A stretch of DNA of 39,239 nt from an uncultured Burkholderiales bacterium. GTDB taxonomy: Bacteria > Pseudomonadota > Gammaproteobacteria > Burkholderiales > Burkholderiaceae_C. Positions 1 through 39,239 of this stretch are shown piece by piece (position 1 is the stretch's first letter; every line of letters starts with the position of its first letter). Where the stretch lies: assembly GCA_903906635.1 (NCBI GenBank), contig CAIVLE010000047.1, forward strand, positions 1 to 39,239. The letters are read 5' to 3'. The position numbers were made by a program, and so were the translations under genes. Under the pieces are notes generated by a model. The model saw nothing but the letters and a program-made list of their open reading frames with translations. It was not told the origin of the DNA and made no database searches.

Positions 1-1218
1 GCCATCTCAGGCACGCAATTGAGTGTGGCCGGACAAAAAGTCAACGTCAACAACGACCTCAGCTTGGGCGCGATCACCCTCTGGGCGGGTGGCTACAGCA
101 GTTTGGCCAATGTCCATGTGGGTGACTTGCTCGAGGTGCATGGCTCACCCGTTTATGACAGCGTGAGCCAGCGATACTCACTCAATGCCACGCGCATTCA
201 AAAGGTCAATGACAACACCGCGCGCGTTCAAGTCAGCGGAACCGTCAGCGCGCTTGACACCAGTGCCAAGACCCTAGCCATCAATGGCTTGACGATCAAC
301 TTTGCCTCGGCCAACGTTCGACCTGCAGGGACCACGTTGAGCAATGGGCTCGTGGTGACAGCCTACGGGCCATTGAGTGCCCTCACAGGCACGACCTTGC
401 TTGCGAGCCATCTCAAAATCAATCGACTACAAGACACCAATCTGGCTGCGAGTACTGTGCAATTGGGCGGTCTCGTCTCCAAATACAACAGCGCCAACAA
501 GACATTTGAACTCCAAGGCACCCCCATCAACCTGAGCACGGCCACGCTCGTCACGCCTGCGAACAAGACCATCTCTGACATGGCCTATGTCAAAGTCACA
601 GGCACGTTAAACAGCGACGCAAGTGTGAGCGCCACCGCTATCCAAGTGCGCGAGCAAAGCACCAACTCTGATCTGGCCACGATCAAACTCTCGGGCCTCA
701 TCAGTGACTGGGTCAGCAACGCCAATTTCATGGTGCGAGGCGTCCCGGTGGACGCCAGTGGCATCGTGGTGAGCAATCAATGCCCAGGCGTGAGCGCTTT
801 GACCAACGGCTTGGAGGTGCAAGTCACGTCCATTCAACAAGCCAACACCCCTGTGGTCTACGCCACCACCCTCAGCTGCAAGGTGCAAAACAAGGTCTTG
901 ATTCGACCCATGGTGGGCTTGGCCACCAACGTGGATACCAGCGCCAAAACCTTCGTGTTAACCCCCACAGGCTCCTCCAGCGTGCAATCCGTGCAGTGGA
1001 GCGACAACACGACCTTTTTAGGTCTGACCCCAGCCACACTCGCCAACACCAGCGTTCGTGTGGAAGGCTATTTGAATGCCAATATGTTGGTGGCTCGCAC
1101 CATCGCCAACACCAACGTGAATTTACACTTGGACGATGAACCATTTCGCGTACTGGGAACCAATAATGGTCTGTCCAATGGTGCATGGATGGACTACCAC
1201 ACCCAACTCGGCCATTGA
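1..1218 (+). CDS. DUF5666-type repeat protein, secreted (5' end cut off)
   Basis: The reading frame is already open at base 1, so the start and any signal peptide lie left of the window. The visible 405 residues are low in charge and rich in Ser, Thr, Asn, Val and Leu. They contain about five tandem beta-rich repeats of roughly 70-80 residues, each with a 'V.V.G.V...D..AKT..I.G..I.....' pattern and a following 'L.NG..V.V.G.L' strand. This is the pattern of DUF5666/OB-like repeats found in exported Burkholderiales lipoproteins. It ends 18 bp before a subtilase lipoprotein, with an AAGGA-like ribosome site in the gap, so the two are probably co-transcribed. The function is unknown; I infer an envelope or extracellular role. 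Confidence 0.7.
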   Translation, partial: AISGTQLSVAGQKVNVNNDLSLGAITLWAGGYSSLANVHVGDLLEVHGSPVYDSVSQRYSLNATRIQKVNDNTARVQVSGTVSALDTSAKTLAINGLTINFASANVRPAGTTLSNGLVVTAYGPLSALTGTTLLASHLKINRLQDTNLAASTVQLGGLVSKYNSANKTFELQGTPINLSTATLVTPANKTISDMAYVKVTGTLNSDASVSATAIQVREQSTNSDLATIKLSGLISDWVSNANFMVRGVPVDASGIVVSNQCPGVSALTNGLEVQVTSIQQANTPVVYATTLSCKVQNKVLIRPMVGLATNVDTSAKTFVLTPTGSSSVQSVQWSDNTTFLGLTPATLANTSVRVEGYLNANMLVARTIANTNVNLHLDDEPFRVLGTNNGLSNGAWMDYHTQLGH

Positions 1219-1236
1219 ATCAAAGGACACCCAACA

Positions 1237-3237
1237 ATGCAACGCAACCAACACCGATTTCTGGCCTTTGTACTGGTTTGCTCGTCTTTGACGGGCTGTG
1301 GTGGCGGGGGGGGATCGGGCAGCTCGTCTGTGACGTCAACACCCAACGCGATCGTGGCAGCTCAGGTTGCGGACATCACGCCAGACAACACCCAAGACAC
1401 GGTGTCGGTGTTTGTCGCGCTAGACAACACGACTGCAATTTCTGCGCTTGACAGCGTCTTTCAATCCAGCGATCAACTGCGCGCCCAAAGCCAGCAAAAC
1501 TTTCTCACCAACTTGCAAAATGTGGCCAACAGCACCCTCAGTGGCGCCACAGGCAGCACCTGCACAACCAGCGACTTGGCAACCCGCATCAGCCAAGCAC
1601 ATACGCCGAGCTCTGGCTACGCCGTGCGCATTGACTTGAATGCTTGCGAGCTCGCTATTTTGTCCAAACTCAAAGGCGTGACCTCCATCTTCCCCGACAT
1701 CCCCATGTCGACCCAAAGTGTGGCCAGCACCACACTGAGTAAAACCATCAGCACCACGAAAATGAGTTTCAACGGCAGCGTGGAGCAACCCACGCTGGGC
1801 GGGAACACGGCCGATGGAGCGGGCCAAGTCGTTGCCATCCTGGACACCGGGGTGGAAGAGCGCCACCCGGCACTGGGCAGCAGCAAGGTCTTGAGTGGCG
1901 CCTGCTTTTCAACCGCCAGCAATTCAGGGCATGGGTTTTGCCCTAACGGCTTGAGCAGTGACACCACCTCCGCACTCGCCGCTCGAAGCTGCGCAGACAC
2001 TTGGAGCGGCACGCGCGCAGAGGCCGTGCAAGCGGGCTGCGGCCACGGCACCAGCATGGCCGCAGCTGCCAGCATGCGCTACACCAGCAGCGACAATGTG
2101 CTCATCAAAGGCATTGCCCCCAACGCCCAGGTCCTGCCGGTTCAAGTCTTCAACCAATCCATCACCAGCAGCGGCAAAGCGCTGTCCTCCTCTGCAGGCG
2201 ACTTGCTCGCCGCCGTGGAGTGGGTCACGACTGAAGCCCAACGCAGACGCACAGCAGGCTTGGCACCGATCGTGGCCATGAACATGAGTTTGGGGGGAGG
2301 AAGTTACAGCAGCGCATGCGACAGCGATTACGTGGGAAGCCTGTTCAAAACTGCTTTCACCAACCTGCGCAATCAAGGTGTGTTGCCCGTTGTTGCAGCG
2401 GGCAATGGTGGCACCAAAAACGCGATCTCTTTCCCAGCCTGTGTGAGCAACACAGTGAGCGTTGCAGCGACCAAACTCAATGACACCGCTTTGGCGAGTT
2501 ATTCAAATTTCAGCAGCCAAGTCAAACTGATGGCCATCGGTGGCGACGTCGACGGCACGGGGCGCTATGTGTTGCCTGTGCTTTGCAGCACATCAGGCAG
2601 CTTTGATTGCTGGCAAGAGCTCGCGGGTACGTCACCCGCCACCGCGCTCACCACTGGCGGTGTGGCGGCCTTGTTCAGCGTCAAGACAGGCGCGAGCTTG
2701 CCTGGCGTTGAAAGCGCACTTACCACGGATATCGCAGCACTCAACCTCAGCGGGTCTTCCGCACTTCATTTGAGCGTCAACGATGGGACTCAAAACATCA
2801 CCCGTCCGGCCTTACGCTTGACGGCGAGCGCCTACCAATTGCTCAACTTGACCGAGTCCAACGGCTCAGTCACGCCTCCCCCCTCGACTGTCACACCACC
2901 GGTGATCGATACGGTGATCAGCCAAGCACAAATTTGCCTATTCAGCAGCACCGGCTTCAAAGGCACCAAGGCCTGCGCCATCCAAGGCTATGGCGCCAAC
3001 GCCCCCAGCACAAGCAAAGACTTGTTTTATCGCTACTTTGGCAGGGTCGGCTCCATCACCATCACGGATTTGCAAACGGGCAGCGACTTGGCCTCTGGAA
3101 CGGCCAGCGTGACGATTTATGCAGGACTGAATGCTTTGAGCCGCTCTGCCACGCTCAATGCGTCCAATACCAACACCACCAGTGCCACGGGCTCTGTCAA
3201 CCCCATCATCGGCATGGTGCGCATTCAAACGCAATGA
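1237..3237 (+). CDS. S8 family (subtilisin-like) serine protease, lipoprotein
   Basis: A 666-residue exported protease. The N-terminus carries a lipoprotein signal with lipobox LTGC (Cys21), then a Gly/Ser linker. Residues ~50-160 resemble an I9 propeptide/inhibitor, ending in 'LKGVTSIFPD'. The peptidase S8 domain follows with the catalytic triad Asp203 (AILDTG), His270 (GHGTS) and Ser466 (GTSPAT), and oxyanion Asn390 (AAGNGG). A proline linker near 545-560 leads to a ~100-residue C-terminal domain. It has two motifs of the 'CLF...GFKGTKAC' / 'VTIYAGLNALSRS' type, suggesting a beta/gamma-crystallin-like fold (inference). Many cysteines fit a disulfide-bonded secreted enzyme. It follows the DUF5666 protein by 18 bp. 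Its TGA directly abuts the TGA of the convergent MFS gene. Confidence 0.92.
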   Translation: MQRNQHRFLAFVLVCSSLTGCGGGGGSGSSSVTSTPNAIVAAQVADITPDNTQDTVSVFVALDNTTAISALDSVFQSSDQLRAQSQQNFLTNLQNVANSTLSGATGSTCTTSDLATRISQAHTPSSGYAVRIDLNACELAILSKLKGVTSIFPDIPMSTQSVASTTLSKTISTTKMSFNGSVEQPTLGGNTADGAGQVVAILDTGVEERHPALGSSKVLSGACFSTASNSGHGFCPNGLSSDTTSALAARSCADTWSGTRAEAVQAGCGHGTSMAAAASMRYTSSDNVLIKGIAPNAQVLPVQVFNQSITSSGKALSSSAGDLLAAVEWVTTEAQRRRTAGLAPIVAMNMSLGGGSYSSACDSDYVGSLFKTAFTNLRNQGVLPVVAAGNGGTKNAISFPACVSNTVSVAATKLNDTALASYSNFSSQVKLMAIGGDVDGTGRYVLPVLCSTSGSFDCWQELAGTSPATALTTGGVAALFSVKTGASLPGVESALTTDIAALNLSGSSALHLSVNDGTQNITRPALRLTASAYQLLNLTESNGSVTPPPSTVTPPVIDTVISQAQICLFSSTGFKGTKACAIQGYGANAPSTSKDLFYRYFGRVGSITITDLQTGSDLASGTASVTIYAGLNALSRSATLNASNTNTTSATGSVNPIIGMVRIQTQ

Positions 3238-4467
3238 TCAAGTCGGCAAGTGCGGGTGGCGGCGCAGGTACAACATGGCCAACATCAACGAGCCCACTTG
3301 AAGCGCTGAACAAAAGAAAAACGGAGCGCCAATGCGCCAGTCGCCTTGCGGGAAGTGCGACACCGCGGCTAACAACGGCGCTCCCAGCATGGGGGCCACC
3401 ACCGCCATCAAGCCATTGAGCGAACTCACCGCCCCCATGGTTTGTCCCTGGTTGCGGCTGTCGGCCGCAGACGAAATCAAGCTTTGCACGGAAGCCGTCA
3501 CCGTACCGCCCAGCAAGTTGATGCCGATCACCGCGTACATCATCCACCCTTGGGTGGCCGCGCCCCACAAGAAGTAGCCCAGCGCAGAGGAGACCAAACC
3601 CATGATGACCAAGCGCTGCGGCTTGAAGCGCTTGAGCAGCGGCCCCATCAACACACCTTGCACCAACACGGCAGTGACCCCGACCGCGGTCAGTGAGTAA
3701 CCGTTTTCCTCGGCGCCCCAACCAAACTTGAAGGCGTTGTAGAGCACCCACACGGTATAGAGCACAAACTGCGCAAGGCCACTCAAAGCCACGACACCCA
3801 CCAAAGGTCCTACGCCTTTGAGTTGGGCCAAGCCACGCAAGGCTTTGATGGGGTTGGCGTCGCGCCACGCAAAGGGTTTGCGTTTGTCCAATGGCAGGGA
3901 CTCTGGCAACACAAAGAAGCCGTACAACAAGTTCAACAAGGTCAAGCTGCCCGCCAAGTAAAAAGGCAAATGCAAGTTGATGGCGCCCATCACCCCCCCC
4001 ACCACGGGCCCGATGATGAAACCCACGCCCATCATGGCCCCGAGTAAGCCAAAACGTTTGGCACGCTGCTCGGGTGCAGAAATGTCAGCGACATAGGCGT
4101 TGGCAATGGCGATGTTGCCTTGCATCACGCCCCCTAAGGTGCGCACCACGATCAACCCCCATAAGGTGTCGGTGAGCGCGATGCCAAAAAAGCTGATCCC
4201 CAAGCCCATGAAGCCCAGCAACAACACCGGACGTCGGCCAAAGCGGTCCGACAAGGCGCCAAGAAGGGGCGAGCCCAAAAAGTTGGCCATGCCAAAGGCC
4301 ACGGCGACCACACCGTACCAATAGGCCTGATCGGCCTGGTTGGCAGAAAAGCTGGCCACCAACACCGGCAAGACAGGGATGATGACCCCAATGGCTGCCA
4401 TGTCGATGAGCACGGCGAGCATGATGAAAGGCATCGCAGCCTCACGGTTGCGAAGGGTTTTGAACAT
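3238..4467 (-). CDS. MFS transporter, TetA/TCR-like drug:H+ antiporter
   Basis: A 409-residue inner-membrane protein with the usual 12 hydrophobic segments. The major facilitator motif A between TM2 and TM3 is clear ('GALSDRFGRRPVLLLG'), and the antiporter motif C in TM5 is present ('GFIIGPVVGG'). Sequence style and length are those of the TetA-like (DHA1) exporters common in Burkholderiales, so proton-driven drug or metabolite export is expected; the substrate cannot be read from sequence. The N-terminus chosen lacks a good ribosome site. The Met at residue 12 (near 4434) is an alternative start. The gene is convergent with the subtilase and divergent from glnS. Confidence 0.88.
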   Translation of the reverse strand: MFKTLRNREAAMPFIMLAVLIDMAAIGVIIPVLPVLVASFSANQADQAYWYGVVAVAFGMANFLGSPLLGALSDRFGRRPVLLLGFMGLGISFFGIALTDTLWGLIVVRTLGGVMQGNIAIANAYVADISAPEQRAKRFGLLGAMMGVGFIIGPVVGGVMGAINLHLPFYLAGSLTLLNLLYGFFVLPESLPLDKRKPFAWRDANPIKALRGLAQLKGVGPLVGVVALSGLAQFVLYTVWVLYNAFKFGWGAEENGYSLTAVGVTAVLVQGVLMGPLLKRFKPQRLVIMGLVSSALGYFLWGAATQGWMMYAVIGINLLGGTVTASVQSLISSAADSRNQGQTMGAVSSLNGLMAVVAPMLGAPLLAAVSHFPQGDWRIGAPFFFCSALQVGSLMLAMLYLRRHPHLPT

Positions 4468-4553
4468 AGCTGGGAATTCGATTCAGAGGAACACGTGAAG
4501 CGGGGATTTTAAAGAGTGCCAAGCCCCCAAAGCGCGTCCATCACACCCGTAAA

Positions 4554-6353
4554 ATGAATCGCATGACTACATCGGCTGAAAACGACAACAAACCCAGCAA
4601 TTTTTTGCGCCAAATCATTGAAAACGACCTGGCCCAAGGCACCTACGCCAGCCGTCGTTGGGCTGGCAGCCCTGGGGACGCGGCACACCAAGCACAAGGC
4701 GCACCTGACCCGGCCAAAATTCGCACCCGTTTTCCGCCCGAGCCCAATGGCTACTTGCATGTGGGGCATGCCAAAAGCATTTGCCTGAACTTTGGCCTGG
4801 CCCGCGATTACGGCGGTGTGTGTCACCTGCGCTTTGACGACACCAACCCCGAAAAAGAAGACACCGAGTTTGTTGACAGCATCATCGATGCGGTGAAATG
4901 GCTGGGCTTTGACTGGGCCCAACTCGGCCAACCCCCAGGCAGTGCAGCGCCCTACCAGGCCAGCGATTACTTTGACTTCATGTACCAAGCCGCCGAACAC
5001 TTGATTCAGGCCGGCCACGCCTACGTGGACGAGCAAAGCGCAGAAGACATGCGCGTGAACCGGGGTGACTTCTCCAAACCCGGTGTCAACAGCCCATTTC
5101 GCAGCCGCACACCGGCAGAGAATTTGGCCCGCTTTCGCGACATGCGAAACGGCTTGCTGGAAGATGGCGCAGCCGTTTTACGCGCCAAAATTGACATGGC
5201 AGCGCCCAACATCAACCTGCGCGATCCAGCCATTTACCGCATTCGCCGTGCCACCCACCACCTCACGGGCGACACCTGGTGCATCTACCCGATGTACACC
5301 TTCGCGCACCCTATCGAAGACGCGTTGGAACAAATCACCCACAGCATTTGTACGCTCGAGTTTGAAGACCAACGCCCGTTTTACGACTGGTTGATGGCAC
5401 GTTTGTGCGAAGGCGGCTTGCTGCACGCGCCCAGCCCCAAGCAATACGAATTTGCCCGCTTGAACTTGACCTATGTGGTCACCAGCAAACGCAAGTTGGC
5501 CCAACTCGTCAACGAAGGCAAGGTCTCGGGCTGGGACGACCCGCGCATGCCCACCATCGTGGGTTTGCGTCGTCGCGGCTATACCCCTGAGAGCTTGCTG
5601 CTTTTTGCCGAACGCATTGGGGTGACCAAGAGCGACAGCTGGATTGACTACAGCACCTTGGAAGCGTGCTTGCGCGAAGACCTCGACCCCAAAGCCGCAC
5701 GTGCGTCGGTGGTGCTGGACCCGGTGAAGCTGGTTATCACCAACTGGGATGAGTTGCATGGCGCGGGCACACTGGACGACTGCCATGCCCCGGTCCACCC
5801 CCATCACCCCGAATTAGGCCAACGCCAATTCAAGTTTGGCAAGGATCTGTGGATTGAGCGGGGCGACTACGAAGAAACGCCGCCTAAGGGGTTCTTTCGC
5901 TTGTTCCCGGGCAACAAAGTGCGCTTGAAATACGGCCATGTGATCACCTGCACGGGGGCCCTCAAAGACGCGAACGGACAAGTGCTCGAAGTGCATGCGG
6001 AGCTCATGGCTGACACCAAAAGCGGCACGCCCGGCTCGGACAGCGTGAAGGTCAAGGGCGTGATCACCTGGGTCGGTGCATCCGACGGCGTACAAGTCCA
6101 AGTGCGCCTGTACGACCGCTTGTTCAGCGATCCACAGCCAGATGCGAGTGGCAAAGACTTCTTGGCAGCCATCAACCCCCACAGCCTGCAGGTGGTGACC
6201 GCCTATGCGGAGCCGTCACTGGCTCACAGCACGGCTGGGGAACATTTTCAGTTTGAGCGCCATGGCTACTTTGTGGCAGACCGCATCGACCATGGGCCAG
6301 GCCGCTTGGTGTTCAACAAGGCCACGGGATTGAAGGACACCTGGGCGAAGTGA
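4554..6353 (+). CDS. glnS: Glutaminyl-tRNA synthetase
   Basis: A class I aminoacyl-tRNA synthetase that charges tRNA-Gln with glutamine in the cytoplasm; 599 residues. The HIGH signature is 'PPEPNGYLHVGH' (His69-His72), and the KMSKS-equivalent loop is VTSKRKL (309-315), the GlnRS-type variant. The anticodon-binding beta-barrels occupy roughly the last 230 residues. Compared with E. coli GlnRS there is an insert of about 20 residues near positions 32-55, before the HIGH motif. Two in-frame ATGs (4554 and 4563) lie close together and neither has a clear Shine-Dalgarno; either could be used. It stands alone, divergent from the MFS gene and convergent with exbB across 18 bp. Confidence 0.97.
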   Translation: MNRMTTSAENDNKPSNFLRQIIENDLAQGTYASRRWAGSPGDAAHQAQGAPDPAKIRTRFPPEPNGYLHVGHAKSICLNFGLARDYGGVCHLRFDDTNPEKEDTEFVDSIIDAVKWLGFDWAQLGQPPGSAAPYQASDYFDFMYQAAEHLIQAGHAYVDEQSAEDMRVNRGDFSKPGVNSPFRSRTPAENLARFRDMRNGLLEDGAAVLRAKIDMAAPNINLRDPAIYRIRRATHHLTGDTWCIYPMYTFAHPIEDALEQITHSICTLEFEDQRPFYDWLMARLCEGGLLHAPSPKQYEFARLNLTYVVTSKRKLAQLVNEGKVSGWDDPRMPTIVGLRRRGYTPESLLLFAERIGVTKSDSWIDYSTLEACLREDLDPKAARASVVLDPVKLVITNWDELHGAGTLDDCHAPVHPHHPELGQRQFKFGKDLWIERGDYEETPPKGFFRLFPGNKVRLKYGHVITCTGALKDANGQVLEVHAELMADTKSGTPGSDSVKVKGVITWVGASDGVQVQVRLYDRLFSDPQPDASGKDFLAAINPHSLQVVTAYAEPSLAHSTAGEHFQFERHGYFVADRIDHGPGRLVFNKATGLKDTWAK

Positions 6354-6373
6354 GCACCGCCAGTGCTCGCTTC
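6347..6373. terminator. Bidirectional hairpin spanning the glnS and exbB stop codons
   Basis: An 11-bp stem (one T-G wobble) with a 5-nt loop: GAAGTGAGCAC at 6347-6357 pairs with GTGCTCGCTTC at 6363-6373. It contains the glnS TGA and two bases of the exbB stop. There is no T-tract on either strand, so intrinsic termination is only plausible. It could instead protect both 3' ends. Confidence 0.5.
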
Positions 6374-6959
6374 ACTGGTCGAAATGTCGAATGGTCGTGA
6401 TCGCCAGCACATGCTTGAATCGATCACACAAAACCTCAGTCCTGTTATTGAGCCAATTCAAGCTGACCAAAGCCGCCACGGCAATCCCAATCCCCAAGGC
6501 TGTGGCATACAGTGCGGTGCCAATGCCTGCGGCCACGCGTTCGCTGTCAGACACGCCTGAGGTGGCCAAGGCCACAAAGGTACCGATGATGCCCAAAATA
6601 GTACCCAGCAAGCCCAGCAACGGCGACGCAGTCACCACGGTGTCGAGTAGCCACAAGCGCGCAACCAATGCTGTTCGAACTTGGGTGAAAGCGGCCAACG
6701 TTGCCGCTTCTCGTTGCTGTTCGTGTTTGGCATTCATGAGCAAGCCATTGAACTCTTTGATGGCGAGGGAAATGACTTGAGTCGCCCCACCCGAGACCTT
6801 GCGGTTTTCGGGCAGGGGCGTGTTGATCAAGTCTTCCAAATGTGCAAAGTGTTCAGCAAACCACATGAACAACGAACGCTCGATGACCACTGCAATCGCC
6901 ACAAACAAACAAAGATAAAGCAAAACGAAGGTGGCGTCATGCAGTAGTTCGAGAGACAT
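6372..6959 (-). CDS. exbB: ExbB/TolQ/MotA-type proton channel subunit
   Basis: A 195-residue inner-membrane protein of the ExbB/TolQ family. With ExbD it converts proton-motive force into motion of TonB. Three transmembrane segments are visible (about 10-27, 112-132, 145-168) with the long cytoplasmic loop between TM1 and TM2. The family signatures 'ASPLLGLLGTILGIIGTF' and 'GIGTALYATALGIGIA' are present. An AAGGA ribosome site stands just ahead of the ATG. It is the last gene of the exbD-tonB-receptor-exbB operon, only 14 bp after the receptor stop, so it is separated from its partner exbD by two genes. Confidence 0.92.
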   Translation of the reverse strand: MSLELLHDATFVLLYLCLFVAIAVVIERSLFMWFAEHFAHLEDLINTPLPENRKVSGGATQVISLAIKEFNGLLMNAKHEQQREAATLAAFTQVRTALVARLWLLDTVVTASPLLGLLGTILGIIGTFVALATSGVSDSERVAAGIGTALYATALGIGIAVAALVSLNWLNNRTEVLCDRFKHVLAITTIRHFDQ

Positions 6960-6973
6960 AGGTTTCCTTGAAA

Positions 6974-9298
6974 TTAAAAGTCAGCTTGCAAGGACACACT
7001 CAGCATACGTGGTGCGCCGATGTAGTAGCGGGTGCTGGTGGCAGAGTAGCTGTTGCTTGGGCCCGTAGGTGACATGTACTCGCGGTTGAACAAGTTGCTG
7101 ACGTTGAGTTTGAGCAAGGTGCTCTTTTCAATCTTGTAGCCAGCATACAAATCAACCACCGTAAATCCGCTCACGTAGTCGTCGTTGACCAACGTCGAAT
7201 AAACGCGTCCGGTGTACTTGGCGCGCAGTTGACCCACAAATGCGCCTTCGGTGTATTGCGCCGACAAACCGCTCATCAGGCTAGGCGCCATCGGAAACTG
7301 TTTGCCCGATGTGGCCAACGTGGTGCTGCTGCCCGACTGCAAGTCGCTTTGCATCAAAGCCTCTTGGTAAGACAACGAAGCGTAGTAGCTCCAACCATTT
7401 TTAGGCTTGGTCCCCATTTCAAGTTCCAGACCCTGGTTTTTCACATTGCCCACGTTGGTGTAGGTGGACACCGCTGTGATGGGGTCATAGGCGTTGGCTT
7501 GGCGGTCTTTGAAGTTGACCGTGAAGAACGTGGCAGACCACACGATGTCATCGTTGGCCACACGGTAGCCAATGTCAACGTTGGTGGATGTCTCAGGTGC
7601 AATGGTTTGGAATTGCGGCACGTTGTTGACAAACTTCACGTTGCTGGAGGCATAGGCAAAGTTAGGTGGCGCCTTGAAGTTTTGTGCGACCGAGGCAAAC
7701 ACAGTCTCAGATGGAGACAACTTGAAGCTCGCACCTACGCTTGGAAGCAACTTGGAGTAATCACGCACGGTGTTGTACGTCATGGGGGCAGTCGAGCCAG
7801 TCGAGCCAGAAACCAAGCTCTGTCCGTCGTTGGCCGTCTCGGTGAAGTCTCGAGTGATTTTTGGTGTTCTGATGCCCACCACCACGTTGAGTTTTTCTTG
7901 CATCAAGGAGATGCTGTCTTGGCCAAACAACTGCGTCACGGTGGTCAAAGTTTTGTAGTCGCGTGAGTTGTAAGCCGCGCCAGTGGGTCGCAGAACGGGA
8001 TTATTTTGCAACCATGGGTCAAATTGACCGGTGGAGGATGCATACACGGCGGGGCCAGTCTGCAGGTGCGTGGCACGCTCATACCACCCCCCCAGGTTAA
8101 AGCTGTGGTTGTCGATTTGGTTGGTATACGTGGCAACCACCCCAGGGCGGTGAGTTTCGGTCAAGCTGCTGTTGGCGACTTGGTAAATATCGGTGGTGGT
8201 GCCGTTGCCGTTGAGGTCGACGTTGGTTGCTAACGCACCCGCGCTGTTGATCATTTTGGTGGAAGCTTCGTTGAAGGTTTTTTGCTGTGTTCCGCCAGTG
8301 CCAAAACCATACCAGTAGTAAGGCACCACGTTGAGCTGGGCAGCGCCACCTAGCTTGATGGTGGCATTGCCAGTCAGCAAGGCGTTTTCAAACGGGTTGA
8401 TGGCCATGCCGTAGTAAATGTTTTGATTGCTTGGGCTCGAACTCGCCGTACCAGGCGTGAAGGTGGCGGCGTAGTCGACGTTACGGCCATAGGTCGCGAT
8501 GTCGCTGCGAGTGGGCGTGTAAAAGTTGTTGTTGATGGCTCTGTTGTAAATCAAACCCATCGAGTAGCGGTTGCCACCGTCTCCGTCCAAGCTCACCTTG
8601 GCGTCGATGTGGTCGCGGTCTGCCTGCCCAGAACCCTTCCATTTGTCGACTTGAGACTTGGAATAGGAGATGAAAAATTTGGTGTTGGCCTCGCCAAACT
8701 TACCGGAGTCATAGCGCACATAGCTGCGCGACAAGTTGTAGCTGCCCAGGGTTTGAGAGGCGCGAATACGCTGGGTGTCTTCGGGGTCGCAGGTCACCAA
8801 ACCAATGTTGCCACCCGAAGCCCCAATGTGAGGTGCGCTGTTGTCGGTGGAGCCTTGCGTGACAAACATCTCGCACATGTTTTCGTTGTCGGTGTACTCC
8901 TGTGGGTAAACCGCAAAACTTCCGGAGTCATTCACAGGTGCGCCATCAATGGTGAAACCGATTTGGTCGCTGTTGAAGCCACGCATGGTCAAAGTGCCAC
9001 CGAACATACCCGTCGCATCGTGGCTGTAGGTATAGACACCGGGCAACAAGCTCAAGTTTTGATAGGGGTTCGCCGTGCCAGATTGCTTGTCAATGGCGGC
9101 CTTGTTCACGCTGCTGCGGGCCTTGGGCGTTTCTTCAATGGTGATCAAACCAGAGCCTAATTTGTCCCCCTCACCGGTGACTGAAATGGTGCCCAAGTTG
9201 GATTGGGCGTGCAGCACCATGGGAAACGCTGCAGCGACCAACAAAGCGGTGCCAGAGCGTCGAAGTTGGAATCGACGTGGGTGTGGAGTTGACTTCAC
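6974..9298 (-). CDS. TonB-dependent outer-membrane receptor
   Basis: 774 residues starting at GTG, chosen because GAAAGG sits about 7 nt upstream. An Arg-rich signal peptide ends near 'VLHAQS' (about residue 32). A TonB-box-like 'GTISVTG' follows, then a plug domain ('NLSLLPGVYTY', 'LTMRGFNSDQIGFTIDGAPVND') and a 22-strand-type barrel ending in the outer-membrane aromatic 'SLQADF'. Two Cys in the plug (near 'NMCEMF' and 'LVTCDPED') could form a disulfide. It lies 21 bp after tonB and 14 bp before exbB. The upstream phosphodiesterase and the phytase-like esterase suggest import of a phosphorylated organic ligand. That is inference; the ligand cannot be read from sequence. Confidence 0.93.
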   Translation of the reverse strand: MKSTPHPRRFQLRRSGTALLVAAAFPMVLHAQSNLGTISVTGEGDKLGSGLITIEETPKARSSVNKAAIDKQSGTANPYQNLSLLPGVYTYSHDATGMFGGTLTMRGFNSDQIGFTIDGAPVNDSGSFAVYPQEYTDNENMCEMFVTQGSTDNSAPHIGASGGNIGLVTCDPEDTQRIRASQTLGSYNLSRSYVRYDSGKFGEANTKFFISYSKSQVDKWKGSGQADRDHIDAKVSLDGDGGNRYSMGLIYNRAINNNFYTPTRSDIATYGRNVDYAATFTPGTASSSPSNQNIYYGMAINPFENALLTGNATIKLGGAAQLNVVPYYWYGFGTGGTQQKTFNEASTKMINSAGALATNVDLNGNGTTTDIYQVANSSLTETHRPGVVATYTNQIDNHSFNLGGWYERATHLQTGPAVYASSTGQFDPWLQNNPVLRPTGAAYNSRDYKTLTTVTQLFGQDSISLMQEKLNVVVGIRTPKITRDFTETANDGQSLVSGSTGSTAPMTYNTVRDYSKLLPSVGASFKLSPSETVFASVAQNFKAPPNFAYASSNVKFVNNVPQFQTIAPETSTNVDIGYRVANDDIVWSATFFTVNFKDRQANAYDPITAVSTYTNVGNVKNQGLELEMGTKPKNGWSYYASLSYQEALMQSDLQSGSSTTLATSGKQFPMAPSLMSGLSAQYTEGAFVGQLRAKYTGRVYSTLVNDDYVSGFTVVDLYAGYKIEKSTLLKLNVSNLFNREYMSPTGPSNSYSATSTRYYIGAPRMLSVSLQADF

Positions 9299-9319
9299 AG
9301 TAGACCTTTCAAGGATAAA

Positions 9320-10006
9320 TTAAGTGGGAAATTTGTAGTCCAGCTTCACGCAAAACGTGTGCTGCGCACTGCCTGCAAAACTGTTGTCGGGAATGGGGGG
9401 GTATTGAATGGCAGCCAGCTGTCTTTTGGCCGCCGTATCCAATAAAGCCGAAGTCGATGACTGCTGGATGAGGACTTCTTGCAAGGCGCCATCGCGCTTC
9501 AAAACGACACACGCAGAGACAATGCCTTGTGGTTTTTGCAAACTCGCCTCACGCCCTGTTGGATAGCGCTTGCTCGCCTCAATCAGCTGGCGAATTTGTG
9601 ACTCGAACTGGGGTTCGTTGTCGTTTTTTCTTTTCTCTGGGACGTCGTTGCTCGTCACCACGGGCTTGGCAGGTTCAGGCTTACTCACCTCTGGCGCAAC
9701 GGCGGGAGCAACCACCACCGACTCACGTGTAGAGACTTCCGACACGGCTTGTTGACTTGGTTTTTCAACGGGTCGTGGCGTGGCCTTTTCTGCCTTGGGT
9801 TGATTGACTGGCGCCGCTGGTGCAGGGGGCGGAAGAGGCGGCGGGTCGATCACCACCATGTTGTCATCGAGCTTGATGGGCGAATCCAAATGAATTTGAC
9901 CGATCAGGTAGACACACACGACCAAGCCCGCAGCCAGCCCCAAGCTCACGAGGTCGCGCAAGCCCAAGTCCAACGCCATCGAAGGCTGCGTCAGCGTGGC
10001 ATTCAT
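9320..10006 (-). CDS. tonB: TonB family energy transducer
   Basis: 228 residues. There is a short cytoplasmic N-terminus, one membrane anchor (about 19-40), then a Pro/Ala/Lys/Glu-rich periplasmic spacer (about 53-120, beginning 'DPPPLPPPAPAAP'). The C-terminal TonB domain (about 135-228) has the 'LIEASKRYPTGREAS' and 'KRQLAAIQYPPIP' elements. It spans the periplasm to couple ExbBD to the receptor. It begins inside the exbD stop (ATGA overlap), so translation is coupled. The receptor follows 21 bp later, pointing to a dedicated rather than housekeeping TonB. Confidence 0.92.
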   Translation of the reverse strand: MNATLTQPSMALDLGLRDLVSLGLAAGLVVCVYLIGQIHLDSPIKLDDNMVVIDPPPLPPPAPAAPVNQPKAEKATPRPVEKPSQQAVSEVSTRESVVVAPAVAPEVSKPEPAKPVVTSNDVPEKRKNDNEPQFESQIRQLIEASKRYPTGREASLQKPQGIVSACVVLKRDGALQEVLIQQSSTSALLDTAAKRQLAAIQYPPIPDNSFAGSAQHTFCVKLDYKFPT

Positions 10007-10419
10007 GGCGCAGCCTTTTTGGTAGCAATTGAGATGGCGTTGTAGCCAGCACCTTTGAGCACATCCAGCGTTTTGACAAAGTGACGGTACTCGACCGTTT
10101 CATCGCCATTGATGATGAGCACGGGGGTCTCGCCGGGCTTGACTTGCTTGGCGACGGTTTTTTGGAGGGTGTCAACATTGACCAATTCATCGCCAACGGC
10201 CAATTGACCATCGCGCTGGATGCTGATGATGATGGTTTGCTTGGCATGTTGCACGGAGGCATGCGCGGCAGACGGCAAACTCACCCCCAGCCCAAAGCCT
10301 GGGATCACGTTGATGCTGATCAAGACAAAAAAGACCAGCAAGAACATCATCACATCGATCATCGGAATGAGCTCTATCCGTGCCTTGTGACGTTTGGGGG
10401 TTTCTAAACTGCTGAACAA
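10003..10419 (-). CDS. exbD: ExbD/TolR biopolymer transport protein
   Basis: 138 residues from a TTG start. The single N-terminal membrane helix contains the proton-carrying Asp ('LIPMIDVMMFLLVFFVLI', Asp22), and a periplasmic ExbD/TolR domain follows. I prefer TTG at 10419 because it gives the usual ~15-20 residues before the helix ('MFSSLETPKRHKARIEL'). An in-frame GTG at 10488 would add 23 residues of unconserved-looking sequence. The helix and the 'GDETVEYRHFVKTLDVLKGAGY' segment are typical of ExbD. It heads the exbD-tonB-receptor-exbB operon and overlaps tonB by 4 bp. Confidence 0.88.
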   Translation of the reverse strand: MFSSLETPKRHKARIELIPMIDVMMFLLVFFVLISINVIPGFGLGVSLPSAAHASVQHAKQTIIISIQRDGQLAVGDELVNVDTLQKTVAKQVKPGETPVLIINGDETVEYRHFVKTLDVLKGAGYNAISIATKKAAP

Positions 10420-10605
10420 AAAACGCTTTCTAAGGACTCGTTGTGTGAACGATAGAAAGTTTTTGTTGCAGAAATATGAAGGACACACTCAGCTAAAAAT
10501 TAACCCGCACGACCTCGCTTGAAGTCACGCAGACGTCATTCAAAATTCATGGAAATTTCATTTCTTCGTCACGCACGCGTCGCTCGGGTGTGACGCAAGA
10601 CAGCC

Positions 10606-11841
10606 TCAAGGCTGCATGATTTGACGCGCTAGCGTGCCTTGTCCGTCGTTGGGTTGGGCCTCAATACCCAAGAGTTGGGTCAACAAACCGTAAACCTCTA
10701 GGTTGTCCACCAAACCGAGTTGGCGCTGACGGATCGCAGGTCCATGAACAATCAGCAAGCCGTGCATATCCTCGAGTTGCGGGTCATAGCCGTGTTGGCC
10801 AAGCGGTGTCTTGCGCGTTGGGTTGTCCGAAACGGCATACCCCTGTTCACTCAGACAAACGATGTCTGGGATACGTCGGTGGGTCCCAAACTTGAAACGC
10901 TTGGGCATCTCTTGTTTGAGCCAACACTGCACATGCGACAAAGTGGCTAAGGCGCCAAGCACGTCCTTGGCCGACTCACCATTCAAGCGAACCCCAGCCG
11001 TTGGCCCCAGCCACTCCCAGCGTGCCGCCGAAAAGGGCGCCAACAAGGATTTGACTTGGATCACTTGGTCTGGCGGCGCCAGCGACATGCCATGGTCTGA
11101 CACAACCACCAAGGTGGTGTGTTCAAGCAAATGACTTTCTTTCAATGCGGCCATCAACTTCCCAATCGACTGATCCACTTTCTGAGCGGCCAATCTCACC
11201 TGTGCGCTGTCAGGACCTGCGTTGTGCCCCGCAGAGTCCACGTCAGAAAAATAAAGGGTCGCAAAATCGGGGCGTTGGTCTGTGGGGCGCTTCAACCAAC
11301 CGAGGAGCACTTGCAGGCGGTCATCATGGGTCATCTCGTGGTTGTAGGGCAGCCAGTCGTTGGGGCGCATTCCTTGAATGGTGGTTTCTGAACCCGGCCA
11401 AAACAACGTGGAAGCAATTTTTCCTTGCTGTCGCAAACTCACCCAAATGGGGCGAGCCTCTTGCCACCAAAGAGGATTTTCAACCGCCTCACGTGAACCC
11501 AGCGTGAAGCGCTGAGGGGTCGCGGCATCGGTCATGGTGTTGTTGACGATGCCGTGGTGATCCGGTGTTTGTCCCGTGACCAGCGTGACGTGGTTGGGAA
11601 AGGTCAAGGATGGGAAAGCCGATATCAAGCCCTTGGCCTGCGCGCCCTCTTGGGCCAGTTGATACAGGTGTGGCGTTTCGGCGGCAGACAAGTAAGCGGG
11701 CTTGAAGCCATCGAGGCTGATCAAAATAACCAATGGCTTGGGTGCCAGCGCGGGGTCGATTGCCTGAGCGTGGCTACTGACGAGCCCCCCCACACTGCAT
11801 AGCAAGGCTGCGCAAAAGGCAAATACATTCTTCATTCTCAT
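10606..11841 (-). CDS. Exported alkaline phosphatase-superfamily protein (nucleotide pyrophosphatase/phosphodiesterase type)
   Basis: 411 residues from the ATG at 11841, chosen because GAGGA lies 8 nt upstream and a clean signal peptide follows ('MRMKNVFAFCAALLC...SSHAQA'). It is an NPP-type member of the alkaline phosphatase superfamily, a two-zinc enzyme hydrolysing phosphodiester or pyrophosphate bonds in the periplasm. Visible active-site elements are the metal Asp in 'ISLDGF' (~44), nucleophile Thr in 'SLTFPNHVT' (~80), 'GIVNNTM', 'SDVDSAGH', 'VVSDHGM' and the late His in 'GQHGYDP'. It is 117-190 bp upstream of exbD on the same strand and divergent from the phytase-like esterase. Substrate is unproven; nucleotides and other phosphodiesters are typical for the family. 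Confidence 0.9.
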   Translation of the reverse strand: MRMKNVFAFCAALLCSVGGLVSSHAQAIDPALAPKPLVILISLDGFKPAYLSAAETPHLYQLAQEGAQAKGLISAFPSLTFPNHVTLVTGQTPDHHGIVNNTMTDAATPQRFTLGSREAVENPLWWQEARPIWVSLRQQGKIASTLFWPGSETTIQGMRPNDWLPYNHEMTHDDRLQVLLGWLKRPTDQRPDFATLYFSDVDSAGHNAGPDSAQVRLAAQKVDQSIGKLMAALKESHLLEHTTLVVVSDHGMSLAPPDQVIQVKSLLAPFSAARWEWLGPTAGVRLNGESAKDVLGALATLSHVQCWLKQEMPKRFKFGTHRRIPDIVCLSEQGYAVSDNPTRKTPLGQHGYDPQLEDMHGLLIVHGPAIRQRQLGLVDNLEVYGLLTQLLGIEAQPNDGQGTLARQIMQP

Positions 11842-11869
11842 GGCGCAAATCCTCATTGAAATGGCTTGA

Positions 11870-11903
11870 ACCATAACTTTGGCACGTGAAACAACAGTGA
11901 CAG
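11870..11903 (-). promoter_or_regulatory. Candidate Pho box and -10 for the phosphodiesterase gene
   Basis: On the minus strand CTGTCAC-TGTT-GTTTCAC (11903-11886) resembles two 7-bp PhoB repeats with an 11-bp period. Ten bases further is TATGGT (11875-11870), a possible -10, about 28 bp before the chosen ATG. The first repeat is good, while the second and the spacer are weak. This is tentative. Confidence 0.3.
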
Positions 11904-11982
11904 GTGCAGACCAGGCCAATCAACACATCAATTCGTCACACAAGTAGGTCAACATGCTGTGCCATTTTGAAAGGATTTTTTC

Positions 11983-13329
11983 ATGGGTCAACTATGTGCC
12001 TGGGTTTGGATGTGTGTGGGGCTGGTTGTTTGGCTGCCCGCGCTTGCTCAAACAGAGTTCGCAGCAACTTTGACGCAACACGCTATGTTGCCTGCAAACA
12101 CCTTCATCCCCGCGCCCAGTGATGCGCCGCCCAACCTCAAGACCAGCGGTAAATTCACCACGGGCAAGCGCGTACAAGAGCTAGGCAGCGTGCCAGGTCT
12201 GTCCTCAGGTCGCCCCACCGGGGTGGGTCTGCCCTTTCAGGGGCAGCCCATTCAAGGACATTCGGGCATCCAACGCATGAAGGACGGCACGTTTTGGATA
12301 CTCACCGACAACGGCGCTGGCACCAAAGCCAACTCAGCCGACTTCATGCTCCATCTGAACCACTACCAAGTGGATTTCAACACCCATCAATTCCAGCGCT
12401 TAGAGACCATTTTTTTGCATGATCCCGATCAGAAAGTGCCCTTTCACATCGTGACCGAAGGCACTGACAAGCGCTACTTGACGGGGGCTGACTTTGACCC
12501 GGAGAGTTTTCAAATCACGCACGATGCATTGTGGATCGGAGACGAGTTCGGCCCCTTTCTCATCCAAGCCGACTTGACGGGCAAAGTGTTGGCAATTTAT
12601 GAAACACAAGTCGAGGGACGCGTGGTTCGCTCACCCGACCACCCATCCCTCACAACACCCAGCAGCCCCCAAGACGCCCTCGCGTTTGAGGTGCGTCGCT
12701 CCAAGGGGTTTGAAGGCATGGCGGCCTCCAAAGACGGAAAAAAACTCTATGCGTTGCTCGAAGGTGCCTTGTGGGACAACCAGACCCAAGCTTACGAAAT
12801 GCACAATGCTCAACACTATCTGCGCGTTTTGGAATTTGACATTCAAACCAAAAACTGGACAGGGCGTCACTGGAAATATCCCTTAGAAGCCAATCACCAC
12901 GCCATTGGTGACTTCAATATGATCGATGAGACCACGGGGCTGATCATTGAACGAGACAACGGTGAGGGGGTAGCCGCCCACCGATGCACGCAAGGCAAGA
13001 AACCAGACTGCTTTCATGATTTGCCCAAGTTCAAGCGCGTCTACAAAGTAGAGATGAACGACGCCAACGTCAATGGCCTGTTGCGCAAAGTCTCTTTCAT
13101 TGACCTGCTCAACATCGCAGACCCTCACCACGTTTCCCATAAACCCCTGGACGAGGGGGTGTTCAAGTTCCCCTTTTTCACGATCGAAAACGTTGATGTC
13201 ATCGATGACCATCACATCATCGTGGGCAACGACAACAACTTGCCTTTTTCTTCCAGCAGACAACCCAACCAAGCCGATGACAACGAGTTGGTTATTTTGT
13301 TTGTCGGGGACTTTTTAAAAGTCAACTGA
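11983..13329 (+). CDS. Exported phytase-like esterase domain protein (PF13449 type)
   Basis: 448 residues. A hydrophobic signal peptide ends near 'LPALAQ' (about residue 23). The rest matches the 'esterase-like activity of phytase' family in style: a beta-propeller-like protein with 'GHSGIQRMKDGTFWILTDNGAG', 'FDPESFQITHDALWIGDEFGPFL', 'SKGFEGMAASKDG' and a late 'IIVGNDNNLPFSSSRQ'. Members are secreted and often annotated as phytase or phosphoesterase, although few are characterised. An AAAGGA ribosome site stands 9 nt before the ATG. It is divergent from the NPP-type phosphodiesterase with 141 bp between them, which suggests shared control and organic-phosphate use. Its 3' end overlaps the convergent SRAP gene by 8 bp. 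Confidence 0.85.
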   Translation: MGQLCAWVWMCVGLVVWLPALAQTEFAATLTQHAMLPANTFIPAPSDAPPNLKTSGKFTTGKRVQELGSVPGLSSGRPTGVGLPFQGQPIQGHSGIQRMKDGTFWILTDNGAGTKANSADFMLHLNHYQVDFNTHQFQRLETIFLHDPDQKVPFHIVTEGTDKRYLTGADFDPESFQITHDALWIGDEFGPFLIQADLTGKVLAIYETQVEGRVVRSPDHPSLTTPSSPQDALAFEVRRSKGFEGMAASKDGKKLYALLEGALWDNQTQAYEMHNAQHYLRVLEFDIQTKNWTGRHWKYPLEANHHAIGDFNMIDETTGLIIERDNGEGVAAHRCTQGKKPDCFHDLPKFKRVYKVEMNDANVNGLLRKVSFIDLLNIADPHHVSHKPLDEGVFKFPFFTIENVDVIDDHHIIVGNDNNLPFSSSRQPNQADDNELVILFVGDFLKVN

Positions 13330-14041
13330 TGGGTGCGAATCCCGGCGCATCGCCCACCCTTTGCTTTTTTTGCAGCGGATTCGCTGTCAGCAAATGGGCG
13401 GGGTAAGCCCGCATAAACTCCCGCGCCTTCTCGGGGCGCGCGCTCATCCAAGCGCCATAAGCGCCCTCGCCCAAAATGACGGGCATGCGTTTTTCGTTGC
13501 CGTTTTGTTGGTATCGGTGGAGCAAGGCATGGCTGTTGGCGTTCACGCTCAAGAGGGTAAAGCTGATGATCTCCACACCGTCCTTGGCCCAGCGCTCCCA
13601 CAAACCTGCCACGCCCATGGGCTTGCCGTCTACACGGGCGATGCGCGTGGGCACGGCTTTGCCGCTGCGCCAGTCGTCTTCAAAAAAAGCCATCATCGGC
13701 ACGATGCAGCGCTGACCGGCCAGCCAGGTGTCGCGAAAATGGTTGGAAGTGCTGACGGTCTCTGAGCGCGCATTCACCAGTTTGGTCGAACGCAGTTTGG
13801 CATCCGAGGCAGACTTGACCCAAGTTGGCACCAACCCAAATTGGCCGCGGCTGAGCTCAAGCGGCAACGAAGCAAGTGCCTGCCCATCGGGCGGCGCATC
13901 GCCTGGCCAGGTCACATTTCGAATGAAAAACCCCGGTTTGCGTGGCCACACATCTGGCATCGGGGTGGTTTCAGGGGGGGAGACACCAAAGGCGTCGGTG
14001 TACAGCGTGGCATTTGGCACGCTCTCGTAATGGGCAGTCAT
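13322..14041 (-). CDS. SRAP (YedK/HMCES-like) family protein lacking catalytic Cys2
   Basis: 239 residues. SRAP proteins protect abasic sites in single-stranded DNA by forming a thiazolidine crosslink through Cys2. The fold elements are visible: 'LVNARSETV' (about 92-100), 'CIVPMMAFFED' with the family Glu, 'VAGLWERW', and 'NEKRMPVIL'. However, the protein starts Met-Thr-Ala-His-Tyr-Glu where the family has Met-Cys. A TAG lies four codons upstream in frame, so no longer form with Cys is available. The His usually found a few residues before the 'EKRM' motif also appears to be Gln ('RYQQNGNEKRM'). It may be a non-crosslinking or altered SRAP. It is divergent from an RluE-type gene. Confidence 0.85.
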   Translation of the reverse strand: MTAHYESVPNATLYTDAFGVSPPETTPMPDVWPRKPGFFIRNVTWPGDAPPDGQALASLPLELSRGQFGLVPTWVKSASDAKLRSTKLVNARSETVSTSNHFRDTWLAGQRCIVPMMAFFEDDWRSGKAVPTRIARVDGKPMGVAGLWERWAKDGVEIISFTLLSVNANSHALLHRYQQNGNEKRMPVILGEGAYGAWMSARPEKAREFMRAYPAHLLTANPLQKKQRVGDAPGFAPIS

Positions 14042-14089
14042 GGGCCCATGCTAGCAGCGCCTCGTTTGTTGCCTGCTACGCTTGGGGGC

Positions 14090-14626
14090 ATGCTCATTCG
14101 TTTCAACAAGCCTTATGGCGTGCTCAGCCAATTCACGCCCGAGGGGCGCTGGCGTGGCCTCAAAGAGTTCATCGATCTGCCGGGTGTGTATGTGGCGGGG
14201 CGTTTGGACGCAGACAGCGAAGGCTTGTTGCTGCTCACCGACGACGGACGCCAGCAGGCCCAGATTGCTGACCCCCGCTTCAAGATGGAAAAAACCTATC
14301 TGGTGCAGCTCGAGGGGGTGCCCAGTGAAGCAGCGCTCAATGCGCTACGTGCTGGTGTGTTGTTGAACGATGGCCTCACACGCCCGGCGCGTGCACGCGT
14401 GACCGAATCACCCACCGCGCTGTGGGAGCGCACGCCCCCTATTCGTGTTCGCCTCAACCAACCGACGTCCTGGCTGGAGTTGGTGATTCGCGAAGGGCGC
14501 AACCGCCAAGTGCGCCGCATGACCGCTGCCGTGGGCTTGCCAACCCTTCGTTTGATTCGCACTGCCATAGGCCCTTACACCTTGAATGATTTACCCATTG
14601 GTGTGTGGCAACAAGAAACCCCTTGA
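14090..14626 (+). CDS. rluE: Pseudouridine synthase, RsuA/RluE family
   Basis: 178 residues, matching the small RluE-type enzymes that isomerise a uridine in 23S rRNA. It begins 'MLIRFNKPYGVLSQF' and lacks an S4 domain. The catalytic Asp is Asp40 in 'GRLDADSEGLLLLT', and the late 'REGRNRQVRRM' motif is characteristic of the RsuA/RluB/E/F group. The open frame continues upstream through several possible starts. I chose 14090 because the conserved family N-terminus begins there, though no clear ribosome site is seen. The 48-bp gap to the divergent SRAP gene must hold both promoters. The substrate position is assigned by resemblance only. Confidence 0.87.
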   Translation: MLIRFNKPYGVLSQFTPEGRWRGLKEFIDLPGVYVAGRLDADSEGLLLLTDDGRQQAQIADPRFKMEKTYLVQLEGVPSEAALNALRAGVLLNDGLTRPARARVTESPTALWERTPPIRVRLNQPTSWLELVIREGRNRQVRRMTAAVGLPTLRLIRTAIGPYTLNDLPIGVWQQETP

Positions 14627-14699
14627 AACACCAAGTGACGAGGCAATGTGACTTACCATCCGAGGCATCTCACTTCGAGATGATCCTCCAGGAGGGCTT

Positions 14700-14840
14700 A
14701 TGGCCAAAGGCGAACAACACAGCAACAAAATGACGAAGAAGCCCAAAAAGGACAATTCGCCGCCAAAAACGTCCACCTCGGACCGTCCCAACCCGCCCAC
14801 CACCTACGTGGCACCTCGCGGAAAAATCAAGAACAAGTGA
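14700..14840 (+). CDS. Small basic hypothetical protein (46 aa)
   Basis: A short gene with a strong ribosome site (AGGAGGG, 5 nt before ATG). It encodes 46 residues rich in Lys, Pro, Thr and Ser, starting 'MAKGEQHSNKMTKKPKKDN' and ending 'APRGKIKNK'. It has no hydrophobic segment and is probably disordered. Similar tiny 'MAKG.Q.SN...KKPKK' proteins occur in Burkholderiales, but I know no function. Its TGA shares one base with the ATG of the next gene (TGATG), so the two are translationally coupled. Confidence 0.7.
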   Translation: MAKGEQHSNKMTKKPKKDNSPPKTSTSDRPNPPTTYVAPRGKIKNK

Positions 14841-15124
14841 TGCACCCGCCCCTCTCGTCCATCGCCAGCTTGCGTCAAATGCTGTCTGAGGTGCGTGGCG
14901 GTGCGCTGAGCTTGTCTGCGTTCAGCGGCGCAGCGCGTGCCCAAGAAGCGTTGCTCCATGCCCTGCCCGCGCGTTACCGCGAGGTATGGCTGGACTTGCT
15001 GGACCGCTTGGAGTCAAGCGCCTTGTTCAGCGAAGAAAGCTGCTCCTTTAGCCAAACCGATTTGTTTGACAGCTTGGCGCTTTGGCTAGACAAAGCCGAG
15101 CAACAACTCCACACCCATGTCTGA
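14840..15124 (+). CDS. Hypothetical protein (94 aa)
   Basis: 94 residues, mostly alpha-helical in appearance, with no membrane segment and no recognised motif. It starts at the ATG in TGATG, overlapping the preceding small gene by one base. It ends 8 bp inside the following ferredoxin gene (ATGTCTGA). The tight packing on both sides suggests a functional relationship with the ferredoxin, possibly as an accessory protein (inference). I do not recognise the family. Confidence 0.7.
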   Translation: MHPPLSSIASLRQMLSEVRGGALSLSAFSGAARAQEALLHALPARYREVWLDLLDRLESSALFSEESCSFSQTDLFDSLALWLDKAEQQLHTHV

Positions 15125-15416
15125 TTCTTTTGAAATTTTCACAGTCAACGTCTTGCCCGCTGACTTGCAATACGACGTTGAAGGCGACCTCAGTTTGTTG
15201 GAGGCGGCTGAGATGTCACGTGTGCAGTTGCCCAGCTCTTGCCGCAACGGCACCTGCCGCACCTGCCTGTGCCGCTTGGTCAGTGGCGAGGTGACTTACA
15301 CCATCGAGTGGCCTGGCCTGAGCGCCCAAGAAAAGGCTGAGGGTTATGTGCTGCCTTGTGTGGCACGCCCCACCACCGATGTGGTGCTCGACCAACCTGA
15401 CGCCAGTGCGAGCTGA
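15117..15416 (+). CDS. 2Fe-2S ferredoxin, plant type
   Basis: 99 residues forming one 2Fe-2S ferredoxin domain. The cluster ligands are Cys42, Cys47, Cys50 and Cys81 (pattern C-x4-C-x2-C...C, 'SSCRNGTCRTCLCRL' and 'VLPCVA'). This plant/oxygenase-type electron carrier works in the cytoplasm. It overlaps the upstream 94-residue gene by 8 bp and nearly overlaps the downstream pseudouridine synthase gene. No partner reductase or oxygenase is adjacent, so the electron-transfer partner is unknown. Confidence 0.9.
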   Translation: MSDSFEIFTVNVLPADLQYDVEGDLSLLEAAEMSRVQLPSSCRNGTCRTCLCRLVSGEVTYTIEWPGLSAQEKAEGYVLPCVARPTTDVVLDQPDASAS

Positions 15417-15429
15417 GCCCCTGCCAGTG

Positions 15430-16095
15430 ATGGAGCCGATTTACGAAGACGAACACCTGCTGGTGCTGGACAAACCCAGCGGCTTGTTGTCGGTACCAGG
15501 GCGTGGACCCGACAAGCAAGACTGCTTGTCCAAACGCGTTCAAGACCTCTACCCCGACGCACTGGTGGTGCACCGCCTCGACCAAGACACCTCGGGCCTG
15601 TTGATCATGGCCCGAGGCATTGAGGCGCAACGGCGCATCAGCCGCGCGTTTGAAACACGCCAAGTCCACAAACGCTACGTGGCGGTGGTCTCGGGCAACC
15701 CTGTCTTGACGGCAGCACCACCCAACGACGAAGGTTGGTACACGGTGCAAGGCCCCATCTTGCTGGACTGGGAGCGCCGTCCCATCCACATCATCCACCC
15801 CGAGGGCAAACCCAGCCTCAGTCTGTGGCGCAGCCTGCAAGTGGGCGAGACAGCCAGCCTGATCGAGTTGGAGCCCTTCACCGGGCGCACCCACCAACTG
15901 CGGGTACACATGCAAAGCCTGGGGCACCCGATGCTGGGCGACTCGCTGTACGCCCCCCCAGACGTGCTGGCTATGAGCCCGCGCTTGATGTTGCACGCTA
16001 AGACGTTGGCCTTGGCCCACCCGTTCACCCAAGAGCCCCTCTCCTTTGATCTGCCTGTGGCTTGGTCGGCGTCGCCGCCCTACCAACTGGCGTAA
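15430..16095 (+). CDS. Pseudouridine synthase, RluA family
   Basis: 221 residues from the ATG at 15430; in-frame GTGs at 15406 and 15427 are alternatives and no start has a convincing ribosome site. RluA-family signatures are present: 'VVHRLDQDTSGLLIMAR' with catalytic Asp51, 'KRYVAVVSG', and 'GRTHQLRVHMQSLGHPMLGD'. The lack of an S4 domain and the short length resemble RluA, which modifies 23S rRNA and some tRNAs, but I would not assign the exact target. It is probably the last gene of the small-protein/ferredoxin cluster. Confidence 0.9.
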   Translation: MEPIYEDEHLLVLDKPSGLLSVPGRGPDKQDCLSKRVQDLYPDALVVHRLDQDTSGLLIMARGIEAQRRISRAFETRQVHKRYVAVVSGNPVLTAAPPNDEGWYTVQGPILLDWERRPIHIIHPEGKPSLSLWRSLQVGETASLIELEPFTGRTHQLRVHMQSLGHPMLGDSLYAPPDVLAMSPRLMLHAKTLALAHPFTQEPLSFDLPVAWSASPPYQLA

Positions 16096-16157
16096 GAGAG
16101 CTGTAGCCCAGCGGGTGCACACTGAGTCGGTTTTATTTTCATCCACAGGAGACAAAC

Positions 16158-17339
16158 ATGCGTGAAGTCGTCGTCGTCAGCGGTGTTCGCACCGCCATAG
16201 GTACTTATGGTGGCAGTCTGAAAGACATTCCCCCTACCGAATTGGCCGCACTTGTGGTGCGCGAGTCCTTGGCCCGTGCGGGCGTGGAGGGCCAAGACGT
16301 GGGGCACGTGGTGTTTGGCCATGTGGTCAACACCGAGCCCAAAGACATGTACTTATCGCGCATGGCGGCCATCAACGGGGGGTGCGCTCAAGCCACTCCC
16401 GCCTTCAACGTGAACCGCTTGTGCGGCTCTGGCCTGCAAGCCATTGTCTCGGCGAGCCAAGCCATCATGCTGGGTGACTGCGACATTGCGATTGGCGGCG
16501 GTGCAGAGAACATGAGTCGTGGCCCCTACGCCTCGCTGAGCGCGCGTTGGGGCGCTCGCATGGGCGACACCAAGTTGGTTGACATGGTGGTCGGTGCCTT
16601 GCACGACCCCTTCCACACCATCCACATGGGCGTGACGGCCGAGAACATTGCCGCCCAATTTGGCATCACCCGCGAGATGCAAGATGCCTTGGCCGTTGAG
16701 AGCCACAACCGCGCACAACGCGCCAGCGAAGCGGGTTACTTCAAAGACCAAATCCTGCCGGTGATCCTCAAGAGCAAAAAAGGTGACGTGGCCTACGCGA
16801 GCGACGAGCACTTTCGCCCCAACTGCAAACTTGAAGACATGGCCAAGTTAAAGCCCGTGTTCGTCAAAGAAAATGGCACGGTGACAGCGGGCAACGCCTC
16901 GGGCATCAACGACGCCGCAGCGGCCGTGGTGCTGATGGAGGCCAAGACCGCACAAGCCCGTGGTGCCAAGCCGCTAGGCCGCCTGGTGTCCTACGCGCAC
17001 ACGGGCCTGGAGCCCAAGATCATGGGCATGGGCCCGGTATCGGCCTCACGCTTGGCGCTGAAAAAGGCGGGCTTGACGGTCCAAGACATGGATGTGATTG
17101 AGGCCAATGAAGCCTTTGCTGCCCAAGCCTGCGCCGTGAGCCAAGAACTCGGCTTTGACCCGGCCAAGGTCAACCCCAATGGCTCAGGCATTTCGCTGGG
17201 CCACCCCATCGGGGCCACCGGCGCGTTGATCACCGTGAAGGCCTTGTATGAGCTGCAGCGCATCCAAGGCAAATACGCCTTGGTGACCATGTGCATTGGG
17301 GGCGGCCAGGGGATTGCCGCCATCTTCGAGCGCATGTAA
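16158..17339 (+). CDS. bktB: Beta-ketothiolase / acetyl-CoA acetyltransferase (BktB-like)
   Basis: 393 residues; a cytoplasmic thiolase joining or splitting acyl-CoA units (acetyl-CoA + acyl-CoA to 3-ketoacyl-CoA). It closely resembles Ralstonia/Cupriavidus BktB from end to end, e.g. 'REVVVVSGVRTAIGT', 'VGHVVFGHV' and 'DVIEANEAFAAQACAV'. The catalytic residues are Cys89 (NRLCGSGLQ), His349 (GHPIGATG) and Cys379 (CIGGGQG). A strong AGGAGA ribosome site precedes the ATG. No phaC or phaB is in the window, so a role in PHA synthesis is possible but not shown by context; fatty- or amino-acid breakdown is the alternative. Confidence 0.93.
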   Translation: MREVVVVSGVRTAIGTYGGSLKDIPPTELAALVVRESLARAGVEGQDVGHVVFGHVVNTEPKDMYLSRMAAINGGCAQATPAFNVNRLCGSGLQAIVSASQAIMLGDCDIAIGGGAENMSRGPYASLSARWGARMGDTKLVDMVVGALHDPFHTIHMGVTAENIAAQFGITREMQDALAVESHNRAQRASEAGYFKDQILPVILKSKKGDVAYASDEHFRPNCKLEDMAKLKPVFVKENGTVTAGNASGINDAAAAVVLMEAKTAQARGAKPLGRLVSYAHTGLEPKIMGMGPVSASRLALKKAGLTVQDMDVIEANEAFAAQACAVSQELGFDPAKVNPNGSGISLGHPIGATGALITVKALYELQRIQGKYALVTMCIGGGQGIAAIFERM

Positions 17340-17344
17340 ACAAC

Positions 17345-18688
17345 ATGTCCGCTGCGCCCGACGCTGCCCCCACAGACGCAACACACCAGTTTGCGTTGTT
17401 GAGGCAACGTCGGTTTGGGCCTTTTTTCTGGACTTTATTTTGCGGAGCCGCAAACGACAACCTGTTCAAGTTCGCCCTGACCGTGTTGGTGACTTACCAA
17501 GTGAGCATCGACTGGCTGGCGCCGAGCTTGGCAGGACTGGTGATTGGGGCGGTGTTCATCCTTCCCTTTTTGCTGCTCTCGGCCACCAGCGGTCAATTGG
17601 CCGACAAATACGACCCCGTGGCGATGATGCGATGGGTCAAGAACTTTGAAATTGCCATCATGGCCTTGGCAGCGTGGGGCTTTGCCAGCCAACACGTCGC
17701 CACCTTGTTGGGCTGTATTTTTTTGATGGGCGTGCACTCGACCTTGTTTGGTCCGGTGAAATTTGCCTACCTCCCCCGTGTTCTGAGTGCGCCAGAACTC
17801 ACGGGTGGCAACGGCATGGTGGAGATGGGCACATTTGTGGCCATTTTGCTGGGCAATGTGGCCGGTGGCTTGTTGGTGGCCTTGCCTGAGGTGGGCACGA
17901 CCAGCGTGTCGCTGGCTTGCTTGGCACTGGCTGCACTGGGGCGCTTTGCCAGTGGGTTCATTCCACAAGGGCGCGCTGTGGCGCCGCTGTTGCGCATCAA
18001 CTGGAACCCGTTGAGCGAGACCTGGCGCAACCTGCATTTGGCACGCGCCAACCCCGGTGTGTTCCACACCCTGCTGGGCATCAGCTGGATGTGGTTTTTT
18101 GGCGCCATCTTTTTAAGCCAATTCCCCAGCTTTGCCAAAGAAGTGCTGCACGGTGATGCCCACGTGGCCTCGCTGTTGCTGGTGTTGTTCTCAATCGGTA
18201 TTGGCACCGGCGCGTTGCTGTGCGAACGGCTGAGTCGCGGTCAGGTCGAGATCGGTTTGGTGCCGCTGGGTGCCTTGGGCATGAGTGTGTTTTGCATCGA
18301 TTTGTATTTTGCAGTGCGCCACCTGCCCGATGCGTTGCCCATGGATGCTTCAACCTTTGTGAGCCAAGCGGCGCACTGGCGGGTGATGGCTGACTTGGCT
18401 TTGATGAGCCTGTTCACCGGCTTGTACAGCGTGCCCATGTACGCTTGGGTTCAGCTCACGAGCCATCAAGACCACTGCGCACGGCTGATTGCGGCCACCA
18501 ACATCCTCAACGCGCTGTTCATGATCGCCAGCGCCTTGATCGCAGGGGCCTTGCTGAGCGCGGGCTTGACGATTGCTGAAGTGATGTTGTGCACGGGCGT
18601 GGCCAATGCGGGGGTGACCGGCGCGATTTTTTGGCTGCAACCCAACTACCTGCGTCGCTTTGTGACTTGGCTCAGCGCTCGAGCTTGA
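17345..18688 (+). CDS. MFS transporter, LplT-like (lysophospholipid transporter type)
   Basis: 447 residues with about 12 transmembrane segments. The N-terminus 'RRFGPFFWTLFCGAANDNLFKFALTVLVTYQ' is characteristic of LplT proteins and of the transporter half of LplT-PlsC-Aas fusions, which flip lysophospholipids across the inner membrane for re-acylation. Here the transporter stands alone with no acyltransferase fused or adjacent. The ATG at 17345 is 5 bp after the bktB stop, so it may be co-transcribed with bktB. Substrate assignment rests on resemblance. Confidence 0.8.
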   Translation: MSAAPDAAPTDATHQFALLRQRRFGPFFWTLFCGAANDNLFKFALTVLVTYQVSIDWLAPSLAGLVIGAVFILPFLLLSATSGQLADKYDPVAMMRWVKNFEIAIMALAAWGFASQHVATLLGCIFLMGVHSTLFGPVKFAYLPRVLSAPELTGGNGMVEMGTFVAILLGNVAGGLLVALPEVGTTSVSLACLALAALGRFASGFIPQGRAVAPLLRINWNPLSETWRNLHLARANPGVFHTLLGISWMWFFGAIFLSQFPSFAKEVLHGDAHVASLLLVLFSIGIGTGALLCERLSRGQVEIGLVPLGALGMSVFCIDLYFAVRHLPDALPMDASTFVSQAAHWRVMADLALMSLFTGLYSVPMYAWVQLTSHQDHCARLIAATNILNALFMIASALIAGALLSAGLTIAEVMLCTGVANAGVTGAIFWLQPNYLRRFVTWLSARA

Positions 18689-18722
18689 CCACCTCGCATG
18701 GGCGCTTGCGTGAGCCAACCAG

Positions 18723-18740
18723 ACAGCCTGGGCAGGCTGT
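18723..18740. terminator. Short perfect inverted repeat after the LplT-like gene
   Basis: ACAGCCT-GGGC-AGGCTGT, a 7-bp perfect stem with a 4-nt loop, 35 bp after the stop codon. No T-tract follows, so terminator function is uncertain. It could also belong to the decayed insertion element just to the right. Confidence 0.35.
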
Positions 18741-18805
18741 GTGAGCGCCCCCCCCAAAAACAGGCGGTCAATGCTTCGCCAGTGTGGACCCCAAGGCCTT
18801 ACGAC

Positions 18806-19080
18806 TCAACCAAACCTCTCCAACAAACGGGTCCGCTTCGACATACAGTCCATGGCGAAGTGAAAGACAAACTCGTTGCGATAGGCATATAGATGAGGTG
18901 GCTGTCCGGCCCCAAGCATGACGCTACTCTGGGGCTCAAAACCCAATTCTTTGATCGAGCGATAGGCGGCTAACCCATCCGTGCGCGCCAAGGAGCCAGG
19001 GGTGATGCTGCTTTGTACGACAGGTATAACGCTGGCTGCCCAGACCTAACTGGCTTTCTCGGGCGGCCCCGTCTCTTGCT
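18806..19080 (-). pseudogene. IS1595-family (ISXO2-like) transposase remnant
   Basis: The minus-strand frame open from 19045 to a TGA at 18806 reads '...VQSSITPGSLARTDGLAAY', then 'ELGFEPQSSVMLGAGQPPHL', then 'YRNEFVFHF', ending 'RTRLLERFG'. This follows the catalytic-domain pattern of IS1595-type transposases ('PGS...TDGL..Y' and 'YLDEFTFRFNRR...RLLFYRL'), but the segment between 'PPH' and 'YRNEF', normally holding 'RVHRVASLLKRWLLGTHQGA', is missing. Upstream the frame is blocked by TAG at 19046. In the next frame 'SKRRGRPRKPVRSGQPA' resembles the part that should precede. It is therefore a truncated, internally deleted and frameshifted relic. It fills the 439-bp gap between the LplT-like gene and the hemerythrin. 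Confidence 0.6.
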
Positions 19081-19151
19081 TGACTTAGCGCAACTCAGCC
19101 AAAGCATTTTCAATTTATGCTCACAACATGCAAGATTTGGAGACCCCTGAC

Positions 19152-19661
19152 ATGACCACCGAGACCCTGGACTTCACCCGCGCGCGCGCGCCGACCTTAG
19201 AGTGGAGTGATGCCTTGGGCCTAGAGCTTGACTTCATGGACGACACCCACCGCGAGTTTGTGGACCTGCTGGGTGCGACGCAGATGGCTCAAGACCAAGA
19301 GTTGTTGGAGCGTTTTGTGGCGCTGATTGAGCACACCGAAGCGCACTTTGGCAGCGAAGACCGATGGATGGCAGACACCCATTTCTCTTCCAGCAATTGC
19401 CACAGCATGCAGCACAACGTGATTTTGCAGGTCATGCGTGAGGGCCTCAGGCGCGGCAAAGAACAAGGCGATTTGGCACTGGTGCGCCAAATGGCGCACG
19501 AGTTGGGTCTGTGGTTCCCACAACACGCCCAAACGATGGATGCTGCCTTGGCGCTGCACCTGCGCGGAGTTGGCTATGACCAAGCCACAGGGCTGGTAAC
19601 CAAGCCCGAGGGCTTGCCTGCGGGTGAGATTCATGGCTGTGGCGGGAGCAGTTGCTCTTAG
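19152..19661 (+). CDS. Bacteriohemerythrin
   Basis: 169 residues from the ATG at 19152, chosen because TTGGAG lies 9 nt upstream; an ATG at 19128 would add 8 residues but lacks a ribosome site. It forms a four-helix bundle binding a non-haem di-iron centre that reversibly binds oxygen. Using 19128-based numbering the ligand pattern is complete: His41 (DDTHREF), His73-x3-Glu77 (HFGSE), His92-x3-His96 (HSMQH) and His133-x4-Asp138 (HAQTMD). After the bundle there is an extra tail ending 'GCGGSSCS' with two Cys, which is unusual. There are no signalling domains. Its promoter region lies next to the IS1595 relic. Confidence 0.9.
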   Translation: MTTETLDFTRARAPTLEWSDALGLELDFMDDTHREFVDLLGATQMAQDQELLERFVALIEHTEAHFGSEDRWMADTHFSSSNCHSMQHNVILQVMREGLRRGKEQGDLALVRQMAHELGLWFPQHAQTMDAALALHLRGVGYDQATGLVTKPEGLPAGEIHGCGGSSCS

Positions 19662-19814
19662 GCATTCGCTTGCCGTGCGGGTTGTTTTGGCCGCTCACCG
19701 GCCTGAGTGTGGTGCACTCGGACCCGAGGGTTGAATGCCTGAATGGCTCAATGCCTTGGCCTTGTGACACACAACTCAAGCAGGAGCGGCATGAGTCTGA
19801 GGGGGGGGAGATAT

Positions 19815-19854
19815 GAGCGCCGAAAAGCGCCAACAAGCGCCAAGAAGCGCTCAA
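19815..19854. repeat. Four imperfect 10-bp tandem repeats (AGCGCCAANA)
   Basis: AGCGCCGAAA, AGCGCCAACA, AGCGCCAAGA and AGCGCTCAAA lie head to tail in the gap between the convergent hemerythrin and methionine synthase genes, ending 34 bp from the latter's stop. A run of eight G (19801-19808) precedes them. AGCGC/GCGCT can also pair, so the RNA may fold. The rest of the 227-bp gap shows nothing else I recognise apart from a weak GGCCG-CTCAC-CGGCC stem at 19689-19703. Confidence 0.6.
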
Positions 19855-19888
19855 AAGCCCCCCACAAACCGATAAAGAAACAAAAAAC

Positions 19889-20920
19889 TCAGGCGTAACG
19901 CTTGCGTGCCAATGCCGCCCCAGCAGCCAAGGCCTGTAACTTTTTAGTCGCCACATCACGGCTCATCGGGGCTAGGCCGCAATTGGTGCAAGCAATCAAA
20001 CGGTGCTTGGGCACAAACTGCAAGGCGCGGCCAATGGTATCGGCCACTTCTTCGGGCGTTTCAATCACGTCGCTTGCCACATCAATCACGCCCACCATCA
20101 CATCTTTGCCTTCTAGCAACGCCATCATCTCGGGCGGCACGTGCGAGTGATAACACTCCAAGCTCACTTGCTCAATGCTGCTCTTGGCCAAGGCTGGAAA
20201 CACCTTTTCGTACTGACGCCATTCGTCTCCCAAGGTCTTCTTCCAATTGTTGTTGGCTTCAATGCCATAGCCGTAGCAAATGTGAACGGCCGTGGTGCAG
20301 GTCAAGCCTTGCGCGGCACGCTCTAGGGCTTTGACGCCCCAGTCTGCGGCTTGGTCCAAGTACACATTGAAGGCAGGCTCGTCAAACTGAATGATGTCTA
20401 CGCCATCCGCTTGCAAGGCCAAGGCCTCTTGGTTGAGCAACTCGGCAAAAGCAAACGCCATCTTGATGCGGCCCTCTTCGCCCTCGCCATAAAAACGGTC
20501 GGCCACGGTATCCACAATGGTCATGGGCCCGGGCAAGGTGAACTTGAGTTTTTTCTGGGTGTGGGCGCGGGCCAATTGCGCTTCAAAGGCATGCACACGG
20601 CCTTTGAGCCGCAAGGGGGCGATGACCTGGGGCACTTGCGCGTCGTAGCGGTTGTTGCGAATGCCCATGGTCACTTTGTTTTCAAAGTCGATGCCTTCGA
20701 CCTGCTCTAAAAAGCCGTGCACAAAGTGCTGGCGTGATTGTTCACCGTCTCCAATCACATCCAAGCCGGCGTCCTCTTGGGCTTTGATCCACAGCAGCGT
20801 GGCGTCCGCTTTGGCTTGACGTAGCGCGTCGCCTTGGGCTTGCCACTTGGGCCAGAGTTTGTTGGTCTCGGCCAACCACTCGGGTTTGGGCAGGCTACCG
20901 GCAATGGCGGTTGAAAACAT
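19889..20920 (-). CDS. MetE-like methionine synthase lacking the N-terminal half (MesD-like)
   Basis: 343 residues, equal to only the C-terminal catalytic half of cobalamin-independent MetE. Zinc ligands are in place: His213 and Cys215 (AVHICYGYG), Glu255 (SLECYHS) and Cys314 (CTNCGLAP). 'DGEQSRQHFVHGF', 'LPGPMTIVDT' and 'IIQFDEPAFNV' bind homocysteine and shape the active site in this family. It most resembles the short bacterial MesD group of folate-independent methionine synthases, which normally depend on a DUF1852 partner (MesX) and oxygen. No DUF1852 gene is in this window. GGAG stands 7 nt before the ATG. An LLM-class flavoenzyme gene lies 33 bp upstream in the same direction. Confidence 0.88.
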   Translation of the reverse strand: MFSTAIAGSLPKPEWLAETNKLWPKWQAQGDALRQAKADATLLWIKAQEDAGLDVIGDGEQSRQHFVHGFLEQVEGIDFENKVTMGIRNNRYDAQVPQVIAPLRLKGRVHAFEAQLARAHTQKKLKFTLPGPMTIVDTVADRFYGEGEEGRIKMAFAFAELLNQEALALQADGVDIIQFDEPAFNVYLDQAADWGVKALERAAQGLTCTTAVHICYGYGIEANNNWKKTLGDEWRQYEKVFPALAKSSIEQVSLECYHSHVPPEMMALLEGKDVMVGVIDVASDVIETPEEVADTIGRALQFVPKHRLIACTNCGLAPMSRDVATKKLQALAAGAALARKRYA

Positions 20921-20953
20921 GGTGAAGCTCCGTGTCAGTTGTGAAAGAAAAGT

Positions 20954-21955
20954 TCAGTGCAGCGCGAACTCGCGCGCCAGCAATTCATAGGAACGGCTTT
21001 GGGCGGCTGGGTCATGGGTCCAAGTGATGAGTACCACTTCCTCGACTTGCAAACGCTCGGCCAACGCACGCAATTTAGCGGCCACTTGAGGGGCGCTGCC
21101 CACCAAGGCCTTGGCCCGCATCTCGGACAAGGCCACTTGCTCGGATGGGGTGAACTCGCGCAGCGCTTGGTCAGGTGGCAAGATAGGACCAATGCGTCCC
21201 GAATTGCGGTCCATGCGCCAGCGCGCACGGCTTTGAAACAGCGCCCAAGCCTCCTCCTCGGTGTCTGCCGCCAAGGCCCACACACACACGACGGCTTGCG
21301 GCTTGGCCATGCCCTGTGAGGCACGGAAGTTGGCACGGTACAGCTGTAGGGCCTCTTGTGCCCCTTGCCCATCGGTGATGAAGTAAGCAAAGGCATAAGG
21401 CAAGCTCAAATGAGCGGCCAATTGCGCGCCGTAGTCTGAGCTACCCAACATCCACACCGTGGGTGAGGTCGGGCCACTGGGGTAGGCGAAGACACCATGT
21501 CCGGGATGCCCAGCAGGAATGGGCTGACCCGTGACCCAAGCTTGCAGCTCTAGGACCTGTTGCGCAAAGTTGTCTGAGGCATGGCGATCGGGGTTGAGCA
21601 ACTGGGCTGTGCGGCCATCGCTGCCGGGCGCACGCCCCACGCCCAAATCAATGCGCCCTGGCGCCAAGGCATCGAGCACACGAAATTGTTCGGCCACTTT
21701 CAGGGCCGCATAGTGCGGCAGCATCACACCCGCAGACCCCAAGCGAATGCGCGAGGTGCGCGCCGCAATAGCGGCCATCAAAACCTCAGGTGCGGTGCCA
21801 ACGATGCTGGGGTGGCTGTGGTGCTCGCTGACCCAAAAGCGGTGGTAGCCCCAGGACTCGCACAGGCTGGCGAGTTCCAAGGTCTGGCGAATGGCGCTGT
21901 CTTGGTGACGGCCTGAGGCCGCAGCGGATTGGTCGAGGACAGATAGTTTGAGCAC
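20954..21955 (-). CDS. LLM-class (luciferase-like) flavin-dependent oxidoreductase
   Basis: 333 residues starting at GTG. Bacterial luciferase-like TIM-barrel flavoenzyme of the YhbW/MsnO8 type: 'GYHRFWVSEHHSHPSIVGTAPEVL', 'IRLGSAGVMLPHYAALKVAEQF' and 'GRIDLGVGRAPGSD' are characteristic, and 'VGSAPQVAAKLRAL' occurs near the C-terminus. Such enzymes use reduced FMN, supplied by a separate reductase, often with oxygen. It sits 33 bp upstream of the MesD-like gene and 47 bp downstream of the acyl-CoA ligase, so all three may form one transcript. The pairing with a methionine synthase suggests a redox or methyl-donor-supply role, which is inference. Confidence 0.88.
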   Translation of the reverse strand: MLKLSVLDQSAAASGRHQDSAIRQTLELASLCESWGYHRFWVSEHHSHPSIVGTAPEVLMAAIAARTSRIRLGSAGVMLPHYAALKVAEQFRVLDALAPGRIDLGVGRAPGSDGRTAQLLNPDRHASDNFAQQVLELQAWVTGQPIPAGHPGHGVFAYPSGPTSPTVWMLGSSDYGAQLAAHLSLPYAFAYFITDGQGAQEALQLYRANFRASQGMAKPQAVVCVWALAADTEEEAWALFQSRARWRMDRNSGRIGPILPPDQALREFTPSEQVALSEMRAKALVGSAPQVAAKLRALAERLQVEEVVLITWTHDPAAQSRSYELLAREFALH

Positions 21956-22002
21956 GGGCAGTAGCTTACCCGCAGCGGCAAAAGCTGTCTGTCACCCAGG
22001 CT

Positions 22003-23703
22003 TTAGTGGGGGGCCTGGGCCTTTTGAGCTTCTTGCAAAGCCCGCCACATGACTTTGCCGCTGCCGCTCTTGGGCAGGGCATCGACGAATTGGACTTGGG
22101 TCGGTGCTTTGTAGACCGCCATGTGCTCGCGACACCACCCAATGATGTCTTGTTCGCTCACCGTGCCTTGGTGGGTGGCGCGCAAAACCACCACCGCTTT
22201 GACGGTTTCGCCCCGGTAGTTGTCACGTGAGGAGATGATGCAAGCCTCTTGGATGGCAGGATGCTTGAACATCAACGCCTCCACCTCTGCGGGCCAGACC
22301 TTAAAGCCCGAAGCATTGATCATGCGCTTGAGCCGGTCGGTGATGAAAAAGTACCCCTCCTCGTCCACCCGCCCCAAGTCGCCCGAGCGAAAAAACCGCT
22401 TGCCATCGAGTTCAAAGAATGCGGCAGCAGTGGCCTCGGGCTGCTTCCAATAGCCATTGAACACTTCTGGGCCGTGAATCACGATTTCACCGGACTCGCC
22501 TTGGGGCAACTCTTGCAGGGTTTCGGGGTCGACGATGCGCGCATCGGTGCTCATGAAAGGAATGCCCAAGCACTGCTGCTTGGGCGCATCGGGCGGGTTG
22601 TTGTGCGAGGGGGCGGCGGTTTCGGTCAAGCCATAGCCCTCGCTGTAGCGCAGGCCATACAACTCCCACAAACGCTGCGCCACGGCTTGTGGCATGGCCG
22701 CACCGCCCCCGCCGATGTGGACCAAGCTTTGCAAATTGAATTTGTCAAAGTTGGGACTGCCCAAGAGATCAATCACCATGGTGGGAATGTTGGTCCAATG
22801 GGTGATTTGCCAGTTCGAGATCAGCCTGCCGGCCAGCTCGCGGTCCCAGCGCGGCATCAGCACCAAGGTGGCCCCAAGGTATATCCCCGCATGCATGACG
22901 CTGGTCATACCGGTGATGTGAAACATCGGCACCACCAACAGACCCACGTTTTCGTGGGTTCCACCACTCCAAATGGCAGAGGCGATGGCGTTGTGCATGA
23001 TCGTGCGGTGAGGGTGCATGCAGCCCTTGGGCAAGCCCGTGGTGCCACTGGTGTAGGGCAAAACCGCCAAGTCCTGCGGCCCCACCTCCAAGGGGCCCAG
23101 TGGGTGAGCGCTCGAGAGCGCATCTTGCCAGGTGTGCACGTGTCCCGCGACGAGCTCTGGCATCGGGTGCAGGGTTGTCAACCAGGCTTGCCAAGCTTGG
23201 GGCGGCGCATCGTCGCCTTGTATGTCAGCGTCAAATGCATCTGTGAAATGGGTCACCACCATGTGCGCCAAAGCTTGCTCAGAAGGCAGTTGGTTGGTGG
23301 CCTTGGCCAACTCCGCGCTCAAATCGGCGCTGGTGATGGCCACCCGTGCGTCGGGGTCGGTGATGTAGTGCTTGAGCTCCTCGGCACGGTTCATGGGGTT
23401 GACGGGCACCACCACCGCATTGGCTCGCAAAATAGCGAAGTGTGCGATCACCAGTTGCGGGCAGTTCTGCATGTCGAGCACCACCCGATCCCCTTTTTTC
23501 ACACCCAAGTGCTGCAAGTAGGCCGCTAATTTTTCAGCCTGCTCCATCAACTGCCCGTAACTCAGGCGTCGACCTAAAAAAATCAAGGCTGATTTGTGTG
23601 GGTAACGACAGGCGCTGATGCGCAAGTTCTCCCACAAGGACGTCTCGGGGACTGACAGGGAGTGAGGCAGGCGCGCAGGCCAAAAACGGTGATGCAATTT
23701 CAT
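22003..23703 (-). CDS. AMP-dependent acyl-CoA synthetase (fatty-acid--CoA ligase type)
   Basis: 566 residues of the ANL adenylating superfamily; activates a carboxylic acid with ATP to an acyl-adenylate and then to acyl-CoA. Core motifs are seen: P-loop 'YTSGTTGLPKG' (217-227), 'GYGLTETAA', 'GYWKQPEATAAAF', 'RSGDLGRVDEEGYFFITDRLKRMI', and the C-terminal catalytic Lys in 'LPKSGSGKVMWR'. Length and motif spacing are typical of medium/long-chain fatty acyl-CoA ligases, but the acid is not readable. It heads the minus-strand group ending in the MesD-like gene; the response regulator gene lies 82 bp upstream. Confidence 0.92.
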   Translation of the reverse strand: MKLHHRFWPARLPHSLSVPETSLWENLRISACRYPHKSALIFLGRRLSYGQLMEQAEKLAAYLQHLGVKKGDRVVLDMQNCPQLVIAHFAILRANAVVVPVNPMNRAEELKHYITDPDARVAITSADLSAELAKATNQLPSEQALAHMVVTHFTDAFDADIQGDDAPPQAWQAWLTTLHPMPELVAGHVHTWQDALSSAHPLGPLEVGPQDLAVLPYTSGTTGLPKGCMHPHRTIMHNAIASAIWSGGTHENVGLLVVPMFHITGMTSVMHAGIYLGATLVLMPRWDRELAGRLISNWQITHWTNIPTMVIDLLGSPNFDKFNLQSLVHIGGGGAAMPQAVAQRLWELYGLRYSEGYGLTETAAPSHNNPPDAPKQQCLGIPFMSTDARIVDPETLQELPQGESGEIVIHGPEVFNGYWKQPEATAAAFFELDGKRFFRSGDLGRVDEEGYFFITDRLKRMINASGFKVWPAEVEALMFKHPAIQEACIISSRDNYRGETVKAVVVLRATHQGTVSEQDIIGWCREHMAVYKAPTQVQFVDALPKSGSGKVMWRALQEAQKAQAPH

Positions 23704-23785
23704 GCCTGCAGCTTAGCGCGCCGCCCGAGCCATGCACATCGGTATAGGCCCTAGCGTGCTCGCGCCCAACAACCGCCCAAACACC

Positions 23786-24409
23786 TCAAACGCGCGTGCG
23801 GCGGTTGATTTGCCGCATGGACATCAACGCGTCAAAAAAACCCCGCAACCAATCTAAGTCGATGGGTTTTTGCAACAACTGAACCCCATCAGGCAAGCCC
23901 CCTTTGGCCTGCACTTCTTTGGCACTCAAGCCCGTGATGGCCACGATCGCCATCGAAGAAAACAAGGTATGTTGGCTCAAAGTTTTTAAAAACTGGAAAC
24001 CATCCACATTGGGCATGCGCAAATCCGTCAACAAAACTTGGGGCTGCAGGCTTGGCATGTCTAGCAAGGCCTCCATGGCTGAGGAATACATCACCGCATC
24101 GATGGGCAAGCCCCATTTTTCAAAATTCGCCTGCAGCATCAAACGCGTGTTCTCATCGTCTTCAACCACCAGGACCCGCAAACAATCCTCAGTGGCGGAT
24201 GAACTCGCCTGAGACAGGTTATGGCGACGTTGGTATTCCTGAATCGATTGCAAAGAGATGCGGCGGTGTCCGCCTTGAGTTTTCCATGCCCGCAAATCGT
24301 TTTTTTCCACCAAGCCTTGTACAGTTCCCACAGAGATACCCAACACTTTGGCGGCATAACTGGTTCCACAATAGCCGTCGTAAGGCTCTTTGATGGAGAG
24401 TGTGGCCAT
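23786..24409 (-). CDS. Response regulator with N-terminal excisionase-type HTH and C-terminal receiver
   Basis: 207 residues. Residues ~14-62 form a MerR/excisionase-type winged helix ('TSYAAKVLGISVGTVQGLVEKNDLRAWKTQGGHRRI'-like segment, 16-51). Residues ~77-195 form a CheY-like receiver with acidic pair Asp84/Asp85, phospho-acceptor Asp129 (LLTDLRMP), Thr159 and Lys181 (LQKPID). The order HTH then receiver is the reverse of ordinary response regulators. AAGGA stands 8 nt before the ATG. No histidine kinase is adjacent, so it is an orphan. It is divergent from the P1 peptidase gene across an 82-bp AT-rich region with an inverted repeat that it might bind (inference). Confidence 0.87.
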   Translation of the reverse strand: MATLSIKEPYDGYCGTSYAAKVLGISVGTVQGLVEKNDLRAWKTQGGHRRISLQSIQEYQRRHNLSQASSSATEDCLRVLVVEDDENTRLMLQANFEKWGLPIDAVMYSSAMEALLDMPSLQPQVLLTDLRMPNVDGFQFLKTLSQHTLFSSMAIVAITGLSAKEVQAKGGLPDGVQLLQKPIDLDWLRGFFDALMSMRQINRRTRV

Positions 24410-24428
24410 GAAAAATCCTTGTTTGCTG

Positions 24429-24472
24429 AAATTTGAACTTAAGAGTTATTTTAGTTTATTTTCTTCAAATTT
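24429..24472. promoter_or_regulatory. 9-bp inverted repeat in an AT-rich divergent promoter region
   Basis: AAATTTGAA (24429-24437) and TTCAAATTT (24464-24472) are perfect inverted copies separated by 26 bp, centred between the response regulator and P1 peptidase genes. A second pair GTTTATTT (24454-24461)/AAATAAAC (24483-24490) overlaps it. The 82-bp stretch is far richer in A+T than its surroundings. It is a candidate operator region. Confidence 0.4.
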
Positions 24473-24491
24473 AACGAATACTAAATAAACC

Positions 24492-25508
24492 ATGAATAAC
24501 GACAGCTTGACCCGAATTGCAGGCCTCCAGGTCGGTCACTTCACGCATGCGCGTCGTCCGACGGGTTGCACCGTGGTGCTAACCCCCCAAGGGGCCGTGG
24601 CCGCAGTAGATGTTCGCGGTGGTGCGCCGGGCACGCGTGAAACAGACCTGTTGTCCCCGAGCAACTCGGTACAACACGTTCATGGCCTGGTGCTCAGTGG
24701 GGGCAGTGCCTATGGCTTAGACGCCGCCTCAGGTGTCATGCAATGGCTAGAAGAGCAGGGTCATGGGCTGTGCGTGGGGTCGGTTCGGGTACCCATCGTG
24801 CCCGCGGCGGTGATTTTTGACCTGATGGTGGACGATTTCTCCCAGGGCGCCACACGCATTCGCCCAGATGCCCAGGCGGGCTACCAAGCCTGCGTTCACG
24901 CCAGCCACGCGCCTGTGACACAAGGCAGTGTCGGGGCGGGCACAGGTGCCACCGTGGGCAAAATGAATGGTCCTCACTGCGCCATGAAAGGCGGGCTCGG
25001 CAGTGCGGCCCTCACGGTCAATGGCGTCACCGTGGCGGCCCTGGTGGTCTGTAACGCCTTGGGCGATGTGGTGGATCCGCTCACGGGTCAACTGCTCGCA
25101 GGGGCCCGTCGCGCCCCAGATAGCCTGGAGTTGCTCAACATCCGCCAAGCGCAGCTCGCAGGGCTGGCGATGCACAGCGTGCCCATGGGCAGCAACACCA
25201 CCATTGGCGTGGTGGCCACCGATGCGGTGCTCACCAAACCCCAAGCACAGCGTTTGGCGCAAGTGGCCCACGATGGCCTGGCACGAAGCATCTGCCCGGT
25301 TCACACACCGCTTGATGGGGACACCCTGTTTGCCCTGGCCACAGGCACCAGCACTCAAGCGGCCGACATGATGCTGCTGAGCACCTTGGCCGCAGAAGTC
25401 ACCGCTATGGCGGTCGTGAGGGCCATCCAAGCAGCCACCGAGTTGCGTTTGGGCCAGAACTGGTGGCCCGCCATGACGCGTGTTGCCTGCGGCCCTGGGC
25501 CCAACTGA
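24492..25508 (+). CDS. P1 family peptidase (DmpA-like aminopeptidase/esterase)
   Basis: 338 residues. The family comprises self-cleaving N-terminal-nucleophile peptidases (D-aminopeptidase DmpA, beta-peptidyl aminopeptidases). The autoprocessing site is visible as 'VPMGSNTTIGVV', with cleavage expected between Gly233 and Ser234 and Ser234 becoming the nucleophile. 'VDVRGGAPGTRETDLLSP', 'VLSGGSAYGLDAASGVM' and 'GSVGAGTGATVGK' are also typical. There is no signal peptide, so it is probably cytoplasmic. There is no clear ribosome site, and the ATG follows an AT-rich stretch. It is divergent from the HTH-receiver regulator. Confidence 0.92.
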   Translation: MNNDSLTRIAGLQVGHFTHARRPTGCTVVLTPQGAVAAVDVRGGAPGTRETDLLSPSNSVQHVHGLVLSGGSAYGLDAASGVMQWLEEQGHGLCVGSVRVPIVPAAVIFDLMVDDFSQGATRIRPDAQAGYQACVHASHAPVTQGSVGAGTGATVGKMNGPHCAMKGGLGSAALTVNGVTVAALVVCNALGDVVDPLTGQLLAGARRAPDSLELLNIRQAQLAGLAMHSVPMGSNTTIGVVATDAVLTKPQAQRLAQVAHDGLARSICPVHTPLDGDTLFALATGTSTQAADMMLLSTLAAEVTAMAVVRAIQAATELRLGQNWWPAMTRVACGPGPN

Positions 25509-25519
25509 TCACCCAATGA

Positions 25520-25553
25520 CAACAGGCCCAGTTCTGTCGAACGGGGCCTGTTG
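25520..25553. terminator. Hairpin between convergent P1 peptidase and ettA
   Basis: CAACAGGCCC (25520-25529) pairs with GGGCCTGTTG (25544-25553): a perfect 10-bp stem with a 14-nt loop. It sits between the two stop codons and can serve both directions, although neither side has a T-tract. Confidence 0.6.
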
Positions 25554-25568
25554 AAGGAATAAGCGAGA

Positions 25569-27236
25569 TTATTTCAATGCTTTAAAGCGCACGCGCTTGG
25601 GCTTGGCACCTTCTTCACCCAAACGTTTCTTCTTGTCGGCTTCGTATTCTTGGTAGTTGCCATCAAAAAACACCCACTGGCTGTCGCCTTCAGCAGCCAA
25701 GATATGGGTGGCGATGCGGTCCAAGAACCAGCGGTCGTGGCTAATCACCATCACCGAGCCGGCAAACTCCAGCAGCGCATCTTCCAGCGCACGCAAAGTC
25801 TCCACATCCAAGTCGTTGGAGGGTTCGTCCAGCAGCAACACGTTGCCGCCTTCGATCAAGGTCTTGGCCAAGTGCAAACGACCGCGCTCGCCACCGGACA
25901 ACATACCGACCTTCTTTTGCTGATCGCCCCCGTTGAAATTAAAGCGCCCGCAATAGGCCCGGCTGGGCATCTGGAATTTGCCCACCGTCAAGATGTCCAA
26001 GCCCCCCGAGATGTCTTCCCAAACGGTTTTTTCGTCGTTCAAGTCGTCACGCGTCTGATCCACAAAGGCCATCTTCACGGTTTGACCCACTTTGACTTCG
26101 CCGCTGTCGGGTTTTTCTTTGCCGGCGATCAGCTTGAACAAGGTGGACTTGCCGGCCCCGTTGGGACCGATGATGCCCACAATCGCGCCAGCCGGCACCT
26201 GAAAACTCAGATTGTCGATCAGCACACGGTCGCCAAAGGACTTGCTGACACCCTTGAATTCGAAGACTTCGTTGCCCAAACGTTCGGCAACGGGGATGAA
26301 AATCTCTTGGGTCTCGTTGCGTTTTTGGTATTCGTAATCGGAGAGTTCTTCAAAGCGCGCCAAACGTGCCTTGCTCTTGGCTTGCCGGCCCTTGGGATTT
26401 TGGCGTGACCACTCCAACTCTTTCTTCATGGCTTTGGCACGCGCATCTTCGGTGCGGTTTTCTTGCGCCAAACGGGCTTCTTTTTGCTCCAACCACGTCG
26501 AGTAATTGCCTTTGTAGGGAATGCCGTGTCCACGGTCGAGTTCCAAGATCCATTCGGCGGCGTTGTCCAAGAAATAGCGGTCGTGGGTGATGGCCACCAC
26601 GGTGCCAGGGAAGCGGGCCAAGAACTGCTCCAACCAATCCACCGACTCGGCATCCAAGTGGTTGGTCGGTTCGTCCAGTAACAACATATCGGGCTTGGAG
26701 AGCAACAAACGGCACAAAGCCACGCGGCGCTTTTCACCGCCCGAGAGCTTGCCGATGACGGCGTCCCATGGCGGCAAACGCAGCGCATCGGCAGCAATGT
26801 CCAACAAATGGTCTGAGCCGTCACCGGCACCAGAGGCCGCGATGATGGCTTCGAGCTTGGCCTGCTCAGCAGCCAAGGCATCAAAGTCGGCATCCTCTTC
26901 GGCGTAGGCGGCGTACACCTCTTCCAAACGGGCTTGGGCTTGCTTGACCTCGCCCATACCGCTTTCCACCGATTGACGCACGGTGTGCTCCGGATCGAGC
27001 TGTGGCTCTTGCGGCAAATACCCAATCTTCAAGCCCGTCATGGGAATGGCTTCGCCTTCGATTTCCTTGTCGATGCCCGCCATGATTTTGAGCAACGTGG
27101 ACTTGCCCGAGCCGTTCAAACCCAACACGCCAATCTTGGCACCCGGGAAGAAGCTGAGCGAGATGTCTTTCAAGATATGACGCTTGGGCGGCACGATCTT
27201 GCCGACCCGGTTCATGGAGAAAACGTATTGAGCCAT
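25569..27236 (-). CDS. ettA: Energy-dependent translational throttle protein EttA (ABC-F)
   Basis: 555 residues with two ABC ATPase domains and no membrane part. It binds the ribosomal E site and gates entry into elongation according to ADP/ATP. Walker A motifs are at 39-47 (GLNGSGKST) and 357-365 (GPNGAGKST); signature motifs 'LSGGEKRRVALCRLL' and 'LSGGERGRLHLAKTL' and the Walker B segments 'LLLDEPTNHLD' and 'LLLDEPSNDLD' are clear. The N-terminus 'MAQYVFSMNRVGKIVPPK' is diagnostic of EttA within ABC-F. It is a single gene with a 547-bp region upstream. Confidence 0.97.
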   Translation of the reverse strand: MAQYVFSMNRVGKIVPPKRHILKDISLSFFPGAKIGVLGLNGSGKSTLLKIMAGIDKEIEGEAIPMTGLKIGYLPQEPQLDPEHTVRQSVESGMGEVKQAQARLEEVYAAYAEEDADFDALAAEQAKLEAIIAASGAGDGSDHLLDIAADALRLPPWDAVIGKLSGGEKRRVALCRLLLSKPDMLLLDEPTNHLDAESVDWLEQFLARFPGTVVAITHDRYFLDNAAEWILELDRGHGIPYKGNYSTWLEQKEARLAQENRTEDARAKAMKKELEWSRQNPKGRQAKSKARLARFEELSDYEYQKRNETQEIFIPVAERLGNEVFEFKGVSKSFGDRVLIDNLSFQVPAGAIVGIIGPNGAGKSTLFKLIAGKEKPDSGEVKVGQTVKMAFVDQTRDDLNDEKTVWEDISGGLDILTVGKFQMPSRAYCGRFNFNGGDQQKKVGMLSGGERGRLHLAKTLIEGGNVLLLDEPSNDLDVETLRALEDALLEFAGSVMVISHDRWFLDRIATHILAAEGDSQWVFFDGNYQEYEADKKKRLGEEGAKPKRVRFKALK

Positions 27237-27783
27237 GTGTTGTTCTTTCGGAGCATTCGCGCCACACAGCGTGGCGGCAGGTAATAAGACATTATCTCTG
27301 CTTCAAACGGGTCACAGGGCCTGGGTTGCGTCCTTGACCCACACAGCGCAATCCAAATCTCCCGCCATCAGCTCGCACGGCTTTCGCGCAGCACGAGCGT
27401 CTTTCACGGCCTCTTGGGCAATCGACCCTGGGGCAGACTAGCGATCGCAGCCCAGTTTCAAGCCTGGCTTGGGCTCATGACGGCTCACCCTAAGCAGTAC
27501 AAAAATAGAACGCTCAAGGGGCGTGTCAGGTGGGCTTTGGTGCCGCTCACCTGCTCATGGCCGCGGCCATGGCAAGCTCCGCAAAGGCTATTGCACTTTC
27601 GTGCCACAATACGATCCGTTGTCGCCGCCAGTTGCCACAACATCAGCGCTTCTGCTGGAGCTTGTTCCAAACACCTTTGTTTGTGATCCCAACAGCTCAC
27701 CTTGTAAATATTGCCGACCTTTGACTGGGTGGCCTTCGGGCCAAGCGGGTCGGTGTCACGCGCTCTGACATGGGCGCTCCATC
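27237..27783. other. 547-bp intergenic region between ettA and rhlE
   Basis: I see no convincing full gene here. The region must hold the divergent promoters and a probable long rhlE leader. On the minus strand 27437-27312 reads as 41 codons with a coding-like composition ('IAQEAVKDARAARKPCELM...') but has no start or ribosome site; it could be a decayed gene end. Near rhlE there is a UUCG-capped hairpin (27730-27743). A five-codon mini-ORF (27770-27787) has a TGA that overlaps the rhlE ATG. Confidence 0.5.
27730..27743 (+). promoter_or_regulatory. UUCG-tetraloop hairpin in the rhlE leader
   Basis: TGGCC-TTCG-GGCCA, a 5-bp stem with the very stable UUCG loop, 40 nt before the rhlE ATG. No T-tract follows, so it is more likely an RNA structural element in the leader than a terminator. 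Confidence 0.4.
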
Positions 27784-29616
27784 ATGAACTTTGAAGAATT
27801 GAATTTGGCTCCGGCCATCCTGAAAGCCGTAGTCGAACAGGGCTACGAAACCCCAACCCCCCTCCAAGCCCAGGCGATCCCAGCCGTGCTCGCAGGCCAC
27901 GACCTGTTGGCAGGCGCCCAAACTGGCACCGGCAAAACCGCCGCCTTCACCTTGCCCATGTTGCACAAGCTCACCATGAGTCGCAGCAGCGAGAACAAGT
28001 TTGGTGTCTACGGTGTGCGCGCCTTGGTGCTCACGCCAACCCGTGAACTCGCCGCGCAGGTGGAGGAGTCCATCCGCACCTACGGCAAATATCTGCAACT
28101 GACTTCGACCGTCATCTTTGGGGGTGTGGGCATGAACCCCCAAGTTGCACGCATCAAAAAAGGGGTGGACATCTTGGTGGCCACGCCTGGACGCTTGCTT
28201 GATTTGCAACAACAAGGCCTGTTGGACTTGTCGACTGTGCAGATGTTGATTCTTGACGAGGCCGACCGCATGCTCGACATGGGCTTTATCCATGACGTCA
28301 AGAAAATCTTGGCCTTGGTACCCAAAGAAAAGCAAAGCTTGTTGTTCTCGGCCACCTTCAGCGATGAGATTCGAGAGTTGGCCAGTGGCTTGCTGAAGGA
28401 TCCCCAAAGCATCCAAGTCACCCCCAGCAACACCACCGTGCAACGCATCACCCAAGTGGTGCACCCGGTGGGTCGCGGCAAGAAAAAAGCCTTGTTGGCA
28501 CACATCATCAACGAGCACAACTGGAGCCAAGTCTTGGTGTTCACGCGCACTAAATTTGGTGCCAACAACGTGGCCGAGTTTTTGACCAAAAACGGCATCA
28601 GTGCCATGGCCTTGCATGGCAACAAAAGCCAAACCGCCCGCACCCAAGCCTTGGCGGGGTTCAAGAGCGGGGACATTCGCGCTCTGGTGGCCACTGACAT
28701 TGCCGCGCGCGGCATCGACATTGACGAGTTGCCTCACGTGGTCAACTACGAAATCCCCAACATCAGCGAAGACTATGTGCACCGCATTGGCCGCACCGGC
28801 CGCGCGGGCTCAAGTGGCGAAGCCGTGAGCTTGGTGTCCTTGGACGAAGAAGGCTTCATGAAAGACATTGAGCACTTCACCAAGCAGCAAGTCCCTGTGG
28901 TGGTGGTCGAGGGCTTTGGTCCCGAGGCCGATGAAAAAGCCGAACCGATTGCCATGGGCCGTCAAACCCTCTGGGGTGGTTTGGGCAAGCCCCCAGGCCG
29001 TGACGTGATGGCTGCTGCGGCCAAAGCCGCACGCAGTGAAATGATGCAACGCATCCGAGACACCAAAGGCGCTTCAGGCGCGGGTGGACGCGGCGGCGCT
29101 GGACGCGGGCCAGCACCTCGTGGCGAGGGCGGCGACAGCGAAGGCCGTGCCCCACGCCCCAACGGTCATGTCAGCCGAGACCGCAACGGGGACCGCCCAG
29201 TGCGAGAAGGCAATCGCCCACAAGGCCAAGGCCCTCGCCCGGCTCGCCAATTTGACAACCGCGGTCCGCGTCAAGATGCGCCGCGCGCGCCGCGCGAATT
29301 TGAACCACGCATGCCGCGCGACAACGAGGCTCGCCCGCCACGTCGCGATGACGACGACTTTCAACCGCGCGCCAATGCGCATCTGGGCACCCAAAGCGGT
29401 GTCAACGCCTTTGGCCACAAAACACAAGGTGGCGGACAACGCCAACCCGATCCCACACGCACCAGCGTTGACCTCATGACCGAGCGCAAGCGCGGCGGCG
29501 GTGGGTATGGTGGCGGGGGTGGAGGCCGACGCAACGGCGGCGGCGGGGGTGGACGCTCTGGCGGCGGCGGTCGATCAGGGGGCGGCTATGGCGGTGGTGG
29601 TGGCTACGGCCGCTGA
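27784..29616 (+). CDS. rhlE: DEAD-box RNA helicase RhlE with RGG-rich tail
   Basis: 610 residues. The helicase core (about 1-375) has the Q motif, Walker A 'AQTGTGKT' (45-52), 'PTRELAAQ', DEAD (158-161), 'SAT', and 'HRIGRTGR' (333-340). It unwinds short RNA duplexes, with roles in ribosome assembly and cold adaptation known for RhlE. Residues ~410-610 are a basic, disordered tail. It is first rich in Arg/Pro/Asn/Asp, then contains an ordered-looking short block near '[21 protein letters not shown]' and '[14 protein letters not shown]', and ends in Gly/Arg/Tyr repeats ([16 protein letters not shown]). The tail is long for RhlE. No good ribosome site is seen; a mini-ORF stop overlaps the ATG. 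Confidence 0.94.
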
Positions 29617-29648
29617 GTCAGCACTATCCCAGCACCCGGCCCCCCAGC

Positions 29649-29683
29649 AAAACCCCGTAACCGAGAGGCCTGCGGGGTTTTTT
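29649..29683. terminator. Rho-independent terminator, bidirectional
   Basis: AAAACCCCG (29649-29657) pairs with CGGGGTTTT (29673-29681), followed by further T on the plus strand and preceded by A-run (T on the minus strand). It sits between the convergent rhlE and dehydrogenase genes and can stop both. Confidence 0.85.
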
Positions 29684-29687
29684 GTGA

Positions 29688-30626
29688 TCACTGGCACTCA
29701 GGCACGGGAGTAGGCAAAGGTTGCTGCGCGTAAAACGCCCGCAAATTGGCCATGGTCAGATCGGACATGGCGCGACGCGTCTCCTCGGTGTGGCTGCCAA
29801 TGTGCGGTGTGAGCACCACATTGTGCAAACTGCGCCATTCAGCGGATACGCGAGGCTCATCCCAAAACACATCCAATCCAGCGCCGGCGATGGTTTTGTT
29901 TTTCAAGGCCTGCAACAAAGACTCTGAGTTGACCACCGAGCCTCGTGCAATGTTGACCAAATAACCCTTGGGGCCTAGCTTTTGCAGCACTGCCTCATTG
30001 ACCAGGTTCTGGGTTGCCAGACCGCCTGGGGTGGCCACCACCAAAAAGTCCACCTCTGAGGCCAAGTCCTCAAGCGACGCATGAAAGCGGTACGACAGGT
30101 CTGATTTGGGTGAACGGCTGCAGTAGCTGATCGGCATGTCAAACGCCGCCGCCCGCTGCGCAATGGCGCGGCCAATGCGCCCCATGCCCAAAATACCTAG
30201 GCGAGAGCCCGACAGGCGACGGGTCATGCCAAAGGACTCCACCACCCAATCCCCATTGCGCACAAACCGATCGGCTTGTGGGATGCGACGCGAGAGCGAC
30301 AACATCAAGCCCAGGGCCAAATCGGCCACATCCGCCGTCATGGCGCCCGGGGTGTGCGTCACCACCACACCACGCTGTGCGGCAGCCTCCAGGTCGATGC
30401 CGTCGTAGCCCACCCCGCACAGCGCAATGAGCTTGACTTGGGGGAGCATGCTGAGCAAGGCTTTGTCAACTTTGGACTCGCTTCCGGTGCCCACCAACGC
30501 AGTGACCTTGCCCAGAGCCAAGGGGTCCACGATGTGCGCATGGTCGTGCACGATGTAATCCTCTTGCTGCATGGCCTGCATCAAGAACGCAGGAATTTGA
30601 GAGACCTGCATGAGGTGTTGTGTCAT
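29688..30626 (-). CDS. D-isomer specific 2-hydroxyacid dehydrogenase (glyoxylate/hydroxypyruvate reductase type)
   Basis: 312 residues. Cytoplasmic NAD(P)H-dependent enzyme interconverting 2-keto and D-2-hydroxy acids. The Rossmann motif is 'GILGMGRIGRAIA' (144-156), and the catalytic set is Arg228 (NIARGSVV), Glu257 (FWDEPRV) and His275 (TPHIGSHTEE). Length and the residues around the motif suggest the hydroxypyruvate/glyoxylate reductase branch, but the substrate is not certain. The 'CSRSP' after the fifth strand (about 169-173) hints at NADP preference (inference). AGGAG stands 7 nt before the ATG. Confidence 0.92.
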   Translation of the reverse strand: MTQHLMQVSQIPAFLMQAMQQEDYIVHDHAHIVDPLALGKVTALVGTGSESKVDKALLSMLPQVKLIALCGVGYDGIDLEAAAQRGVVVTHTPGAMTADVADLALGLMLSLSRRIPQADRFVRNGDWVVESFGMTRRLSGSRLGILGMGRIGRAIAQRAAAFDMPISYCSRSPKSDLSYRFHASLEDLASEVDFLVVATPGGLATQNLVNEAVLQKLGPKGYLVNIARGSVVNSESLLQALKNKTIAGAGLDVFWDEPRVSAEWRSLHNVVLTPHIGSHTEETRRAMSDLTMANLRAFYAQQPLPTPVPECQ

Positions 30627-30704
30627 TGTTTTTCTCCTGCCTGTTAAATAGCGTCAACTCCGCTACACCAGCGACTCTAACGCGACATTGGCTAACATCG
30701 TGCC

Positions 30705-31478
30705 ATGAATGAAGGACTCCCCACTCTTGACCTCCACGCCAGCGTGGCTACCCTGACCTTGCGCCGCCCCTCCCAGCGCAACAGCCTGAGCGATGACGAT
30801 TTGCACGCCCTCATGGCGCATTTCGACACCGTGAACCACAACCCAGCCATTCAGGTCTTGGTGCTGCGCGCACAAACCCAGGGTCAAGCCAAGCCCGTAT
30901 TTAGCGCGGGCTACAACGTCGGGGGGTTTGACAACGACGTGATGGCCCCCCTGTTTTTTGAAAAAATCCCTCAAGCTCTTGAATCTTTGCGGCCCATCAC
31001 GATTTGCGCGCTCAACGGAAGCGTCTACGGGGGCGCGACCGACTTGGTGTTGGCGTGTGACTTTCGCGTGGGCTTGCGCGGCATGTCGTGGCGCATGCCC
31101 GCTTGCGCATTGGGCTTGCATTACTACCCCAGTGGTTTACGGCGCTACGTCAGCCGCTTGGGCTTGAACGCGAGCAAACGCGCTTTTCTTTTAGGCCAAT
31201 CCTTGCCCTTTGAAGACCTGCACCCGCTGGGCCTGTTTGAAGCCCTGGTTGACGCCGAGCACTTTGACGATGAAGTGACCCAATGCGTCAACACCCTCAC
31301 CGCCATGGCTCCGTTGGCCTTACAGGCCACCAAACAAAGCCTCAACGAGGTGGCTGGGGGCCTGTACTGTGAGCCCGTGCTCCAAGAGCGCGCGCGCCAA
31401 TCGGTGCACAGCGCAGACTTTGCCGAGGGCCGCGCTGCGTTTTCCCAGCGGCGTCCCGCCGTGTTCACCGGCCGCTAA
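30705..31478 (+). CDS. Crotonase (enoyl-CoA hydratase/isomerase) superfamily protein
   Basis: 257 residues. Oxyanion-hole elements are seen at 'VFSAGYNVGGF' (65-75) and 'NGSVYGGATDLVLACDFR' (104-121). In classic hydratases two Glu act; here the first aligns with Asp113 ('GGATDL' instead of GGG.EL), and the second lies in 'MPACALGLHYYPSG', where the usual Glu is absent. It therefore probably catalyses another CoA-ester reaction (isomerase, hydrolase, decarboxylase) rather than simple hydration. It is followed 10 bp later by a hotdog thioesterase and then gloA, forming an operon of acyl-CoA/aldehyde handling genes. Confidence 0.88.
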   Translation: MNEGLPTLDLHASVATLTLRRPSQRNSLSDDDLHALMAHFDTVNHNPAIQVLVLRAQTQGQAKPVFSAGYNVGGFDNDVMAPLFFEKIPQALESLRPITICALNGSVYGGATDLVLACDFRVGLRGMSWRMPACALGLHYYPSGLRRYVSRLGLNASKRAFLLGQSLPFEDLHPLGLFEALVDAEHFDDEVTQCVNTLTAMAPLALQATKQSLNEVAGGLYCEPVLQERARQSVHSADFAEGRAAFSQRRPAVFTGR

Positions 31479-31488
31479 AGGAGCCCTT

Positions 31489-32034
31489 ATGACCCCCACC
31501 AGCGACACCTTGCAACTGTGGTTAAACCAAGAGGTACAGGTTCGCCGCCTGATGCTGCCCCATGGCGTCACGCCACTGGAGGATGTGCGACCACGCACCG
31601 GAATGGAACTGATAGAAGGCATGCTGCAAGGCCGCACCCGCCCTGCCCCTTTGTCGAAGTTGCTGGATTTTTGGCTGGTCGAAGCCACCGCTGGCCAGGT
31701 GGCTTTTCAGGGCGCACCTCAGGCTGATTTCTTCAACCCCATGGGCACCGTGCATGGGGGCTGGTTTGCCACCTTGCTTGACTCGGCCATGGGATGCTCG
31801 GTGCACACCCTGCTGCCTGCTGGGCGAGGCTACACCACCACGGGCTTGAGTGTGAACTTGGTCAAAGCCCTCACCCCTCAAGTGCAACGCGTGCGCGCCA
31901 TCGGCAAAGTGCTCCACGCAGGGCGTCAGATGGCTTCGGCCCAAGCCAGCTTGGTCGGCCCCGACGGCACGCTCTACGCCCATGCCACGTGCACATGTTT
32001 GATTTTTGACTTGCCAGGAGCACCCCAACCATGA
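31489..32034 (+). CDS. PaaI-like hotdog-fold thioesterase
   Basis: 181 residues from the ATG at 31489, with AAAGGAG 6 nt upstream. The hotdog thioesterase signature is '[24 protein letters not shown]' around Asn83-His89, where Asn, His-Gly-Gly and the following Asp form the active site; '[15 protein letters not shown]' is the second family strand. It hydrolyses an acyl-CoA (phenylacetyl-CoA-type or other aromatic/short acyl groups in the family). It lies between the crotonase-like gene and gloA, overlapping the latter by ATGA. Confidence 0.9.
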
Positions 32035-32420
32035 GACTTCTTCACACCATGCTTCGCGTGGGCGACATGCAACGCTCGATTGATTTTTACACCCAAGCCA
32101 TGGGCATGCAGTTGCTGCGCACCACCCAACGTCCCGACCAGCACTATGACTTGGCGTTTGTGGGCTATGGCGGCAACCCCGACCAAGCGGAAATTGAGTT
32201 GACCTACAACTATGGCGTCACCTCTTACGAGCAGGGAACGGCATTTGGCCACTTGGCGATCGGCGTGTCTGATATCCGCGCGAGCTGCGAGAAGATTCGC
32301 CAAGCCGGTGGCACCATCACCCGAGAACCCGGGGCAGTCAAAGGTGGCTCCACCCTGATTGCCTTTGTGCAAGACCCAGATGGCTACAAAATCGAATTGA
32401 TTGAGCGCGCAGAGATGTGA
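32031..32420 (+). CDS. gloA: Lactoylglutathione lyase (glyoxalase I)
   Basis: 129 residues; converts the methylglyoxal-glutathione hemithioacetal to S-lactoylglutathione. Metal ligands match E. coli GlxI exactly in position: His5, Glu56, His74 and Glu122. The enzyme class is Ni2+/Co2+-dependent. It starts within the stop of the upstream thioesterase (ATGA), so it is translationally coupled, and is the last gene of the crotonase-thioesterase-gloA operon. It is followed by a strong terminator. Confidence 0.96.
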
Positions 32421-32437
32421 TGCCCTGGCAGCATGGC

Positions 32438-32472
32438 CGCATCAAAAAAAGGGCCTCGCGGCCCTTTTTTGA
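32438..32472. terminator. Rho-independent terminator, bidirectional
   Basis: CATCAAAAAAAGGGCC (32438-32453), loop TCGC, GGCCCTTTTTTGATG (32458-32472). A GC stem flanked by A-run and T-run, so it works for gloA on the plus strand and for the HiPIP gene on the minus strand. Confidence 0.9.
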
Positions 32473-32493
32473 TGGGGTGATGCGCTGGGACCA

Positions 32494-32820
32494 TCAACCC
32501 TTTTTGGCGTAAGCCGAGCACCAACCTTTGGCAGACACTTGTTTGCCAGCAAACAAGGGGCAACCACCGGCTGCGGCGCCAGCAGCACCTTGGAACAAGG
32601 CGCAGTTTCCGCACATTTGACCAGCGGCGTACTTGGTTTGCTTGGCTTTGTCCACCTTGGTGGCATCTGCCTTGTAACCCAAACCGGCAGCTTGGGCATC
32701 AGATTCGGCCACCATGGCTTGCGCTTGGGCAGCAGAGGCAAAGGCGGCCACGCCGGTTGCAGCCACTGTCTGCAACATGAAAACACGGCGGTTGGTGGGT
32801 GTCTTGAATGCGTTGTTCAT
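32494..32820 (-). CDS. High-potential iron-sulfur protein (HiPIP), exported
   Basis: 108 residues from the ATG at 32820; an upstream in-frame TTG at 32832 would add 4. The N-terminus has a twin-arginine-like signal 'NRRVFMLQTVAATGVAAFASAAQAQA', consistent with export of a folded Fe-S protein. The mature part has four cluster ligands Cys70, Cys73, Cys87 and Cys101 ('MCGNCALFQ...GGCPLF...GWCSAY'), the HiPIP pattern for one 4Fe-4S cluster cycling between +2 and +3. It is a periplasmic electron carrier. It is a single gene, convergent with gloA. Confidence 0.94.
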   Translation of the reverse strand: MNNAFKTPTNRRVFMLQTVAATGVAAFASAAQAQAMVAESDAQAAGLGYKADATKVDKAKQTKYAAGQMCGNCALFQGAAGAAAGGCPLFAGKQVSAKGWCSAYAKKG

Positions 32821-32917
32821 AGAAATCTTCAAATGGATAACCAGAAGATGCTGGCAGGCGTTATTTTAATGGGTATACCCGGACTCCCTGCGGGCTGTGG
32901 ACATCACCCCGAAGGGC

Positions 32918-33499
32918 TCAGCGTGGGGCGCCAGGGCGCTGGAGCAGCAACTCGGCTTGCGCCAACGCCTCCAGGGTGTCGACATCCAGCACAGCCCCTG
33001 GGTCTTGCACCTCTAAGCGCCAAGCACCGCGTTGCGCCACCACACTGCGCGCGCCTTCGTCGCCGCGCAAGGTCTGCAAAGCGACACCACAGCTGGCATC
33101 AAAGCCCACCGGATGACCTTTTTGACCTTGGTACCAAGGCACCACCACGGGGTGGTGCCCAAGCGCTTGGGCCACGGCTTGGAGTGTGGATGGCTGCACC
33201 AGCGGTAAGTCCGCGGGCAAGATGAGCCATCCTTGGGCGGCGGGCGTGGCAGCGACGCCGCACGCAATGCTGTCGCCCATGCCAGGTTGCGCCAAGTCCC
33301 GGGTGTGTTCGCGCTCGACGATGTGCCAAGGCAGCCCACTGGCTTGCACGCTGCGCAACACATGGTCACGCACCCGCAGCCCTGCCAGCGGTGCATCGAG
33401 CTTGTCGACCTGCGCGCCGGAGGCTTTGAAGCGCTCCCCCCGCCCAGCGGCCAAGATGATCACCACCACGGAGGCGCCACCGCGGCTCACAGGCTGCAC
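32918..33499 (-). CDS. mocA: Molybdenum cofactor cytidylyltransferase-like nucleotidyltransferase (MocA family)
   Basis: 193 residues from a GTG. The nucleotidyltransferase fold has 'VVIILAAGRGERF' (11-23) for nucleotide binding and 'WLILPADLPLVQPST' with the metal-binding Asp. MocA-type enzymes attach CMP to molybdopterin for the xanthine dehydrogenase family. Its start overlaps the xdhC stop by 13 bp, supporting a shared role in maturing a molybdenum hydroxylase. No such enzyme is in the window. Confidence 0.85.
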   Translation of the reverse strand: MQPVSRGGASVVVIILAAGRGERFKASGAQVDKLDAPLAGLRVRDHVLRSVQASGLPWHIVEREHTRDLAQPGMGDSIACGVAATPAAQGWLILPADLPLVQPSTLQAVAQALGHHPVVVPWYQGQKGHPVGFDASCGVALQTLRGDEGARSVVAQRGAWRLEVQDPGAVLDVDTLEALAQAELLLQRPGAPR

Positions 33500-34482
33500 A
33501 GAGTCTCGGTGGGGGCTGCGGCGCTGGCCTGGGCATGGGCCATGTTTTTGACCTGCACAATCTCGGCCACGATGGAGACCGCGATCTCCGCCGGAGTTTG
33601 TGCACCGATGCGTAAGCCGACCGGCCCATGCAAACGCGCCAGCGCTTGCTCTGAGAGATCAAAGTGTTCGGCCAAGCGTTTTTTACGCGCTACTTGGTTG
33701 CGCCTTGATCCCAGGGCACCGATGTAAAAAGCCTGCGAATTCAAAGCCTCCATCAAAGCCATGTCGTCGAGCTTGGGGTCGTGGGTGAGCGCCACGATGG
33801 CGGTGTGTGCATCGGGCACCAATTGCTGCACCACATCGTCGGGCATGCCCAACACGCGGGTCACGCCCTCAATGCCCAGCGTCGCGGCGTACTCTTCGCG
33901 CGGGTCGCATACCAACACCTCAAAGTCAAGCAAGCTGGCCATCTGCGCCACAGCCTGACTGAGTTGCCCTGCCCCAATCAAAAGTAAGCGCCAACGCGGG
34001 CCAAACAAAGTGGTCAAGCTGGTGCCATCAAACTGCAAGGTGTCGGTTCGCGCAGCGTCACGCAGCGACACATGGCCGCTGGCCAAGGTCAAGGTGCGCG
34101 CCACCAGCTGGTGGGCCGCGGTGCGAGCCAGCACGTCTTCAATCCATTGCACATCGGTGATGGGCTCTTGTACCAACCGCAAGGTCCCGCCGCAAGGCAG
34201 GCCAAAGCGTGCGGCCTCTTCTTTGCTCACGCCATAGGCCACCATCGAGGGATGCAACAAGGTGTCGTACTCACCGGCCTTGATGCGGGCAATCAAATCG
34301 TCCTCCACGCAGCCCCCCGACACCGAGCCGCTCACCACCCCATCGTCGCGCACGGCCAACAAGGCACCGGGAGGCCGCGGAGCGCTGCCCCAGGTCTCCA
34401 CCACCGTGACCAGGGTGACACGTCGACCCGCTTGACGCCAAGCGAGCACATCACTCAACACGCGTAAGTCCAAACTTTCCAT
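33487..34482 (-). CDS. xdhC: XdhC/CoxI family molybdenum-enzyme maturation factor
   Basis: 331 residues from the ATG at 34482; the frame extends further upstream but AAGAGA precedes this ATG and the family N-terminus starts here. N-terminal XdhC/CoxI domain ('VTVVETWGSAPRPPGALLAV', 'SVSGGCVEDDLI', 'GLPCGGTLRL') is followed by a Rossmann-like XdhC domain ('LLLIGAGQLSQAVAQMA', 'CDPREEY', 'HDPKLDD', 'YIGALGSRRN'). XdhC binds molybdopterin cofactor and inserts it, after sulfuration, into xanthine dehydrogenase-type enzymes. It is coupled with mocA by a 13-bp overlap. Confidence 0.92.
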   Translation of the reverse strand: MESLDLRVLSDVLAWRQAGRRVTLVTVVETWGSAPRPPGALLAVRDDGVVSGSVSGGCVEDDLIARIKAGEYDTLLHPSMVAYGVSKEEAARFGLPCGGTLRLVQEPITDVQWIEDVLARTAAHQLVARTLTLASGHVSLRDAARTDTLQFDGTSLTTLFGPRWRLLLIGAGQLSQAVAQMASLLDFEVLVCDPREEYAATLGIEGVTRVLGMPDDVVQQLVPDAHTAIVALTHDPKLDDMALMEALNSQAFYIGALGSRRNQVARKKRLAEHFDLSEQALARLHGPVGLRIGAQTPAEIAVSIVAEIVQVKNMAHAQASAAAPTETLCSL

Positions 34483-34591
34483 GGCAGTCTCTTTTCTGTG
34501 GGTGAAGGTCATCAACAAGCCACAAGCATAAGCCGCTTGGGTAGGATGCGCAGTGGGCCTTGCCCTCACCTAGACCATTGAGCTGTCACCT

Positions 34592-35254
34592 ATGAAACAA
34601 ATCGCCGACCTTCGCAAAAGTTATGAACGTGCCGAACTGAACGAATCAGCGTCGGCTGCCGACCCCATGCAACAGTTTGAGCTGTGGCTCAACGAGGCCA
34701 TTCAATCCGAGTTGCCCGAGCCCAACGCCATGACCTTGGCCACGGTGGGCGGCGACTTGCGCCCCAGCACTCGGGTGGTGCTGATCAAAGGCTACGACGC
34801 GCGCGGCATCGTGTGGTTCACCAACTACCAAAGCCGCAAAGGCCAGCAACTTGCGGGCAATCCGTTTGCCGCCCTGCAATTTCATTGGGTCGAGTTGGAA
34901 CGCGTGGTGCGCATCGAGGGCCGGGTGGAAAAAGTCAGCGAAGCCGACAGCGACGCCTACTTTCACAGCCGCCCACTGGACTCACGCATTGGGGCCTGGG
35001 CGAGCCCGCAAAGCCAAGTCATCGAAGGCCGTGGCACGTTGGTGGCCAATGCGGCCAAGTACGGCGCGCAGTTTTTGCTGCAACCGCCCCGCCCCCCACA
35101 CTGGGGAGGCTACCGCTTGGTGCCCGATCAGTGGGAGTTTTGGCAAGGACGCAAAAGCCGCCTGCACGACCGCCTACGCTATCGGCTTGCCGTGAGCGAG
35201 GACTCTGATAGCGCGAACGCGTCGGGTTGGGTACGCGATCGCTTGGCCCCCTAA
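34592..35254 (+). CDS. pdxH: Pyridoxamine/pyridoxine 5'-phosphate oxidase
   Basis: 220 residues, close to E. coli PdxH (218). FMN- and oxygen-dependent; makes pyridoxal 5'-phosphate from PNP or PMP. Signatures: '[27 protein letters not shown]', '[20 protein letters not shown]', and the C-terminal block at ~173-197 ('[15 protein letters not shown]' then 'RLHDRLRY'). Its TAA overlaps the TAG of the convergent receptor gene (CTAA at 35251-35254). Confidence 0.96.
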
Positions 35255-37317
35255 AAACCAGCCTGCAAGCCGACTTTGGCACTGCGCCCGGCCAAAGGAG
35301 GGGCGTTGGAGCCCATGCTTTGGGTCAAGACCGAGGTAGACGAGTAGGCCAGTTGGTTGGTGAGGTTTTCAAGCTTGGCAAACACCAGCCAGCGCACACC
35401 CGCTGCTCGGGTGTGGTAGTTCAAGCCCACGTTCCACAAGGTGTAGCTGGCCGTGGTGACGTCGCTTGCTTGGGGCACACGGTGTTGGGCAGCGGCATGC
35501 GTGAATCCCAAGCGCGCGCCCCAGGCCTGTTGCGTCAACACCCAGTCAGCCCCCACACGCATGGGGGCAATGCGCGGCAGCGCTTGGTTGTGCGTGAGGT
35601 CATCCGCGCGCACCACATCGCCGCGCAAGGCCAAATCCATGGCGCCCCACGAGGCGTTTGAGCTCCACAAAGCTTGACTGCCCCCGACCATGCGCAACGA
35701 AGCACTTGACTCCAAGCCCACCAAGCGCGCGCGAACGCCTTGCAAGGCATAGACGGGCAGCTGGTGCAGGGCATCCGTGGCACCGGTGGATTGGAGTGAC
35801 AGGTAATTGGCAAACTCAGACGCAAAGCCGGTGAGAGAAGCCGTGTGAGGCCCGCTCTTGTAGGCCCCTCCAAGGTCTATTTGAGTGGCTTTTTCCATCG
35901 CGCTGTTGACATTGCCCACCTCAAACGTGCCCGTAGCCGCGTGCGGGCCATTGGCAAACAGCTCGTAGTCTTTGGGGGCGCGTTGGCTCCAACTCAGATG
36001 GCTGGTGAGTTGCCACCCGTCTTGAGCCTCTCCTTGGCGCAAGTTGCGCATGCCCCCAAAGGCCAGCGTCAAGGGGTTAAAGGCTTTGTCTATGCCCGTG
36101 TCTTGGTTGCGCACCGCCACAGCCTCCGCGCGTGCACCTGCACTGAGCTCCCCCCAGCCTGTGGTCAAGACTTGGTGCGTGAACACCGCGTTGCTGAGTG
36201 TGCGACTCGCCGGCACAAAGGCCTCAGCGCCCTGCACGGCCAACTGGCTGCCTTCGCGCTGCAGCCCCACCACACCTTGGAGCTGCCAGCCATTGGCCAA
36301 AGCTCGGGCATAGGGCGTGGCTTGCAAGCGAAGCTCGTGTCCGCCGTTGTCAAATCGCGTGCCGGTCTGTGCCCCCGGGTATTCGGTGTGGCTGTAACGG
36401 GTATGACCCCATTGGAACTTGAGCGCTTGAAGCCACGCGGAGACATCACGCCATTGCCCCTCCACCACCTGCTGGCGGCGCAGCATGCCGATGCTCACAT
36501 CTGGTTCGGCCACTGTGCCGTAGGTGCTTCGGTACTCGCTGCTGGAGGCTCCCAAATAGCCGCGATCGAACAACAACGTGCCCCCGGCCGCTGTGCCTTG
36601 GGAGTTGCTGGCTGAATTGCACACCCGCCGCTGCGAGGAGGTCACCCCATTGAGTGTGCAGTCCATGAGCTTGGGAACCACCAAATTGCTTGTGCTGCGA
36701 TCCATTGCGTCGACATGCAGCACCCAACGCTCGTTGCCAGTCTCCACCAAGGCAGCGCTGCTGCGCTCGTGGGAGGCCCCCCCAGCACGCAGCTCAGCCT
36801 TGCCCAACACACCGCCTTGCTCGTCAAACGTGCGTTCACGGGCAATCCGGTGGTCGATCACGTTGACCAAACCCCCGACCGCACTGCTGCTGTACAACAA
36901 GGTAGCTGGGCCACGCAGGACTTCGATGCGCTCGCTCGTGAGCGGGTCCAGGGGAACCGCATGGTCAAAGCTCAAGCCCGAGACGTCCATGTTTGCGCCA
37001 CTGTTTTGCAAGATACGAATGCGCTCGCCCTCCAAGCCCCGAATCACCGGGCGACCCACGTTGGGCCCAAACGAGCTGTTGGCCACTCCGGGCAAGTTGT
37101 CTAGCGTTTCGCCTAAGGTGCTGCCAAGTCTTTGGGCCAGCGCCGAGCCCGAGAGTTGTTGCGCGGGCACAGACAGGCTGGCATGGGGTGAGGGTTGCGC
37201 CGTGATGGTCACCTCTTCAAGCGCCGTGGCGGGAGCGCCTGAGGTTTGCGACCAAGCGATTGACCAACTGCCCCAAGCCGCAGCGGCGAGCAGGCTGCGA
37301 AGAAAAAACAAACTCAT
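35251..37317 (-). CDS. TonB-dependent receptor, ZnuD-like (probable zinc uptake)
   Basis: 688 residues from the ATG at 37317, preferred because a signal peptide starts there ('[24 protein letters not shown]'). A TonB-box-like 'LEEVTITAQ' follows the signal. The plug has '[20 protein letters not shown]' and the ZnuD-type stretch '[25 protein letters not shown]', then '[13 protein letters not shown]'. The barrel ends in 'KVGLQAGF' with a terminal Phe. A pair of Cys occurs in a large loop ('MDCTLNG...RVCNSAS'). By resemblance to ZnuD I infer Zn2+ or a similar metal. It follows a small Cys/His-rich exported protein gene by 71 bp and msrA before that, probably one operon. Confidence 0.85.
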
Positions 37318-37388
37318 GTGTGTGTCCCACGAAGAAGAATTGACCACGTGAGCAGCACCGCGCCACCCACGCAAACGAGAAGGTCAGT

Positions 37389-37808
37389 TCAAAACAACGG
37401 GGGCGCTCGGGCGCTGAAAAAACGCGCGTGCACGTCCACGCGTTCATGCAAGCCCAATGCCAGCCAAGTCGGGGGCATGGCCAACGCGTGTGCCTGAGCC
37501 ACCCCCGCGATGGGTGCGTCATCACACAGTTGATCGTAGAGCTGGCACTCGGCCGTGGAGTTGTGTTCACCAAAGAGACCGCCCCACGAAGCGGGCGAGG
37601 CACAACTGAGTTCGCACGATGGACTGAGCGCGCCAGGGGCCAGAGCTTGCGCCGAGCTCTGCAGGGTGAGCGAATTTGGAGCCACGCCCACATGGCTGGC
37701 ATGCGCCAATCGATGCGCCAAGCCCACAGACTGCGCCAACACCACGAGCAAGGCCAAAGCCAAGAGGCCCGGGCGCACTCGCGCCTGCAGGCGCCAGCGC
37801 TCAAGCAT
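37389..37808 (-). CDS. Small exported His/Cys-containing protein next to the ZnuD-like receptor
   Basis: 139 residues from the ATG at 37808, which has AAGG 6 nt upstream and overlaps the msrA stop by 8 bp. A hydrophobic segment at ~15-31 ('LLALALLVVLAQSVGLAH') acts as signal or anchor. The rest contains 'AHRLAHASHVG', 'SCELSCASP', 'FGEHNSTAECQLYDQLCDD' and several more His, which could bind metal. Proteins of this style often precede metal TonB receptors in Burkholderiales; no function is established that I know. I infer a periplasmic metal-binding helper. Confidence 0.65.
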   Translation of the reverse strand: MLERWRLQARVRPGLLALALLVVLAQSVGLAHRLAHASHVGVAPNSLTLQSSAQALAPGALSPSCELSCASPASWGGLFGEHNSTAECQLYDQLCDDAPIAGVAQAHALAMPPTWLALGLHERVDVHARFFSARAPPLF

Positions 37809-38379
37809 CGCGCACCTTATCGGCAAAGGTCTGTAAAAACTTCTTCACCTTAGGGGCCACCACAAAGGCGCAATAGCCTTGGTTGGGGTGCTGCCTGAAA
37901 TAGTCTTGGTGGTAATCCTCGGCCACCGAGAAATTGTGCAAGGGCAGCAATTCAGTCACCACGCGCGCCGAGTGCTCTCGGGAGACCTCATCCAACACCT
38001 GTTGCGCCACCTCACGGTCCGCCTCTTGAGTGAAGTAAATGCCGCTGCGGTATTGGGTGCCCACATCGTTGCCTTGGCGGTTCAAGGTGGTAGGGTCGTG
38101 GATGACAAAGAAGATTTCCAACAACTCTCGCAGGCTGATCTTTGCGGGGTCGTAGCTGACTTGCACCACCTCGTTGTGCCCGGTGGTGCCTGTGCACACC
38201 TGCTCGTAGCTGGGGTTGAGCACATGGCCGTTGCTGTACCCAGAGACCACCTTCAATACCCCTTGAACCCGCAGAAAAACCGCCTCAGTACACCAAAAGC
38301 ATCCGCCCCCCAAGGTGATGACCTTGAAAGAGGAAGAGGAAGAGGAGGAAGTCAAGGAGGAAGCAGATGTGGGGTTCAT
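37801..38379 (-). CDS. msrA: Peptide-methionine (S)-S-oxide reductase
   Basis: 192 residues. Reduces methionine-S-sulfoxide in proteins. The active-site motif 'GGGCFWCTEAVF' carries nucleophile Cys27; 'GYSNGHVLNPSYEQVCTGTTGHNEVVQVSYDP' and 'FVVHDPT'-like segments are typical. The N-terminus carries a short Ser-rich stretch (residues 5-17) encoded by a homopurine/homopyrimidine tract; it is not cleavable-signal-like. It is the first gene before the small exported protein and the ZnuD-like receptor. It is divergent from the YdcF-like gene with only 26 bp between the ATGs. Confidence 0.94.
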   Translation of the reverse strand: MNPTSASSLTSSSSSSSFKVITLGGGCFWCTEAVFLRVQGVLKVVSGYSNGHVLNPSYEQVCTGTTGHNEVVQVSYDPAKISLRELLEIFFVIHDPTTLNRQGNDVGTQYRSGIYFTQEADREVAQQVLDEVSREHSARVVTELLPLHNFSVAEDYHQDYFRQHPNQGYCAFVVAPKVKKFLQTFADKVRDA

Positions 38380-38385
38380 GGGTCG

Positions 38386-38399
38386 CCATCATATGATGG
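38386..38399. promoter_or_regulatory. 14-bp perfect palindrome centred between msrA and ydcF-like starts
   Basis: CCATCATATGATGG lies exactly 6 nt from the ATG of each divergent gene. It may be an operator, an mRNA hairpin near both ribosome sites, or coincidence. The GGAG used by the YdcF-like gene overlaps its right edge. Confidence 0.5.
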
Positions 38400-38405
38400 A
38401 GTGCC

Positions 38406-39191
38406 ATGGATACGTTGCTTGCCCTCAAACCGTTTTTGACCCAATTGGTCTTGCCTGCGGCCTCTGGACCGCTGCTGATGGCGGCTTGCATGGCGTGGGC
38501 TTGGCGGCGCAGCGTGAGCAGGCGCCAACTTACTGCCCGCCTGCCCTTGACGGGTGGGCTGCTGACTTGTGCGGGGCTGTGGCTGCTGAGCTGCCCGGCG
38601 GTGGCTTTGTGGCTGTCTGTGCATGGCTTGCCCCAAGTCAGCCCCACCACGCCCGAGGTGTTGCGTCAACACCAAGTCCAGGCCATTGTGGTGCTGGGCG
38701 GTGGCGTGGAAGAACTCTCGCCCGAGTACGGCGGCCCCAACCTCACGCCAGAGAGCATGGCGCGGTTGCTCTACGGCATGCACTTGGCGCGGGGTACCTC
38801 ATTGCCCTTGGCCTACAGCGGGGGAGTGGGCTGGGGAGGCGAGCCTGATCAAACGCCGGAAGCGCACGTGGCCTCTCTAGTGCTGGCCCGTTTGCAGGGT
38901 CCGACCCTGCGATGGCAAGAGGACCAGTCGCGCGACACCCGAGAAAACGCACGCATGACCGCTCAGCAGCTGCACCGTGATGGCATCACCCGCATTGCCC
39001 TGGTCACCCACGCTTGGCACATGCCGCGCAGCGTACGCCAGTTTGAAACGGCCGGGTTCGAGGTCACGCCGGCGCCCATGGGCTTTCTTCACCACGACAT
39101 GCACCCGGTACTACTGTGGCTGCCCCACGCCCAGGCACTGCGCGAGAGTGGCTGGCTGATCAAGGAGTGGCTGGGGCTGCGCTTGACGTGA
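38406..39191 (+). CDS. YdcF family (DUF218) inner-membrane protein
   Basis: 261 residues. Two N-terminal hydrophobic segments (about 10-31 and 49-72) are followed by a DUF218 domain: 'VQAIVVLGGGVEELSPEYGG', 'LPLAYSGGVGWGG', 'RDTRENARMTAQQL' and 'IALVTHAWHMPRSVRQFETAGF'. This is the ElyC/YdcF/SanA-type domain associated with envelope maintenance; biochemical activity is not established for most members. GGAG stands 4 nt before the ATG. It is divergent from msrA. The 48 bp after it show no feature I recognise. Confidence 0.9.
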   Translation: MDTLLALKPFLTQLVLPAASGPLLMAACMAWAWRRSVSRRQLTARLPLTGGLLTCAGLWLLSCPAVALWLSVHGLPQVSPTTPEVLRQHQVQAIVVLGGGVEELSPEYGGPNLTPESMARLLYGMHLARGTSLPLAYSGGVGWGGEPDQTPEAHVASLVLARLQGPTLRWQEDQSRDTRENARMTAQQLHRDGITRIALVTHAWHMPRSVRQFETAGFEVTPAPMGFLHHDMHPVLLWLPHAQALRESGWLIKEWLGLRLT

Positions 39192-39239
39192 GTCCGATGA
39201 GCTGACAACAACCGATACTTTTAGGTGACTCGAGGTATA

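Follow-up and report, generated by a model that had tools for sequence, protein, structure and literature searches.

A likely phosphate-starvation locus in an uncultured Burkholderiales bacterium: a TonB-dependent receptor with neighbouring exbB, exbD and tonB genes, paired with an NPP-type phosphodiesterase

To our knowledge, the passage across the outer membrane of organic phosphorus above porin size is poorly defined outside Bacteroidota. The PUS loci of Flavobacterium hold TonB-dependent transporters (PusCD) that are induced by phosphate depletion and lie beside periplasmic phosphodiesterases, and for which import of organic phosphorus is proposed (PMC8115612). In Caulobacter crescentus, several TonB receptors are under PhoB control, as are a nucleotide pyrophosphatase and a phytase; in the text consulted these are regulon members, not described as a single cluster with its own energiser (PMC11208175). 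In Nodularia, an 'esterase-like activity of phytase' protein, classed in that study as an atypical alkaline phosphatase, is strongly induced by phosphate limitation (PMC9846622). Two other studies give further background (PMC2996285; PMC10132767). Among the matches listed from the open literature, we found no description of a receptor linked to ExbB-ExbD-TonB and to a nucleotide pyrophosphatase/phosphodiesterase (NPP) under PhoB.

The locus described here resembles the PUS loci in that a receptor stands beside a phosphodiesterase. However, PusCD has a SusD-like lid, whereas the present cluster includes exbB, exbD and tonB, and a SusD-like protein, which a PUS would have, is absent among the ten proteins scanned between positions 1237 and 14041. 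The Nodularia protein, from a cyanobacterium, bears the same family name as the PF13449 protein of our locus. The general idea is already known, and a cluster lacking SusD, with its own ExbB-ExbD-TonB and an NPP pairing, is a variant of it. Tight pairing with an enzyme, an energiser of its own and, in relatives, pstS-like promoters make this receptor family open to direct testing. The family also points to nucleotides or nucleosides as a ligand class for receptors that, in databases, match siderophore-type proteins best.

The window, i.e., the whole stretch of 39,239 nucleotides analysed, is contig C47 in an assembly of 3.0 Mb and 262 contigs. The six genes that a first-pass annotation had assigned to a phosphoester-scavenging system all lie where it had placed them (Table 1), and their Pfam matches exceed the curated cut-offs in a scan of the same ten proteins. 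Nothing unusual is found among the remaining four: an SRAP protein flanks the six genes on one side, and a class I Glx-type tRNA synthetase, an MFS protein and a subtilase flank them on the other. Sec-type signal peptides, judged by eye, open the NPP, the PF13449 protein and the receptor, as had been claimed, and no N-terminal signalling domain occurs among the Pfam matches of the receptor. The proposed tight operon holds from exbB to exbD, with gaps of 14 and 21 nt and a tonB/exbD overlap of 4 nt. The end of the NPP is separated by 117 nt from the listed exbD start, so that NPP and exbD may or may not share a transcript. The true start of exbD is probably inside the listed start of its ORF, and the NPP probably starts at the ATG at 11841 or 11835, preceded by GAGG (read by eye). 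The energiser had been called private; the genome holds 8 ExbD matches. The same gene order, with a receptor 98% identical to that of the window, is found in an uncultured Burkholderiales MAG (L046). At the far end of the window, a second TonB-dependent receptor (PF07715, PF00593) spans 35251-37374.

Table 1. Features of the locus, numbered by position in the window.
Feature	Position	Strand	Match or sequence
ExbB (exbB-like proton channel subunit)	6372..6959	-	PF01618, E 3e-23
TonB-dependent receptor, plug and barrel	6974..9298	-	PF00593 + PF07715
tonB-like energy transducer	9320..10006	-	PF03544 (TonB_C), 26.3 bits vs cut-off 24.6
exbD-like subunit	10003..10488	-	PF02472, E 2e-30
Array of five KTCAY half-sites, 11 bp apart	10524..10572	+	reversed relative to exbD
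Exported NPP-type phosphodiesterase / nucleotide pyrophosphatase	10606..11841 (ORF listed 10606-11919)	-	PF01663 (Phosphodiest), E 7e-88
Candidate PhoB promoter of NPP	11870..11903	-	CTGTCAC-TGTT-GTTTCAC, 10 nt, TATGGT
Exported PF13449 ('phytase-like') protein, divergent	11983..13329	+	PF13449, E 6e-59

The NPP aligns over nearly the whole catalytic domain with 2gsn (E 1e-84), which we take to be the Xanthomonas NPP, and keeps the nucleophile and two-metal ligand motifs. It thus combines a PF01663 domain with the catalytic and metal motifs of an NPP, and NPP activity is predicted for it. The enzyme and the receptor travel together. Among 84 genomes of the same genus, the receptor is present in 14, the NPP in 13 and both in 13 (hypergeometric p 2e-14, a value that overstates independence because these genomes are related); all 13 NPP genomes have the receptor, and 13 of the 14 receptor genomes have the NPP, the sole one without an NPP match (G330) being 87% complete. 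In the 40 high-quality genomes, receptor and NPP each occur in the identical 9. The NPP lies directly upstream of exbD in the window and in L046, L065, L066, L068 and L069, is divergent from exbD in L170, and is on a separate contig from the receptor in six same-genus genomes, in one of them (G335) owing to a cut contig. As the NPP is not adjacent in several genomes, linkage alone cannot account for the co-occurrence. In a sample of 299 genomes of the family, the NPP is found in 4, three of which have the receptor; the fourth (G251) has no receptor match, and its NPP lies near phoA.

The receptor itself has a match at E 1e-30 in 18 genomes of the family sample, its own included, and a class-wide search of 369 genomes at E 1e-80 returned no receptor besides that of the window genome. 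Thirteen other family receptors at 44-48% identity have a PF02872 5'-nucleotidase within ~10 kb (8 receptors), an NPP and PhoA (2) or neither (3). Among the matches listed in 14 genomes, a 5'-nucleotidase domain is found no more than 12 kb away for 7 of 10 orthologues and for 0 of 137 other receptors (150 hand-typed of 438 matches, less 3 rows of G344, where 5'-nucleotidases were not searched; the two receptors each of G385 and G552 are counted separately). At the order level, 6 of 17 neighbourhoods contain a 5'-nucleotidase, 2 contain PhoD and a PF01663 protein, and one more contains a PnrA-type ABC set. Nucleoside-salvage genes are found in several places: L032 has an adenosine deaminase, a PnrA-like binding protein, ABC genes and a nucleoside phosphorylase near the receptor; L037 has ABC genes, purine- and pyrimidine-type phosphorylases and, where phosphopentomutase would usually lie, a Metalloenzyme-domain gene; and in L138 a PnrA-like ABC set accompanies the exb genes. 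Because receptor relatives lie near 5'-nucleotidases and nucleoside-salvage genes, the ligand is probably nucleotide- or nucleoside-like rather than phytate. An in-frame stop interrupts the receptor orthologue found in G092 (L038, 8018-10444), which could mean a pseudogene or a misassembly.

The first-pass annotation had staked its reading on phosphoesterase genes recurring beside receptor orthologues, and this expectation is borne out in 23 of the 42 neighbourhoods fetched, which have an NPP, 5'-nucleotidase, PhoA or PhoD. The reading is thus not refuted by this check, although a large minority (19 of 42) have none of these. The count was made by hand outside the window's species and divides into 5 of 12 in the genus (L065-L074, L170, L172), 10 of 13 in the family (L028-L040) and 8 of 17 in the order (L127-L143); unlabelled neighbours were scanned in part, and the short contigs L067, L070, L073 and L172 may conceal neighbours. 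L173, the other end of G346, is outside the count, as are the weaker matches at 26-32% identity (L041-L045, L144, L145), among which L042 has a 5'-nucleotidase, L043 an S1/P1 nuclease and L045 PF01663 proteins. Several neighbourhoods are of Pho type. PhoA precedes the exb set and the NPP follows it in L031 and L034, the latter with PstS, Ppx and CHAD in addition, and a PstS-like protein, an OprB porin, an OlsB-type acyltransferase and a metallophosphoesterase lie near the set in L071 and L072, the latter also with PPK.

Promoters were compared with a Pho-box model taken from pstS genes. A first matrix of our own, built from the E. coli consensus, served to choose boxes upstream of PstS-family matches, which gave 12 boxes from 12 genomes out of 23 loci; the unused loci held paralogues, wrongly picked frames or weaker boxes (e.g., L088, L093). 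The pstS-based matrix was derived from these 12 boxes and is not fully independent of that consensus. The 12 pstS promoters include that of the window's own genome, and 11 have a TANNNT hexamer exactly 10 nt downstream of the box; the composite score gives this spacing a bonus of 1 bit relative to 9 and 11 nt. Controls were 219 genes from the same-genus loci and the window, all unlabelled and none shorter than 150 aa. Outside the window's species, all 11 readable same-genus exbD promoters show a PhoB-box-like pair, 10 nt and a -10-like hexamer (TANNNT in 7, xACAAT in 4), with 0 to 11 of the 219 control genes scoring as high; nine of them were also compared by alignment, and the 11 represent a few related groups, not 11 independent cases. 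In L070-L074 and L172, TAGACT or TAAACT ends ~6-7 nt before the likely start codon of exbD, as if these transcripts were leaderless.

Within the window, the candidate PhoB promoter precedes the NPP. Its composite score is 15.3, which 9 of the 219 control genes reach, and three high-scoring controls are themselves of Pho type (OprB-, PhoX- and PPK-family). By the pstS model, the box alone scores 9.6, short of the 12.4 that marks the 95th percentile among 616 control genes, and it ranks fifth in the window by the pstS-based matrix and second by the consensus matrix. The box is identical in L046, where the flanks have changed. No convincing sense-strand box was found upstream of the window's exbD (26 of 219 controls as high), and none that is clear before the NPPs of L166-L168; four TatT promoters are weaker as well (6 to 18 of 219 controls as high). 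Outside the genus, the control 95th percentile is reached by 1 of 13 exbD promoters, by 2 of 12 receptors of the 5'-nucleotidase type and by 1 of 8 of their 5'-nucleotidases, so the pstS-like layout is mostly absent there.

Between NPP and exbD lies an array of half-sites that looks like a set of putative PhoB/OmpR-type sites. The motif matches once in the window and in 0 of 100 shuffles, and the half-sites are kept in L046 while the spacers have diverged. The array contains the window's two best matches to the pstS model, but both are wrongly oriented to serve exbD and both lack a -10-like hexamer at 10 nt.

The trees set the receptor and the enzyme apart. In the receptor tree, from which L038 (split by the stop), L044, L045, L067, L144, L145, L170, L172 and L173 were omitted, the window receptor is sister to the 5'-nucleotidase-linked clade (100/97), apart from the same-genus Pho-box receptors, and the exb label requires at least 4 changes. 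The joint ExbB-ExbD tree places the window on a long branch of its own, to which the long-branch warning applies, and not with the same-genus Pho-box set. By contrast with the receptor, the window NPP groups with TRAP-linked NPPs (100/99). The locus thus looks like a mosaic, in which the pairing is unchanged and the receptor and energiser appear to come from another lineage. Since the window receptor and ExbB/ExbD fall outside the same-genus Pho-box set, regulation is carried over to them by analogy of layout and by the grouping of the NPP.

The PF13449 gene, which had been put forward as a partner of the receptor, is present independently of it (2 of 8 genomes shared, p 0.40): orthologues at 65-74% occur in 6 further same-genus genomes, none of which has the receptor. 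Of seven loci fetched, six lie near PhoX, PhoA, OlsA/OlsB, PPK, Ppx or DctP-DctM, and the seventh is a 3-kb contig. Given this independence and these Pho-type neighbourhoods, the gene would belong to the same stress response, outside the receptor machine; as a partner it was rejected on co-occurrence, and it is retained as a Pho-type neighbour. The protein has PF13449 as its sole domain match, 'phytase-like' being a family name only; no solved relative was found at E up to 1, and a single-sequence structure model reached a mean pLDDT of 36. Alignment revealed no shared Pho box before these genes, and 1 of 8 of their promoters is at the control 95th percentile.

With a probability of roughly 0.6, we read the whole as a phosphate-starvation acquisition locus in which PhoB drives the NPP and the receptor set for the import of a nucleotide-like phosphoester. 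At low phosphate, PhoB would induce the NPP together with exbD-tonB-receptor-exbB, the latter either directly or by read-through. Powered by the neighbouring ExbB-ExbD-TonB, the receptor would import into the periplasm a nucleotide-like phosphoester whose size or low concentration makes porins inadequate, and the NPP would cleave its phosphodiester or pyrophosphate bond there. Other periplasmic phosphatases would then free phosphate for entry via PstSCAB, while uptake of an organic product may fall to a Pho-linked TRAP transporter (TatT-DctP-DctM). The first-pass annotation had likewise, as inference, linked enzyme to receptor and named phosphorus as the purpose. Both points gain from the co-occurrence, the PhoB-box-like promoters in relatives and the Pho-type neighbourhoods; the PF13449 gene drops out as a receptor partner, and the ligand class suggested is nucleotide- or nucleoside-like instead of phytate.

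The receptor could instead import nucleosides or nucleobases for carbon, nitrogen or salvage, with the NPP trimming nucleotides and phosphorus being secondary, as its sister clade and the salvage-type neighbours in L032, L037 and L138 might suggest. We consider this unlikely, given that none of 20 scanned window proteins is a nucleoside-salvage protein and that NPP-linked relatives lie among Pho-type genes, with boxes within the genus. Nor does a phosphorus locus need a nucleotide-like ligand: PF01663 enzymes also act on lipid-type diesters, and a PF11899 gene, presumably for betaine-lipid synthesis, is divergent in four TRAP-linked relatives, which would fit a lipid head-group diester, phytate or other phosphoester. 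Among solved structures, however, a bacterial nucleotide-type NPP matches best, and the sister receptors pair with 5'-nucleotidases, which makes such a ligand improbable. Least credible, with a very small chance of being right, is import of iron or another metal complex, with the NPP adjacent by chance; the weak similarity to siderophore receptors that speaks for it is a trait of many TonB-dependent receptors. Against it stand the siderophore-family score of 97 versus a cut-off of 223.5 bits, the NPP-receptor co-occurrence and the search for Fur-like sites, whose best score, 10 of 19, is equalled in 71-87% of shuffles. Iron uptake under Fur was therefore rejected, as no such site was found and the siderophore-family score is far under the cut-off.

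The preferred reading, nucleotide-like phosphoester import under PhoB, may be part of a wider scheme, which we put forward tentatively and think somewhat doubtful. In it, a Burkholderiales family of nucleotide/nucleoside receptors would have two wirings: one to 5'-nucleotidases and nucleoside catabolism, the other a PhoB route in which ExbB-ExbD-TonB, NPP and a TatT-type TRAP transporter would form a complete path from outer to inner membrane. The window would then have had its receptor module swapped with the pairing kept. The order TatT-DctP-DctM-NPP-exbD-tonB-receptor-exbB is found in four loci (L065, L066, L068, L069), each with the divergent PF11899 gene. We label PF01553, PF13444 and PF11899 proteins OlsA, OlsB and BtaA, which we take them to be. 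In the window's genome, contig C48 carries TatT-DctP-DctM together with OlsA-, OlsB-, metallophosphoesterase- and PPK-like genes. Several Pho-box-like sites occur there; that upstream of TatT reads TTGTCAC-CGCA-TTTTCAC, 10 nt, TAGAGT. The TatT-type TRAP transporter recurs among phosphate-starvation-type genes in L065 (13058-16775), L178 (8745-12397), L147 and L149.
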